DNA of 51,992 nt from a virus: the IMG/VR virus record IMGVR_UViG_3300011270_000008, positions 1 to 51,992 of that record. The stretch is one strand, 5' to 3'. Position numbers and translations under genes: made by a program. The notes below the pieces were generated by a model. The model had not been told where the DNA came from, searched no databases, and was given only the letters and a program-made list of their open reading frames with translations. Each line of letters starts with the position of its first letter. Position 1 is the stretch's first letter. This document shows, piece after piece, positions 1 through 51,992 of the stretch.

Positions 1-60
1 AAGGTCACGGACACCCCGGAGATCCCGGTCCTGCTGTCGGGCGAGCTGGTGTTCTTCTGA
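1..60 (+). CDS. C-terminal end of a gene cut by the window edge
   Basis: Frame 1 is open from the first base and ends with TGA at 58-60, giving the tail VTDTPEIPVLLSGELVFF. If the window is a circular genome, the same frame continues backwards without a stop to 51891 (GTG), for a protein of about 53 residues. I do not recognise it. Its place just before the large terminase would suit a small packaging protein, but nothing in the residues supports that. Confidence 0.35.
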   Translation, partial: KVTDTPEIPVLLSGELVFF

Positions 61-241
61 GGGTAGGTGCCGGTCTTTCCCGGCTGTCAGGTCCTGGGCT
101 CGCCCGACCAGGCGCCGGGGCGGATATCCCGGTCTCGCTATGAAGAATCCCCCGTTGCCCCGGCCCAGTCTCGTCTGGACGTTTCAAGCTTATGAGGCTT
201 GCGAGGAGCCCTCCTCCACGGGACGGCCCCAATCCTAGAGA
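61..241 (+). other. non-coding leader before the large terminase
   Basis: No convincing reading frame. There is a short inverted repeat, CAAGC/GCTTG, around 187-203, and a stop (TAG 236-238) in the terminase frame. With the gene-poor right end of the window, this is a reasonable place for a packaging (cos or pac) site, but no diagnostic sequence was seen. Confidence 0.4.
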
Positions 242-1981
242 GTGCAGACGGCAGAGTCCAGCCGTCTACCGTGGGTTGACTCTTGGCACATGGAGACTCC
301 CGCGCCGGGCCAGCTCATTACTCGTTACAACGAGGCCCGCGCTGAGCACACGGTCGACTTCTTCCGCAAGCACCTCAAGCACACAAAAGGAAGATGGCGG
401 GGGGCACCGTTCATCCTCGAAGACTGGCAGGCCGACGACATCATCCGGCCTCTGTTCGGCATGGAGCGTCTCACCGACGAAAGCCTGTGGGTGCGCCAGT
501 ACCGCAAGGCGTACATCGAGCTCCCCAAGAAGACGGGGAAGTCTGAGCTCGGCGCTGGGATCGCCGTCTATGCCCTCTACGCCGACGGCGAGGGGGGCCC
601 GGAAGTCTTCAGTGTAGCGTGCGACAAGAAACAGGCTGGCTACGTGTTCAACGTGGCAGGAGACATGGTGGAGCAGAATCCTGTCCTGCGGAAGCGCAGC
701 ACGGTCAACCGATCCCGCATTGCCCACCACGGCGTCATCTGGGATCGCCGCGGCAACGGCGTCTACAAGGTGCTCCCCGGTGATGTCCCCAGCATCGACG
801 GGATCAACCCGTCCGTAGTCATTCTCGACGAGCTTCACCGCCAGCCGGCCAGGGAGCTCGCCGACCTTCTCGACCAGTCCTTCGGCGCCCGTGATGAGCC
901 GCTCTACGTCCTCCTCAGCACCGCTGGCTTCGATGAGCCTGGCCATGTCCAGTGGGAACTTCACAACTATGCCTTAGACGTCGTTCGAGGCGTCATTGAA
1001 GACCCCTACCTTTTCGTCTACATGAGATTCTGCTCCCCCGAAGAGACCGAAGGCGACAAGTGGCGCGACGAGAAGCTCTGGAAACGTGTCAACCCAGCTT
1101 TGACGAGCTTCAATCCCCGGGCCATTGACGAGATGCGCCGGGTGGCCGCCGAAGCTGCCCGCTCGCCGGCCAAGGTGGTCAGCTTCAAACGGCTGTACCT
1201 GAATGTTCACCTGCCCCGGGCAGCCGAGCGCACCGACAAGCTGGTCACGCTCGAGGCGTGGGACCAGGCCGCCGGCATCCGCAAGGATCTTGACGAGCTG
1301 GCCGGCCGCACCTGCTACGGGGGGCTCGACCTCGCCGGCAGCGTTGACGTGAACGCTCTGATCGGGCTGTTCCCCAACGAGTCTGGCACCTGCCCGGAGT
1401 CCGGCTGCCAAGGCTCGAAAGAGACCTGCTACCACCTGCTGGCCCGTTTCTGGGTGCCCGAAGAGGCCTTCGGCGAACAGGCCCGCGAGTGGGCCAAGCC
1501 GCTCAAGGAGCAACTGGCCAACTGGGGCCGCGAGGGGTGGCTGACCGTGCTGCCCGGCCGGGTGATCGATGACCGGGACATCCAGAGCGAGATCGACCTG
1601 TGGGCCCGGACAGTCAACCTCATCCGGCTCTCGAAGGATCCCTGGCAGTCCAAGCAGCTCGGCGTGCTGCTGCGGGAGGAGTACGACCAGCTCGACGTCT
1701 ACGACCTGGCGCAGACCTTCGCCAAGCTGGGGGAGCCGACCGACCTGTTCATCCGCCTCGTGCTCGCCGGGCGGATTCACCACGGCGGCAACCCCGTCCT
1801 GCGCTGGATGGTGGGCAACGCCATCGCCGCCAAGGACTCGGGCGGCAACCAGAAGCCCGACCGTAAACGCTCAGCGGGCAAGATCGACGGCGTGGCGGCC
1901 GCCGTGAACGCTCTCGCAGCGGCGACGAAACCGGATGAGGAGGGGGAGGTTTGGGCTATGGCGGTGGTGAAGAGCCGCTGA
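242..1981 (+). CDS. terL: terminase large subunit
   Basis: ATP-driven DNA packaging motor and headful or cos nuclease, HK97-like (Terminase_1) type, 579 residues. The ATPase has a Walker A-like ELPKKTGKSE at about 93-102 and Walker B VVILDE at 192-197. The nuclease half begins at YGGLDLAGS (359-367), with Asp363 as the likely first metal ligand, and ends with the acidic motif KIDGVAAAV (547-555). A small Cys-rich insert (C384, C389, C396) in the nuclease half is unusual. The GTG at 242 is the first possible start, because TAG at 236-238 closes the frame. ATG 290 is an alternative; neither has a clear Shine-Dalgarno. The portal does not follow; it lies at 48.3 kb. Confidence 0.95.
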   Translation: MQTAESSRLPWVDSWHMETPAPGQLITRYNEARAEHTVDFFRKHLKHTKGRWRGAPFILEDWQADDIIRPLFGMERLTDESLWVRQYRKAYIELPKKTGKSELGAGIAVYALYADGEGGPEVFSVACDKKQAGYVFNVAGDMVEQNPVLRKRSTVNRSRIAHHGVIWDRRGNGVYKVLPGDVPSIDGINPSVVILDELHRQPARELADLLDQSFGARDEPLYVLLSTAGFDEPGHVQWELHNYALDVVRGVIEDPYLFVYMRFCSPEETEGDKWRDEKLWKRVNPALTSFNPRAIDEMRRVAAEAARSPAKVVSFKRLYLNVHLPRAAERTDKLVTLEAWDQAAGIRKDLDELAGRTCYGGLDLAGSVDVNALIGLFPNESGTCPESGCQGSKETCYHLLARFWVPEEAFGEQAREWAKPLKEQLANWGREGWLTVLPGRVIDDRDIQSEIDLWARTVNLIRLSKDPWQSKQLGVLLREEYDQLDVYDLAQTFAKLGEPTDLFIRLVLAGRIHHGGNPVLRWMVGNAIAAKDSGGNQKPDRKRSAGKIDGVAAAVNALAAATKPDEEGEVWAMAVVKSR

Positions 1982-2689
1982 GGCAGCGCCCGGCCCGGGA
2001 GGCAAGTCGAGTCTGTCCCATCCCGGCGCCGGTTGACCGCTGGCGGGGTTTCGGCTCTGCGGCCCTTGGCAACGGACTCTCGGCTCCGTCAGACCCGTCC
2101 CTCACCACGCTCGACTGGAGGGCACTTCCCAAGCTGTAGCCGCTTCGACGCCTCCGCCCCTTGGCGGGAATTCTGGCTCCGAGTTTACTTGGCGCCGCCG
2201 TTGTTCGGCGAGGAACGCCGACACTGAGCAACATTCCTTCGCGGTCTGCCTTGTCTCTTCTTTCTGAGCCCCTGGGGCTTTCCCTCATCCGGGAGGATCG
2301 GTTGCCGAAGCCAAGGCAGCCCCCCCTAGGTCCCCCCCAGAATTGAGGAGTCCGTAAGCCGGACATATGGGGCCTAAGAGAAAGGTTGCCTTGGAAGGTT
2401 CCGTATCCGGTAGGGATTCGGCGCCTTGCCGTTAGCAGCGCAGGTTCCCAAACCTGCATGCCGGGGAACTCGCGCGGCCCCTGCCCGCCCCGGCTTCCTT
2501 TACCGGGCAGAGGCGCGCGGGACTACGGCGGAAGGGTTACGGGGGTGAAGGGCTTGCGGGTATGATGATGCAAGTTCTGCCGACCTTCCTGTACAAGGTT
2601 TGGCACATGGCCCCGGGCGACTCCCATCGCTGCGGGGCTGCTGTTTTCTGGGGGTGATCCTACTCCGCACGGACTAGGGCGTCTACCGG
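1982..2689 (+). other. 708-bp non-coding, hairpin-rich gap between terminase and protease
   Basis: None of the short frames here has protein-like composition. Clear hairpins include GCAGGTT/AACCTGC with loop CCCA (2440-2457), GTCCG/CGGAC near 2352-2366 and AGCCC/GGGCT followed by TTT near 2268-2282. A TATGAT hexamer at 2561-2566 could be a -10 box for the head operon, but its -35 is poor. No tRNA arm (TTCRA loop) was found. The DNA may encode a structured RNA or be the scar of a rearrangement, since the portal is usually found in this position. Confidence 0.5.
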
Positions 2690-4066
2690 GTGGTTAGCCT
2701 CTTCGCCAACATGCCGGATGCCGTGAGATACCGCCAGCGACCCGTCCGCATGCGCGCGCTGCCCGACGTCGGCGAAGGTGCGGTCGAGGCCGTCGCCAGC
2801 GTCTACGGCCTCACCTACGACGTGATGGACTGGTTTTGGGAGACCAAGGAGCGCATTGCCCCCGGCGCCTTCACGGACTCGATCGGCGAGGATCCGCTGG
2901 CCCCCTACTTCTGGATGCACGGCTGGGAGCAGGGACCGGTCGGCGACGGGACGTGGACCGACTCGAGCACTGAGCTGCGCAACCGGGGCCAGCTCTACAT
3001 CGACGACGGCCTGGCCCTGCGGATCTGGCGCGGCCTCAAGTCTGGCGCCATCAAGGAGTGGAGCATCGGCTACCTGGCCCTCGACACCCACGTCGAAAAG
3101 GAGGATGGCGAGGAAGTCGAGGTGGTCGACAAGGGCCAGCTCGTGGAACTGTCGTCGTGCGTCATGGGGGCCAATCCCGGCACGGAGACGATCAGTGTGC
3201 GCCGGGCCGGCGGGAGGCTCGCCAAACGCGGGCTGACCCGTTCCGGTCACGGCGCACTACTCCTACCACGGGGGGCGCGTCGGCGTGACGTGGACACCGC
3301 CGACGACGATGACCCGGGGGCCTGCGCTCAAGCCGTCGATGCTGCCATTGACGAGGCCCTCGACCTCTTCGCAGCCGGGGAAACCGAGCAGGCGGTAGCG
3401 CTCGTACAGGCCGCCGACCTCTCGGTTGACAAGCTGCTGGACATCCTCGGCGTGCCTGATCCCGACGAAGACGGGCAGACCAGCGTCTACCGGGCCAAGG
3501 GGCGCCGCAGGGTCACCCCGAACGTCGGCGGCAAGGCGCCTCGCAAGCGGGGGGCCATCCCGCCTCACTCCACGGCGACGGTTGAACAGGCGTGGGACGG
3601 TGCCGAGCAAGAGAAGAACCTGAACAACGAAGACGGCGAGAAGGAATACCGCCAGATGTACGCCTGGGTCGACTCCGACGCCGATCCCGACACCAAGAGC
3701 GCCTACAAGTTCCCGCACCACATGGTCGACGGCAACGGCACCGTCGGGGCGGCCAATACCTCGGCCTGTTCGTCAACCATCGCATCGCTGAACGGGGGCC
3801 GCGGGGGATCGTCCATTCCCGACGGTGACCGCCAGGGAGTCTGGGACCACGTCGCCAAGCACCTGACCGACGACGGCCTGGAAGCGCCTGAACTGCGCAC
3901 GCTCGAGGACATCGAAGCGGAGAAGAACCGCAGCGCCCCGAGCCCCCTTACCCTCAGCGACCAAGAAGTGCACCGGATGTTCGTCGCCGTGAGGCAGAAC
4001 CTATTGACCGAAGACAAGGCCGTGGAAGCTCTCCAGCGGGCCTACCGACCCGAAAGGAGGAGCTGA
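2690..4066 (+). CDS. prohead protease with C-terminal extension
   Basis: Capsid maturation protease, HK97 gp4/U35 type, 458 residues. The N-terminal protease domain (about 15-180) carries the likely catalytic His77 (WMHGWEQG) and Ser125 (KEWSIGY). After an acidic and basic linker, a second domain (about 320-415, from YRQMYAWVDSD to GVWDHVAKHL) resembles a module often fused to phage proteases and scaffolds, so the C-terminus may act as scaffold. The start is GTG 2690, just after an in-frame TAG at 2675; ATG 2711 is possible. It ends with a strong GGAGG for the capsid gene, which follows directly. Confidence 0.9.
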   Translation: MVSLFANMPDAVRYRQRPVRMRALPDVGEGAVEAVASVYGLTYDVMDWFWETKERIAPGAFTDSIGEDPLAPYFWMHGWEQGPVGDGTWTDSSTELRNRGQLYIDDGLALRIWRGLKSGAIKEWSIGYLALDTHVEKEDGEEVEVVDKGQLVELSSCVMGANPGTETISVRRAGGRLAKRGLTRSGHGALLLPRGARRRDVDTADDDDPGACAQAVDAAIDEALDLFAAGETEQAVALVQAADLSVDKLLDILGVPDPDEDGQTSVYRAKGRRRVTPNVGGKAPRKRGAIPPHSTATVEQAWDGAEQEKNLNNEDGEKEYRQMYAWVDSDADPDTKSAYKFPHHMVDGNGTVGAANTSACSSTIASLNGGRGGSSIPDGDRQGVWDHVAKHLTDDGLEAPELRTLEDIEAEKNRSAPSPLTLSDQEVHRMFVAVRQNLLTEDKAVEALQRAYRPERRS

Positions 4067-5359
4067 ATGGCGGTCATCACCGCAGACGTGCTACGCCAGA
4101 TGTCCGAGTCAATCGAGGCTGACCAGAGGGAAGAGGCCCGGCTGCGGGCGGCTGCCGACAAGCGCAAGGGCGAGATCGCCGCCTCGGTGGACGATCCGAT
4201 GGTCCTGCTGCGGGACGCCCACATCTTCGAAGAGGTCGACACGATGTACAAGCCGGCTGATGCGCTCCGGAGCAGGATCGTCCTCGCCCAGGCGAACTAC
4301 GGTCGACTCGCCGGGACCCCCGATACCAAAGAGGGGCCGGTTCCCGCCAACGGCTCAACCGCAACGTCTCAGGGCACCTTCTCACCTTTGGAATACGGCG
4401 AGCGGTTCACGGCGAGCGATGCCTACGTGAAGTTCCGCACCGCCGTTCAGTCCGGTGCAAAGCTTGAGGTGGCCTGGGGTTCCGAGTTCAAGAACGGTGT
4501 CGAGGTCATGACCCGTAAAGAGGCCAAGGACTCCCACTTCGGCGTTCGCCAGCGTGCTGTCACCCTGACCAACCTGCCCTGGTCGCAGCGCCAGCCCGAC
4601 CAGTTCGTTCCCCTGGCCGCCCGTCCGGTGGTCCTGCTGGACATGATCTCGATGGCGACGACCGACTCAGTGAGCATCGACTATCAACAGCAGACGGCGA
4701 GGACGGACGCCGCGGCGGCCACTGCCTACGGCACGTTGCTCCCCGAGCACTCGCTGACCGTCATCAACGTCAACGTCGTCGTGAGCCGCATCGGTGCCTA
4801 CACGTACGTGACCGAAGCGCAGCTACAGGACGAAGGCCAGCTCCAGGACCTGATCGACGCAGACTTGATGGGCGACTACGAGCGCTCAGTGGAGTACCAG
4901 ATCGTCAACGGCACGGGTACGCCATGGAACGGCATCCTCAACACGTCGGGGATCAACACGCAGGCGAGGGGCACGGACACCTGGCTCGATTGCGTACACA
5001 AGGGGATCACCCAGATCCGGCTGGCCTTCGGCGAGCCCAATGCCGTCGGTCTGCACCCGACCGACCTCCAGAGCCTCACCTTGCAGAAAGACTCGCTGGG
5101 CAACTACCTCTTCAAGATCGGCGAGCCGCCGAACATCTGGGGTCTCCGGCCAGTGCCCACCCCCGTCTTTCCCCAGGGAACGGGTGTTGTGGCCGACTGG
5201 CGCTGGGCAACGATCTGGACTCGTCAGGGAGTCGCCGTGATGGCCAGTTCGGAGCATGCGGACCTTTTCCTCCGGGGTCAGATCGCGGTGAAAGCCGAGG
5301 GACGTGCGGCTTTTGGTTGCAAGCGTCCTGTCTGGTTCACGAGTCTTACGGGGCTCTGA
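4067..5359 (+). CDS. major capsid protein, HK97 fold
   Basis: Main shell protein, 430 residues. The first ~105 residues are charged and helical (EADQREEARLRAAADKRKGE), as in the delta domain that is removed by the protease. The remainder has the HK97 gp5 pattern: a VPLAARPVVLLDMIS spine segment, a TYVTEAQLQDEGQLQDLIDADL helix region, NGTGTPWNGIL, and a C-terminal AVMASSEHADLFLRGQIAVKAEGR strand set. The start is secure: ATG sits behind GGAGGAG. It follows the protease immediately, the normal order. Confidence 0.95.
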   Translation: MAVITADVLRQMSESIEADQREEARLRAAADKRKGEIAASVDDPMVLLRDAHIFEEVDTMYKPADALRSRIVLAQANYGRLAGTPDTKEGPVPANGSTATSQGTFSPLEYGERFTASDAYVKFRTAVQSGAKLEVAWGSEFKNGVEVMTRKEAKDSHFGVRQRAVTLTNLPWSQRQPDQFVPLAARPVVLLDMISMATTDSVSIDYQQQTARTDAAAATAYGTLLPEHSLTVINVNVVVSRIGAYTYVTEAQLQDEGQLQDLIDADLMGDYERSVEYQIVNGTGTPWNGILNTSGINTQARGTDTWLDCVHKGITQIRLAFGEPNAVGLHPTDLQSLTLQKDSLGNYLFKIGEPPNIWGLRPVPTPVFPQGTGVVADWRWATIWTRQGVAVMASSEHADLFLRGQIAVKAEGRAAFGCKRPVWFTSLTGL

Positions 5360-5361
5360 GC

Positions 5362-5442
5362 ATGGCCGTCATCCTGATCGACCTCCCATGGTCCGACCGC
5401 TCAGGCGGCAAGCCCAAACCCAAGCCCAAGAAAGGACGCTGA
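5362..5442 (+). CDS. 26-residue Lys/Pro-rich peptide
   Basis: ATG 5362 starts two bases after the capsid stop and reads MAVILIDLPWSDRSGG followed by a KPKPKPKKGR tail. A hydrophobic N-terminus and a basic Pro-Lys tail recall a second tiny basic protein at 50563-50652. The function is unknown. It is too short for certainty, but it fits the tight spacing of its neighbours. Confidence 0.5.
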   Translation: MAVILIDLPWSDRSGGKPKPKPKKGR

Positions 5443-5444
5443 GC

Positions 5445-5924
5445 ATGGCAGTGGAAATCGACACCACGGGCCTCACTCGCATCCAGCGAGTGGAAAGTCC
5501 CGCAGAGGGAATCCGCGATGAACAGGTCGCCACGGTGCGGCTTCACGCCGAGCTCCCCGATGGCCGGACGATCATGATCATGCCTACCGGCGACATCCGG
5601 GGCGTGGTGCCCAAGGGAGCGAAGATCATCTGGCACGAGCGCATGAGCCAGAGCCCCCAGGATGTCGCCCTGGCCGGTTCTGTTCCGACGTCGGGGGCCG
5701 AGGTAGCCGTGCCGATCGCCGGCCTGCTCGGAGACAACTACACCAACGCCCGTCTCGACGAGATGGAGCGGGAGATTGCCAGCCTCAAGGAAGAGCTGGC
5801 CCGCCGCAACCCAGAGGAGACCCTCGCTGAGCGGACAGCCGAGCTCGAGGAACTCAAGGCCGCCCGGGTGCGCACCACCCTCAAGCAACCGGGACCGGAC
5901 GTGGCCCCGTCGCCCAAGAAGTAA
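5445..5924 (+). CDS. head-region protein with C-terminal coiled coil
   Basis: 159 residues, ATG 5445 behind AAAGGA. The N-terminal half looks beta-rich (VATVRLHAELPDGRTIMIMPTG). Residues 105-145 form a clear heptad helix (LDEMEREIASLKEELARR), and the tail is Pro/Lys-rich. Its position between capsid and a decoration-like protein suggests a head accessory or decoration role. I do not recognise the family. Confidence 0.75.
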   Translation: MAVEIDTTGLTRIQRVESPAEGIRDEQVATVRLHAELPDGRTIMIMPTGDIRGVVPKGAKIIWHERMSQSPQDVALAGSVPTSGAEVAVPIAGLLGDNYTNARLDEMEREIASLKEELARRNPEETLAERTAELEELKAARVRTTLKQPGPDVAPSPKK

Positions 5925-5933
5925 GGAGGCCCC

Positions 5934-6773
5934 ATGCCCCAGTCGACAGCACTCGGCCGCTGGATCAACCGGCCAGCCTTCACGCTCAAGGCCGCGGGGG
6001 CCGAGACCGCGAGTACCGCGGGGGCTTGGGTCGACCTTGGTGACGTCCCCGCTGGCGAGATCGACGTCGCTGTCACCGCGGTGGCTGGTACCACTCCTAC
6101 CCTGCTGGTGGATCTCTACGGCTCGCCCACCGGGACGACCCGTTCCGTCACCGACGGCGTCACCTTCAACACGTCCACGTCGGTCGGTAGTGCCACAGCG
6201 CTATTTACCGCCGCCGACGTTGGATCGAACATTGCCGGGGTCGGCATCCCGCTCGCCGACTACATCGCCTCCGTCATCGTCGCCGTGCCTGCCGCCACCG
6301 TGACCAACAAGGCCCTCACGACCAACGTGGCAACGCTGACGACCGCTGCGGCGCACGGCATTTCCGTCGGTCAGGTGGTCGTCGTGGCGGGTGTCGATGC
6401 GACGTTCAACGGCACCTACGTCGCCACGGCGGGGACTACCGGAAGCACCCTCACCTATGCCGATACGGCGTCCAACGTCTCCTCTACTGCTGCCACAGGC
6501 ACCGCAACGGGTATCTCCACGGCAGTCCTGGGGTCCGCGGCGACGGCTACCGCCTCTGCCGTCACGCTGACCATCTCGCAGGGCTTCAAGATCGGCACCA
6601 TAGGAGCCGTCGCCTACGTCGACTCCGGGGGGTCCGACCCGACGACCATCGCCGCCGTGGGGACCTTCCGAGCCGTCTTCGCCCTGCCCCGCTACGTCCA
6701 GTACCGATCCCGTATCACCGGATCTGCCGGCCAGTCCTTCACCTACAGCGTGACCCTGGACGCCTCCTGGTGA
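5934..6773 (+). CDS. head fibre or decoration-like protein
   Basis: 279 residues, rich in Thr, Ala, Ser and Val. ATG 5934 lies behind AAGGAGG. The middle section contains a module common in phage surface proteins (AAHGISVGQVVVVAGVD, then FNGTYVATAG, then LTYADTAS), and the rest looks like beta-sandwich repeats. Location after the capsid gene suggests a capsid decoration or head-fibre protein. Its stop overlaps the next start. Confidence 0.75.
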   Translation: MPQSTALGRWINRPAFTLKAAGAETASTAGAWVDLGDVPAGEIDVAVTAVAGTTPTLLVDLYGSPTGTTRSVTDGVTFNTSTSVGSATALFTAADVGSNIAGVGIPLADYIASVIVAVPAATVTNKALTTNVATLTTAAAHGISVGQVVVVAGVDATFNGTYVATAGTTGSTLTYADTASNVSSTAATGTATGISTAVLGSAATATASAVTLTISQGFKIGTIGAVAYVDSGGSDPTTIAAVGTFRAVFALPRYVQYRSRITGSAGQSFTYSVTLDASW

Positions 6774-7624
6774 AGATCCTCGCCAGCCGGCCGGGGACGA
6801 TCTACTGGCGCCTCGAGGACGCCGACGGCAACCTGACCAACTCGACGGGCAGCGTCACCGTAAGCGTGAGCCGCCAGCGGGACGGGCTGGCCGTGGCAAC
6901 AGGGGCGGTGAGCAACCCCGCGGCGGGGAAGTACCAGGCCACCATCGCCGCCCCCGGCAGCGCGCCAGAGCTTCTGAACGCCACCTGGACGGCTCCCGTG
7001 GCCGGCGGCACCGTCATCGAGCCCGTGCCCGTCTACGTGGTCAACAGCCGCCTGGTGGCGCTCAACGTGCTGCGCCACGATGACGAGCTGGACTCGCTCG
7101 AGGACTGGGACATCCTTCGCACTGCCCTCGAGGCTGCCGAAGACGAGTGCGTCGACAACATCGGGTATCCCCCGATCCCGATCATGACCCACAACGGGAT
7201 CCAGTCGGGGGGACGGCGCCTTATCTGCCCCGACCCCTGGCCGCGCACCGTTGTGGCAGCTACCCGCCCGAACCTGACCCCCCTGACCTCGGCCGAACTG
7301 GCTCTCCTGCAACTGCAGGAAGGCGCCGTGATCTGGCAGGACAACCGCAACTGGGACGAGGGGACGTGGGACGTCTACCTGATTCACGGCCGCTGGGATG
7401 CCCCGCCGTGGGACCTCGCTCGGGCACTGCTCATCCGTACCCGCTACCTCGCCAGGCGGCTCAACAACCGCGACGACATGCCCGAGCGGGCAACCTCTGT
7501 CGCCACCGAGGGGGGCACGATGACGCTGGCGTTCCCCACCCTGCCGCGCCCCACGGGTCTGCCCGACGTCGACATCGTCTACATGCGCTATGCCCTCGCC
7601 AGCCAGCTACCGGTGAAGGTGTGA
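6770..7624 (+). CDS. head-tail connector (adaptor) protein
   Basis: 284 residues. GTG 6770 overlaps the previous TGA. An Ig-like N-terminal part (about 1-90) precedes a helical connector domain with DWDILRTALEAAEDECVDNIG and RTRYLARRLNNRDDMPERATS. The end, TGLPDVDIVYMRYAL, is typical of actinophage head-to-tail adaptors. It would form a ring below the portal. The N-terminal Ig-like addition is a difference from simple adaptors. Confidence 0.75.
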   Translation: MKILASRPGTIYWRLEDADGNLTNSTGSVTVSVSRQRDGLAVATGAVSNPAAGKYQATIAAPGSAPELLNATWTAPVAGGTVIEPVPVYVVNSRLVALNVLRHDDELDSLEDWDILRTALEAAEDECVDNIGYPPIPIMTHNGIQSGGRRLICPDPWPRTVVAATRPNLTPLTSAELALLQLQEGAVIWQDNRNWDEGTWDVYLIHGRWDAPPWDLARALLIRTRYLARRLNNRDDMPERATSVATEGGTMTLAFPTLPRPTGLPDVDIVYMRYALASQLPVKV

Positions 7625-7625
7625 G

Positions 7626-7979
7626 ATGGTCCAGCATCCCAGTTTGACCAGAGCGCTCACCGAAGCCGAGCACGGCACATACGGCCCTGTTTTGGGTATC
7701 GCCATACGGGCCAGAGCATCATCCGACCGCGGGGAGTACTGCGAGTGTGTTGAGCCCGACCTTGTCGGCCGCGGACTCATGTGCGGTGCGTGTCTTCGCA
7801 ACAACAGGGATCAGGAGCGGGCAGCAGTAGACCGCTTGGTGCAGGCTCACGACTTCGTCCCTGGCAAGCTTGGCGGACTCATGTGCGCCGTCTGCACCAT
7901 GGGCCAGGAGGTGCCACGGCACCACGGCGTCTCAGAAGTGGGGCGATGCTCATGGGGTGAGGATCGGCGGCCAGCATGA
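7626..7979 (+). CDS. small Cys-rich protein in the connector region
   Basis: 117 residues, ATG one base after the previous stop and ATGA overlap with the next gene, which supports it being real. Cys pairs (ECVEP, then CGAC, CAVC, a C-terminal C) and His residues suggest zinc binding. It is unusual among structural genes and may be an inserted accessory gene. No function can be assigned. Confidence 0.65.
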   Translation: MVQHPSLTRALTEAEHGTYGPVLGIAIRARASSDRGEYCECVEPDLVGRGLMCGACLRNNRDQERAAVDRLVQAHDFVPGKLGGLMCAVCTMGQEVPRHHGVSEVGRCSWGEDRRPA

Positions 7980-8179
7980 CCCGCTACCGCGTGAGCAAGC
8001 CCGTCCACATCGAGACCCACCACGGAACGCACGGCCCGATCGACCTCAGCTTTGACGCTGGCGAGGTGTCACCTCGCAGCGAACAGGAAGAGGCCGCCCT
8101 GCTGCACCTGACGACCATCGGCCTCGCCGAAGAGGTAGCCGAGCAGCCCGAGCCCGGAGAGATGCCCGATGCCCCTTAA
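7976..8179 (+). CDS. small acidic protein before the tail tube
   Basis: 67 residues, ATGA overlap with the upstream gene and an 11-bp overlap with the tail tube gene. The N-terminus is His-rich (HIETHHGTHG) and the C-terminus acidic (EEVAEQPEPGEMPD). Small proteins of this sort often lie between connectors and the tail tube; the role is not known. Confidence 0.65.
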   Translation: MTRYRVSKPVHIETHHGTHGPIDLSFDAGEVSPRSEQEEAALLHLTTIGLAEEVAEQPEPGEMPDAP

Positions 8180-9158
8180 CAAGCGGATCCTGCAGGTTGG
8201 GCTTGCCAAGCAATCGGCCAAGGGCTCGGCCGCCACACAGCCCGTCGTCATCTACGGCGTGGAGTCGGGTGCCGCCGGCGACGTGCCGCTGACTGAGCCC
8301 GATGTCGCCGTGACAGCCGCCAGCCGCATGAGTGCCGCCGCTGTCCGGGAGCAGATCGTTCCGGGGGCCGGCTTCACCACGCTCGGCTTCTCCCGGGCCA
8401 TCGCACAGCTTCTCTTCGGCGTGATGGGCACCAACGTGGACAGCGGCAGCGGGGACCCATGGACCCATACTTTGACAATGCCGACAAGCGACGTAAGTTG
8501 GTGGACCTTCTTCGGCCGGACAAACACGGAATACCTGAACATCGCCGACTGCAAGATCGACTCGGTGAAGATCGACTTCGACATGGCGCTCATCAAGGTC
8601 GCCGTCGTCATCAAGGGTTGCACGCTGACGCTGGGGGCCGCCGCCTGGACCCCGACCAACACCGATGACGAGGTGACGCCGGGGGCTCTCTACTCGACCG
8701 GTCAGGCTGCCAGCACCTTCACTTTGGACTCGGTCAACATGCGGGTGACGAAGGGCTCGATCGAGATTGCCAACGGGCTGGCGCCGATCATCCCTGCCTA
8801 CAAGATCACCCCCGATGACTTCGGTGTGGGGGAGCAGACCGGCAAGATCAGCTTCACCATCGTCCCCGACGACCTGGCATGGTTCAAGAAGTCGATCACC
8901 GGGGCAAGCGGGGGCACGGCCATCGCGCAGGTGCCCTACTACGCCGTCTGGTCGGTCAAGTTCCTTGAGAACGTGACATCCAGCACGCATGACCTCACCA
9001 TCACGGGCGCCCGGTCGAACCTAATGGTGGCGTTCCCGCCCGGCGATCCCAAGGGCGGTGCAATGGAAGTCGTCGTCACCGGTTCGATCCTCGACCCCCG
9101 TACCGGTAGCGCTGGATTGACCGCAGTTTTGAGAAACGGTCTCGCCACCATTACCTAG
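8169..9158 (+). CDS. major tail tube protein
   Basis: 329 residues. It has the general look of the siphovirus tail tube family: MPLNKRILQVGLAKQSAKGS at the start, long beta-rich stretches (FGVGEQTGKISFTIVPDD) and a C-terminal Ig-like segment (TSSTHDLTITGARSNL). It lies between connectors and tail chaperones, the canonical place, and is followed by a likely attenuating hairpin. Confidence 0.88.
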   Translation: MPLNKRILQVGLAKQSAKGSAATQPVVIYGVESGAAGDVPLTEPDVAVTAASRMSAAAVREQIVPGAGFTTLGFSRAIAQLLFGVMGTNVDSGSGDPWTHTLTMPTSDVSWWTFFGRTNTEYLNIADCKIDSVKIDFDMALIKVAVVIKGCTLTLGAAAWTPTNTDDEVTPGALYSTGQAASTFTLDSVNMRVTKGSIEIANGLAPIIPAYKITPDDFGVGEQTGKISFTIVPDDLAWFKKSITGASGGTAIAQVPYYAVWSVKFLENVTSSTHDLTITGARSNLMVAFPPGDPKGGAMEVVVTGSILDPRTGSAGLTAVLRNGLATIT

Positions 9159-9184
9159 CACGTTCACCACGCGGCCGGACAGAC

Positions 9185-9214
9185 GCCCCGTCCCCCGGCC
9201 GACCGTCACGGGGC
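9185..9214 (+). terminator. hairpin after the tail tube gene
   Basis: GCCCCGT (9185-9191) pairs with ACGGGGC (9208-9214) around a 16-base loop, with no T-run. It lies in the 84-bp gap before the chaperone genes. It may attenuate transcription so that the tube protein is made in excess. Confidence 0.45.
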
Positions 9215-9242
9215 ATCCGAGCACCCATCACCGGAGGCGCCC

Positions 9243-9662
9243 ATGGCCTTGCCATTGCTGAAGCTCACGTACACGTTCACGGATGAGTCAGAGCAGATCA
9301 TCACCACCCGCCTGTTCCGCTGTACCGCCGACGAGATCGCCTTCGAGCGCCGCTTTGGCTTCCCCCTGTCTGCCCGGCTGATGGTGGGAGTTCGCCAGAT
9401 GAAGGAGGCCGAGAAGTCTGCTAACGGCGAGGGCGGCGAAGAGGCTCGCATGAAGGCGCTCGCTGAGATGTCCTTCGAGGATCGCTCGGCGATGATGCGC
9501 AGCGAGGACACGGCGTTCTTCGCTTGGTGCGTCTGGAATCGCAACGCCGCGGCGAACGGAAACCCCACTGAATCCTGGGAGGTTTGGTCCACCCGCCTCG
9601 CCGCCCTCGACCTCGACAAACAGGAAGAGGTGCCGGACCCTACCGCGGCGCCCTCTGGCTGA
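9243..9662 (+). CDS. tail assembly chaperone, first frame (G-like)
   Basis: 139 residues, helical. It shields the tape measure during tail assembly. ATG 9243 follows CGGAGG. The acidic C-terminus (DLDKQEEVPDPTAAPSG) overlaps a second reading frame in the -1 phase, the typical G/GT arrangement. Its stop shares bases with the ATG at 9662 (TGATG). Confidence 0.8.
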   Translation: MALPLLKLTYTFTDESEQIITTRLFRCTADEIAFERRFGFPLSARLMVGVRQMKEAEKSANGEGGEEARMKALAEMSFEDRSAMMRSEDTAFFAWCVWNRNAAANGNPTESWEVWSTRLAALDLDKQEEVPDPTAAPSG

Positions 9663-9814
9663 TGGCCGTGGCGTGCGTCGAAACGAGCCTGCCGATCTGG
9701 GCGGCACCGGAGGACCTGCAGGAAACCCTGCTCGAAGCGTGGTGGCAGCGGCGGAAGAAGGACCAGGAGACGGCAGATCAAGCCGCTTGGGAACGCCAGA
9801 TCGGGAAGCGCTGA
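9662..9814 (+). CDS. tail assembly chaperone, second frame (T-like)
   Basis: Written here from ATG 9662 (50 residues: VETSLPIWAAPEDLQETL, then EAWWQRRKKDQE). The frame is -1 relative to the first chaperone gene and is open upstream only to the stop at 9569-9571, so any frameshift must occur between 9572 and 9662. I see no canonical X XXY YYZ heptamer there. Either slippage is non-canonical or the part is made by TGATG reinitiation. Confidence 0.7.
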   Translation: MAVACVETSLPIWAAPEDLQETLLEAWWQRRKKDQETADQAAWERQIGKR

Positions 9815-10227
9815 TGGCCGGAACCCTCTACATCGCCAACTATGCCGCCTTCCGGGCTGACTTGAAGAAGGCTGCGGGGAGCACCAAGGAAGCCACCGCG
9901 GCGATGAAGAAAGCAGGCGCGCCCGTGCTGGCGAAGGCGGCTGGCTATGCGCCAAAAGGCTCACCGGAAACTGGCGACAAGCATGGCGGTCAACTTGCGG
10001 GATCGGGAAGAATCCTCGCCGGCGGCAACAAGGGGCGAGTCGTGTTCAAGCCCGTCTATGCGCCGGGGGCTGAGTTCGGCTCCCACGGCCGCTGGCAGGG
10101 CTTCGAGAAGTGGGGCGCCACCCCCCGGTTCGGCTACCGGGCGCTCAACGAGTCGGCGGACCAGATCCTGCAGATCGTCACTGAAGAGCTGCTCCCCGTC
10201 ATGACCGCCTACGGCTGGTTCGCCTGA
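9814..10227 (+). CDS. HK97 gp10-like tail/neck component
   Basis: 137 residues, TGATG-coupled to the upstream and downstream genes. An N-terminal helix (FRADLKKAAGSTKEATAAMKK) is followed by a beta region with EFGSHGRWQGFEKWGATPRF and a C-terminal helix, which matches HK97 gp10-type tail completion proteins. Its place after the chaperones is unusual, since such genes usually precede the tail tube gene. Confidence 0.65.
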   Translation: MAGTLYIANYAAFRADLKKAAGSTKEATAAMKKAGAPVLAKAAGYAPKGSPETGDKHGGQLAGSGRILAGGNKGRVVFKPVYAPGAEFGSHGRWQGFEKWGATPRFGYRALNESADQILQIVTEELLPVMTAYGWFA

Positions 10228-12461
10228 TGGCAGGCGGTGGGACTAAGCAGCTCATCATCACCTACGGGGCCAACGGGGATGAGATCAAGCGCGTTCTCAA
10301 GGATATCGACACTTCGCATGAGAAGACGACCTCCAAGTTCGCCGCGCTGGGTGGTTCCTTCGGGATGCTCAAGGGCAATTTAGGTGAGCTGGCCGCCGGT
10401 TTCGGCCCTTTGACCGAAGCTACCTCAAAAGCCCGAGAGGGACTCGACCACATCAAGGAGAAGTTCGGCGAACTCGAAGGCGGCGCGAAGAAGGCGGGCG
10501 CCGTCATGGTGGGGGCGGGGGCGGCGTTGACTGGCATTGGTGCCATCGGTGTGGCCATCGGCGAGAAACAGGAACAGGCCAGCAAGACTCTTGAGGTGGC
10601 CGTGAAGAACACGGGCGGCTCCTACGAGGAGTTCGCCGGCAAGATCGACAAGGCAGTCACGGCTGGCGAGAAGAACGCCCACGGGGCTGCCGACACGAAG
10701 GAGGCCCTTGCCAAGCTGACGACGGCCTTGGGCGACACGGGCAAGGCCACCGATGAGATGGGCCTCGTGAGCGAGGTGGCAGCCAAGAAGCACATTTCCC
10801 TGGCAGACGCGGCTGATGTGGTGCTCAAAATCCACCAGGGGGCTGGCAAGGCCCTCAAGCAATTTGGCATCGATGCCAAGGCTGCCGGGGGCGCTGCGAC
10901 CGAACTGGCGGCAGCGCAGAAGGCCGACGAGGCTGAGGTGAAGATTGCCGAGGCTGCGAACGTAGCCGCTGCGGCCACTCAGGAGAAGCTCGTAACCAAG
11001 TACGGGCTGACGGCGGCCGGGGCGAAGGAACTAGCGGCGGCCCACGCTGCCGTCAATGCCGCCATGGCGAGCGGGGACCCGAACAAGGTGCTGGCGGCCG
11101 AGAGCCAGCTTGAGAACCAGACGTACAAGCTCTCGGCGGGGTTGAAGATGAACCAGTCGGATACGGACCTGCTAGCGAAGACCCGCTATGACCTCGACCA
11201 GAAAACCGCGCCGCTTGAGGCGGCAGATACCCGGCTGGCCAAGGCTCAGGATGCTGCCTCAAAGGCCACAGCGCAGGGCTCGTTCGAGAGTCAGGTCATG
11301 GCGAAGATCCACGGGACGGCAGCGGCTCAGGCGGACACCTTCGGCGGCAAGATCGCAGCCCTGAAGACTCACGTCCTGGACATGGCGGGGGCGATGGGGG
11401 CCAAGCTGGGGCCCGCGATCACCACGGCCGGCCCGCTCATCATGGGTGTCGGCGCCCTCATGGAATCCAACCTAATTCCCCAGATACTCACCATCGGCGG
11501 CGAGGTTGTCGGCACGGCTGCCATGTGGGTCAGCTCGTGGCTGTCGATGGCGGCAGGCACGGTCTCGGCCATGATCGGCATCGACATCTCGACTGGGGGT
11601 CTGCTGCTGATCCTCGCTGGCCTCATCGTTGCCGTGATCCTCGTTTGGAAGAATTGGGACACGATCTGGGGGTTCATCAAGGGCATTGTCACGTCGGCCT
11701 TCGACTGGATCAAACGTCACCTGGCGCTCATCTCGCTGCTGTTCGGCCCCATCGGGCTCATCATCTACGAGTTCGCCCACCACTGGCAGGGCGTGTGGCA
11801 GGCAATCACCGACGCGCTCAACTTCGCCTGGGGCCTGATCCAGCCCGTCATCCACTTCATCGGCAACATCCTGCACGACGTGATCGTGGTGCCGGCCTTG
11901 GCGATGGTTGCCGTGTGGTCCGTAGTCTGGTCCTTCATGGGGAAGGTGGTCAGCGATGCGTGGGGCGTTCTCAAGCCCATCGTGACCACCATCGGCGGCA
12001 TCATCCACTGGCTTGTGAACACCGAGCTCGAGGGCCTCAAGACTGCCCTGATGGTGCTCGCTGCTGTCTGGAACGTGATCTGGAACGGCATCCAGGCGGT
12101 GATCCAGGCTGTGTGGAAGGTCGTCGAGCCCATCGTCCATGCGATCACCCAGGGCGTCTCGGATGTGGCGGGGGCAATGAAGGCCATCGGGGGCGCGGCC
12201 GGTTCTCTCGGCCACTTCCTCGGCTTTCAAGCTGGCGGCACCGTCCCTGGAGCCGTGGGTGCCCCCATGCTGGCCGTGGTCCACGGGGGTGAGCGGATCA
12301 GCCCCGTGGGCTCGGCGGGCACGGGTGGCGGGGGCGGGGGAGACATCTACGTCAACGTCGTCGTGCAGGGCAGCGTCACCAGCGAGCGCAACCTGACCAA
12401 CACGATCTACGAGGGTCTCCTTGAGTTCAAGCGGCGCCAGGGAGCGCTGGGGCTCGCCTGA
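10227..12461 (+). CDS. tape measure protein
   Basis: 744 residues, the longest uniform helical protein in the tail module. It sets tail length and probably helps DNA pass the membrane. The first 430 residues are Ala/Lys-rich helix; a hydrophobic segment with LLLILAGLIVAVILVWK and further membrane-like stretches follow (about 455-590). The end is a Gly-rich tail. It starts in TGATG overlap with the gp10-like gene and directly follows the chaperones. A long reading frame on the opposite strand here is a composition artefact. Confidence 0.93.
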   Translation: MAGGGTKQLIITYGANGDEIKRVLKDIDTSHEKTTSKFAALGGSFGMLKGNLGELAAGFGPLTEATSKAREGLDHIKEKFGELEGGAKKAGAVMVGAGAALTGIGAIGVAIGEKQEQASKTLEVAVKNTGGSYEEFAGKIDKAVTAGEKNAHGAADTKEALAKLTTALGDTGKATDEMGLVSEVAAKKHISLADAADVVLKIHQGAGKALKQFGIDAKAAGGAATELAAAQKADEAEVKIAEAANVAAAATQEKLVTKYGLTAAGAKELAAAHAAVNAAMASGDPNKVLAAESQLENQTYKLSAGLKMNQSDTDLLAKTRYDLDQKTAPLEAADTRLAKAQDAASKATAQGSFESQVMAKIHGTAAAQADTFGGKIAALKTHVLDMAGAMGAKLGPAITTAGPLIMGVGALMESNLIPQILTIGGEVVGTAAMWVSSWLSMAAGTVSAMIGIDISTGGLLLILAGLIVAVILVWKNWDTIWGFIKGIVTSAFDWIKRHLALISLLFGPIGLIIYEFAHHWQGVWQAITDALNFAWGLIQPVIHFIGNILHDVIVVPALAMVAVWSVVWSFMGKVVSDAWGVLKPIVTTIGGIIHWLVNTELEGLKTALMVLAAVWNVIWNGIQAVIQAVWKVVEPIVHAITQGVSDVAGAMKAIGGAAGSLGHFLGFQAGGTVPGAVGAPMLAVVHGGERISPVGSAGTGGGGGGDIYVNVVVQGSVTSERNLTNTIYEGLLEFKRRQGALGLA

Positions 12462-12705
12462 TGGCAACCACCCTGGGAAAGCGAAGAGGCCCCCGAAAGG
12501 GCCTCTCCTACTCCGACTCTTGGCTCTATTCTGCTCCCTCAGACCTAGGCGGTCGGCGGTACCTCCCGAGGGCGGCTCCGTTGGTCCCTGGTCACTGCCA
12601 ACGGTTGAGCGTTGTCCCCACGGCTTGTGGCCGCTGTGCACGGGGAGCCAGTAGCTCGATAGTGCTGCTGAGTGTAAGCGAGTCGGCAGCGGGGATCAAG
12701 GGATA
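12462..12705 (+). other. 244-bp gap with hairpin between tape measure and tail-tip genes
   Basis: A hairpin, AGAGGCCC (12485-12492) with GGGCCTCT (12499-12506) and loop CCGAAA, lies just after the tape measure stop. The frame from ATG 12461 to TAA 12706 is open and coupled at both ends, but its 81 residues have no protein-like pattern. ATGGCAACCACCCT at 12461 nearly repeats ATGGCGACTACCCT at 12706, so the gap looks inserted at the old gene junction. Confidence 0.5.
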
Positions 12706-15471
12706 ATGGCGACTACCCTCGTCGGCAGCGCAGTCACCGACACGGGCGTCAAGACGCTTGTGATGTCGCCGGCCAGCATCGGCAACGGCATCGCGCTGTA
12801 CGTCAAGATCCCCGACAACGTTCACACCGTAACGAGCGTTACAGATACCAAGGGGGCGAGCTGGCAGCGGGTGGCGGATCCAAACGTGGACGGCGGCTCC
12901 ATACCCCATACCCATGAGGTGTGGCTGGGGACCGTGACGGCCACGGGGTCGACGACGATCACCGTGACCAACTCTGGCGGCACCTTCATGGACCTCGATG
13001 GGCAGGAGGCCTCGAGCGGGCTGGGGGCCTCGACGGCATGGAGCCGGGACGGCGTCCAGCAGGTGCTGGCGTCCAGCAACATCCTCACCACATTGGTGAG
13101 CTACCCGAGCCTCACCCCGGCGACCAGCGCTTGGTATGTGGGCCATGCCCGTTGCCCGCTGGCAAGCAGCTACAGCGGCACCACAGCGGGCTACACGGCT
13201 ATTACGGACGCCAACGGGAACCAGTTCATAAACAACCCCGTCGTCAGCTCGGCTGCCTCACCCTCGACGTTCGCCAACGTTGCCACGCAGTCCTACTGCC
13301 TCGGCGTGCTCATCAAGGCTGTGGCATCGGCCCCTGCCCCCACGGTCACAGGGGTCTCGCCCGTCAGCGGCACCACATCCGGCACCACTTCGGTGACGAT
13401 TACGGGGACCAACCTGACGGGGGCCAGCGCGGTCAAGTTCGGCGTGACGAACGCCAGCAGCTATGTGGTGAACAGTGCCACGACGATCACGGCCGTCGCG
13501 CCGGCACATGCTGCGGGCCTGGTGGACATCACCGTGACCACGCCGGGGGGAACGAGCGCCACGGGGGCGGCTGACCAGTACACCTTTGCCGGCGTCGCCA
13601 CGACACCGTTCCCGACGCTGATCCTGGAGTGGTCCCCGACGACCTCGCCGGCCGCCGCGCCCGTGTGGGTGAACATCACCAACCGGCTGCGGCGCTTCTC
13701 GATCAACCGGGGGCGGCGCAACTGGCTGTCCACCACGGCCCCCGGCACGGCCACGTTCGATCTCGACAACACGGACATCGCCGGCACCTCGACGGCAAGC
13801 TGGTTCACCCCGTTCAACTCTTCATCGGCCAACTACCCGAACGTCATCCCGGGCAAACGGGTGCGGCTGCGCGCGACCTTCGGGGGGATCACCTACCCTC
13901 GCTTTGTCGGCTTCACGACGGGATACCCCACGAGCTGGAACAACACCGACAGCCAAGTAACCATGACATGCATCGACGGGCTTGCCCTATTGGGGCTGGC
14001 GACCTTGCCGAGCGTGTATGCCTCAACGATCCTCAACGACGGCCCCACGGCTTACTATCGGTTTCAAGAGGGAGCCTCAGGCACCGCCGCCGACCTGTCG
14101 AGCAACGGGAACAGCGCGGCCTACTCGGGGGGCGGAATCACCTACGGGCAGGCCAGCCCCGTCACGGACACGACAGCCAAGGCCATCCTGTTCGACGGCG
14201 TCCAGGGCTACGTGGTCACGCCGAGCCTTGGTTACGGGTTCGGATGGAGCGTCGAAATGTGGTTCAAGGCTGCATCCCCCGCAACGTTGCGGATCAACAT
14301 GGTCGGCAGTGACCAGAATCAGGTACCCAACTGGTTACTCGCTCTGGATACTGCCGGCAGCGTCTACCAGCAATTCGCCGCCGTGGCGGGCCCCGCCAGC
14401 AGCTTCGTCTCGTCCGCCAGCGGTTACGCCAATGGAGCTTGGCATCATGTCGTATTTACGTGGGCGCTGAGCGGCATCCAGGGCCTCTACATGGATGGGG
14501 TAGTGGTTGCCGTGAGCAGCGGGCATGTCATCCCGGCGTTTCCGGTCTCAGGGCTCACCATCGGCCCCGGAGACGAGGTGCTCGGGGGAAGCGCTATCCC
14601 ATTGGCTACGGCCGAGGTGGCGTTCTATGCCGGCACGGCGCTCTCAGCGAGCCAGGTGGCCTCGCACTACGCTGCTCGCACGGCCTGGCTCAATGATCGC
14701 TCGGACACCCGGGTGACCAACATTCTGAACGCCTCGAGCTGGCTGACCTCCGATCGCAATGTTCAGCCTGGGGTCTCCACGCTTCAAGCTGCCGACGACT
14801 ACGCCGGCAAATCCCCAGCCACGGCGCTGAACGAGGTGGCAACGACGGAGAACGGGCTCATGTTCGTCGACCAGGCCGGACGGCTGACGTTCCTCGGGCG
14901 GGGCGTGTTGCAGACGACTCCCTACAACGTCTCGCAGGGGACTTTCGGCGACAACGTGGCGGAGATTGCCTATCCCATGGGCGATGGCAAGATCACCGCC
15001 GATGACCAGGATCTGTGGACCCGGATCCTGGTGCAGCGCAAGGGCGGCGCGCTGTTCACGGCGTCGGCCTCGCAAGCGACGATCAACCAGTTCTATACGG
15101 TTAGGACCCCTGGCACGGTGAGCACGCTGACGACTTTGGACCTCGAGGCGCAGCAGCTTGCGAACTGGCTGCTGGGTCAGGCGGAGGTGCCGGCACCCCG
15201 CATCGACACGCTGAACATGCTGGGCAACGCCGGCAACCTAGCCTCGCTGCTGGCCCGGGAGCTCGGCGACTACGTCACCTACAACGGCCGCCCGGCTGGC
15301 GTCGGTACCGTCTCGCAGGCTGCAAGAATCCTCGGCATGAAGGAGAGCGCGGACATGAAGGAGCGGATCTGGCGGACATCGTGGCTACTGTTCGCCAAGG
15401 AGCCGCAGGCGATGATCCTCGACGACGCCACGAACGGCAAGCTCGACTCGCTGCCCGGGATGGGGATCTGA
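12706..15471 (+). CDS. large tail-tip protein with TIG and LamG domains
   Basis: 921 residues. Residues 1-205 are a beta-rich adhesin-like part. An IPT/TIG domain follows (about 210-295; VTGVSPVSGTTSG, then VTITGTNLTGASAVKFG). Next is a distal-tail-like region with RLRRFSINRGRRNWL and TATFDLDN (about 305-430). A LamG/concanavalin-like domain covers about 440-665 (AYYRFQEG, VEMWFKAAS, GAWHHVVFTW), and a minor-tail C-terminus ends at 921. TIG and LamG domains bind glycans or proteins, so receptor binding is likely. ATG overlaps an upstream TAA frame. Confidence 0.85.
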   Translation: MATTLVGSAVTDTGVKTLVMSPASIGNGIALYVKIPDNVHTVTSVTDTKGASWQRVADPNVDGGSIPHTHEVWLGTVTATGSTTITVTNSGGTFMDLDGQEASSGLGASTAWSRDGVQQVLASSNILTTLVSYPSLTPATSAWYVGHARCPLASSYSGTTAGYTAITDANGNQFINNPVVSSAASPSTFANVATQSYCLGVLIKAVASAPAPTVTGVSPVSGTTSGTTSVTITGTNLTGASAVKFGVTNASSYVVNSATTITAVAPAHAAGLVDITVTTPGGTSATGAADQYTFAGVATTPFPTLILEWSPTTSPAAAPVWVNITNRLRRFSINRGRRNWLSTTAPGTATFDLDNTDIAGTSTASWFTPFNSSSANYPNVIPGKRVRLRATFGGITYPRFVGFTTGYPTSWNNTDSQVTMTCIDGLALLGLATLPSVYASTILNDGPTAYYRFQEGASGTAADLSSNGNSAAYSGGGITYGQASPVTDTTAKAILFDGVQGYVVTPSLGYGFGWSVEMWFKAASPATLRINMVGSDQNQVPNWLLALDTAGSVYQQFAAVAGPASSFVSSASGYANGAWHHVVFTWALSGIQGLYMDGVVVAVSSGHVIPAFPVSGLTIGPGDEVLGGSAIPLATAEVAFYAGTALSASQVASHYAARTAWLNDRSDTRVTNILNASSWLTSDRNVQPGVSTLQAADDYAGKSPATALNEVATTENGLMFVDQAGRLTFLGRGVLQTTPYNVSQGTFGDNVAEIAYPMGDGKITADDQDLWTRILVQRKGGALFTASASQATINQFYTVRTPGTVSTLTTLDLEAQQLANWLLGQAEVPAPRIDTLNMLGNAGNLASLLARELGDYVTYNGRPAGVGTVSQAARILGMKESADMKERIWRTSWLLFAKEPQAMILDDATNGKLDSLPGMGI

Positions 15472-15960
15472 ATGGGCTACACGACCCCCCCGACCTTCGT
15501 CGCCCTGAATGTCCTGGGGGCCTCGCAGCTCAACGTGCTCGGCCAGGACATCATCGACTTGGACCTGCGTACGCGAGCGGTGACAGCGCCGATTTCAACG
15601 AGCGAGACCACAACCTCAACGTCATACACGGATTTGGCCACGCTCGGCCCCACAGTCTCTCTGCTGACCGGCACCGCTGCTGTTGTGATGGTTCAGTGCT
15701 CCATTACGGGCAACACCGTGGCAGCGGGAAACTTCGCATCGGTGGCTGTGACGGGCGCTTCCACCCAGGCGGCGACGGACCTGGGATCGGTCAGTCACCA
15801 AGTGGCGTCGGGCTCGCTGGTTCAGGCATCCGCCGTGTTCCTCATTTCGGGCCTGACCCCCGGGACGAACACCTTCAGGATGAAGTACCGGGTGAGCAGC
15901 GGCACCGGCACGTTCGCCAACCGAATCCTGACCGTCTGGCCGGCCGCCAACATCTCGTAG
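15472..15960 (+). CDS. minor tail / receptor-binding-like protein
   Basis: 162 residues. The start, MGYTTPPTFVALNVLGASQLN, is typical of short siphovirus minor tail proteins placed after the tail tip. The remainder is a Ser/Thr-rich beta domain. It begins one base after the previous stop. A role in host binding is inferred from position and composition. Confidence 0.7.
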   Translation: MGYTTPPTFVALNVLGASQLNVLGQDIIDLDLRTRAVTAPISTSETTTSTSYTDLATLGPTVSLLTGTAAVVMVQCSITGNTVAAGNFASVAVTGASTQAATDLGSVSHQVASGSLVQASAVFLISGLTPGTNTFRMKYRVSSGTGTFANRILTVWPAANIS

Positions 15961-15969
15961 GAGACGATC

Positions 15970-16266
15970 ATGGATGAGCGACGATCCGGCGAGAGAGCCC
16001 CGTTCACGGCTGTGGTGCGGGGGGTGACGAAGAAGGTCATCCCCCACCAGCTCAAGGATGAGCTTGGGGGCCATGACGTGTGGACGACGGCCAACGGCAC
16101 GGTGATCCTTGCCAACGTCGGCCAAGCTGACCTTGAGCCTGCCGTGGCGGCGCACGTCGCTGATCCCTACCATGACCAGCCTGATCTGCGGATCGTTGCC
16201 GAGAAGGCACAGACGGATCCGGCTTTTGCAGCGCTGGCGCGCATATTGAGCATCCCCCTGTCGTGA
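15970..16266 (+). CDS. 98-residue hypothetical protein
   Basis: Basic N-terminus (RRSGERAPFTAVVRGVTKK) and a His/Asp-rich centre (HVADPYHDQPD). It lies between the minor tail gene and a lipoprotein gene, and its stop overlaps the next GTG. No family recognised. Confidence 0.65.
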   Translation: MDERRSGERAPFTAVVRGVTKKVIPHQLKDELGGHDVWTTANGTVILANVGQADLEPAVAAHVADPYHDQPDLRIVAEKAQTDPAFAALARILSIPLS

Positions 16267-16751
16267 TGCGCCAGGCGGCGGTGCTCGGGCTGGCCCTCAG
16301 CCTCGTTGCCTGCGGGGGGCATGCTGGCAAGCCGGGTATAACTCTGAACCCAGTCCAGACATCATTGGCCGCCCCCGACTACGCCCAGCAGTACCTGCAG
16401 ATCGTCACGCCGGCCAATGCGGCGCTGGCTGTGGCGAAACCCAAGCTGCTCACCCTGCCGCCGAGCGCGACGGGCACCGATGTGGCCCGCATCCTGGCTC
16501 CCTACCTGGCAGCCTCGCAGGCCATGGATGAGGCCCTGCTGCGGGCACCGTGGCCGGCCAACGTCCTGCTCGACATCCGGGCTCTGGTGACGGCTGACAA
16601 GGTGCTCGAGGCGCAGCTCCAATCGGCGGACACTCAGACGGCGCTCAGCCTGGCCGGATGGGAGAACACGCTCACACAGGACATGGGGGCGCTCAACGCC
16701 GCTGTGGCCGTGGTGCGGGCTGATCTGGGCTTGCCACCGTCGGGGCCGTGA
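16263..16751 (+). CDS. phage-encoded lipoprotein
   Basis: About 161 residues, starting at GTG 16263 or ATG 16266. The N-terminus is a type II signal peptide: Arg, then the hydrophobic run AAVLGLALSLVA, then lipobox Cys (LVAC). The mature part is helical (DYAQQYLQIVTPANAALAVAK). It would be anchored outside the cell membrane. Position before the endolysin suits a lysis-accessory or superinfection-exclusion role; neither is shown by the sequence. Confidence 0.75.
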   Translation: MMRQAAVLGLALSLVACGGHAGKPGITLNPVQTSLAAPDYAQQYLQIVTPANAALAVAKPKLLTLPPSATGTDVARILAPYLAASQAMDEALLRAPWPANVLLDIRALVTADKVLEAQLQSADTQTALSLAGWENTLTQDMGALNAAVAVVRADLGLPPSGP

Positions 16752-16761
16752 GAGTGGGAGA

Positions 16762-17625
16762 ATGGCGGCGATGATGCAAGGCGTCGACTACGCGTGGGGG
16801 CGGCCTGACCCGACGGCCATCAGGCAAGCCGGGTACCTGTTCGCCCTGCGCTACCTCGCCACAGGGGGCCCGTCGGTCTCGGGTAAGGTGATCGGCCTCG
16901 CCGAGCGCCAGGCCCTTCACGCGGCAGGACTTGGCGTGGGCCTCGTGTGGGAGACGTATGCCAACCGGCCTCTCGAGGGGACTGCAGCGGGCAACGCTGA
17001 CGGGCTGGCCGCACGGGCGCAGGCGAAGGCCTTGGGCTTTCCCGACGGCTTCCCGATCTTCGGGGCCGTGGACTTCAACCCGCCCTCGAGTCAATACCCG
17101 ACCATTGCCGCCTACCTGCAAGCCGCTGGCTTTGAGTGCTACGCCAACGCCGGGACGTGCCAGTACATGTCCGACCACGGTATCTGTCGGCATTTCTGGC
17201 AGCACGACTGGGGGGGTGGCACGTTCGAGGGGCGCCACCTTCATCAGCGGGGCCAGATCAACCTTGCGGGGGCTCAGGTGGACGTGAACGATGCTTACGA
17301 GACCTGCTGTATCTGGTTCCCTGCCCAGTCTCAACCTCAGGTTCACATTCAGTCTGTGCCTGCCCCACCCGTCCACTACCAGGAGGACAACGTGACCGGC
17401 ATCCCCGTGCATATCCCGGCTCTGGACGACCAAGGCAACGGGAACATCATGGTCCCCGGTGTGGCGGGCCGCGTTGTCTCCGTGAAGATGAACGGATCGG
17501 ATGCGGGGGGGTACGTCCCTCCGCCCCGCTGGGACTCGTTTGCCATCGGCGCTGACGAGAAGGTGAAGCTCTACGGAGGGACGCCTCATGGTGAACTTGA
17601 TCTGACCGTCTGGGTAGCAGGCTGA
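16762..17625 (+). CDS. endolysin, DUF1906-type glycoside hydrolase
   Basis: 287 residues. The catalytic domain (about 5-160) matches the DUF1906/Rv2525c-like (GH25-related) fold: GVDYAWGRPD with Asp9, LFALRYLATGG, GLVWETYANRP, FGAVDFNPP with Asp104, and HFWQHDWGG. It should cut peptidoglycan sugar chains. Residues 190-287 form a beta-rich second domain, perhaps for wall binding. No signal peptide is seen, so a holin would release it. It is TGATG-coupled to the RlpA-like gene. Confidence 0.85.
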   Translation: MAAMMQGVDYAWGRPDPTAIRQAGYLFALRYLATGGPSVSGKVIGLAERQALHAAGLGVGLVWETYANRPLEGTAAGNADGLAARAQAKALGFPDGFPIFGAVDFNPPSSQYPTIAAYLQAAGFECYANAGTCQYMSDHGICRHFWQHDWGGGTFEGRHLHQRGQINLAGAQVDVNDAYETCCIWFPAQSQPQVHIQSVPAPPVHYQEDNVTGIPVHIPALDDQGNGNIMVPGVAGRVVSVKMNGSDAGGYVPPPRWDSFAIGADEKVKLYGGTPHGELDLTVWVAG

Positions 17626-18110
17626 TGGCCCTCGTTGCGATCCTCACCTCCGCTGTGCTCTCGATTGCCACGCTCCCGAAGCCCCCGGAGGTAGGATCGG
17701 CAGCGGCGCCAGCGGGAGGGAATGCGACGACGGGTCGTGTGCGCTCCCCTTCCTTGCAACCCCTTCCCGGCGCCGATGCAGCTCCCCCGCAACCGAGGGC
17801 ATCCCTGGCCGGTGGGGGACGGCCGGGCCTCGCCTCCTGGTACGTCCCCCGGCCCTCGGCCTGCTGGGATGCCCAGGGCCGACATAGCCTGCCTGCCGGG
17901 CTCACGGTGTTCACCGCTGCCAGGGGACTGCCCTGCGGGACGCTCGTGACGGTCTCCGGGCCCGCCGGCAGCATCACCGTTCCGGTAGAAGACTTCGGCC
18001 CCGAAAGCTGGACGGGCCGGGTACTCGACCTTTCGCCGGCAGCGTTCGAGGCTGTGGCCGGCAACCTATGGACGGGCGTGGTGCCTGTCGCCTGGCGACC
18101 GGCGGCATGA
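17625..18110 (+). CDS. exported RlpA-like double-psi beta-barrel protein
   Basis: 161 residues. An N-terminal hydrophobic segment (MALVAILTSAVLSIATL) acts as signal or anchor and is followed by a Pro/Ala linker. The barrel domain (about 68-155) shows GLASWYVPRP, FTAARGLPCGTLVTV, VPVEDFGPES and RVLDLSPAAF, with the Asp pair conserved in RlpA/expansin folds. RlpA is a lytic transglycosylase or wall-loosening protein. Right after the endolysin, it is probably a second wall-attacking enzyme. Confidence 0.8.
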   Translation: MALVAILTSAVLSIATLPKPPEVGSAAAPAGGNATTGRVRSPSLQPLPGADAAPPQPRASLAGGGRPGLASWYVPRPSACWDAQGRHSLPAGLTVFTAARGLPCGTLVTVSGPAGSITVPVEDFGPESWTGRVLDLSPAAFEAVAGNLWTGVVPVAWRPAA

Positions 18111-18370
18111 CCACCTTCGGCGAGCAGTGGGGGTTTGAGCTGGGGCCTGCCGAGCGCAAGCCGATCACGGGGGCCGCGCTGGTCTGCCTGCTGCCCGGCC
18201 GCTGCCCGAGCTGCGGAGGGGCGTTGGCGTCATCGACCACCTGGCAGCCGCCGCTGTTCATCGGGTGCGGGTACGGGGAGGTTCAGGCGACGACGATCAA
18301 GAGGTGCCACTCCTGCGGGTGGTGGATCGCAACGGGGACGGTTTCGGTCAACCCCCGGGTGTTCGCGTGA
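18107..18370 (+). CDS. zinc-ribbon-like small protein
   Basis: 87 residues, ATGA overlap with the RlpA-like gene. CPSCGG and CHSCGW pairs about 35 residues apart form a likely zinc ribbon. Function unknown. It sits between wall hydrolases and the tiny membrane proteins. Confidence 0.7.
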   Translation: MTTFGEQWGFELGPAERKPITGAALVCLLPGRCPSCGGALASSTTWQPPLFIGCGYGEVQATTIKRCHSCGWWIATGTVSVNPRVFA

Positions 18371-18462
18371 TCTTCTGGTGGGTCATCTCGCCAGCGGCTC
18401 TCATCGAACTCGGAACTCTGGGGGTTGTCTGGTACGTCATGGCCGTGCGGTCGTTGCGGTGA
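18367..18462 (+). CDS. 31-residue membrane peptide
   Basis: GTGA overlaps at both ends. One membrane segment (WWVISPAALIELGTLGVVWYV) is followed by a basic tail (MAVRSLR). It is a candidate holin or lysis accessory. Confidence 0.6.
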   Translation: MIFWWVISPAALIELGTLGVVWYVMAVRSLR

Positions 18463-18542
18463 GAAGGGGAGACTGGTTCCTGTTGGGCATGACGCTCGTT
18501 CTTGTGGCTACGGCGGTTGCTCTGTTCCGCTATGCGCCGTGA
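18459..18542 (+). CDS. 27-residue membrane peptide
   Basis: GTGA overlaps at both ends. A basic start (MRRGDW) precedes one membrane segment (FLLGMTLVLVATAVALF). With its neighbours it forms a run of tiny lysis-region membrane proteins. Confidence 0.55.
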   Translation: MRRGDWFLLGMTLVLVATAVALFRYAP

Positions 18543-18784
18543 TCCTGGCCGAGACGTCGACGGGGACGATCGCAGCTATCGCCGGGGTGGGGAGTGCCGT
18601 GGTGGCTTCGCTCGGATCGCTCGCCGTAGCCTTGGTGAACACCCGAAAGACTTCGGACGTGCAAGCCAAGGTGGACGGCCAGCTCTCGGCGCTACTGGAC
18701 AAGCTGGACGCCGAGCACGCCGCGAGGTCGGCGCTCGAGGTGAAGCTGGCGGTGCTCGAGGATCGGGAAAAGCGTGAGCACTGA
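18539..18784 (+). CDS. small membrane protein with coiled coil (holin candidate)
   Basis: 81 residues, GTG start. An N-terminal membrane helix (IAAIAGVGSAVVASLGSLAVAL) is followed by a charged coiled coil (LDKLDAEHAARSALEVKLAV). This topology is common in actinophage holin-like proteins. Confidence 0.65.
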   Translation: MILAETSTGTIAAIAGVGSAVVASLGSLAVALVNTRKTSDVQAKVDGQLSALLDKLDAEHAARSALEVKLAVLEDREKREH

Positions 18785-19424
18785 CCCGGCTGTCGTGCGA
18801 GCCCAGATCAACGAGGCCGAGAAGCGGGCGGGGCAGCGCCAGGTGCGGCTGCTCATTGTGGCCCTGATCGGGCTCGCTGTCATCGCAGCGTTCGCCGTGG
18901 CGGGGTTCTTCCTCGCCTTCGCCCAAGCCAAGAAGAACGCCGGGCTGACGAAGCAGGTCATCGCTCAGAACGCACAGATCAGGTCGCTGGCCGAGCAGCT
19001 CGCCGGGCTCGCCAAGGCGCAGGCTGACAACTCAGCGCAGGGACGGGCCTTGATTCAGAAGGTGGTCGACCTCACGACCCTGATCGCCAGCTTCACCGAT
19101 CCGACCTCGAAAGCGGCGATGGATCAGCAGGCGCGTACGACGACGGCTCTGAAATCCCTTCTCGCCGGCCAGCAGATCCAGAATGCCGACGTGCTCCGCA
19201 AGTTGGGGGAAATGGCCGTGGCGCTGGCACCGCCTGATCGGATGGCCGAGGTTCAGGCGGCCGTGGCGAAGATCCTGGCCGAGCCGGCACCGCCGATTGT
19301 GATCCCGTCGGTCCCGGCGCCGTCATCGAAGGCGAAGCAATCGGCTACCGTGAGCCCGTTGCCAAGTCTCACGCCTGCCCTGAACGTGCAAGTCCAGTGC
19401 CCCATAATCTGTCCGACGAAGTAG
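18774..19424 (+). CDS. membrane protein with long coiled coil
   Basis: 216 residues from GTG 18774. A charged N-terminus precedes a strong membrane helix (LLIVALIGLAVIAAFAVAGF), a long helical stalk (residues about 60-160) and a Pro/Ser-rich tail ending in CPIICPTK. It overlaps the upstream gene by 11 bp. A lysis or spanin-like stalk role is possible but not demonstrated. Confidence 0.65.
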   Translation: MSTDPAVVRAQINEAEKRAGQRQVRLLIVALIGLAVIAAFAVAGFFLAFAQAKKNAGLTKQVIAQNAQIRSLAEQLAGLAKAQADNSAQGRALIQKVVDLTTLIASFTDPTSKAAMDQQARTTTALKSLLAGQQIQNADVLRKLGEMAVALAPPDRMAEVQAAVAKILAEPAPPIVIPSVPAPSSKAKQSATVSPLPSLTPALNVQVQCPIICPTK

Positions 19425-19437
19425 AGAGGAGAGAGAT

Positions 19438-19572
19438 ATGGCATCAGCAGTCTTCACTGTTCTGGGTTCGTTCTCAACCCACTTCATTCCGGTCATCGGA
19501 CCGTTTCTGGGTGGGGGATTCGACACAGTAGCCGCTCTGTTGCAGGTCGTTGGTCACAGCCTCATCGGCTGA
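19438..19572 (+). CDS. 44-residue hydrophobic peptide
   Basis: ATG 19438 lies behind GAGAGGAGAGAG. The peptide is almost wholly hydrophobic with many Gly (FIPVIGPFLGGGFDTVAALL). It could insert into membranes like a small holin or a pore-forming peptide. Confidence 0.55.
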   Translation: MASAVFTVLGSFSTHFIPVIGPFLGGGFDTVAALLQVVGHSLIG

Positions 19573-19583
19573 GAGGAGAGGAC

Positions 19584-19904
19584 ATGTTCAAGAAGCTGCA
19601 CGCCAAGCTGGACGAGATCTTGGCAATTCTCCGACTGCTGCCGGCGCTGCTCGGGGACCTGAAGGCCACCATGGCGGTTGTGGGGAAGGACGTCACCGAT
19701 GGCAAGGCCACGCTGGCCGAGGTGCGGGGGCTGACCGGGCACGTCGCCACGGTCACGGCGCTGGCCGCGCAGGCGGCCGTGCCTACTTCGGTGCCTGTCG
19801 TCCTGCCTGCTGCTCCTGTACCCGCTCAGGCGCTCCAGAGCGAGCTCAAGTCGGAAGTTGCCAACGTGGATCCGCTGGCAGGTGTTCACCTTCCGGGGCA
19901 GTGA
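19584..19904 (+). CDS. helical lysis-region protein
   Basis: 106 residues, ATG behind GAGAGGAGAGG. The N-terminal amphipathic helix (LHAKLDEILAILRLLPALL) and a Pro/Val-rich middle resemble coiled-coil proteins next to actinophage holins. Its stop overlaps the next GTG. Confidence 0.6.
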   Translation: MFKKLHAKLDEILAILRLLPALLGDLKATMAVVGKDVTDGKATLAEVRGLTGHVATVTALAAQAAVPTSVPVVLPAAPVPAQALQSELKSEVANVDPLAGVHLPGQ

Positions 19905-20104
19905 GCATCCCCCCGCCGCCCGGCCCGCTGGCGCTGACCGCCATCCACCCCAAGATCAAGGCGGCAGCGCTGGCTGGCGCGGTGTTCGCTGTCGGCTCGC
20001 TGCTGACCCTGTACGCCACCGGCGGGCTGACGCTCAAGGCCAGCGTCCTCGCCGTGACGGGGCCACTGGTTGCCGTGGCTGGCGGCTACCTCAAGTCGTC
20101 GTGA
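19901..20104 (+). CDS. holin
   Basis: 67 residues with two predicted membrane helices (AAALAGAVFAVGSLLTLYA and ASVLAVTGPLVAVAGGYL) and a short polar end. Size and topology match class II holins of actinophages, and the endolysin lies 2.3 kb upstream. It is the best holin candidate in the cassette. Confidence 0.7.
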   Translation: MSIPPPPGPLALTAIHPKIKAAALAGAVFAVGSLLTLYATGGLTLKASVLAVTGPLVAVAGGYLKSS

Positions 20105-20292
20105 TGGAATGGACGGAGGGCTACCCGATCACGGTCGTGGTGCCGATTCACTTCGCCTCAAGCCGGGACGCCGCGGTGTGGGTTCAGCGGGCGGTAGTAG
20201 ACGCTCTGGGGGACCACGATACTGACGACCTGACCATCTTCTACGACCGGGCCGACGGATCCACGGTCAAGGTGCGGGAGCTGCTCTCGTGA
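20104..20292 (+). CDS. 62-residue hypothetical protein
   Basis: TGATG-coupled to the holin gene and GTGA-coupled to the next. It is a soluble alpha/beta pattern (YPITVVVPIHFASSRDAAVW). Family unknown. Confidence 0.6.
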   Translation: MEWTEGYPITVVVPIHFASSRDAAVWVQRAVVDALGDHDTDDLTIFYDRADGSTVKVRELLS

Positions 20293-20405
20293 GCTTCCAC
20301 CAGAACCGAACCCGCTACCGACTGCCGATCCCCAAGCTCATCTTCGGGGGGATCTTCATCCCGCTCGGGCCGTGGCTGCTGCTGATCGACCTGCGCAAGA
20401 CTTAA
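20289..20405 (+). CDS. 38-residue membrane peptide, last gene of the late operon
   Basis: The basic start (SFHQNRTRYRLPIPK) precedes one membrane segment (LIFGGIFIPLGPWLLLI) and a short basic tail. The next gene is behind a separate promoter. Confidence 0.55.
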   Translation: MSFHQNRTRYRLPIPKLIFGGIFIPLGPWLLLIDLRKT

Positions 20406-20445
20406 CCCTTATCTTGAGGTAGAGACCTTTTTCGGGCTTCCCCCC

Positions 20446-20473
20446 TTGACGCCTAATCCGCTTATCGTCTACT
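20446..20473 (+). promoter_or_regulatory. promoter before the 20.5-29.8 kb operon
   Basis: TTGACG (20446-20451) and TCTACT (20468-20473) with a 16-base spacer, in the only sizeable gap between the late genes and the next operon. Expected transcription start is about 20480, 27 bases before the RHH gene. Confidence 0.55.
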
Positions 20474-20506
20474 CTTGCGCTACCCGATAAACCGAAAGGG
20501 GCGAGA

Positions 20507-20659
20507 GTGAAGACGTCGGACGTGTTGGGGGGCGAGCTTCACCGGCAGGCGAAAGCACAAGCCGCTCTTGAGGGACGCTCGCTGATGTCGCTGGTAGCTG
20601 AGGCTGTCCGCATCTACCTGGCTGAGAAGGCCAAGGGCGGGAAGGCGAAGTCGGCATGA
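20507..20659 (+). CDS. ribbon-helix-helix DNA-binding protein
   Basis: 50 residues from GTG 20507 behind AAAGGGG. The pattern fits a CopG/Arc-type RHH: a short strand, then helices LHRQAKAQAALEGRSLMSLV and AEAVRIYLAEKAK, ending in a basic tail. As first gene of its operon, directly after the promoter, it may control that promoter. Confidence 0.65.
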   Translation: MKTSDVLGGELHRQAKAQAALEGRSLMSLVAEAVRIYLAEKAKGGKAKSA

Positions 20660-20802
20660 TGTACGCCTTGGCCGCGGAACGCTTCGGCTTCATGGCCGTC
20701 CAGCGGGCCTACGAACACGCATGGGGATGGCTCGCCTTCGATCTGTTCTTCATGCTGCTGATGATTTCGGAGGCCGCAAAAAGCAGGACCGCCAGCGGCT
20801 AA
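20656..20802 (+). CDS. 48-residue membrane protein
   Basis: ATGA overlap with the RHH gene. An amphipathic start is followed by one membrane segment (WLAFDLFFMLLMISEAA). The stop codon lies within the terminator-like hairpin that follows. Function unknown. Confidence 0.5.
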   Translation: MMYALAAERFGFMAVQRAYEHAWGWLAFDLFFMLLMISEAAKSRTASG

Positions 20803-20810
20803 CTGGCGGC
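20790..20810 (+). terminator. hairpin overlapping the stop of the preceding gene
   Basis: CCGCCAG (20790-20796) and CTGGCGG (20804-20810) with a 7-base loop holding the TAA. There is no T-run, so it may be a partial terminator separating the RHH pair from the later genes. Confidence 0.5.
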
Positions 20811-20861
20811 CCCGGGCCGGGCAACGGCTCGGTAGGGATTCTACCCGGAAGGGGGCAGGGC

Positions 20862-21008
20862 ATGGCAGAGCAGACCCCGCAGCTTCAAAAGTGCAAGCGG
20901 TGTAACCAGAGTCAGGACCCCAGGGAGTTCTCGTGGGGTTACCACTTCGAGCCCGGCAATGCCCACGTCTGGTGCCGCACATGCCAGTTCCGGGTGGTGG
21001 CTCGCTGA
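20862..21008 (+). CDS. zinc-finger-like small protein
   Basis: 48 residues, ATG behind GAAGGGGG. CKRCNQ and CRTCQF pairs are 27 residues apart (treble-clef-like). This is the first of about ten very small Cys-pair proteins in this operon. TGATG overlap with the next gene. Confidence 0.65.
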   Translation: MAEQTPQLQKCKRCNQSQDPREFSWGYHFEPGNAHVWCRTCQFRVVAR

Positions 21009-21241
21009 TGGCGACACACAGCAACTACATCTCGGCGGCACTCATCCTTGACATGGAGCAGCCGGCGCCGCAGGCATGGGTGACCGGTCTGAACGGCGTC
21101 GTGAGCTTCGACTTCGGGCGGTGCGGGAGCTTCCAGGTGCAGTCGCAGGACCCCGATGCGCTGGCGAGGGTTGCGCAGGCGTTCGCCATCGCAGCCGATG
21201 AGCTGGCCGGGCAGCAGGCGGAAGCCAAGGTGCAGGCATGA
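21008..21241 (+). CDS. 77-residue hypothetical protein
   Basis: TGATG and ATGA overlaps at its ends. A beta-rich start (WVTGLNGVVSFDFGRCGSF) precedes a helix (PDALARVAQAFAIAADELAG). No family recognised. Confidence 0.6.
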   Translation: MATHSNYISAALILDMEQPAPQAWVTGLNGVVSFDFGRCGSFQVQSQDPDALARVAQAFAIAADELAGQQAEAKVQA

Positions 21242-21657
21242 GCCCCGTGCGGCGGCTGCCGGTCGAGATTCAGGCTGAGGTGCAGCGGCTGACGGCGAAG
21301 ATCCGGGACAGCGAGGACGACGCCGTGTTGCGGTCGCTGGTGTCAGCCCGAGAGGCACTCGAATGGGCCGAGGGACGCGCCAGTTGCACGCCGACGGACT
21401 TCATCATCGAGCCCGGTGCGGAACAGTACAGTGAGGACCTGCAGGTGCTGCGGCGGCTCACCAGCTTCACCCCCCAGCAGCTCGACGGCATGGCGTGCGC
21501 CCGGTGCGGCGCTGCGGCCGTCCAGGTTGACGAAGCGGCTGGCAAGGTCATCGTGCCCGCCATGAAGCCGCTCGCTGAGGCCCCCAGCCTGTTCGTCTGC
21601 GATCCCGCCTGCAAGCCGGTCAGCGAGGAAGGCAGCTCCCATGTCTCCCCGTGCTGA
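21238..21657 (+). CDS. helical protein with Cys pair
   Basis: 139 residues. The helical N-terminus (VEIQAEVQRLTAKIRDSEDD) is followed by CARCGA and a CDPAC motif near the end, suggesting a C-terminal zinc site. Function unknown. Confidence 0.6.
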   Translation: MSPVRRLPVEIQAEVQRLTAKIRDSEDDAVLRSLVSAREALEWAEGRASCTPTDFIIEPGAEQYSEDLQVLRRLTSFTPQQLDGMACARCGAAAVQVDEAAGKVIVPAMKPLAEAPSLFVCDPACKPVSEEGSSHVSPC

Positions 21658-21826
21658 CGACCCGGAAGTCCAGGAGCGCATCAGGGCCGCGGTGGCGAGG
21701 GCTGAGGAAGTCTGCGCACGCTGCCGACCGAAGCCGATGACCCGACTGGACAGCGGGCCGCAGTCTGAGAACCAGTGGGAAACCCAGATGCGAGAGACCT
21801 ACCCGGGATGGGGTGAGGGGGAATGA
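21641..21826 (+). CDS. 61-residue hypothetical protein
   Basis: Overlaps the previous gene by 17 bp. One CARC motif follows a charged helix, then a Trp/Glu-rich end. Function unknown. Confidence 0.55.
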   Translation: MSPRADDPEVQERIRAAVARAEEVCARCRPKPMTRLDSGPQSENQWETQMRETYPGWGEGE

Positions 21827-22047
21827 GCGCCCTTGTGTTCACGCTGGGGTGTCGCAAGGGGCACAGGATCAACGTCGACGAGCTTGAGGCCAAGCGGATC
21901 AATGGGACAGCTTGCCAGGAGTGCTACGGCATGCTTCTTGTCGTGGGCGTCCGGGGGAGCGTCGGCGAGGGCGCCAGAGTCACCGCGCAGCGATGCCCGC
22001 ACCACGTCAACGGCGACTCGATCTGCCGACGCCAGAAGGGGGCCTGA
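21823..22047 (+). CDS. 74-residue Cys/His-rich protein
   Basis: ATGA-coupled. Cys at CRKGH, CQEC, CPHH and CRRQ can form one zinc site. No family recognised. It ends one base before the nuclease start. Confidence 0.55.
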   Translation: MSALVFTLGCRKGHRINVDELEAKRINGTACQECYGMLLVVGVRGSVGEGARVTAQRCPHHVNGDSICRRQKGA

Positions 22048-22048
22048 G

Positions 22049-22804
22049 ATGGAGGGTAGTCACTACAGGTACGGCGGGCGCAGCTTCGTCCGGGTTACAG
22101 AGGTGCTGAAGGTGCTGAACAAACCTGCGCTGGTGGGGTGGGCGGCGAAGACGGCGGCTCGCCTGGTGCTGGATGATCCGGCGACGTACAACACGCCCGA
22201 GAAGGCCGCTCAGGGGATCTACGCCAACAAGGGCGAGTCGGCGGCGCGGGGATCGGCTGTTCATCTCTTCGCTGAGAACGTGAGCAAGGGCACGCCGGTC
22301 GACATCGCCGAGCTCCCCGATGAGCTCAAGGGATACGGCGTGGCGTTCCAGGGGTTCATGAGGATGTGCGCCCCGAAGCCGCTCTACGTCGAGGCTTCGC
22401 TCTACAGCGAGACGCACGGCTACGCGGGAACGACGGACCTGATCGCCACGCTCGCCGATGGGCTGGTCTACGACATCGACTTCAAGACGGCGCGGGGGGT
22501 CTATGACGAGAACAAGCTGCAGCTTGCCGCCTACCGGGGGGCCGAGATCATCGTGCCGACGCTGCCGAATGTTCCGTGCCCGAAGTGTGACGCCAGCGGG
22601 AAGGTGGACGGTGTGAAATGCGGCGAGTGCGCTGGGGGCGGCTTCCTGTTCTCTCCGGTGCCCATGCCAGCCATCGACAAGGCCGCCGTGGTCCTGCTCG
22701 GCGCCGACGGTCGGTGGTCGATCACCGAGGTCGACACTCCACTTGAACCGTTCCTGCACCTGCTCGAAGTGTGGCGCTGGCTGAACAACGGGGGGCCGCG
22801 GTGA
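22049..22804 (+). CDS. RecB/Cas4-like PD-(D/E)xK nuclease
   Basis: 251 residues. The PDDEXK core is visible: His72 (GSAVHLFAE), Glu115 (VEASLY), Asp130 (GTTDLIA), Asp144-x-Lys146 (IDFKT) and QLAAY at 158-162. It probably acts as a DNA exonuclease in recombination or host DNA breakdown. After the core, CPKC (177-180) and CGEC (191-194) flank Gly residues like half of a DnaJ zinc repeat, which is unusual for the fold. It shares an operon with a RusA-like gene and a Gp3-like gene. Confidence 0.8.
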   Translation: MEGSHYRYGGRSFVRVTEVLKVLNKPALVGWAAKTAARLVLDDPATYNTPEKAAQGIYANKGESAARGSAVHLFAENVSKGTPVDIAELPDELKGYGVAFQGFMRMCAPKPLYVEASLYSETHGYAGTTDLIATLADGLVYDIDFKTARGVYDENKLQLAAYRGAEIIVPTLPNVPCPKCDASGKVDGVKCGECAGGGFLFSPVPMPAIDKAAVVLLGADGRWSITEVDTPLEPFLHLLEVWRWLNNGGPR

Positions 22805-22875
22805 GGCAGGTGGAGAAGTTCTGGTACTGGGTCGTGTGGCTGGTAGGCCACTACGTGTTCCGGTGGGACCGGTGA
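22801..22875 (+). CDS. 24-residue hydrophobic peptide
   Basis: GTGA overlaps at both ends. Trp-rich membrane-like segment (FWYWVVWLVGHYVFRW). Very short; supported mainly by perfect coupling. Confidence 0.4.
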   Translation: MRQVEKFWYWVVWLVGHYVFRWDR

Positions 22876-23006
22876 GCTATCTCTGGGCCATCCTCGTTGC
22901 GACCGCCGTGGCCGTGGCTCTCGGGCTGTGGGCGTGGCACATCGACGAGGGAAGTGGACGGTACGCCGGGGGGAAGTCTCGCCGGGATCTTGAGCGGGCC
23001 CGATAA
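22872..23006 (+). CDS. 44-residue membrane protein
   Basis: GTG start overlapping the previous stop. One membrane helix (LWAILVATAVAVALGLWAW) and a charged tail. Function unknown. Confidence 0.5.
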   Translation: MSYLWAILVATAVAVALGLWAWHIDEGSGRYAGGKSRRDLERAR

Positions 23007-23084
23007 GGACTGGTGCGACCGGATGGCAGTGGGGGCTGAGGAGTGGTTGCCGTGAGCGACAGTCGAAGTCGAAGGGGGACGGGC

Positions 23085-24440
23085 ATGAATCAGGAGATTG
23101 CGGTGCGGCAGTCGGAAGAACTCGCTGAGCCCGGACAGGGAAGGTATCCGGTCCCGAGAATTTCACCTGATCTTGTGCGGCCACGGCTGCCTGAGGTCGG
23201 GCGCATCCGGCTTGGCGAGAAGAAGGGCGAGAAGGGCTACCCGGCGAAGCTGGACGCCTTCCGCTTCACCTCGCGGGACCGGGCGCTTATGGAGATCGTG
23301 GCTGACCGCTTCGGGGGCCAGGTGCGCGAGTGGCTGAGTGACGAGGGGCCGCAGTGGCAGGTGTACTCGGAGGCCACCTCGCTCGAGGTCGTCGTGCCCA
23401 AAGCCGAGCTCGCCTTCTCGCAGTGGTTCGAGAACTGGGACGGGGCGGTCTGCCGGCGGCGCTGCGACGGGCACCGGGAGATCATCGGCGAGCAGGCATG
23501 CGTCTGCGATCCCGACAACCGGGCCTGCCTACCGACGACTCGCCTGAATGTCATGCTGCCGGACATCCCTGGCATGGGCGTCTGGCGGGTGGAGTCGCAC
23601 GGGTTCAACGCCGCCGCTGAGATTCTGGGCACGATAGAACTCGCCGCGGCGTCTGGGGCCACCTTGCTCCCGGCCACGTTGATGCTGGCGCAGCGGTCCA
23701 AGCGACGGGTCGATCCAAAGAAGGTCGTCACGAACCGCTTCGTCGTGCCCGTGCTGGTCATCAACGCCAGCCTGCGGGAGATGGTTGCCGAGCAGGACGT
23801 CATCCGGCGCCGCACGCTGGGCCTGTTGCCGATGGCCGAGCGGGCTGACGAAAGCCGCATGAAGGCGCTCCGGACGGCAGTGTTCACCCGCTGGCCCGAG
23901 AGCGTCAGCGAGCCCGAGCGGTCTCAGCGCCTCGCACAGCTCTCAGAGATGCTCGGCCGGCCGGTGCTCACCATCTCGCAGGATCACGACCTGACCATGC
24001 GGGAGGCCATCCTCCTGGCCGACACCGTGGACTCGCTGCCCAGATCAGTGACAGCCGGGGAAGCGCCCCGAGAAGAGGAGGGAGACGGAGCAGATCACCG
24101 CCTGGACGACTGGCAGGTGCCAGCGTCTGAGGCAACGGATGCCGCGGGGGCCGAGGAAACCACGCTTGGGGAAGTGCGGACCAGCTCGGCCCCCGCGGCG
24201 CCACACACCGTTCAGTCCCTCATCGGCGAGAGCGATGCCATGGTCGAGTACCGGGACGTGCGGGAGCAGATCAAGGCCCGCAAGCGCAACGCCGCGGCCA
24301 TCGCCACCACCCGGGAGTTCATGATCGGCCAGGGAGACGCCTACAAGGGCGTGACCCCGGAAGCCGGGATCAAGAAGCTCGACGAAGAGGGGATCCTGGA
24401 GCAGCTCACGGCCAAGCTGATCGAACGGCACCTGTCGTGA
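23085..24440 (+). CDS. Gp3-like protein (recombination directionality factor family)
   Basis: 451 residues from ATG 23085 behind AAGGGGGA; GTG 23052 is possible. The first ~230 residues match the Gp3-like family, whose founder phiC31 gp3 switches a serine integrase to excision: RIRLGEKKGEKGYPAKLD, FRFTSRDRALMEIVADRFGG, SLEVVVPKAEL and a Cys cluster (CRRRCDG, then CVCDPDNRACLP). The C-terminal 220 residues are extra and helical. No integrase is seen in the window, so the role may be DNA metabolism rather than excision. Confidence 0.75.
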   Translation: MNQEIAVRQSEELAEPGQGRYPVPRISPDLVRPRLPEVGRIRLGEKKGEKGYPAKLDAFRFTSRDRALMEIVADRFGGQVREWLSDEGPQWQVYSEATSLEVVVPKAELAFSQWFENWDGAVCRRRCDGHREIIGEQACVCDPDNRACLPTTRLNVMLPDIPGMGVWRVESHGFNAAAEILGTIELAAASGATLLPATLMLAQRSKRRVDPKKVVTNRFVVPVLVINASLREMVAEQDVIRRRTLGLLPMAERADESRMKALRTAVFTRWPESVSEPERSQRLAQLSEMLGRPVLTISQDHDLTMREAILLADTVDSLPRSVTAGEAPREEEGDGADHRLDDWQVPASEATDAAGAEETTLGEVRTSSAPAAPHTVQSLIGESDAMVEYRDVREQIKARKRNAAAIATTREFMIGQGDAYKGVTPEAGIKKLDEEGILEQLTAKLIERHLS

Positions 24441-24646
24441 ACGAGTGGTTCTCTACCTGCCCGGCGTGCGGCAAGCCGCTGGGGCCGTGGACGCTGGGGG
24501 CGGATGCACTCTGCCAGGGCCACGAGGAGCCCGTTTCCATTGACATCGACTACCCGGACCAGCAGCGGCATTTCACACCGACTAACGCACAGCAGCGGGC
24601 GCGGCAGCGGCGAGAGCGCAAGCGAGCGAAGGGGGCACGGGCATGA
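24437..24646 (+). CDS. small zinc-ribbon-like protein with basic tail
   Basis: 69 residues. STCPACGKPLGP and a later Cys/His (CQGHEE) suggest a zinc knuckle. The C-terminus is strongly basic (QQRARQRRERKRAKG), so nucleic-acid binding is plausible. Confidence 0.6.
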   Translation: MNEWFSTCPACGKPLGPWTLGADALCQGHEEPVSIDIDYPDQQRHFTPTNAQQRARQRRERKRAKGARA

Positions 24647-24918
24647 GCACCTGCCAAGCACCGGAGGGCTGCGGCTCGCCCGTTCATGCGAGAGGGCTGT
24701 GCAGCAAGCATTACCAGCGGGCGCTCTACGGCGGATCACTGCCGCTGACGGGGAGCCGCATGTCTGCTGCGGAAGTCCAGCGGGTGAGTGATCTGGCCGA
24801 CGCCGCGTGCCCCCGGTTCATCCTCATCGTCCACCCGAACTTCAAGCTGCCCGAAGGATTCCACCTTGGCGCGGCGGCGCACGACAAGCACGGACGACCC
24901 ACCCGGAGGCCGGCATGA
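24643..24918 (+). CDS. small Cys/His protein
   Basis: 91 residues. CQAPEGCGSPVHARGLCSKH is a treble-clef-like signature seen in phage HNH-associated and DNA-binding small proteins. The rest is unremarkable. ATGA-coupled on both sides. Confidence 0.6.
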   Translation: MSTCQAPEGCGSPVHARGLCSKHYQRALYGGSLPLTGSRMSAAEVQRVSDLADAACPRFILIVHPNFKLPEGFHLGAAAHDKHGRPTRRPA

Positions 24919-25079
24919 GCAACGACCTTTGCGAGCGGCTGATGGAGGCCCGGGCGCTGCTGTGGGAAGCGGCTGTGGAGCTTCGGCGGCTACGTGGACA
25001 GTTTGAGCCTCAAGCTGAGGTTGATAGTTCCGACATGGTTGACATGGCCGAGGTTCACCGGCTGATGGAGCTGCCATGA
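24915..25079 (+). CDS. 54-residue helical protein
   Basis: ATGA overlaps at both ends. Mostly one or two helices (CERLMEARALLWEAAVELRR). Function unknown. Confidence 0.5.
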   Translation: MSNDLCERLMEARALLWEAAVELRRLRGQFEPQAEVDSSDMVDMAEVHRLMELP

Positions 25080-25333
25080 GCGGCTTGGAGTTCACGCTCA
25101 AGAAGACGTGGGCGGGGCCGGGGCCGCAGTGGATCGTCGTGCATCCGGCGGGGTACGGCGTGGCGACGTTCGGCGAGTCTGACTACGAGCTGGCCCGCTG
25201 GGATGCCGAGCACCGGACATCCCGGGCTGAGGAGACCTGCCGAATCTGGGGGATCTCACCGGCCGAGTTCATCGCCGTAGCGGCCAGGCGCTTCGATGAG
25301 TTCCTGCTGACGATGCGGGGGGACGCGGCATGA
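25076..25333 (+). CDS. 85-residue hypothetical protein
   Basis: An N-terminal beta part (LKKTWAGPGPQWIVVHPAGY) and a C-terminal helix with SPAEFIAVAARRFDEFLL. ATGA-coupled. Family unknown. Confidence 0.55.
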   Translation: MSGLEFTLKKTWAGPGPQWIVVHPAGYGVATFGESDYELARWDAEHRTSRAEETCRIWGISPAEFIAVAARRFDEFLLTMRGDAA

Positions 25334-25728
25334 AGCGCTGCACGGGCTGCCGGCTTGAGAAGCCGGTCGGGGAGTTCTACCGTAAGCGGGCCGCGCGGGA
25401 TGGGCGCCAGCACTGCTGCAAGCCGTGCTCGGAGGCTCGTAAGCGAGTCAGCCGGGCGAAGGCCAAGGTGGCGATCTGGCGGCCGACGGGGTTCTCTGCC
25501 CGACCGGCGCTCATGGTGATCCAGCAGTTGGCGCTTGAGTGGGGCAGCGAGCGGGATGCGGCGAAGGCCCTGGCGGTGCGGGACGGGAGCAACTGGCAGG
25601 CATGGGAGCGGGCGATCGAGCGGTGGCGAGAGTCAGGGATGATGACGGAGGAAGCGGCCGACCGGTTCGCCTGCGCGGCGGGGCGCCACGTTGAGGAGCT
25701 TTGGGGCAGCGAGCGGGGGGCGGCATGA
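25330..25728 (+). CDS. zinc-finger protein with helical C-terminus
   Basis: 132 residues. KRCTGCRLEKPVGEFYRKR and HCCKPCSEARKR form a treble-clef finger like those of small HNH-type proteins, but no HNH catalytic His is evident. The C-terminal 80 residues are helical. Likely nucleic-acid binding. Confidence 0.6.
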   Translation: MKRCTGCRLEKPVGEFYRKRAARDGRQHCCKPCSEARKRVSRAKAKVAIWRPTGFSARPALMVIQQLALEWGSERDAAKALAVRDGSNWQAWERAIERWRESGMMTEEAADRFACAAGRHVEELWGSERGAA

Positions 25729-25916
25729 TTCGTGTGACGAAACGGGTCGCTCGCAAGCGGCATGCCTGTACAGCCTGCACTCACGCGATCCTGCCAGGGG
25801 ATTCCTACCTTGAGCATGTCGCTTCTCCGTATCACGATGACCTCGGAAATGACCATTGGTGGCGCCTGTGTGAATGCCGAGACTGCGGCGAGCGGTACGG
25901 AAGGGAAGCCTCATGA
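25725..25916 (+). CDS. 63-residue Cys/His protein
   Basis: HACTACTHAILPGDSYLEHV and CECRDCGE suggest one zinc site. It resembles small phage proteins with a GDxYLE motif. Function unknown. Confidence 0.55.
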   Translation: MIRVTKRVARKRHACTACTHAILPGDSYLEHVASPYHDDLGNDHWWRLCECRDCGERYGREAS

Positions 25917-26164
25917 AGGCCCGCACGCTCACGGTGCTGCAAGAGCGGGCGCTGTTGCAGATCGCTGACATGCCGTCGGTGCGCATCTCCGAGCAGACGT
26001 GTCTGCGCAACGCCGAGTACAACCCGAACGAAGTCACGCTTGGCCGGGCGGTGGCGGATGCACTGCTGCGGGCGGGCGCGGTGGAGTACGTCTCCTACCG
26101 GCGGGTGAAGATCACGGCGGCGGGGCTCAGTGTGGTGCGACGGGTGACGGGAGGGGAGACGTGA
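25913..26164 (+). CDS. 83-residue winged-helix-like protein
   Basis: The helices VLQERALLQIADMP and RAVADALLRAGAVEYV, followed by a two-stranded wing (VSYRRVKITAAGLSVV), give a possible winged-helix DNA-binding pattern. Start ATG 25913 in ATGA overlap. Confidence 0.5.
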   Translation: MKARTLTVLQERALLQIADMPSVRISEQTCLRNAEYNPNEVTLGRAVADALLRAGAVEYVSYRRVKITAAGLSVVRRVTGGET

Positions 26165-26334
26165 GGCGCTGCAAGTCTCAGCACCGAAAGTGCTGGGCCA
26201 TCAAAAGCGGGAGCTATGGCACGTTGCTCTGGTGCTACGAGTGCGGCGCCATTCGCATGCTGCCGAATGAGATCCGCTGGACATACCCGGTTGGCCCTGA
26301 TGGTGAGAACCCGGCGATGCGAGGGCCGAAATGA
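26161..26334 (+). CDS. 57-residue Cys protein
   Basis: CKSQHRKC and CYECGA motifs with basic residues suggest a small zinc finger. GTGA and ATGA overlaps at its ends. Confidence 0.5.
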   Translation: MRRCKSQHRKCWAIKSGSYGTLLWCYECGAIRMLPNEIRWTYPVGPDGENPAMRGPK

Positions 26335-26783
26335 AGGCCATTCCGGATCTGACGATTGCTCCCGTCACCATCGTCGTGCCGTGGCCGCGGTATCCCACGG
26401 TGACGCTGGGGGGCAAGGCGTCGAAGGCGAAGCGGGCCGGCAAGTTGGTGCCGTGGTTGTCGGCGAACGTCATCGGCACCCTGCACCCTCGGCTGTACCG
26501 GGAGATCAAGATCATGTGGCGGGAGGCGGCTGAGTACGCCGTGTCGTACGAGTGGCCGCTGGATGGCCCCCTGGAGGTGCTGGTGAAGCTCTACAAGCCC
26601 ACAGCGCAGGAAATGGACCCGTTGGCTGTCCTGGAAGGTCTAAAGCCCGTGGTGGACGGCCTGGAAGCCTCTGGGCTCATCCTGAACGATCGCCTGGTGA
26701 TCGGCGGGTGGGCCGAGGCGCTGAAAGCTGAGTCTCGGGAGTTGTGCCGTGTTGAGGTCACGCTGCTGGCGGTGACGGGGTGA
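26331..26783 (+). CDS. RusA-like Holliday junction resolvase
   Basis: 150 residues, close to the RusA family size. The signature acidic/Lys pattern is present: Asp96 (MDPLAV), Lys105 (GLKPVVDG), Asp109 and Asp120 (LILNDRLVIGG). It would resolve branched DNA during replication or packaging. It lies in the same operon as the RecB-like nuclease and the helicase-methylase. Confidence 0.75.
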   Translation: MKAIPDLTIAPVTIVVPWPRYPTVTLGGKASKAKRAGKLVPWLSANVIGTLHPRLYREIKIMWREAAEYAVSYEWPLDGPLEVLVKLYKPTAQEMDPLAVLEGLKPVVDGLEASGLILNDRLVIGGWAEALKAESRELCRVEVTLLAVTG

Positions 26784-26920
26784 ACGACCTTGACGACGAC
26801 CGGGCTTGCGACTGGTGCGGCGACTTCGAGGACATCGCCGGGCCGCTTGAACTTGTCTTCTGTTTCGACGGGTCAACGATGTGGCTCTGCGCTACTTGCG
26901 TTGAGGACAACGATGACTAG
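26780..26920 (+). CDS. 46-residue zinc-ribbon-like protein
   Basis: GTG 26780 overlaps the resolvase stop. CDWCGD and CATCVE lie 28 residues apart in an acidic peptide. Ends with TAG and overlaps the next gene by 8 bp. Confidence 0.5.
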   Translation: MNDLDDDRACDWCGDFEDIAGPLELVFCFDGSTMWLCATCVEDNDD

Positions 26921-27086
26921 CCCCGTTGCGAAGGACATGGTAGTGCGAGACGGGGCCAAGCGGGAGCGGCTGCGGGTGCTCGAGGTGTTGCCTGGCGGGG
27001 TGGCGCGGTGTGTGGACTCGGACCAGCAGACGCACTTCCTGCCGACGGAGCGGCTGAGGGTGGTTTCCAGAAAGGGGAGAAAGTGA
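26913..27086 (+). CDS. 57-residue basic protein
   Basis: ATG 26913; ends in GTGA overlap with the helicase gene. Strand-rich and basic (GAKRERLRVLEVLPGGVARC, then RLRVVSRKGRK). Could bind nucleic acid; unknown. Confidence 0.5.
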   Translation: MTSPVAKDMVVRDGAKRERLRVLEVLPGGVARCVDSDQQTHFLPTERLRVVSRKGRK

Positions 27087-29380
27087 GCGTTGCGTATGAA
27101 GACTTCCTCGCCGCCAAGCTGGTCACGGCGGGGTCGCACGGAATCACCATCCCGGCCGACGATCTGAACCCCGTGCTGTTCGACTGGCAGCGGGAAGTCA
27201 CGGCGTGGGCCCTGCAGCGGGGCCGGGCGGCCATCTTCGCAGCCTGCGGACTCGGCAAGACCTTCATGCAGGTTGAGTGGGCGCACCGGATCACGGAGGC
27301 AACCGGTGGCCGGGTGCTTATCCTCGCTCCCCTCGCCGTGGCGCATCAGACGATCAAGGAAGCGGCCAAGCTGGGGCTCACCGTTGAGTACGCCCGTCGG
27401 CAGGACGGCTCGGACTGCCCTCTCGTCATCACAAACTACGAGTGCCTTGCCGACTTCGATCCCTCGCAGTGGATCGGTGTCGTGCTGGACGAGTCGAGCA
27501 TCCTCAAGTCGTTCACGGGAAAGACGAAGCGGGCGCTGCTCGAGGCCTTCGCCGAGACGCCTTACCGCCTCGCCTGCACCGCCTCGCCGGCTCCGAACGA
27601 TCACATGGAGCTCGGGAATCACGCCGAGTTTCTGGGGATCATGGAACGCCCGGAAATGCTGGCCCGGTGGTTCAAGCACGACTCGGGCAACACGAGCGTG
27701 TATCGGCTCAAGAAGCACGGCGAGCGGGATTTCTGGCGCTGGGTCAGCTCGTGGGCAGTGTGCGCCGAGAAGCCCTCGGACTTGGGTGACTACGAGGATG
27801 GCGGGTTTGCCCTGCCCCCGCTGGTCATCGAAGGGCACCTGGTGGCCGACCCCGCCCGGGCCCACGACCGGGGCAAGCTGTTCCTGGGGGACGCCGCGCC
27901 CTCGGCAACGGAGATGTGGTCCGACAAGCGGGAGACGGCCGAGGACCGTTGCGTCATGGCCTACGGCATCGTGGCCGAGCAACCGGACAGGCCATGGACG
28001 GTGTGGTGCGAGACGAACCATGAGGCTGATCTGCTGGCGAAGTTGCTGCCCGGTTCCGTCGATGTGCGGGGGTCGGACTCGCTCGAGTCCAAGGAACGCA
28101 AGCTGGATGCCTTCGCCGATGGAGAGGCCTCGGTCATCGTGACCAAGCCCAGCATCGCCGGATTCGGACTCAACTGGCAGCACTGCTCGAACGTGGTGTT
28201 CGTCGGGCTCACCTACTCGTTCGAGAAGCTCTACCAGGCTATTCGCCGATCGTGGCGCTACGGGCAGACCAGGCCCGTCACGGTGCATCTCATCAGCGCT
28301 GAGTCCGACCAGGGCATCGTGGCAGCCGTGGAGCGCAAACAGGAGGAGTACGACGTCATGGTGAACCGGATGGTTGAGGCCACCAAGGAATTCGGGCTAG
28401 CCGAGCGGCAGAGTCACCGGGCACTCACGGTCGTCGCTGAAGACGAGTACACGGGGGAGGACTGGACGCTGCGGCTGGGTGACAACGTGCCGATCACCCG
28501 CAGTCTCCCATCCGATTCCGTGGGACTGTCGGTCTTCTCGCCTCCGTTCGCAAACCTCTTCGTTTACTCGGATTCGGTGGCCGACATGGGCAACTGCGCT
28601 TCGGTCTCGGAGTTCTTCGAGCACATGGACTACTTGATCCCCGAGTTGTACCGGATCACGAAGCCGGGCCGGATCTGCTGCGTCCACTGCTCCGAAATCC
28701 CTCGGCAGAAGGGCGTTGATGGGGTCATGGGGATCTACGACTTCCCCGGAGACCTGATCCGTCACTTCGAGGCCGCTGGGTGGGTTCACGTCAGCCGGGT
28801 TACGGTGTGGAAGGACCCCGTGGTTGAGGTTTCCCGCACGAAGGCGATGGGGCTGCTTCACAAGAGCTTCACCGAACGCCGGGAAGCCGTTCGGGTGGGG
28901 ATGCCCGACTACGTTCTTGTGTTCCGCAAGTGGACTGACGAGATGCCCGACCGGCAGGTCGCCGGCGGCATGGCGCCTGTCGGCGGGTACATCGGCGAGG
29001 ACGGGCCGAGCATGTGGAACAGCGAGCGGGACTACTCCATTCAGACGTGGCAGAAGTACGCCTCGCCGGTCTGGATGGATGTTCGTCAGGGTCGGGTGCT
29101 GGACTACGCTGGGGCTCGGGAGCAGCAGGACGAGCGCCACATCTGCCCGCTTCAACTGGATGTGATCGAGCGATGTGTGTTCCTGTGGAGCAACCCCGGA
29201 GACCTTGTGCTGGACCCCTACGCTGGCATCGGGTCGACGGGCTACGTGGCCCTACAAACGGGCCGCAGGTTCATCGGTGCCGAGTTGAAGCGGAGCTACG
29301 CTGAGCAGGCCGTGAAGCATCTTGAGCGGGCCGTGCGGGACAAGGATCAGGGCAAGCTCTTTCCGGACGACCCGTCGTGA
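27083..29380 (+). CDS. helicase-DNA methyltransferase fusion
   Basis: 765 residues from GTG 27083 behind GGAGAAA. The N-terminal SF2/SNF2-like helicase (1-440) has Walker A AACGLGKTF (53-61), a DESS box (VVLDESSI, 133-140), TASPAPNDH and motif VI YQAIRRSWRYGQ (384-395). The C-terminal methylase (455-750) has FSPPFANLF (485-493) before DPYAGIGSTG (711-720), the beta-class order of amino-MTases. It may remodel and modify phage DNA to evade restriction. No restriction gene is seen nearby. Confidence 0.88.
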   Translation: MSVAYEDFLAAKLVTAGSHGITIPADDLNPVLFDWQREVTAWALQRGRAAIFAACGLGKTFMQVEWAHRITEATGGRVLILAPLAVAHQTIKEAAKLGLTVEYARRQDGSDCPLVITNYECLADFDPSQWIGVVLDESSILKSFTGKTKRALLEAFAETPYRLACTASPAPNDHMELGNHAEFLGIMERPEMLARWFKHDSGNTSVYRLKKHGERDFWRWVSSWAVCAEKPSDLGDYEDGGFALPPLVIEGHLVADPARAHDRGKLFLGDAAPSATEMWSDKRETAEDRCVMAYGIVAEQPDRPWTVWCETNHEADLLAKLLPGSVDVRGSDSLESKERKLDAFADGEASVIVTKPSIAGFGLNWQHCSNVVFVGLTYSFEKLYQAIRRSWRYGQTRPVTVHLISAESDQGIVAAVERKQEEYDVMVNRMVEATKEFGLAERQSHRALTVVAEDEYTGEDWTLRLGDNVPITRSLPSDSVGLSVFSPPFANLFVYSDSVADMGNCASVSEFFEHMDYLIPELYRITKPGRICCVHCSEIPRQKGVDGVMGIYDFPGDLIRHFEAAGWVHVSRVTVWKDPVVEVSRTKAMGLLHKSFTERREAVRVGMPDYVLVFRKWTDEMPDRQVAGGMAPVGGYIGEDGPSMWNSERDYSIQTWQKYASPVWMDVRQGRVLDYAGAREQQDERHICPLQLDVIERCVFLWSNPGDLVLDPYAGIGSTGYVALQTGRRFIGAELKRSYAEQAVKHLERAVRDKDQGKLFPDDPS

Positions 29381-29781
29381 GCCTCCAAGCCGCCATCGCT
29401 GCCTACCACGTCCAGCGGTTCCCTCAAGCTCAGGTAGAGCATGTGGCTCTCAAGCTGGCCGAGGAGGCCGGCGAGGTGGCCAGCGCGGTCAACGGCCACG
29501 TCAGCGGTGGGGACTTCGGCAAGGGGGACGTCGTGGGGGAGGCTGTCCACGCCGCCTTTTCCCTGCTGGCGCTCGTTGGGCGCTGGTTTCCCGCCCGTGA
29601 CCTTCTAGCTGAGGTTGAGACTGAGCTGGCCCGCTATCTGGATCCGAACGGGGGGCACCGGTCATGTCTGCCGGGCAGTCCCGAGAGCGTGAACGAAAAG
29701 ATAACCCGTGCCCACGAGCTAAGAAGGCGAGCCGTCAAGCTGGAGGATGAGGCTTACGCCGAGTACCGGGACCGGCAGTGA
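29377..29781 (+). CDS. MazG-like nucleotide pyrophosphohydrolase
   Basis: 134 residues. The all-alpha NTP-PPase signature is partly present: HVALKLAEEAGEVASAVNGH provides the EExxE metal site, and GDVVGEAVHAAFSLLALVG the second helix. Some acidic residues of the second motif are replaced, so activity is uncertain. MazG homologues in phages cut (p)ppGpp or abnormal dNTPs. GTGA-coupled to the helicase-methylase; last gene of the operon. Confidence 0.65.
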   Translation: MSLQAAIAAYHVQRFPQAQVEHVALKLAEEAGEVASAVNGHVSGGDFGKGDVVGEAVHAAFSLLALVGRWFPARDLLAEVETELARYLDPNGGHRSCLPGSPESVNEKITRAHELRRRAVKLEDEAYAEYRDRQ

Positions 29782-29794
29782 CCGCGTCGACCCC

Positions 29795-29900
29795 TAGACC
29801 CTAGCGGCGAGCGGGCGTATGCTCATCAGGCCCGGAACAAAGTGAAGCCCCAGCGTGACGAGCGCTAGGGCTTCGAGAATCACAGACCTAGTAAGGAGGT
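29795..29900 (+). promoter_or_regulatory. promoter and leader hairpin before 29904
   Basis: TAGACC (29795-29800) and TATGCT (29818-29823) with a 17-base spacer form a likely promoter. The leader has a 12-bp hairpin with one mismatch (29844-29874: GAAGCCC with GGGCTTC, AGCG with CGCT) and an excellent AAGGAGGT (29893-29900). The same leader plan, with the shared AAGTGAAGCCCC, occurs before the gene at 47587. Confidence 0.6.
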
Positions 29901-29903
29901 CGC

Positions 29904-30203
29904 ATGGATCATCATACCCGCAGTTTCCCTTGCCTGACTAGCTCTGGCCCTTGGGAGGCCGACGGCGCCGAAATCTTCGGCCCGGATCGGGAGTGGATCG
30001 GGGAAGCGTGTAACCCGGATCTCCCCGACGGCGGCGCTGCGAATGCCCGCCTCATGGCGCTCAGTCCGAAGCTGCTGGCGGCACTCAGGTCCCTGATGGC
30101 GTGCGTCAATGCTGTCGAGGAGTTGAGGTACACCAGTATCATCCGAGTCCCGTCGCCGATGTTGGACGTCCTGGACAGGCTAGTCGCCGAGGTAGGTGGC
30201 TGA
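29904..30203 (+). CDS. 99-residue phage protein
   Basis: ATG behind AAGGAGGT. The segment AANARLMALSPKLLAALRSL is the mark of a common small phage family. A second member (GNADLITAAPDLLASCEEM) lies at 36198-36533. The first half (GPWEADGAEIFGPDREW) looks like a small beta sheet. Function unknown. Confidence 0.7.
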   Translation: MDHHTRSFPCLTSSGPWEADGAEIFGPDREWIGEACNPDLPDGGAANARLMALSPKLLAALRSLMACVNAVEELRYTSIIRVPSPMLDVLDRLVAEVGG

Positions 30204-30643
30204 TGGGCGAGCGGGTGGCGATCGTCGGCAGCAGGGGGTATCCGGACCTCGAAGAGGTCATGGCCTACGTGAGCACGCTGCCGCTCGACACGGTCGTGGT
30301 CTCGGGCGGAGCGTGGGGCGTCGACCAGCATGCCGAGGGGACAGCGAGGGCTCAGGGGCTCACGGTGGTCTCGTTCCTCCCCAGGCAGCTCGAAGGGCAC
30401 TGGCGGATCGTGCGTTTCACCCTGTTCGCTCGCAGCAGCGACAGCGAGTTTCTCTGGTTGTCTTACCGCGATCTCGGCTCATTCCCGGAGGCGGCCCACT
30501 TTCGCAACGGACTGATCGTCCAGGACAGCGACCGGGTTGAAGTTTTCTGGGATGGGCACAGCCGCGGGACCCGCAACACTATCCGGCTGGCTGAGAAGGC
30601 CGGGAAGCTGGGGGAGATTCACCGGGCCGGGGTGAGGGCCTGA
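30203..30643 (+). CDS. SLOG-fold (DprA/DUF2493-like) protein
   Basis: 146 residues, TGATG start. VAIVGSRGYPDLEEVMAYVS and DTVVVSGGAWGVDQHAEGTA give the Rossmann-like nucleotide-binding core of the SLOG superfamily. Such proteins bind nucleotides, nucleotide-derived signals or, in DprA, ssDNA-recombinase complexes. In phages the role is unsettled; signalling or anti-defence is possible. Confidence 0.7.
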   Translation: MGERVAIVGSRGYPDLEEVMAYVSTLPLDTVVVSGGAWGVDQHAEGTARAQGLTVVSFLPRQLEGHWRIVRFTLFARSSDSEFLWLSYRDLGSFPEAAHFRNGLIVQDSDRVEVFWDGHSRGTRNTIRLAEKAGKLGEIHRAGVRA

Positions 30644-31021
30644 TGGCCGGCTTGCAACACTTCCACCACATCGGCGAGGTGTGGACCGAGGATGCACTCG
30701 CTGACCACCTCTGCGGGACGCATCATCTGAACGTCGACGGGCTGACCACGGAGCCTCTCGGGCAGCGCCACGACGACGACCACCTGTACTTCGGGTACGC
30801 CTTCGACCCACCGCACGATTGGGATTACCCGACAGACGTGGTGTGCGACTTCTGTCTGATCAACATGTGCGGGCTGTGCGAAGAGGGGCGGTGCGGGTGC
30901 TCGCACGGGTTCGGGCTGGCCGGCGCTGAACCCCTGGCATGCGCTGTGGATTTTCGGGCCAGGGAGCGTGGGGTACTCGGGGGCAACGGCGTACCAGCAG
31001 GCCTGCGCGGAGAACTCATGA
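30643..31021 (+). CDS. Cys-rich protein, frame broken near 30908
   Basis: As sequenced, the frame from ATG 30643 runs on to 31482 and fuses to the next gene. In that reading the segment after GCSHG is implausible. Removing one G from the run 30907-30909 gives LNPWHALWIFGPGSVGYSG and a stop at 31019-31021, in perfect ATGA overlap with the HNH gene. The corrected protein has about 125 residues, with CDFC, CGLC and CGCSH motifs suggesting zinc binding. Sequencing or assembly indel is the simplest explanation. Confidence 0.55.
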
Positions 31022-31482
31022 GCGTGCGAGCCCTAACCTGGGCGCTTGATTCTGGGATTGATCCGCTGCCCCGACTGGTCCTGATCTACCTCAGCGATGA
31101 CGCCGACGACGAAGGATTCGCCCGCTTCCTTGGAGTCTCCGAGCTGGCGACACGCTGCCACCTGAGCGAGCCCGACACATCGGCCGGTCTCAGTGCACTG
31201 GAAGAACTCGGCTTGGTCATCACGTTCGAGACCGCGGCCATGCTCGTCATGAACGGCGACTACACCGACGGCCTGATCTTGATGGCGAAGAAACTCTGGG
31301 GTGGGCCGACAGAGATCCGGCGCCTCGTCATGAAGCGGGACGGCTACCAGTGCCAGGAGTGCGGGAGCACTTCGCAATTGTCCATCGACCATAGGGTGCC
31401 GCGCTCCAAGGGCGGATCGAGCTACCCCCCGAACCTCCAAGTACTCTGCATGCCGTGCAACATGCGGAAAGGTGCCCGCTGA
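31018..31482 (+). CDS. winged-helix/HNH endonuclease, first of three HNH genes
   Basis: 154 residues from ATG 31018. The N-terminal ~95 residues (PRLVLIYLSDDADDEGFARF, LGVSELATRCHLSEPDT) look like the winged-helix of phage replication initiators. The C-terminus is an HNH nuclease: RRLVMKRDGYQCQECGS, SIDHRVPRSKGG, CMPCNMRKGAR. The HNH block is repeated in the next two genes. It may be a homing-type nuclease fused to a replication protein fragment, or an origin-targeted nuclease. Confidence 0.7.
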   Translation: MSVRALTWALDSGIDPLPRLVLIYLSDDADDEGFARFLGVSELATRCHLSEPDTSAGLSALEELGLVITFETAAMLVMNGDYTDGLILMAKKLWGGPTEIRRLVMKRDGYQCQECGSTSQLSIDHRVPRSKGGSSYPPNLQVLCMPCNMRKGAR

Positions 31483-31805
31483 TGGCCCGGACTCCCGACT
31501 GCCTAGTGTGCCGAGATCACGTCAAGCCCGACACGTACTGCACTGAGTGCGGGCTGTATGACTTCCGCTACCCCGACGAAGAACCACGCAAACGTTCCCC
31601 GCTTCCTCTCAAGTTGCGCCGAGCTGTCATCGCCCGCGATGGCTACTCCTGCGGGCTGTGCGGCAGGAACGTTGAGCCTGGCGACGTCCACATCGACCAC
31701 GTCAAGCCAGTGGCGCTCGGCGGCTTGGATCTTCTCGAAAACCTGCAAGTAGCGCACTCACGATGCAACCTGGTCAAGGGGCCGCACTTCGGAAGGGCAA
31801 ACTAG
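31482..31805 (+). CDS. HNH endonuclease, second of three
   Basis: 107 residues. A zinc pair region (CLVCRDHVKPDTYCTECG) precedes the HNH block: RRAVIARDGYSCGLCGR, HIDHVKPVALGG, SRCNLVKG. No winged-helix domain. It shares many HNH residues with the following gene, pointing to local duplication. TGATG start; TAGTG overlap at the end. Confidence 0.75.
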   Translation: MARTPDCLVCRDHVKPDTYCTECGLYDFRYPDEEPRKRSPLPLKLRRAVIARDGYSCGLCGRNVEPGDVHIDHVKPVALGGLDLLENLQVAHSRCNLVKGPHFGRAN

Positions 31806-32311
31806 TGGCCCCCCCCCGCCGGCCGTGGTTCCGCTTCTACGTTGAGGCCATCCATGATCGGAAACTTCGCAGAAGATCACCAAGCGACCGATGGCTGTGG
31901 ATCGTGCTGCTCGCGGTGGCCCGTGAGTCTTCCTCCCCCGGAGTTTTGCTGATTGGCAACAAGGCCGCTGCCATTGAGGACCTGGCGGATCTAGCGGCGC
32001 TCAAGGTGCGGGAGGTCAAAGCTGGTATGGACTACTTCATTGCTGAGGGCATGTTGGAGAGCGACGGACCCCGGATCGCAGTGACAGACTACCAGCAGTA
32101 CGTGGGGGACGTCTCACCGCTCAGCGCAGGCGTTCGTAGGCTAGTCATCGACCGTGACGGGTACGTCTGCGGACTCTGTGGGGAGACAGTAGAACCGAAC
32201 GATGTTCATGTCGACCACATCCAACCTCGAGCCCGAGGCGGCACTGACGACACTTGGAATCTCCAAGTTGCCCATTCCCTTTGCAACATGCGGAAGGGAG
32301 CGCGGACATGA
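31805..32311 (+). CDS. winged-helix/HNH endonuclease, third of three
   Basis: 168 residues from GTG 31805. The N-terminus (WFRFYVEAIHDRKLRRRSPS, RWLWIVLLAVARESSSPG) resembles the N-domain of phage replisome organisers. The C-terminus is HNH: RRLVIDRDGYVCGLCGE, HVDHIQPRARGG, HSLCNMRKGART. ATGA overlap with the replication gene that follows, which has a related N-domain and no HNH. Confidence 0.75.
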   Translation: MAPPRRPWFRFYVEAIHDRKLRRRSPSDRWLWIVLLAVARESSSPGVLLIGNKAAAIEDLADLAALKVREVKAGMDYFIAEGMLESDGPRIAVTDYQQYVGDVSPLSAGVRRLVIDRDGYVCGLCGETVEPNDVHVDHIQPRARGGTDDTWNLQVAHSLCNMRKGART

Positions 32312-33147
32312 CCTACGTTCGCCTCGACGATCACTTCCCGCAGCACCGCAAGATCCTCGGCTTGGACGACAGCGCCTTCGCTCTCTACGTCCGAAGCATC
32401 TGCTACTGCGCTACGCAGCTCTCCAATGGGAACGTCATCATGGCAGCACTGCCGCTGCTAACGAGGCACCGGAAGCCGCTGACGCTCGTTGCTCAGCTTG
32501 TTGAGGCCAGCTTGTGGGAAGTCACGCTCGAGGGCTGGCGGGTACACGACTACCTCGAGTGGCAAGAGTCGGCCGACTCTGTTCTGGGCAAGAGAGCCGC
32601 TGCTAGGGAACGTATGCAGCGGCTCCGTTCGCAAGATGTTCGCACGAACAATGAGCGAAGTTCGCCAGAAGTTCAGAAAAGTTCGCAGAAAGTTCGTGAA
32701 CAAGCTGTAGAAACAGAGAACAGAGAACAGAAAGAACAGAACCCCCCTGTAGGTCCCCCCTTGCCCGAACAGGGCACAGCTTCAGCGAAGCGTCGAGGTA
32801 GCGGCATCCCCACAAACTGGACGCCTTCCGAAGCTCTCACCACATGGGCAAATGCCAAGCACCCCACCGTCGACCTGGAGGCAGCGACTGAGGGATTCCT
32901 GAACCATGCCGCTGACAAGGGCCGAACGACGAAGAGCACCGACGCCGCTTGGCGAAACTGGATCATCAAGGCTGAGGACTGGGGACCACACAAACCAAGT
33001 GCGCAGTTGGCGCTGGCCAACGGCAACCACCCACACCGTGACCCCAACCAAGCCAACGCCGACGCCGTAGCCCGGCGCATGGGCCTGAACCCTGCCGACA
33101 CGGACCCGTTCGGCACTGCACCCGACGAACCCTGGAGGAAACTGTGA
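32308..33147 (+). CDS. replication initiator / DnaD-like protein
   Basis: 279 residues. The N-terminal winged-helix-like part (YVRLDDHFPQHRKILGLDD, FALYVRSICYCATQLSNGN) is typical of phage replisome organisers. A charged low-complexity linker follows (residues about 125-165). The C-terminus (IPTNWTPSEALTTWANAKHP, WRNWIIKAEDWG) resembles the DnaT/DnaD-like end of such proteins. It would open the origin and recruit helicase. The helicase-loader-like gene follows directly. Confidence 0.75.
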   Translation: MTYVRLDDHFPQHRKILGLDDSAFALYVRSICYCATQLSNGNVIMAALPLLTRHRKPLTLVAQLVEASLWEVTLEGWRVHDYLEWQESADSVLGKRAAARERMQRLRSQDVRTNNERSSPEVQKSSQKVREQAVETENREQKEQNPPVGPPLPEQGTASAKRRGSGIPTNWTPSEALTTWANAKHPTVDLEAATEGFLNHAADKGRTTKSTDAAWRNWIIKAEDWGPHKPSAQLALANGNHPHRDPNQANADAVARRMGLNPADTDPFGTAPDEPWRKL

Positions 33148-33632
33148 CCCGCGACGAGGCCCTCAAGATTTGCCGGGTGCTGGGTGCGACCTACCGGCGT
33201 GACGACTGGAGCGAGGAACGCTTCGAGGTTTGGATCGCACTTCTCGAGGATCTGCCGTTCGATCAAGCGCAGGAGGCGGTGCTCGGCTGGGCTCGCAACG
33301 AGAAATGGCCTCCGTCCCCCGCGGAGATTCGGGCGCTCACGTTCGACCTGCAAGCGGCACGTGCAGAGCGCCAGCGGATCGCGTCGGGCACGGTGCTGCA
33401 ACTGCCGGCGGGAGCTCTTGAGCCGGCCGAGCCGCTGACCGTGACGCAGCTCCACATGTGGCGTGCGTCGATGGGCCGGCCGGTGCCCGACTGCGATTGC
33501 GAAAGCTGCGAGCTCGGCCGTGCGATCCTGGCCCGCCGCATCACAGCCGCCGTGCGCCCGATGTCGCCGACGGAACTAACTGAAGACGAGCTGGCCGAAG
33601 TCGAGCGGGTCCGATCGTGGGCCGAGTCATGA
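33144..33632 (+). CDS. helicase-loader-like protein (G39P type)
   Basis: 162 residues. The N-terminal half fits the family of the SPP1 G39P loader and inhibitor: TRDEALKICRVLGATYRRD, ERFEVWIALLEDLPFDQAQ, KWPPSPAEIRAL. A Cys cluster (PDCDCESCELG) follows. It probably loads the host replicative helicase, since no phage DnaB-type helicase is seen. Confidence 0.65.
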   Translation: MTRDEALKICRVLGATYRRDDWSEERFEVWIALLEDLPFDQAQEAVLGWARNEKWPPSPAEIRALTFDLQAARAERQRIASGTVLQLPAGALEPAEPLTVTQLHMWRASMGRPVPDCDCESCELGRAILARRITAAVRPMSPTELTEDELAEVERVRSWAES

Positions 33633-34275
33633 GCAAGCCCCGGCTGCTCGACCTTTTCTGCGGCGCCGGCGGAGCGGCAATGGGATACGCCCGTGCTGGG
33701 TTTGAGGTTGTCGGGGGTGGATATCGAGCCCCCAGCCGCACTATCCATTCGAGTTTCACCAGAGCGATGCGATGACTTGGCCGCTCGCCGGATACGATGC
33801 CATCCACGCCTCGCCGCCTTGCCAAGCCTGGACGGCCTACCGCCGTCGGCCGCAGCACGTAGCGGAATCACCTGAGCTGATCCACCGGACTCGAGAGCGA
33901 CTGCTCGGCTGGGGTGGGCTCTACGTGATCGAGAACGTGCCGACCGCTGCCGTTGAGTTCCGAAATCCAATCCAGCTCTGCGGCTCGAGCTTCGGGCTAG
34001 ACGTGCGGCGTCACCGACTCTTCGAGTCTCGGATTCTGTTGATGGCCCCACCCTGCGCGCATGGCCTACAAGCCCCGCGGTTCAGGCAGGCGACGAACAG
34101 GATTCAGCTTCGGTCGACCGTGGAAGTCGGAGTGTGGAGAATTCCGCTCGAGGTGCAGCAGAGAGCGATGGGGGTCGACTGGATGGATCTCGAGGAACTC
34201 AGCGAGGCAATCCCGCCGGCTTACACGGAACACATCGGCGCCGAGTTGCTTGCCGCGCTGGAATCGGTAGCATGA
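33629..34275 (+). pseudogene. C5-cytosine DNA methyltransferase broken by two single-base insertions
   Basis: All key motifs are present but in three frames. ATG 33629 starts frame one with motif I DLFCGAGG and GYARAGFEVVG. After a G5 run (33713-33717) the sequence VDIEP continues one frame over, and after a C5 run (33729-33733) QPHYPFEFHQSDAMTW continues in a third frame, then motif IV SPPCQAW, motif VI ENV and motif VIII RRHRLFES. Removing one G and one C restores 215 codons ending at 34273-34275. It would modify phage DNA against restriction. Either two homopolymer errors or real decay. Confidence 0.85.
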
Positions 34276-34604
34276 ACGTCGACCTAACCTGGCTCGACCG
34301 CATCGCCTGCAAGGGCATGGACCCGAAACTTTTCTACCCCCACTCCACCGACCGCCGGCAGACCGCAGCAGCGAAAGCCGTGTGTGCAAGATGCCCCGTG
34401 CGACCGCAGTGTGAGGAACTCCGCGGCAATGCCGTGGTCGGCGTGTGGGCCGGCACGTCGTCGGCCGATCGCAAGGCCAAGCCGCCGGCAGCGAAACCCA
34501 AGCCGCAGCCGAAGCCACACCTGGCCGTGCGCTACGACGTCGCCGAGGGCCGCAACGGAGTCGAGCTGGTGAAACCCACCCGCAACGAAAGGGGAGCAGC
34601 ATGA
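34272..34604 (+). CDS. WhiB-like iron-sulfur transcription factor
   Basis: 110 residues. Four cluster-binding Cys: C13, C38, C41 and C47 (ACKGMDP, VCARCPVRPQC), then the GVWAGTS turn (57-63) and a Pro/Lys-rich tail. WhiB proteins are restricted to Actinobacteria and their phages, so this is the best host clue. Phage WhiB proteins can interfere with host WhiB regulation. ATGA overlaps on both sides. Confidence 0.85.
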   Translation: MNVDLTWLDRIACKGMDPKLFYPHSTDRRQTAAAKAVCARCPVRPQCEELRGNAVVGVWAGTSSADRKAKPPAAKPKPQPKPHLAVRYDVAEGRNGVELVKPTRNERGAA

Positions 34605-34837
34605 GCGAAGGTTTGTCGTGGATGGACATTCATGAGGAACGAATGCGACAGGACGCAAAGTGGGGTGGAGCGGACCACGACGACAAGCACAGCGGTTTGG
34701 ACTGGCAGAGATTCATTGTGGATCACGCCGAACGAGGTCACTGGCTTCACGTAGCCGCCCTGGGAGTGGCAACAGCAGATGCCCTGTCACGGCTTCAGGG
34801 ACGGTATGCCGACCTCAAGCGAAGCCGTTCGTCGTGA
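34601..34837 (+). CDS. 78-residue conserved phage protein
   Basis: The pattern EERMRQDAKWGGADHDDKHS followed by DWQRFIVDHAERG is a widespread small phage protein. A His/Asp-rich face could bind metal. Function unknown. Confidence 0.65.
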   Translation: MSEGLSWMDIHEERMRQDAKWGGADHDDKHSGLDWQRFIVDHAERGHWLHVAALGVATADALSRLQGRYADLKRSRSS

Positions 34838-35109
34838 GCGCTGAGGTAGCGGAGGCCATCCGTCAGACGAGGCGCACGCTGACCGAGCGGACGTGGGTGC
34901 CGCGGCATCCGAGGCTCGGGTCAGATGAGTGTTGCATAGCGACAGCGCATCCCTACTCAGGCAGGGCGGGGGCTTGGGACGCGTTCTACAGCGTAATTGA
35001 CTCTCATCATCTCATCGCGTGGAATGACCGGCAGACCGATGTGGGAGCCGTCCTCGGCATGACCCTGCAAGCTCTCATCGCCGAGTTGTGCAAGGGAGGA
35101 GCAGCATGA
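34834..35109 (+). CDS. DUF6197-like small protein
   Basis: 91 residues from GTG 34834. LTERTWVPRHPRLGSDECC and IAWNDRQTDVGAVLGMTLQA follow the DUF6197 pattern of actinobacterial genomes and phages. Function unknown. The assignment is from memory of the pattern only. Confidence 0.6.
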   Translation: MSAEVAEAIRQTRRTLTERTWVPRHPRLGSDECCIATAHPYSGRAGAWDAFYSVIDSHHLIAWNDRQTDVGAVLGMTLQALIAELCKGGAA

Positions 35110-35390
35110 CCATCGAAGCGATCACCCTGCACCAGATCCGCTGCGATCACTGCACCGACATCGGGCTCGGGAGCGATGCGTGCTGGCAGACCGACGATGG
35201 CCCGATGCTGTTCGACACTGCCGCGCAGGCTCTCGATTGCGTTTGCACGGAACTGCTCGGCGAGGGCTGGACAACCGACGGCACTCGCCACCATTGCCGC
35301 TCATGCTCCCGACTATTCCCGTTTGACGACCCCGACCCCGTGTCAGAACCGGTCCCCGTCCTGCCCGGCCAGATCGCGCTCACGTCATGA
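35106..35390 (+). CDS. zinc-finger-like protein
   Basis: 94 residues. CDHCTD near the N-terminus and CRSCSR near the C-terminus are separated by an alpha/beta stretch, as in a zinc ribbon. ATGA overlaps on both sides. Function unknown. Confidence 0.6.
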   Translation: MTIEAITLHQIRCDHCTDIGLGSDACWQTDDGPMLFDTAAQALDCVCTELLGEGWTTDGTRHHCRSCSRLFPFDDPDPVSEPVPVLPGQIALTS

Positions 35391-35864
35391 AGCAAGCCAG
35401 CGGAGACTTGTGGCGAGTGCCCGCCGACGCTCGCTGCATCACGGTCAACGGTGCCGTGCGCAAAGACGGGTGCGCCGTCATGGGCCGCGGTGTGGCCGCT
35501 CAGGCAAGAGAACGCTGGCCGCTGGTGCAAGCGGTGCTCGGCCACCAGATCCGGGCTGAGGGCAATCACGTCCGGGTCGTGATGAAGCCGGCCGGCGACT
35601 TGGCGCTTCTCGTTTCCTTCCCGGTCAAGCACTCGTGGCATGAGGCCGCGGACCTCGCCCTGATCGAACGCTCCTGCGGTGAGCTCATGGACCTGGTGGA
35701 GCGGCTTGGGCTCAGGACTGTTCTCCTTGCCCCGTCCGGGCTGCGGAAATGGCCAGCTCGACTGGGCGCAGGTAGGTCCGGCCATCGCCCCGCTGCTGGA
35801 CGACAGGATCACCATCGTCTACCTGGGAAGCGAGAGGCTTGCCCAATCCGGCACAGAGGCGTAA
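35387..35864 (+). pseudogene. macro-domain protein broken by a single-base insertion
   Basis: The macro (ADP-ribose-binding) domain is clear: GDLWRVPADARCITVNG, CAVMGRGVAAQARERWP and FPVKHSWHEAADLALIERS in the first frame, then RPGCGNGQLDWAQVGPAI and DDRITIVYLGSERL one frame over. The break is at the C4 run 35730-35733; removing one C rejoins LGLRTVLLARPGCGNG and gives 158 residues. Macro domains reverse or read ADP-ribosylation, so a counter-defence role (against DarT-like toxins or NAD-derived signals) is possible. As sequenced, the first frame instead reads on to 35926. Confidence 0.75.
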
Positions 35865-35911
35865 GATCCCCGGAAGACGAGAGTGGTCCGGCGAGCGTGA
35901 ACTCCCGGACC
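35839..35911 (+). promoter_or_regulatory. promoter and leader hairpin before 35938
   Basis: TTGCCC (35839-35844) and TAAGAT (35862-35867), 17-base spacer. Downstream, GGTCCGG (35885-35891) pairs with CCGGACC (35905-35911). A good TAGGAGG precedes the ATG at 35938. Confidence 0.5.
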
Positions 35912-35937
35912 GTGACCGGAACCTGATAGGAGGCCCG

Positions 35938-36201
35938 ATGAGCAAAGATAGCCAGTCGCAGTCCGGTAGCGCAAGGCCCCAGCGACATGAACCCCAGCTT
36001 GGCGAGGTGCGGCGCTCCCGCCACACCTCGCACGCCAAGCGCACCGTCCTCATCCGGGAAGTCACCGACCGGTTCGTCTACACCGTCACCCTGACGCTGG
36101 ACGACGGCCGTAAGGCTGACCCCCAGCATCGGAACCGTGTGACCCGCCACCTCTGGCACCAGTCCTGGATCTGGGAGCCGAAGGCGGGTGAATCCCTGTG
36201 A
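35938..36201 (+). CDS. 87-residue basic protein
   Basis: First gene after the promoter at 35.84 kb, ATG behind TAGGAGG. A basic, Gln/Ser-rich start precedes a beta segment (DRFVYTVTLTLDDGRKADPQ) and a His/Trp-rich end (RHLWHQSWIWEPK). Function unknown. Confidence 0.6.
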   Translation: MSKDSQSQSGSARPQRHEPQLGEVRRSRHTSHAKRTVLIREVTDRFVYTVTLTLDDGRKADPQHRNRVTRHLWHQSWIWEPKAGESL

Positions 36202-36533
36202 CCGCCCCCGCCGAAACCCCCCGTGAGCCGAACGTGATGCCAGTCGGCGGCCCCCAGCACAGTCCAATGCCGTGGCGTGCGATGCGCACCGGATTCACGT
36301 ATGACGTCACGTCTCCCGACGGCAGTGTTGTAGCGTTGGTGTACTCCCCGGCAGATCCCGACCTGACCGCGACCGGCAACGCCGATCTCATCACCGCGGC
36401 CCCCGACTTGCTGGCGTCGTGTGAGGAAATGCGAGAGATCCTGCTGCGGGTGGCACCATTCTTGCGGGGCCCGGATGCGCTGGCAACGACCCGAGCATGG
36501 TCAGCCATCGCCAAGGCCCGGGGAACCCAATGA
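36198..36533 (+). CDS. 111-residue phage protein, paralogue of the 29904 protein
   Basis: The core matches the family at 29904-30203: MPWRAMRTGFTYDVTSPDGS, then GNADLITAAPDLLASCEEM. Function unknown. GTGA and ATGA overlaps at its ends. Confidence 0.65.
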   Translation: MTAPAETPREPNVMPVGGPQHSPMPWRAMRTGFTYDVTSPDGSVVALVYSPADPDLTATGNADLITAAPDLLASCEEMREILLRVAPFLRGPDALATTRAWSAIAKARGTQ

Positions 36534-36904
36534 GCACCGCCCTCTGCACCCACGTCGGCGTCTTCGGCATGCATGAGGAACCAGCCGCTTGGGACCGCAC
36601 CGACGGCCTCTGCCACTACCACGGCAAGCTCAAGGATGAACTGATCGCACAGAACGGCGCCGACTCCCGCCGCGGCATCGGCAACCACACGGCGAACCCC
36701 CGGCGGCACTACGACTACGCCGCCTGGCTCGACGGCCAGCCGCACACGCTGACGTGGAACGTGGACTTCAACCCAGATACCAAGCCGATGACCGGGCTGA
36801 TCCGCAAGGCTGCCCGCAAGCGAGGCCTCACGCTCGAGCTTCACATCGAAGGCGGCTACCACGGTACCATCGCCATCCTCGCTGCAGGGAAGGTGGCGGC
36901 ATGA
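36530..36904 (+). CDS. 124-residue hypothetical protein
   Basis: A Cys/His start (CTHVGVFGMHEEP, LCHYHGK) is followed by a beta-rich part (HTLTWNVDFNPDTKPMTG). No family recognised. Confidence 0.6.
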   Translation: MSTALCTHVGVFGMHEEPAAWDRTDGLCHYHGKLKDELIAQNGADSRRGIGNHTANPRRHYDYAAWLDGQPHTLTWNVDFNPDTKPMTGLIRKAARKRGLTLELHIEGGYHGTIAILAAGKVAA

Positions 36905-37149
36905 GCAACAACCTAGATCCGAAGGCGCAGGCCGTGTTCGACGTCCTCACGGAACTCATCACGGTCACGCTCGTCAAGATGCCATGCCCGCCGCACATGG
37001 CGAGCATCCTCACCGTGGACACGGTCGAGGTCTACGGCATCGCAGCGAACGTCTGTAGCCACCTGCTGCGGGAACTTGGCGAGGCCTACTCGGTCGACCC
37101 GCTGGAACTCTGGCAGCTCATGCTCACGACCGGCCGGGCGAAGCAGTGA
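36901..37149 (+). CDS. 82-residue helical protein
   Basis: Helical throughout (AQAVFDVLTELITVTLVKMP, VCSHLLRELGEAY). ATGA and GTGA overlaps. Unknown. Confidence 0.55.
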   Translation: MSNNLDPKAQAVFDVLTELITVTLVKMPCPPHMASILTVDTVEVYGIAANVCSHLLRELGEAYSVDPLELWQLMLTTGRAKQ

Positions 37150-37475
37150 AGAAATCCAAGCTGGTCCGGGACAGGATCCCCGAGTTGTTCGGCCAAGACG
37201 GACCCGGCACGCTGCTCGCCGTTCGTCGCCTCGAGGATCCTGAGTACCTTGGGGCGCTCCTCGCCAAGCTGGAGGAGGAGACCGGTGAGTTGCGCCTGGC
37301 TCCGTCTGCTGCCGAACGCATCGCCGAGTTGGCCGACGTTGTCGAAGTCGTCCGCGCCCTGACGCTCATGCTCACTACCCCCGAGGACTTGGAGGAAGTC
37401 AGGCAGGTCAAGGCCGCCGCCCGGGGTATCTTCAAAGACCGTGTGTGGATGACATGGGAAGACGACGGCCAGTGA
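37146..37475 (+). CDS. MazG-like pyrophosphohydrolase (KLVRDRIPEL type)
   Basis: 109 residues. KSKLVRDRIPELF at the start, the EExxE site in LLAKLEEETGELRLA, and ERIAELADVVEVVRALT with the second acidic pair define the house-cleaning NTP pyrophosphohydrolase family. It is the second all-alpha NTPase here, besides the one at 29377. It probably removes damaged or modified dNTPs. Confidence 0.75.
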   Translation: MKKSKLVRDRIPELFGQDGPGTLLAVRRLEDPEYLGALLAKLEEETGELRLAPSAAERIAELADVVEVVRALTLMLTTPEDLEEVRQVKAAARGIFKDRVWMTWEDDGQ

Positions 37476-37657
37476 GCGAACTTTCTCCACGCAAGCTCTC
37501 GCACAGCCCTGACAGCCCGTTCGGATGCCCCTTTTCGTGGGGCCCGTCGATCAAGGTGTTCCCAGACATGGGCTGGCATATCTGCAACCTTCCCTTTGGC
37601 CACGCTGAGGTACACCATGTCTGCAAGTGTGGCGAGAGTTTTAGCGAGTCCCGATGA
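37472..37657 (+). CDS. 61-residue Cys/His protein
   Basis: GTG start. HICNLPFGHAEVHHVCKCGE suggests a zinc site. It directly precedes the FtsK-like gene (ATG overlap). Unknown. Confidence 0.5.
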   Translation: MSELSPRKLSHSPDSPFGCPFSWGPSIKVFPDMGWHICNLPFGHAEVHHVCKCGESFSESR

Positions 37658-39375
37658 TGCCCGCCCCGCCCCGCCCGATGCTTGACCAGATGTTCGGTCC
37701 GACGGTCGCCGGGTGGCTTCGGCATCTCCATGTCCACGGTGCCCATGGCTCGGCGACCATCGCCCATCACGCCACAAGCCTCTCGCTTGTTCCCGTCGTC
37801 GCCCTGTGCCTCTGCGGCCTCGCCGCCGGAACGTGGTGCGCGCTGCACGCCCGCGATCACCTGAGCCTGCGCCTCCGAGCGCTGGTCTCGCCCCGGGTGC
37901 AGTGGGAAATGTGGCGCTGGTCGCATAGCGTCCCGAAGACGTTCCGCGATCCCAGCATCAGCCCCAAGCCGATCGGCGGCAAGGCCACCAAGTCCGGTAC
38001 GACGCTGGTTCTTCGCTTCAAGCTCGGCGGCAATGTCCCCGAGCTCACCAAGGCTGTCGATAGCGTGTCCTCGGCGATGGGCGCCCCCGTCCACCTCGAG
38101 CCCGTCTACCTCAAGCCTCACCGTTGCATCGCCAGGATCCAGCGTGTCGATACGCTCGCCGTTGCCACTCCTTGGCCATGGCTTGATCGGGAGACCACTG
38201 ATTTCTTCGGTCCGATCCCTGTGGCGGTTGACTTGGATGGCAACACAATCTACGTCGACCTGCGGGAGAAGAACGCCCTGCTAGGCGGCGAACCTGGCGG
38301 GGGGAAGACGGCAACGCTCCATGAGTACATCGCCGCGGCGGCTTTGGATGTCCGGGTCCACGTCCACATCTTCGCTGGCAAGCAAGGGACTGACTTCCGT
38401 GTGTGGGAGCCCATCTGTGACACGTTCGTGACTGACGACGAGGACGACGCCGACAAGCTGATCCCAGCTCTGGCAGCGATCAAGTCCCGCATGGATCGCA
38501 CCTACAAGTCCTTCCCGCCCGGCGTCCACACGATCAACTGGGACACGGCGAAGCGGGTGGACCTCGTGATCGTCGACGAGCCCGGCGCCTTCCCGCCGGT
38601 CCTGTGGAAGTACGAGCTGGCCTTTGATGCCCGAGGCCGGGCAGCGGGGGTCATGTCGGCGCTCGCCACGCAGCGTCCTTCGAGCAAGATCATGGATACC
38701 GACCTGCGGGCGCTCTACCAGATCCGCCACGGCCACCGCCTTGAGGATGCCGGTATGCTGATGACCCTCGGTGACAACTACCGGGGATTCAGCGCTACCG
38801 CGTTCGGCCCCGACCGCCCGGGCGAGTGCTGGCTGATCCCGAACGACCGTACGCCGGTCCACTGCCGCTCGTTCTTCCTGACCGATAGCGATCTGTCTAT
38901 CCTCGCCACCCGGGCCATTGCCCTCCGCTCTAAGACTCAGCCGGAAACTGGTACGGTCCCAAGCGATTCAGCCCAGAACGACCGTCAACCCGAAGTCGAC
39001 ACGCCGGCTGGCGCCGGCTCTCTCAAACCGCAACTCGCCCTCATTCCCAACAAGACGTCCAAGCCCGAACCAGTTTTGAGAGACGGCCAACGCTGGACCC
39101 ACACCGGCTCGACCTTGCTGAAGGTAAGAGAGCTGGGGCCAGAAGTCTCTGGCCCCCAGCTCTTGGCCGCCCTCGGGATCGGCTCAGACGTGCTCTCCCG
39201 CTGTGGCGCGATGCTCTTGGAGGCCGGCTACGTCAGCCGGGCTCGCAGAGATGCCCCAGGTGACCGTGTGAAGGGAAACAGGGTCCCTTGGCTCTGGACC
39301 ATCACCGACACCGGAAAATCAGCCCTGAGCGCCGCAGGCGCTCCAGACGAGGCAAGGAAGGAGGCAGCGCAGTGA
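37654..39375 (+). CDS. FtsK/TraB-like DNA translocase
   Basis: 573 residues. One membrane segment (LSLVPVVALCLCGLAAGTWC, about 43-62) precedes a RecA-like ATPase with Walker A GGEPGGGKTA (211-220) and Walker B VDLVIVDEPG (302-311). The C-terminus has a winged-helix-like part (GPQLLAALGIGSDVLSRCG, EAGYVSRARRD). This is the layout of TraB/TraSA-type transfer ATPases of actinobacterial plasmids, which pump dsDNA. In a phage it may serve plasmid-like maintenance or DNA movement. A strong hairpin sits inside its 3-prime half. Confidence 0.8.
   Translation: MMPAPPRPMLDQMFGPTVAGWLRHLHVHGAHGSATIAHHATSLSLVPVVALCLCGLAAGTWCALHARDHLSLRLRALVSPRVQWEMWRWSHSVPKTFRDPSISPKPIGGKATKSGTTLVLRFKLGGNVPELTKAVDSVSSAMGAPVHLEPVYLKPHRCIARIQRVDTLAVATPWPWLDRETTDFFGPIPVAVDLDGNTIYVDLREKNALLGGEPGGGKTATLHEYIAAAALDVRVHVHIFAGKQGTDFRVWEPICDTFVTDDEDDADKLIPALAAIKSRMDRTYKSFPPGVHTINWDTAKRVDLVIVDEPGAFPPVLWKYELAFDARGRAAGVMSALATQRPSSKIMDTDLRALYQIRHGHRLEDAGMLMTLGDNYRGFSATAFGPDRPGECWLIPNDRTPVHCRSFFLTDSDLSILATRAIALRSKTQPETGTVPSDSAQNDRQPEVDTPAGAGSLKPQLALIPNKTSKPEPVLRDGQRWTHTGSTLLKVRELGPEVSGPQLLAALGIGSDVLSRCGAMLLEAGYVSRARRDAPGDRVKGNRVPWLWTITDTGKSALSAAGAPDEARKEAAQ
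39129..39163 (+). other. strong hairpin inside the FtsK-like gene
   Basis: A 14-bp stem with one bulge: AGAGCTGGGGCCAG (39129-39142) against CTGGCCCCCAGCTCT (39149-39163), loop AAGTCT. It codes for the join between the ATPase and the winged-helix part. It could stall transcription or ribosomes, or be chance. Confidence 0.5.
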
Positions 39376-39566
39376 AGAACAAGCGAGTGCCAGAAGACTT
39401 CCCCGACGACGTGAAGGATTACTTCGCCCGCTATCCCGGCAGCACGATGCTGGCGAAGACTGGCCAGTTCGGTGACACAACCGTTTTCAGGACGAGGGAC
39501 TACAAGCCACCCGCCGACGGCGTGGACCATCTCCACCCCGTCCCGACGTCAGGAGTCGACCTGTGA
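39372..39566 (+). CDS. 64-residue hypothetical protein
   Basis: GTGA-coupled to the FtsK-like gene. The charged start (KNKRVPEDFPDDVKDYFARY) and a beta-like tail. Unknown. Confidence 0.55.
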   Translation: MKNKRVPEDFPDDVKDYFARYPGSTMLAKTGQFGDTTVFRTRDYKPPADGVDHLHPVPTSGVDL

Positions 39567-39628
39567 CTCTCTACCGCGAGGCCCCAGAGGTCAAGCAGGT
39601 GGCCGACTACCTCACAGGAGAGTTCTGA
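39563..39628 (+). CDS. 21-residue peptide
   Basis: GTG 39563 to TGA 39628, overlapping both neighbours (TLYREAPEVKQVADYLTGEF). Supported only by coupling; it may act as a translational relay. Confidence 0.35.
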   Translation: MTLYREAPEVKQVADYLTGEF

Positions 39629-39891
39629 TGGCGAAACAGCAGCAGATGACGTTTGAGGGAATGGACATCCAGCAGGAGCAGATCAAGCTCAAAGCCGCTT
39701 TCGTGTCCGGGCTCGGAATGCTCCACATCGGCGACAAGGTTCACATCGAGGGCAGCGCCAAGTGTGTCGGCGTGGCCTTCGAAAAGCACCCGAAGACCGG
39801 TGAGGGGATCCGAGTCCATCTCATCACTGCTGAGGAAATCCTTGCTACCGAAGTCATGACCGACGACACCATCACGGACCTCGGGAACTAG
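39628..39891 (+). CDS. 87-residue conserved phage protein
   Basis: TGATG start. A polar start (MAKQQQMTFEGMDIQ) is followed by a compact beta domain (GDKVHIEGSAKCVGVAFEKH). Unknown. Confidence 0.6.
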   Translation: MAKQQQMTFEGMDIQQEQIKLKAAFVSGLGMLHIGDKVHIEGSAKCVGVAFEKHPKTGEGIRVHLITAEEILATEVMTDDTITDLGN

Positions 39892-39921
39892 CCCGAGGCC
39901 CCCGACGAAGGAGAGTAGACC

Positions 39922-40188
39922 ATGAACGACCCCGAGCTGAACGCCATGGGCAAGATCGCCGAGACCTTGGAGGCTCTGAGCGCTGCCGACCGTCGTCAGG
40001 TGCTGCGCTGGAACCTCCCCACCACCGACATCGAGATCCGCACTACCCTCGCCGTGACCACCATCCTGGAACCCCTGAACACCCCCCAGCGAGAGCGTGT
40101 GATCCGCTGGACCACCGCCCGTTTCACCCAGCCGAGAGCCGTCAAGCCCGGCCGGCCCCGCTCCACCCGCCAGGCAGCAGCGGCGTGA
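39922..40188 (+). CDS. 88-residue helical protein with internal repeat
   Basis: ATG behind AAGGAGAG. Two similar halves, LEALSAADRRQVLRWN and LEPLNTPQRERVIRWTTARF, followed by a basic tail. It matches a common small phage family with an RVLRW motif. It is followed by a terminator hairpin. Confidence 0.65.
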   Translation: MNDPELNAMGKIAETLEALSAADRRQVLRWNLPTTDIEIRTTLAVTTILEPLNTPQRERVIRWTTARFTQPRAVKPGRPRSTRQAAAA

Positions 40189-40236
40189 CCGCCCCTGCCA
40201 AGGCCGTTGCAACGGCACCTGCCGCGGCCTTGCCGA

Positions 40237-40255
40237 GCCGCCCCGCAGGGGCGGC
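40237..40255 (+). terminator. perfect GC hairpin
   Basis: GCCGCCCC (40237-40244) and GGGGCGGC (40248-40255) with a GCA loop, in a gap after the 39922 gene. No T-run follows, as is common in actinobacteria. Confidence 0.6.
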
Positions 40256-40274
40256 GTAGGGCATCCTCAGGGGG

Positions 40275-40505
40275 GTGCGGGGGGAGCTACCACCGCTGAG
40301 GAGGAGCGCAGTAACCACGGAATCGCCTTTGAGGATCCCGAAGCCACAGGCCCGAGCCCGCTACTACCAGATTGAGAATAGAGACACGGTATGTGACTGC
40401 GGCGACGAATGGGATGAGCACGCTTCCGGCCCTGACGACGACACAACCTAGTGCATGGTCGAGGGATGCGACTGCATGACCTTCACGATCGGGGGTGAGA
40501 CATGA
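40275..40505 (+). pseudogene. small zinc-binding gene split by an in-frame TAG
   Basis: GTG 40275 behind a G-rich stretch encodes 58 residues ending CDCGDEWDEHASGPDDDTT, then TAG at 40449-40451. The frame continues without shift as CMVEGCDCMTFTIGGET to TGA 40503-40505, overlapping the next ATG. Together they form a C-x-C, His, C, C-x-C pattern seen in small phage zinc proteins, so the TAG splits one gene. A nonsense mutation, a base error or read-through are all possible; TAG ends other genes here normally. Confidence 0.5.
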
Positions 40506-40651
40506 CCACCGTTCACGCCGTCGTTGTCACCATGGCCTTCCTGCTGGTCCTGTCCAGCCTCCTCTGGGTCACGCTGCATGTCTGCATGCCTGGTGAGGAG
40601 AAGATCATCACGGAGGCATTCCGGAGACGCAAGAGAGGAGATGCCGCATGA
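40502..40651 (+). CDS. 49-residue membrane protein
   Basis: One membrane helix (VVVTMAFLLVLSSLLWVTL) and a basic tail (AFRRRKRGDAA). ATGA-coupled. It lies in a group with other small membrane proteins near the pilin-like gene. Confidence 0.6.
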   Translation: MTTVHAVVVTMAFLLVLSSLLWVTLHVCMPGEEKIITEAFRRRKRGDAA

Positions 40652-40833
40652 GCACAGAGCGCATCCTGGTTCCCAAGGACGGCCAGGGAAACGTCGAGCT
40701 GGACGACGCTGAGGACTACTACATCGCCACCTACGACGTCATGCAGTACCGCTCGTGGGACGACGGCGCTGGCCGAATGTACCAGAACGCCCTCGAGACC
40801 ATCTGGGACGCCGAAGAGCAGGGGCGGCAGTAA
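40648..40833 (+). CDS. 61-residue acidic protein
   Basis: ATGA-coupled on the left and TAATG on the right. Acidic and aromatic (DDAEDYYIATYDVMQYRSW). Unknown. Confidence 0.55.
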   Translation: MSTERILVPKDGQGNVELDDAEDYYIATYDVMQYRSWDDGAGRMYQNALETIWDAEEQGRQ

Positions 40834-41066
40834 TGGGCTCGATCACCGATATCCTCAATCGAGTCCGGGACATGCTGATGCTCGTCATCGGCTCCCTGTC
40901 GCTCGTCATGCTCACCGTCGGGGGCATCCGATACGCCATGGCCGGCGGTGACAAAGACGGAATCCACAGCGCCAAGCAGACCGTCCAGCATGCTCTCTTC
41001 GGGTTGGGTGTGGCAATCCTAGCCCCCGTGCTCATCCAGATCATCAAAACTGTACTGGGGCAGTAG
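40833..41066 (+). CDS. T4SS-pilin-like small membrane protein
   Basis: 77 residues with two membrane helices and a short polar loop: MLMLVIGSLSLVMLTVGGIR, then YAMAGGDKDGIHSAKQTVQH, then ALFGLGVAILAPVLIQIIK. This is the T4SS_pilin/VirB2-like pattern (GG-x-RY-x-x-AGGD and AK near the second helix) known from Gram-positive conjugative elements. In a phage with an FtsK/TraB-like ATPase, it may be a remnant of, or a working part of, a plasmid-transfer-like apparatus. A holin-like protein is the alternative. Confidence 0.6.
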   Translation: MGSITDILNRVRDMLMLVIGSLSLVMLTVGGIRYAMAGGDKDGIHSAKQTVQHALFGLGVAILAPVLIQIIKTVLGQ

Positions 41067-41195
41067 ATGAACATTCACGCTCACCTGTCCACTGAGCTTC
41101 TCCGCAGCCTCGCCATCTCTGCCAGCTCGCTGAGCCTCTTGCTGGGCAGCCTCTGGGCAACCCTCAGAATTACGTTCAGGAGGGGGGAGGCATGA
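41067..41195 (+). CDS. 42-residue membrane peptide
   Basis: ATG follows the previous TAG without gap. An amphipathic/hydrophobic stretch (LLRSLAISASSLSLLLGSLW) and a basic end. Unknown. Confidence 0.45.
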   Translation: MNIHAHLSTELLRSLAISASSLSLLLGSLWATLRITFRRGEA

Positions 41196-41563
41196 CCACA
41201 TTGTTGGCACTCACTCTCGCCGTCGCCATCGGACTAGCCGTCTTCACCCTCATCTGGGCTACGGTCATGCACAACCCTCATCGAGCATTGCCAGGCGATC
41301 CCACTCCCGTGAACGCCGAGCCGCACACCCATGAGCTGACCGTCGAACGCTGGTCTGACTCTCTCTGCCTGACCTATGGCACATCCGAGAAGTGGCTCCA
41401 CGGATGGGGGAGGTTCAGCGCATGGCGCATCAGGCTGGCTGCCGGAAGGCTCAAGCGAGAGCACGACCGCGGGAGCGCCCGGGCCGGTCGCCAGAACTCT
41501 GAGATCGCCCGGGCGACAGAGCTTGCCCGCCGGGACCTGGTCAAACGGGGATGGCGAGAGTGA
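41192..41563 (+). CDS. membrane-anchored protein
   Basis: 123 residues. An N-terminal membrane helix (LLALTLAVAIGLAVFTLIWA), then a basic soluble part (RIRLAAGRLKREHDRGSARA). ATGA-coupled. Unknown; it belongs to the small membrane cluster at 40.5-41.6 kb. Confidence 0.6.
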   Translation: MTTLLALTLAVAIGLAVFTLIWATVMHNPHRALPGDPTPVNAEPHTHELTVERWSDSLCLTYGTSEKWLHGWGRFSAWRIRLAAGRLKREHDRGSARAGRQNSEIARATELARRDLVKRGWRE

Positions 41564-41871
41564 AGCGCAACCACGCCATGGGCGAGGTGCTCGAGGATGC
41601 CGTGGGTGCCGCGGCCATCGCTTGGGAGCTCGACAAGGCCGTCCTCGAGGCTGCCCGCAAGACTGTCCACGGTGCCCAGATCCTCGCCGCCCACCTGCGC
41701 GCCCACAACACCCGCATCTCCCACTACCCCCCGAACGACCGCTACGCTACCCGCGCTGGCGCTGAGACCGAGTACCGCGAGACCCGAGTGCCCGACTACC
41801 ACCGCACGGAGGCCCTCGACAGTGCTCCCCTGGCGCTTCCCGCTGGCCGCGGCGTGGACGGTGACGAGTGA
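41560..41871 (+). CDS. 103-residue hypothetical protein
   Basis: GTG 41560 overlaps the previous TGA; ATG 41551 is also in frame. Helical (GAAAIAWELDKAVLEAARKT) with a charged tail. Unknown. Confidence 0.6.
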   Translation: MKRNHAMGEVLEDAVGAAAIAWELDKAVLEAARKTVHGAQILAAHLRAHNTRISHYPPNDRYATRAGAETEYRETRVPDYHRTEALDSAPLALPAGRGVDGDE

Positions 41872-42287
41872 GCACAGCAGGACCCATCGGGGGCCTTGAC
41901 GAGCCATGCGCCGCCTGCGGGCGGATCTGCGGGGAGCACAGCGTTCGGGAGTGGTCGGCGTGCATCGCCACTCCCCAAACCGACCTTCCATACGAGTCTC
42001 TCCCCGGCGACATCCCGGCGTTCCTGCGCCGTCGGTTCGGGCTGGACGAGAGCACCCTGGTGGCAGACACAGTCATCGCGAAAGCTGTCTCCCTTGAGGG
42101 GATCGGCGCCGGCCTGCCCATCGCTACACCCGGTCTGCTCCACGAGTTCGCCATCGGCCAACCTAACAGCTCGCCCATCCCGGTAGCCAAGATCCTGTTC
42201 CTCGCCCCACCCGATAGCATGCGGTCCTACGGCCGTCTGATCCGGGACAGTGCCAACGGTGCCGCCAACGCCGGGGGTAGACGATGA
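41868..42287 (+). CDS. 139-residue protein with CAACGRIC motif
   Basis: CAACGRICGEH near the N-terminus suggests a zinc site; the rest is alpha/beta (LVADTVIAKAVSLEGIGAGL). Its last codons (GGGGGTAGACGATGA) are part of a direct repeat. Unknown. Confidence 0.6.
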   Translation: MSTAGPIGGLDEPCAACGRICGEHSVREWSACIATPQTDLPYESLPGDIPAFLRRRFGLDESTLVADTVIAKAVSLEGIGAGLPIATPGLLHEFAIGQPNSSPIPVAKILFLAPPDSMRSYGRLIRDSANGAANAGGRR

Positions 42288-42344
42288 GCCTTACGCCTGA
42301 CCGGAATGATCCCCGTCTCACACATGGGGGTAGACGATGAGCCT
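42273..42344 (+). repeat. 19-bp direct repeat over a gene junction
   Basis: GGGGGTAGACGATGAGCCT occurs at 42273-42291 and again at 42326-42344 (53 bp apart). Each copy carries a TGA/ATGA stop-start overlap, so a gene junction has been duplicated or an assembly repeat is present. An 18-residue frame (42284-42340) lies between. Confidence 0.7.
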
Positions 42345-42596
42345 GTCCCCCAAGCCGAGGTCTACCTGATCTTGAGCGGCGAGGAGCGTGCCAAGGGCTT
42401 TGTCCGCCCGGTGCGGCGCTCCTACGTCCATTTGGTTTGCGGTACCACGACAAGCATGGCGCAAGAGATCGCGGAGACGTACGCCAGGACCCCGGCCTTC
42501 TACGGAGCCACCTACTGCGTTCACTGCCAGCGGCACCTGCCAGTCGGTGAGACCGGGGAATTCGTCTGGGACGATGGGACGAAGGTGGGCACATGA
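42306..42596 (+). CDS. conserved phage protein with Cys pairs
   Basis: About 96 residues from ATG 42306. VCGTTTSMAQEIAETYARTP, YGATYCVHCQRHLPVGETG and EFVWDDGTKVGT form a conserved actinophage family, probably zinc-binding. The true start may differ: with one more C in the run 42346-42350, ATG 42337 would begin MSLSPQAEVYLIL. ATGA overlap with the next gene. Confidence 0.7.
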   Translation: MIPVSHMGVDDEPVPQAEVYLILSGEERAKGFVRPVRRSYVHLVCGTTTSMAQEIAETYARTPAFYGATYCVHCQRHLPVGETGEFVWDDGTKVGT

Positions 42597-43435
42597 GCAC
42601 CGAGGCCCCCCGCAAGCCCTCAGCTCGCGGCTACGCTTGGGACCGCCTTGCCGTGCAGATCTACCGCCGCGACGGGGGCTACCAGGACGCCGACGGCCGC
42701 TGGCACAACGTCTGCCGCAACTGGACGGAAGCCAAGCGGCTCGGCTTGCCCGCCCCTTGCCCGAACAACGGCGAAGACGAGGTATGGGCCTGCCACTCCA
42801 ACTCGTGGGCCAACTACCCGGCGCTGCGCCTGGTGCCTGAGAACATCTTCGCCTTCTGCCGCCACTGCGACCCCGACCGCAACCCGGAGATGCGCCCGGG
42901 GTGGTGGGGAGACCCCAAGGAGCCCGTCGTCGCTGGCTGGGAGCGCACCGGGAGCCGAGCACCGAAGTGGGTCAAGGGAACTCGGAAGCCACCCGAACTC
43001 GACCGCTGGGTAGTTCCCGGATTCGTCCTGCTGCTGGCCGCTGTCGCCTTCGTCGTCATCAGCTTCTACGCCGCCGGCCCCTGGCTGCGCCTCGGCCTAC
43101 TGACCTTCGCTGTCAGTGCTCCCATGTGGTGGCTGCAGGCCCGTCACCGCCTGGCCGTCCTCGAGCTGTCCGTGCCGCTCTGGTGGCTGATCGTTGTCGC
43201 CGACGTCGACCTGCGCTACTACTGGTCCTTCGCACGGCACTTCACCGTCGGCGATCCCCAGCCGTTCGGCCTGCAGCTCCTGCTATCCGTCATCCTCTGG
43301 GGAGCCTGCCTGCTGGCCATCCACATGGTCCTGCGGCACCGCTGGCTGGGGCGCGGGGGCCGGGCCACGCTGCACGGCATCGAGCGGCTGTGGGGCAAAG
43401 CAAAGGGACTCCGAAGAGTCCCCAAGCTGCCGTAG
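42593..43435 (+). CDS. multi-pass membrane protein with HNH-like N-terminus
   Basis: 280 residues. The first ~120 (RLAVQIYRRDGGYQDADG, CRNWTEAKRLGLPAPCPNN, FAFCRHCDPDRNP) have Cys/His spacing like a degenerate HNH or zinc domain. Four hydrophobic segments follow (VPGFVLLLAAVAFVVISFY and others to about 255), then a basic tail. An odd combination; role unknown. Last gene of the rightward operon. Confidence 0.65.
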   Translation: MSTEAPRKPSARGYAWDRLAVQIYRRDGGYQDADGRWHNVCRNWTEAKRLGLPAPCPNNGEDEVWACHSNSWANYPALRLVPENIFAFCRHCDPDRNPEMRPGWWGDPKEPVVAGWERTGSRAPKWVKGTRKPPELDRWVVPGFVLLLAAVAFVVISFYAAGPWLRLGLLTFAVSAPMWWLQARHRLAVLELSVPLWWLIVVADVDLRYYWSFARHFTVGDPQPFGLQLLLSVILWGACLLAIHMVLRHRWLGRGGRATLHGIERLWGKAKGLRRVPKLP

Positions 43436-43440
43436 CTGGG

Positions 43441-43458
43441 CTACTCGAAGCTGAGTAG
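43441..43458 (+). terminator. hairpins between convergent operons
   Basis: CTACTC (43441-43446) pairs with GAGTAG (43453-43458). A second hairpin, GGGACTC/GAGTCCC (43405-43422), lies inside the end of the preceding gene. Their place between converging genes suits bidirectional termination. Downstream to 43533 nothing else was seen. Confidence 0.5.
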
Positions 43459-43533
43459 GGCGGGATTCAGGACGCCGCCGCTCTCGTTCGCTCGTTCCCC
43501 CTCAGTACTGATCTGGGTCTCGAGGTTGTGCCA

Positions 43534-43789
43534 TCATCGAAGCTGCTCCCCATGTGTCCAGCACTGGGAGAGAGTGGAGACGGCGGCGCCATACATGAAC
43601 CCCGTGATCCCCTCTGTGTCGGCCTCGTGGGACAATAGGTTTGGCGACAGCCTCCAACGTCTCGCCTGCTGTCATCCTCGCCTCCATGGCATCCGCCCAC
43701 CGCTCTGCGAAGTCGAGGACCGCCTTTCCGTACGGGTCCGTGTTTGCCTCTCGTGCTGCCTGCCATCCGGCTTCGTTCGCCAGCTTCAT
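43534..43789 (-). pseudogene. 84-residue conserved protein, frame broken by one base
   Basis: Leftward ATG at 43789 behind GGGAGGG. The first frame reads MKLANEAGWQAAREANTDP to ETLEAVAKPIV; after the G3 run at 43629-43631 (CCC on the coding strand), the sensible protein continues one frame over: HEADTEGITGFMYGAAVSTL, then CWTHGEQLR and TGA at 43534-43536. Removing one base restores 85 codons. A family with MYG and WxHGxxLR motifs is common in actinophages. As sequenced, the frame instead runs to 43502. Confidence 0.6.
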
Positions 43790-43983
43790 CACAGCCCTCC
43801 CTTTCGTCGGTTCCTTCGCCATTCCAGCAGGTCCCTGATGAACCACCCGAACGTCGCCACGGGCATAACACCGCCCCGTTGGAGCGGAGACTCGGACCCC
43901 ACTCGGCAGTTTGGGTCAGCGCCGCCGCAGATCCGACAGACGACGGTGCCGTCGAGGTTGCGGTAGGTCGGCCCGTACCTCAT
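43789..43983 (-). CDS. 64-residue zinc-finger-like protein
   Basis: ATG 43983 overlaps the upstream stop (ATGA) and the stop overlaps the next ATG. CRICGGADPNC is the likely metal site; the end is basic (RRNRRKGGL). Unknown. Confidence 0.6.
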   Translation of the reverse strand: MRYGPTYRNLDGTVVCRICGGADPNCRVGSESPLQRGGVMPVATFGWFIRDLLEWRRNRRKGGL

Positions 43984-44576
43984 CGCTCCCGCAACCTCGC
44001 CGCGATAACGCTGCGCTCCAAATCGGTCAGGTCCCACACGGCCACGACGGCATAGAGATCCCCGCCGATGTGCCGCAGCAGGAACGGGTCGTACGGCACG
44101 ACCTTCTGCCACTCGGCCTCCCAGAGAACGTGGTAGCCGATCAGCCGCCCCTTCGGCCGTAGGGGGAGCGGCACCAGCGGCACGAGGGCCTGCGCCCGGT
44201 GGGAGCGCTGCTCATCCCAGCGGTACTCCGGGAGCGTGCCCGCTGGCAGCGTCGTCAGCCGCCCCGACGCCCTGCCCCGCAGCCTCCACGACTGCACATC
44301 CGAGCCGAATCTTGCCGACCCGTCGGGGGAGGTATCGACGAAGCACCACCGCGCATCCGCCCGGGTGATCGCCAGTTTGGGCAGGCCCCGGTCGTCCACC
44401 CCGACCGCCCGCATCGTCTCCACCAGGTTGAGTAGCGTGCGGCCCGCAGCGAGCAGCTTGTAGCCCCGCATGATCCGCTCATCCTCTGGCGTGCCCCGCT
44501 CGGCGACGGCATCCCGATAGGCCAGGAACGCCTTGCGGGCCTCGTTGCGGTTCATGCTGATCGTCTCCACGTCCAC
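43980..44576 (-). CDS. 198-residue hypothetical protein
   Basis: GTG 44576 lies six bases after AAAGGAGG. The helical start (RNEARKAFLAYRDAVAERG) is followed by a mostly beta domain. No family recognised. Central gene of the leftward operon. Confidence 0.65.
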   Translation of the reverse strand: MDVETISMNRNEARKAFLAYRDAVAERGTPEDERIMRGYKLLAAGRTLLNLVETMRAVGVDDRGLPKLAITRADARWCFVDTSPDGSARFGSDVQSWRLRGRASGRLTTLPAGTLPEYRWDEQRSHRAQALVPLVPLPLRPKGRLIGYHVLWEAEWQKVVPYDPFLLRHIGGDLYAVVAVWDLTDLERSVIAARLRER

Positions 44577-44577
44577 C

Positions 44578-44790
44578 TCACGCCTCCTTTGCGAAGTCCC
44601 TGGCTGTCACGCTGGTGAGCACGTACCAGAGCCACGGCCGCGTGGCGAGCAGCTTGGCCGCCGCCTCATGCAGATTCTGAGCCACGATCTCCCCGACAGC
44701 ATTGCTCACCCACCACGTCCCCGGCAGGTTCCCGGCCTCCCCCGGAGTCTCCTCAGCGGTCCAGGGGAGCAGCCATTCGTCGGTGGTCAT
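44578..44790 (-). CDS. 70-residue hypothetical protein
   Basis: ATGA-coupled to the leading gene of the operon. Trp-rich (GTWWVSNAVGEIVAQN, TRPWLWYVLTSV). Unknown. Confidence 0.6.
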   Translation of the reverse strand: MTTDEWLLPWTAEETPGEAGNLPGTWWVSNAVGEIVAQNLHEAAAKLLATRPWLWYVLTSVTARDFAKEA

Positions 44791-44969
44791 GAGCGGCTCG
44801 ATTCCTTCCAGTAGTCGATGGCAGCCCGGAGTGCCTCACCGATGGCGACGGGCGTGGTTACGCTGGCACCGTAGTGCTGTGCCAAGATGCCCTTGAACTT
44901 GGCCAAGTCGACCTCATCGCTGCGGAACATCCAGAGCTGCTTGTGTGTCGTGGTGCTCGGCTTTCCCAT
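44787..44969 (-). CDS. possible ribbon-helix-helix regulator, first leftward gene
   Basis: 60 residues behind GAAGGGAG. One strand (QLWMFRSDEVDL) and two helices (AKFKGILAQHYGAS, PVAIGEALRAAIDYWKESS) give a plausible RHH pattern. It begins next to five GTAC boxes, so it is the best candidate to bind them and control both promoters. Confidence 0.55.
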   Translation of the reverse strand: MGKPSTTTHKQLWMFRSDEVDLAKFKGILAQHYGASVTTPVAIGEALRAAIDYWKESSRS

Positions 44970-44987
44970 GCTGCTCCCTTCTCTCTA

Positions 44988-45025
44988 GGTACAGGTACCA
45001 TGATAGTACCTTGACGTACCGTACC
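44988..45025. promoter_or_regulatory. operator-like cluster of GTAC boxes
   Basis: GTAC occurs five times in 38 bases (44989, 44995, 45006, 45016, 45021), within GGTAC, GGTACC and GTACC. Several spacings are close to one or one half helical turn (5, 6, 10, 11). The boxes overlap the rightward -35 and a leftward TACTAT. This is a divergent control region. Confidence 0.65.
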
Positions 45026-45039
45026 GCAACCCCTAAGAT
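45011..45039 (+). promoter_or_regulatory. rightward promoter
   Basis: TTGACG (45011-45016) and TAAGAT (45034-45039) with a 17-base spacer, the best sigma-70-like promoter in the window. The -10 lies in the first copy of a 22-bp tandem repeat, and the second copy offers a second TAAGAT at 45056. Confidence 0.7.
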
Positions 45040-45077
45040 GAGTCCGTCAGCCCACTAAGATGAGTCCGTCAGCCCAC
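45034..45077 (+). repeat. 22-bp perfect tandem repeat
   Basis: Two identical copies (45034-45055 and 45056-45077) beginning TAAGATGAGTCCGTCAG. The duplicated unit contains the promoter -10 and the likely start of transcription. It may double the -10 or act as a binding repeat. Confidence 0.85.
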
Positions 45078-45092
45078 CAGAAAGGAAACGAC

Positions 45093-45269
45093 GTGTCCGC
45101 AATCAGCAGGATCCGCCGGGCGGGATACCCGGCCCTTAAGTACCTCGGCGACGCGCAGGCAGTCGAGAAGGCCCTCAAGACCGGCAGCGCCAGGCCGATC
45201 GAGAAGCGCATCGAGCGCCGGATGCTCGGCCGCACCGCCGGCCAGATCATTCGGATGGTGACCAAGTGA
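45093..45269 (+). CDS. 58-residue basic protein
   Basis: GTG 45093 behind AAAGGAAA. It is strongly basic and helical (KALKTGSARPIEKRIERRML). First gene after the rightward promoter. It resembles small DNA-binding proteins but no family is recognised. Confidence 0.6.
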   Translation: MSAISRIRRAGYPALKYLGDAQAVEKALKTGSARPIEKRIERRMLGRTAGQIIRMVTK

Positions 45270-45316
45270 ACCCCCGGTTTCCCCCCAGAACTCCCCAACT
45301 TCCCCCAGCTTTGCCG

Positions 45317-45328
45317 TAAGATCCCGGC
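45317..45328 (+). promoter_or_regulatory. possible leaderless promoter before 45329
   Basis: TAAGAT at 45317-45322 lies 7 bases before the ATG at 45329, which has no Shine-Dalgarno. Transcription starting at the ATG (a leaderless mRNA, common in actinobacteria) would fit. The -35 is not recognisable. The 50 bases upstream are strongly C-rich. Confidence 0.35.
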
Positions 45329-45805
45329 ATGGGCCGCATGCGAACCGTGATCGATGCCGTCACAGCCCACGTAGAGCGCACCGTCCAACTACCCGAGCAC
45401 CAGACGCAGAAGTACGCCTTCCCCCTGTCGATGACGCCTGACCGCTGCCCCATGTTCGCCGTCTACGCTGTCCGCTACCCCCGCCGCATCATCGCCACGC
45501 CCGGCACCTACGAGTGGGACCTCGAGCTCGAGATCGCTTGGTATGAGTCGGGCGCCTCCTACGGCGAGACGGCGGGCGCCACCGACAACGATCTGCCCGG
45601 CCGCATGCTGGACACCATCGAGGCCATCGGCGACGTCCTCGAGACCCTCGCCGTCGCCATCCCCGGTGCCCCGCCAGCGAGCGGCATTGACCTCAGCCCC
45701 TACGCCACCATCGCCGTCGGCGAGACCACGCCGAACCAATCCATGGTCTGGCGCGCCTACTACGAGGTGACCGTGACCGGCACAGCCCTGCGGGCTATCC
45801 CGTGA
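45329..45805 (+). CDS. possible tail terminator-like protein
   Basis: 158 residues. The alpha/beta pattern (MRTVIDAVTAHVERTVQLPE, TYEWDLELEIAWYESGASYG, DLPGRMLDTIEAIGDVLETL) recalls siphovirus tail terminator or gpU-like proteins, which are missing from the main tail module. It is far from that module, so this is tentative. Confidence 0.5.
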   Translation: MGRMRTVIDAVTAHVERTVQLPEHQTQKYAFPLSMTPDRCPMFAVYAVRYPRRIIATPGTYEWDLELEIAWYESGASYGETAGATDNDLPGRMLDTIEAIGDVLETLAVAIPGAPPASGIDLSPYATIAVGETTPNQSMVWRAYYEVTVTGTALRAIP

Positions 45806-46092
45806 GCGACGAAGAGACGCTCGCCCGGGTCATGCGGCGCATGTTGGAAGACGAAGACGAGGAGGTCTATCTCGACGTTGACCCTGAGCACCCGCGGTCG
45901 GCCACCATTGACGGCCATGTTGACCTCCAACCAAGCGAAGCCGAGGTGCTGTACCGGATTCGCCAACTGGCCCGACAGCGAGCGGATTTAGGGCTGCCCG
46001 GCGACTTCAAACCTGAGTCCTACCGCATCACCTTCAACAATGATGGGACGGTTAAGACGACGCTCACGGGGACCTCCGAGGCCTCCGAGTGA
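45802..46092 (+). CDS. 96-residue acidic protein
   Basis: GTGA-coupled on both sides. Acidic N-terminus (RMLEDEDEEVYLDVDPEH) and a helix (EAEVLYRIRQLARQRADLG). Unknown. Confidence 0.6.
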   Translation: MSDEETLARVMRRMLEDEDEEVYLDVDPEHPRSATIDGHVDLQPSEAEVLYRIRQLARQRADLGLPGDFKPESYRITFNNDGTVKTTLTGTSEASE

Positions 46093-46367
46093 GAGTCGAG
46101 CGTCAGCAGTGGGGCTACCTGGAACTCCATAACCGCTACGCCGGGCCGCTGTGGGTCAGACCTGACGCCATCACGTCAGTGCGCTCGGCCTCGCTAGCCG
46201 CCCTCGGCGACGTCACCCACGATGGGGAAAGCATCATCACCGTGGCTCTGGTGGAGCTTCAGGTGCAGCACACTCCCGCCGAACTCATGGAGGCTATCGG
46301 CCTAATCGGGCGCCGAGAAATCCGCTCTGACGGCCACCTCAAGTATCCCGACGGGGGAGAATCGTGA
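46089..46367 (+). CDS. 92-residue hypothetical protein
   Basis: Beta-rich (LELHNRYAGPLWVRPDAITS, ESIITVALVELQVQHTPAEL). GTGA-coupled. The HNRYAGPLWVRPDAI stretch suggests a small SH3-like or regulatory barrel; not assigned. Confidence 0.55.
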   Translation: MRVERQQWGYLELHNRYAGPLWVRPDAITSVRSASLAALGDVTHDGESIITVALVELQVQHTPAELMEAIGLIGRREIRSDGHLKYPDGGES

Positions 46368-46579
46368 CCCCCACCCCCCATGATTTTGAGCCCCTCGACG
46401 AAGACTTCAACCCCGACCCCGACACGCTCTGCCCCAACTGCGTGGCCGACACGATCGACCCCAGATCCTTCTTCGGATGGTGCCGCCGCTGTACCGGGCG
46501 GGCCGTCGCTGCCCACAAAGCCGGCCGGCAACAGCGCTGGCGAGCGAGCACCGCCCCCCAGAAAGCGAGCGCAACGTGA
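46364..46579 (+). CDS. 71-residue zinc-ribbon-like protein
   Basis: CPNCVAD and CRRCTGR pairs about 15 residues apart and a basic tail. GTGA-coupled on both sides. Confidence 0.55.
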   Translation: MTPTPHDFEPLDEDFNPDPDTLCPNCVADTIDPRSFFGWCRRCTGRAVAAHKAGRQQRWRASTAPQKASAT

Positions 46580-46749
46580 AGACGATTGAGGTGGTGATCG
46601 TCAACGAGGACGGGATCACCGTGACCGAAGCTCTGGCAGACGATGTCGGCGACGAATGCCTGCTCAACTGGGCTGACCCGTCCGGAGAGAAGCATCTGTT
46701 CCGTCTCCGCCACGACATCAGGCAAATCTGGATCGAGGTGGGGCCGTGA
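46576..46749 (+). CDS. 57-residue hypothetical protein
   Basis: Compact alpha/beta (KTIEVVIVNEDGITVTEALA). GTGA overlaps. Unknown. Confidence 0.5.
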   Translation: MKTIEVVIVNEDGITVTEALADDVGDECLLNWADPSGEKHLFRLRHDIRQIWIEVGP

Positions 46750-47057
46750 ACTCGCCCGTTGCCATCCTCGTCTTGATTGCCGTCGCATCAGGACTGCTCG
46801 CGCTGGTGTTCGCAGGGCTGGACCGACTTGTCTCCCGTCGCCGCAAATCCAAGCCCGAGCCCACCCGTGAGGTGGTCATCCTCTGCCGGGATGACTCCTC
46901 TTTCGGCGGCGTGGAGTTGCGCCGGGATGCCGCCGGTATCCTGCTCGGTGCCCCCAAGCTGCTGCCCGACGACGGCCCCCCCGTCAAGCTCGAAGGTGAC
47001 CTGTGGGTGCCAGCGACGAACATCCGGGCCATCCAGATCATCGGGCCAACGCTGTGA
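46746..47057 (+). CDS. membrane-anchored small protein
   Basis: 103 residues. N-terminal membrane helix (VAILVLIAVASGLLALVFAG), basic stop-transfer (RRRKSK), then a beta-rich soluble domain. Unknown. Confidence 0.55.
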   Translation: MNSPVAILVLIAVASGLLALVFAGLDRLVSRRRKSKPEPTREVVILCRDDSSFGGVELRRDAAGILLGAPKLLPDDGPPVKLEGDLWVPATNIRAIQIIGPTL

Positions 47058-47305
47058 GCATGCCTCCGGAAGTCAGGGAGCAACTGAGCGAGATTGCCTC
47101 TCGCTGCTGGACAGCCGACGGCGTTCTGTACGTGACACCGGATGAGTACCTATTGCTCCGAGAGTGGGCGGAACGCGCTGAAGAGTGGGACGACATCTTG
47201 ATGCAGCAGTACCGGAGCAGCTTGCCACACGTGCTTCCCGCGGTCGGCTCCGTCGGAATCTACGGTGCCTTGAAGGTCGTGGTGGAACGTGAGCCGACGC
47301 TGTGA
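47054..47305 (+). CDS. 83-residue hypothetical protein
   Basis: GTGA start. Helical and acidic (PDEYLLLREWAERAEEWDDI). Unknown. Confidence 0.55.
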   Translation: MSMPPEVREQLSEIASRCWTADGVLYVTPDEYLLLREWAERAEEWDDILMQQYRSSLPHVLPAVGSVGIYGALKVVVEREPTL

Positions 47306-47445
47306 TCCGAGACTGGCTGCGAAGCTGGCGAGCCTTCTGCGGCTGCTGCGGCCGGGCCTATCTGTACCGCCCCCGCCAGCCCGATCCGTTCTGGTGCAGC
47401 GCCTGCCGCGGCCATGTTCTCCCGGCTGGTTGCGGACCCACGTGA
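47302..47445 (+). CDS. 47-residue zinc-ribbon-like peptide
   Basis: GTG 47302. CGCCGR and CSACRG pairs 19 residues apart in a basic peptide. Last gene before the array unit. Confidence 0.5.
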   Translation: MIRDWLRSWRAFCGCCGRAYLYRPRQPDPFWCSACRGHVLPAGCGPT

Positions 47446-47507
47446 GAGCGCACCTACGCCGCCCGGTTCGGGCGTGACTGCCCCCGGAGTCACTAACTTA
47501 GGCAAGG

Positions 47508-47580
47508 TAGAATGGAAGGGCAAGTGAAGCCCCCGCAGCGCCGTAACGCTCGGGGGCATGGTCCGAACCTATGAAGGAGG
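47508..47580 (+). promoter_or_regulatory. leader of the array unit: -10 box, hairpin, strong RBS
   Basis: TAGAAT (47508-47513) may be a -10 box; no clear -35 is seen. The leader hairpin is 11 bp with one bulge: GCCCCCG/CGGGGGC and AGCG/CGCT (47529-47557). AAGGAGG at 47574-47580 is a near-perfect ribosome site six bases before GTG 47587. The leader shares AAGTGAAGCCCC and the hairpin plan with the leader at 29.84 kb. Confidence 0.55.
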
Positions 47581-47586
47581 TTGGAC

Positions 47587-47955
47587 GTGGTCAAGTCTAC
47601 GCAAGCGGCTGCCCTGACGGCTGTTGCCGGTGGTCCTGAGACCCCGAGCAATGACGGCGCCGAGATCATCCAGTACGCTGAACCGGCGTTGGTCCGAGTC
47701 ACCCTCGAAGGGTCGTCGGCGCTGTTGTTTCACCGGTGGTCGGTGGAGTCTGTGGCCGAGAAATCGGCCGCTGCGAAGAACTCCCGGGCCAAGAAAACGG
47801 ACGATGTGGAGTCCTACGTTTGGCGCAACGATGACGGGGCCGAATACGTCCAGCCCCGAGACCTGTTGGAGACGCTGACGCTGGCTGGCCGAGTGATCGG
47901 CATCGGAGACTTCCGGCCAACCTACGGCCGGTTCAACATCGTGCGATTCGAGTAG
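47587..47955 (+). CDS. small protein heading the pentamer array
   Basis: 122 residues from GTG 47587, six bases behind AAGGAGG; the TTG at 47581 touches the RBS and is unlikely. A strand-like start (PALVRVTLEGSSALLFHRW) is followed by a Lys-rich helix, DGAEYVQPRDLLETLTLAG and a Gly-rich end, RVIGIGDFRPTYGRFNIVRF. The VRVxLEG strand, the PxDLxETL helix and the final GIG..R..YGRF loop recall RAMP (Cas5/6/7-like RRM-fold) proteins, but this copy is short. The link is inference. The array starts five bases after its TAG. Confidence 0.75.
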   Translation: MVKSTQAAALTAVAGGPETPSNDGAEIIQYAEPALVRVTLEGSSALLFHRWSVESVAEKSAAAKNSRAKKTDDVESYVWRNDDGAEYVQPRDLLETLTLAGRVIGIGDFRPTYGRFNIVRFE

Positions 47956-47960
47956 TGCTC

Positions 47961-48280
47961 AGGCGTGGTTGAGTGAGGCCCGGCGTGCCAAGGCCCGGTT
48001 CGGTACGGCTCGCAGCGGCAAGGTAGGGCTTGGCGAGCCGGGGCAAGGCAAGGTTCGGCGTGGCGCGGTCCAGTTGGGTACGCCTCGGCGCGGTGGGGTT
48101 TTGGTGCGGTGAGGACAAGTCACGGCTTGGCGAGGTGCGCCGCCGTTTGGTGCGGTGCGGTAAGGCTGGCCGAGGCAAGATCGGGGTTTGGTACGGGATT
48201 CGGTAGTCCGCTTTTAGGTCCGGCTGGACGTGGTGTGTCAGGGTACGCTCGGGCATGGCGGGGTTGGGCGTGGTTAGGGA
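47961..48280 (+). repeat. NGGYN pentamer array, about 64 units
   Basis: Reading from 47961 in steps of five gives AGGCG, TGGTT, GAGTG, AGGCC, CGGCG and so on. Of the first 28 units, 22 have GG at positions 2-3, and every one of those 22 has C or T at position 4. The phase slips at about 48100 (GG moves two bases later by 48124) and returns by 48201, where units such as CGGTA, AGGTC, CGGCT and TGGTG continue to 48280. Units differ from each other, so this is a periodic pattern and not a simple satellite. No open frame crosses it. Confidence 0.9.
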
Positions 48281-48282
48281 AC

Positions 48283-48322
48283 AAACGGAGGGAGCGGAAT
48301 CTTTACTCCGCTCCCTCCGTTT
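48283..48322. terminator. 16-bp perfect inverted repeat ending the array
   Basis: AAACGGAGGGAGCGGA (48283-48298) pairs exactly with TCCGCTCCCTCCGTTT (48307-48322) around loop ATCTTTAC. It is a strong intrinsic terminator in either direction, closing the array unit before the portal gene. The T-run is part of the stem. Confidence 0.85.
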
Positions 48323-48346
48323 AACGCCGTCTCATGCTGCGCCAGA

Positions 48347-49801
48347 ATGAGACGCATGCGAGTGATGACCCCACAAGGCCTCTCTACCGTCCGCAAACGT
48401 GGCTTTCTGGACGATGTGTCCTACGGCGGCCCGTTCTCCCTCAGCGGCCAGGGCCAGGTCCCGCTGGCAAGCAAGCCAACCGGCGAGCAGATGTGGGCCA
48501 GCTACAGCGACATCTACAGGCACAATCCCTGGGTCTACGGCGCCGTGCAGACGCTCATCCGAGGCCTCGCCCCACTCCCCCTGCAGGCATACCAGTACCT
48601 CCCCGACGGTGACCGCCAGATCGTCCGCGGCGATGTCAACGTCTCGCCCGGCCCCCTGTCCGACCAGCAGCGCCTCGCCAACTTGCTGCGCCTGCCCCGT
48701 ATCCGCACATCCCGCAATCGCCTCGCCCGCCGCCTCTTCTGGGACTACTTCGTCAAGGGCAACGCTTTGGTCGAGAAGGAGCGTGACCCCCAGACCGGCA
48801 AGGTCGTTGCCCTGCGCTACTGGCCCTGGCGCTACGCCCTGCCCGTCCGCGCGGCCCAGTTCGGCTTGGTGTACGGCGGCACCGGGACCGGCCTCGGCCC
48901 CATCCTCCACTTCGTCGTCCAGGAGGCGCCAAGCTGGACCTGGCGCCAGATCCTGCTAGCCGACTGCATCCACTTCCACTGGGGTGATAGCGAGGACGGC
49001 GAGCTCGGCGTGAGCCCGCTCGAGCCGATCGCCAGCTCCCACGGCCTGCAGAACGCCATCAACCGCCAGCTCCTCTCCTGGTTCCAAAACAGTGCTAGCC
49101 CGAGCCTGCACGTCAAGATCGCCAAGAAGCCGACCGACCAGGAGGAGCGCTGGCTGCGGGACAGCTTCACCCGGGACTATGGCGGTCCGGAGAACGCTGG
49201 CAACGTGATCTTCTCGACCGGCGAGCCGACCCCCCTGTCGACCACCCCCGCCCACAATGCCATCGTCGAGATCACCCAGATCACCAGGGAGGAAGTCTTC
49301 GCCGCCTACTCGATGCCGCCAGTCTTGATGGGCGTGTTGGAAAAGGCAGCGCTGGGCAACGTCAAGGAGCTCCGCAGCTTCTACCTTCGAGACCTCGTTG
49401 GCCCCCATGCGACCACCTTCACTGATGAGCTCGATGCCCAGCTCGTCACCGACGTCGCCGAGCCCAACTGGTCCGGATGCTTCACCTCCTTCGACATGGA
49501 CAGCCGCCTGCGCCCCGACCTCGAGGCCCTCGTTCAGGCCCACAAGCTGATGATCGGCAGCAGCATGGAGACACCGGACGAGGCCCGCCAGGACCTGAAC
49601 AAGCCGCAGATGGGCGGCGCTGCGACCAAGCTGTGGGCCGCCTTGAACACCGGGCCAATCGAATCCATCGCCGCTCCCAAGAAGGAAAAGCCGCTGCCAG
49701 CCCCCAAGCCCGTCGCCGATGGTGAGGTAGTCGTGGTCCCCGACGAAGGCACGACCGGCTTGGGCTCGCCGCAGTCCAACGGCCACACTGCCAATGTCTG
49801 A
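48347..49801 (+). CDS. portal protein, HK97 family
   Basis: 484 residues. Forms the 12-subunit ring through which DNA is packaged. The stretch WASYSDIYRHNPWVYGAVQT, DYFVKGNALVEKERD, IHFHWGDSEDGELGVSPLEP and ITREEVFAAYSMPPVLMGVL are typical of Phage_portal proteins. Start ATG 48347, with ATG 48356 and 48365 as options; no clear RBS. It is separated from the large terminase by about 2.4 kb across the window ends if the genome is circular, and follows the array terminator, not the terminase. Confidence 0.93.
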   Translation: MRRMRVMTPQGLSTVRKRGFLDDVSYGGPFSLSGQGQVPLASKPTGEQMWASYSDIYRHNPWVYGAVQTLIRGLAPLPLQAYQYLPDGDRQIVRGDVNVSPGPLSDQQRLANLLRLPRIRTSRNRLARRLFWDYFVKGNALVEKERDPQTGKVVALRYWPWRYALPVRAAQFGLVYGGTGTGLGPILHFVVQEAPSWTWRQILLADCIHFHWGDSEDGELGVSPLEPIASSHGLQNAINRQLLSWFQNSASPSLHVKIAKKPTDQEERWLRDSFTRDYGGPENAGNVIFSTGEPTPLSTTPAHNAIVEITQITREEVFAAYSMPPVLMGVLEKAALGNVKELRSFYLRDLVGPHATTFTDELDAQLVTDVAEPNWSGCFTSFDMDSRLRPDLEALVQAHKLMIGSSMETPDEARQDLNKPQMGGAATKLWAALNTGPIESIAAPKKEKPLPAPKPVADGEVVVVPDEGTTGLGSPQSNGHTANV

Positions 49802-49824
49802 GGTGCTCAGGTAAGGTAGGGCGT

Positions 49825-50046
49825 GTGATCGAACCTCACCTCGCTCGCATGCGTGCCTACGCTGATGCTGCCCGCGAGCACCCGACATGGAGCGTGGCCT
49901 ACGCCGAGGACGTGCCGATGCTGCTCGCTGAGATCGACCGCATGCGGGCGCTCCTCTGTCGTTGGCGTGACGACTTTGATGCCTACCCAGTGGATCCGAC
50001 GCTTGAGGAGGAGACGATCGCGGTCGTTGGCTCAAGACAGCCGTGA
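49825..50046 (+). CDS. 73-residue hypothetical protein
   Basis: GTG 49825. Helical (HLARMRAYADAAREHPTWS, LLAEIDRMRALLCRWRDDF). TAAGGT at 49812-49817 could be a -10 for a leaderless message. GTGA overlap with the HNH gene. Confidence 0.55.
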   Translation: MIEPHLARMRAYADAAREHPTWSVAYAEDVPMLLAEIDRMRALLCRWRDDFDAYPVDPTLEEETIAVVGSRQP

Positions 50047-50300
50047 GCCCTCGCAGGTACGACACCGCCGCCCACCGCAACCTCCGCAAGCTCCTGCTGG
50101 TCCCCGGCGCCTTCTGCTGGCGCTGCGGCACCACCCAAGATTTGACCGTGGCCCACATCGACAACAACGGCCCCGACGAAGAGTGGAATGTCCGGGTGGA
50201 GTGCCGTCAGCACAACGCCAGCGAGGCCCGCCGGCGCAAACTCGCCAGCCAGCGCCGCCCGGCTCAGACCGGCGGCAACTACGCCACGCGGCCGAGGTGA
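50043..50300 (+). CDS. HNH-like endonuclease
   Basis: 85 residues. FCWRCGTTQDLTVAHIDNNG and VECRQHNASEARRRK give the Cys pair, central His and final Cys/His of an HNH fold. HNH genes next to terminase and portal often assist cos cleavage and packaging in HK97-like phages, which suits this site if the genome is circular. Confidence 0.7.
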   Translation: MSPRRYDTAAHRNLRKLLLVPGAFCWRCGTTQDLTVAHIDNNGPDEEWNVRVECRQHNASEARRRKLASQRRPAQTGGNYATRPR

Positions 50301-50566
50301 AGTACCGAGCGCTGGACGAACTTGCTCACGCCAATCCTCACCTGGTGGTAGAGGCAACGTTTGTCCCGAAGAGGTTGGAGGATCTACGGGAACGCGCTGT
50401 CGGCATCGGTGAACGTCGGCTGTGGAGCATAGGTTGGCGGATTACTGAGGCCGATGGTGGCAACTATGTAGGGCAGCATGCGTGGTTGCCCGTTGCTGGC
50501 GATGTCGGCGGATGGGTGCCGACCGAGGATCTGGATAGCCCCGAACTCCCGGCTGCGGCCGAGTGA
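50297..50566 (+). CDS. 89-residue hypothetical protein
   Basis: GTG 50297 overlaps the HNH stop. FVPKRLEDLRERAVGIGERR and a Trp/Gly-rich end (GWRITEADGGNYVGQHAWLP). Unknown. Confidence 0.55.
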   Translation: MKYRALDELAHANPHLVVEATFVPKRLEDLRERAVGIGERRLWSIGWRITEADGGNYVGQHAWLPVAGDVGGWVPTEDLDSPELPAAAE

Positions 50567-50652
50567 AGGCCCCCAAGAAGCCGAAGGCACCCCGCAAGCC
50601 CAAGCCCGTCCGTAAGGCCAAGGTGCCGCGCAAGGTGAAGGCACGCAAGTGA
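50563..50652 (+). CDS. 29-residue Lys/Pro-rich peptide
   Basis: GTG 50563, coupled to the previous stop. KAPKKPKAPRKPKPVRKAKV and more, with about half of all residues Lys or Arg, like a histone H1 tail. Likely binds DNA or capsid interior; compare the peptide at 5362. Confidence 0.5.
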   Translation: MKAPKKPKAPRKPKPVRKAKVPRKVKARK

Positions 50653-50683
50653 CTGCCGTCTCCACCCCTGCTACCGTGAGCCC

Positions 50684-51058
50684 GTGGCTAGGCTCGAGGA
50701 TCACCTCTTGCTCATGCGGGACCCGTATGCCCGGGCCGCGATCACCTTGTTGGCTGGCAGGATCGACCGATTGGAGGACGGCATGGCAACAGTTGACCAG
50801 GATGTGCAGGACCTCATCACAGCGGTGCAGGCGAACACGCAGGCAATCTCGGATGGGGCGACAAGGGTGGGCGCTGACATCGCCGCGCTGAAGGCGCAGA
50901 TTGCCGCTGGCCTGCCGCCCGACCCGGCTCTCCTCACCAGCATCGAGGCTCAGACCGCCGCGATCAAGGCCAACACGGCGAGCGTCGCCGCCATCGACCC
51001 GGCCGCGCCGACGCCGCCCCCCCCGCCGACGCCTGTCCCCACGACTCCCACCGCCTAA
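50684..51058 (+). CDS. coiled-coil protein
   Basis: 124 residues from GTG 50684. A helix (LLLMRDPYARAAITLLAGRI) leads into a heptad-rich stalk (DLITAVQANTQAISDGATRV and an AIKANTASVAAID repeat) and a Pro/Thr tail. No membrane helix. Could be a minor head or fibre-like protein. Followed by a terminator. Confidence 0.6.
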   Translation: MARLEDHLLLMRDPYARAAITLLAGRIDRLEDGMATVDQDVQDLITAVQANTQAISDGATRVGADIAALKAQIAAGLPPDPALLTSIEAQTAAIKANTASVAAIDPAAPTPPPPPTPVPTTPTA

Positions 51059-51133
51059 AGTCTGGACGCCGCCGGGGTGCTCGCCGTACAATCACGGCGA
51101 CAATCGGCCCTTAAGATCGATCGTCGATGACAG

Positions 51134-51160
51134 AGCCCCGCGGCGAGCTCCCGGGGCTTT
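51134..51160 (+). terminator. intrinsic terminator
   Basis: AGCCCCG (51134-51140) pairs with CGGGGCT (51152-51158), 11-base loop, then TTT. It ends the portal-HNH operon. Of the 51059-51308 gap, the rest shows only weak promoter-like TACAAT (51087-51092) and TTAAGAT (51111-51117). Confidence 0.65.
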
Positions 51161-51308
51161 GTCGCGTAACGGGCCACATTGCCCTATTGCCAGGGTGGAT
51201 AGGATCAGTCCAGCAAGGCGGGGACAACAGGAAGCGTGCCAGTTCCCACGTCCACCCAGACGATTCTTTGCCTTGCCCTCCCGGTGCGGACAGCCTGATA
51301 CTGAGTGC

Positions 51309-51521
51309 ATGGGCACCGTCGTGTTCCTTGCCGTCATGAGCATCCTGGCTGTCATGTCGGTCTGGTATCAGCTAGGCCCGGGCACCGATCGCATGGCCTG
51401 TGCCATCGCCGTGCTGTGGGGCGCTCCACGCTGCGGCCACTGCGGGCATTGCAAGCGGGAGGCGAGGAAGGCGCGCCGAGTTGATGACGCCCGCGGGATT
51501 CAGCCGCCCGGGTGCATATGA
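51309..51521 (+). CDS. small membrane protein with Cys/His tail
   Basis: 70 residues from ATG 51309. One membrane segment (VVFLAVMSILAVMSVWYQL), then a second hydrophobic stretch, and CGHCGHCKREARKARR, a tight Cys/His cluster with basic residues. Unknown. Confidence 0.55.
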   Translation: MGTVVFLAVMSILAVMSVWYQLGPGTDRMACAIAVLWGAPRCGHCGHCKREARKARRVDDARGIQPPGCI

Positions 51522-51992
51522 AGTGACCGGGCATACAACCTGCCGACCACATAGGACGAATACCGCGCCTTGTCTACCGCGGCCGTAGGATCGAAATGCG
51601 GCCACCCCCGGGTAGTGGCCGTGGCCGTGAGGGTGCGGCTCAACCTGCGTCAGAGGCAGACTGCCGCACGCCACTGGCAAGGGGAGAACAACAGGACGGA
51701 GGAAGTCGCCCACAAGCCGGGAACGGGCGCAGGGATGAGACTGCGCGAGAGGGCACGGCAACCCCCCTAAGTGCCAAGGCTCGGCGGCTGGCCGGGCGAG
51801 GGATACCTCACTCAGGGGCCGGGGTTGCCTGATGCGGAGAGATGTGCTGGCGGGGGCAGGACTGACGGGACTTCACTACCGGGTAGGTAGGTGGGGGGCC
51901 GGGGGACCAAGCGAGCCGGCCTGGCGTTGGCGGGGGTTCGACCGACTTGGGGTATGGGGGTCGAAAAAGGTTCGACTTGTCCGACTCACCAC
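51522..51992 (+). other. right-end region without a confident gene
   Basis: Short frames exist but none is convincing; a small terminase subunit, expected near here, was not recognised. Near the end TTCGAC occurs at 51937-51942 and 51971-51976, with GGTCGAA between, which could be packaging-site repeats. From GTG 51891 a frame is open to the window end and would join the 1-60 gene if the genome is circular. Confidence 0.4.

Follow-up and report, generated by a model that had tools for sequence, protein, structure and literature searches.

A literature search for a gene with an array of this kind returned one matching description, that of the Viral Interference Programmable Repeat (VIPR) systems, made known in 2026 in a preprint (PMC13142463; bioRxiv 2026.04.26.720920). 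VIPR systems consist of the Vipr protein, an ancestral RAMP, and of vrRNAs made of alternating GGY and NN; double-stranded DNA is read by the NN pairs, each unit skipping one base, and rival phages are repressed by the complex (PMC13142463). The evidence was obtained on other phages than the one described here, by RNA sequencing, pull-down and reporter assays (PMC13142463). The vrRNAs carry 9-16 repeats and a 3' tail, staggered overlapping arrays being reported as well, and the loci typically include a vap accessory gene (PMC13142463). The VIPR of Escherichia phage SUSP1 belongs to type II (PMC13142463).

The stretch of DNA analysed here, hereafter the window, is the entire IMG/VR record IMGVR_UViG_3300011270_000008 (51,992 bp, 65% G+C), whose head and tail genes are of the tailed-phage type. 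The small gene, the pentamer array and the hairpin that it carries (Table 1) are read here as a phage VIPR locus, in which a vipr gene precedes a vrRNA array that is closed by a 3' hairpin, with a probability of about 0.93.

Table 1. Position, strand and supporting evidence of the features of the window.
Feature	Position	Strand	Evidence or remark
Terminase gene	242-1981		
Protease and capsid genes	2690-5359		
Tape measure gene	10227-12461		
GC-rich leader hairpin, upstream of the gene	47529-47557	+	Direct reading, fold
Ribosome-binding site AAGGAGG	47574-47580	+	6 nt before the GTG start, direct reading
Truncated vipr gene, 122 aa, GTG start	47587-47955	+	Translation, PHROG_4652, family profile
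Junction of an in-frame 88-codon (264 nt) deletion relative to the closest relative, L004	47838/47839	+	Protein alignment, DNA comparison
Glycine-rich loop GIGDFRPTYGRF, RAMP G-loop motif, retained	47899-47934	+	G/D/R/P/G columns invariant in three family alignments
GGY/NN pentamer array, predicted vrRNA-encoding region, 62 units	47962-48276	+	Lag-5 identity, unit reading, pattern matches, array score
Perfect 16-bp inverted repeat, 8-nt loop	48283-48322	+	Arms 48283-48298 and 48307-48322
Portal gene	48347-49801		Small gene/array/hairpin unit directly upstream

The product of the small gene matches PHROG_4652 (E=1.5e-8) and aligns with the family model in two pieces, model positions 16-83 and 173-209 of 213 (E=1.2e-43); its C-terminal part also matches the SUSP1 Vipr (PDB 36pp; phmmer E=0.004). 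When a profile of 45 relatives was compared with the PDB, the same SUSP1 Vipr chain was matched at E=1e-38. As a positive control, the SUSP1 genome was analysed with the same model, which placed Vipr at 28477-29079 (E=5e-44), and with the same array detector, which found flanking arrays at 27892-27966 and 29172-29226 and so recovered the published locus. As for the fold, the full-length relative L016 was modelled at a pLDDT of 91.7, and this model matches type VII and Csm RAMP subunits with a Foldseek probability of 1.00; a full-length member of the family models as a Csm3/Cas7-like RAMP fold. This fold is common to the full-length relative and the RAMPs of Class 1 CRISPR (Csm3, type VII Cas7), but those systems have a six-base period, a CRISPR array and cas genes, whereas the window has a five-base period and neither of the other two. 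No relative of the window protein was confirmed in bacterial genomes.

The association between gene and array was analysed from both sides. A search of viral contigs with the window protein alone yielded 32 loci, with proteins of about 205 aa sharing a conserved core. A GGYNN array was found in 31 of them, versus none of 26 unrelated phage loci, and these arrays lie on the gene's strand, in most cases no more than some tens of bases from the gene start or stop. The reverse search, with ten GGYNN units alone, gave at least 120 loci in viral contigs. Among the matches listed, a family member was encoded in 71 of 120 array-found loci according to a narrow model, made from the protein-found set, and in 87 of 120 according to a broad model, built partly from such array-found loci. 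That the array and its upstream gene form one unit had been anticipated in the original prediction, and the test proposed there, whether NGGYN arrays of varied sequence go with homologues of the protein starting at 47587, is positive in 31 of the 32 loci. The gene and the array of the window belong to this family, and share its order, strand and spacing.

A control pattern, GGRNN, also gave at least 120 loci, which, among the matches listed, comprised 100 low-complexity repeats and 20 arrays with diverse NN. Vipr was found in none of the 100 low-complexity loci. As for the GGA/NN arrays with diverse NN, a Vipr relative was present in the same contig in 15 of the 20 among the matches listed (L193, L199, L212, L215, L216, L242, L244, L247, L257, L267, L273, L277, L285, L288 and L290), so that the array occurs in a GGA/NN form too. 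This form may be the 'related consensus' mentioned in the preprint (PMC13142463).

In the window, the array begins just past the small gene and stops just short of the 16-bp hairpin. Lag-5 identity is 0.458 in 47956-48283, which no other part of the window exceeds. Dinucleotide shuffles give 0.308 +/- 0.024 (z 6.3), with a highest value of 0.396 in 2000 shuffles; the identity is also in excess at lags 10, 15, 20, 25 and 30. The array score reaches 69, compared with 10 or less across the first 47.4 kb of the window, and the pattern (GGYNN)x5 + GGY has a single match in the window and none in 100 shuffles. Over the 62 units, position 1 is a G in 57, position 2 a G in 47 and position 3 a C or T in 61; bases are mixed at the two remaining positions. 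The five-base period claimed earlier is confirmed by this autocorrelation against shuffled sequence, and direct reading agrees with the GG counted in 22 of the first 28 units, each of the 22 followed by a pyrimidine. The period had also been called strict, which applies to the first 28 units (block A, 47962-48101); further on, the register is kept only blockwise, with four phase jumps, of +1 after 48097, 48108 and 48179 and of +2 after 48190. The successive phase blocks count 28, 4, 13, 2 and about 15 units, after which comes the strong hairpin. No internal tails were recognisable inside the 62-unit run, and the array is a single run with phase jumps, unlike the distinct RNAs of 9-16 repeats described for VIPR, which counts against the VIPR reading. 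Upstream of the leader hairpin, at 47501-47510, stand two further GGYNN units (GGCAA GGTAG), found identically at 48017-48026 in the array; they are possibly the remnant of an upstream array.

Reading the array as a coding region or as a slippage microsatellite is hardly credible. One minus-strand frame does run stop-free through it, but the other five frames contain stops and the phase jumps are of one or two bases. Moreover, the NN positions hold 1.95-2.00 bits across all arrays. In the pooled arrays, GG is constant at 87-89% and position 3 is C or T at 94%, a figure to be read with a detector which itself favours GGY. In the related pair L020 and L021, conservation extends to the gene and to the tails separating the arrays, the NN bases having turned over, and a change of NN with GGY kept is also at odds with both readings. 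The array had rightly been held to be non-coding and no slippage satellite, its period being kept by selection. The view that it is not CRISPR stands as well: on reading the array, identical repeats with unique spacers were absent, and no cas genes were found beside it. In four other loci (L048, L028, L103 and L121), the arrays can be read as long frames devoid of stops, whose repetitive translations resemble WRGKARRG or, on the other strand, LPCPALP; such frames could be mis-annotated as phage proteins.

An array acting at the DNA level, either as a set of binding sites or as a G-quadruplex former, with no guide RNA involved, would account for the recurrence of GG pairs on one strand at five-base intervals. 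Both possibilities had been raised in the original prediction, and we consider them very improbable, as they leave unexplained the conserved pyrimidine and the linkage with a RAMP-fold protein. The variable NN, the strand that the array shares with the gene and the direct experiments made with SUSP1 (PMC13142463) argue against them too.

Concerning the structures on either side of the gene and array, the predicted leader hairpin exists, yet its region (47495-47590, 96 nt) folds only modestly better than shuffles (z -1.7). It may be a 5' UTR structure or the end of an upstream transcript. The hairpin which follows the array is far stronger, at -32.1 kcal/mol (z -7.4). It had been described as a perfect terminator; the inverted repeat is indeed perfect over 16 bp, but only a short T run stands behind it and the terminator scan makes no call of a T-tract terminator at this position. 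It is likely the 3' end, or tail hairpin, of the predicted array transcript. Among the relatives, no generally conserved hairpin was seen directly behind the array (median z of 0.1 for arrays located downstream), which makes the one in the window a local feature. The Rfam search gave a weak chance match to this hairpin and nothing else.

Relative to the family model, the window protein lacks positions 84-172. Mapped on the L016 model, the gap takes in strand 79-82, helix 83-94 and all that follows as far as strand 156-163; on this model, the deleted part would correspond to helix 1, the thumb region and strands 2-3 of the RRM, with the thumb assigned from RAMP anatomy. The complete RRM core with thumb is present in L016 and not in the window protein, which keeps the first strand, the G-loop and the last strand, and whose own structure model is of low confidence (pLDDT 59, pTM 0.37). 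Because the deletion is in frame and the ribosome-binding site intact, the protein may be made. Deprived of this part of the RRM core, it would be impaired as an effector, and the truncated Vipr, alone, is probably no working Vipr. For this reason the locus is classed here as VIPR with a truncated Vipr rather than as a complete VIPR effector.

A fully working VIPR system, with a naturally reduced 122-aa Vipr which still packs along the RNA, is rather unlikely. The intact frame, ribosome-binding site, G-loop and first strand speak for it, as does the GGY fraction of the array, which at 0.71 falls inside the range of the relatives (0.67 in L004, 0.73-0.76 in L014). Nonsynonymous change in the gene (about 0.26-0.29) is also well below synonymous change (0.62-0.68), although this mostly reflects the time before the deletion. 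The loss of helix 1, the thumb region and RRM strands 2-3 weighs on the other side, together with the low confidence of the short-protein model, and none of the other Vipr relatives found here is similarly shortened. It is possible, if doubtful, that the deletion is an artefact of assembly and that the real phage has a full-length Vipr: the window locus is represented by one contig only, with no second copy, and the rest of the locus looks intact, but the join is exact and in frame, and a random collapse keeps the frame one time in three.

Judging from its sequence, the array looks as well kept as those of L004 and L014, with no clear extra decay. We find it fairly probable that the effector is dead, or dependent on an intact Vipr from elsewhere, the array being still recognisably maintained; the observations agree with a recent deletion, with an assembly error and with an array served by a Vipr of other origin. 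A more specific proposal, that the array works in trans, its vrRNAs loading onto an intact Vipr from a phage that is co-infecting or resident, or competing for that Vipr, so that the locus is a guide donor or decoy in VIPR conflicts, appears unlikely.

Compared with the SUSP1 VIPR, the window shares the protein family and GGY/NN arrays on the gene's strand. However, SUSP1 has several RNAs, each about 100 nt long and carrying a tail with a pseudoknot, and arrays on both flanks of its gene, whereas the window has one 62-unit block, a Vipr without 88 residues, and no recognised vap gene. The loci with long continuous arrays (L014, L085 and L130), together with L004, which has the closest protein, resemble the window in having dozens of units, some degenerate, which abut vipr. 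They differ from it by a full-length Vipr of about 205 aa and by arrays on one or both sides, the window array being downstream only. L028 has a 1.56-kb GGYNN array of about 310 units downstream of vipr (4678-6235), far above the 9-16 repeats per vrRNA. In L011, L012, L020 and L021, arrays of about 11 units upstream of vipr are parted by a conserved tail, GGAGCTGCTATGCAGCGT...GCGATGCGTAAGCATCA, and in L007 and L009 the arrays are bounded by the inverted pieces TTTCATTGGAAA and TTTTTCCAATGA. These two sets of loci would thus have different vrRNA end structures inside one close protein clade.

As for the neighbourhood of the small gene and array, no Pfam or PHROG match was obtained, the portal excepted. 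No vap gene was recognised beside the array, and the recurrent neighbour families have no member in the window. The recurrent neighbours of vipr loci, considered as accessory-gene candidates, were rejected, being replication genes and artefact frames read from the arrays. The portal protein revealed no close relatives of the window phage in the viral contig collection. Elsewhere in the window, at 27008-29380, a helicase and an N6/N4 DNA methyltransferase are fused in a single 790-aa protein.

By analogy with the members studied in the preprint (PMC13142463), from which the mechanism is taken, an intact system would work through Vipr, a small RAMP related to Cas7/Csm3, binding RNA with GGY/NN repeats. 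The constant GGY triplets would form the protein-bound scaffold and the variable NN pairs the guide, base-pairing with double-stranded DNA with one target base skipped per unit, and binding would silence genes of rival phages or prophages. The window array would give one or more predicted vrRNAs, whose end may be the hairpin at 48283-48322, and its NN bases would designate targets in phages that compete with this one. The first of the earlier hypotheses, a protein filament of five-base step on a non-coding RNA, is essentially what PMC13142463 reports for this family in other phages, except that the guide role of NN had been missed. Also overlooked were the scaffold role of GGY, the DNA target that NN would specify and the fact that the upstream gene is a truncated family member.

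Targets were sought with cores of 8 or 9 units, taken from three regions of the array, under a 1-nt skip rule and with exact matching, which covered few of the possible windows. Four cores found 3, 0, 8 and 15 loci in viral contigs, their flanking units agreeing at about chance, with no extended match, and one 9-unit core had no match in bacterial genomes. Within the local loci and the window itself, no match was convincing; perfect skip-3 matches were rejected as targets, being the array itself. With few windows covered and mismatches excluded, these scans do not demonstrate an absence of targets.

VIPR has been proposed as an ancestor of Class 1 CRISPR, with a non-contiguous guide code. The published linkage between gene and array receives independent support here, both from raw sequence read without bias and from two separate searches, one starting with the protein and the other with the array. 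VIPR having been known since 2026, the window locus is a further member, whose effector is probably decayed or dependent, and it adds a case where protein and array seem to differ in fate. Continued use of the array would imply that vrRNAs are able to work with a Vipr whose gene lies elsewhere; otherwise, the locus is a snapshot of decay.
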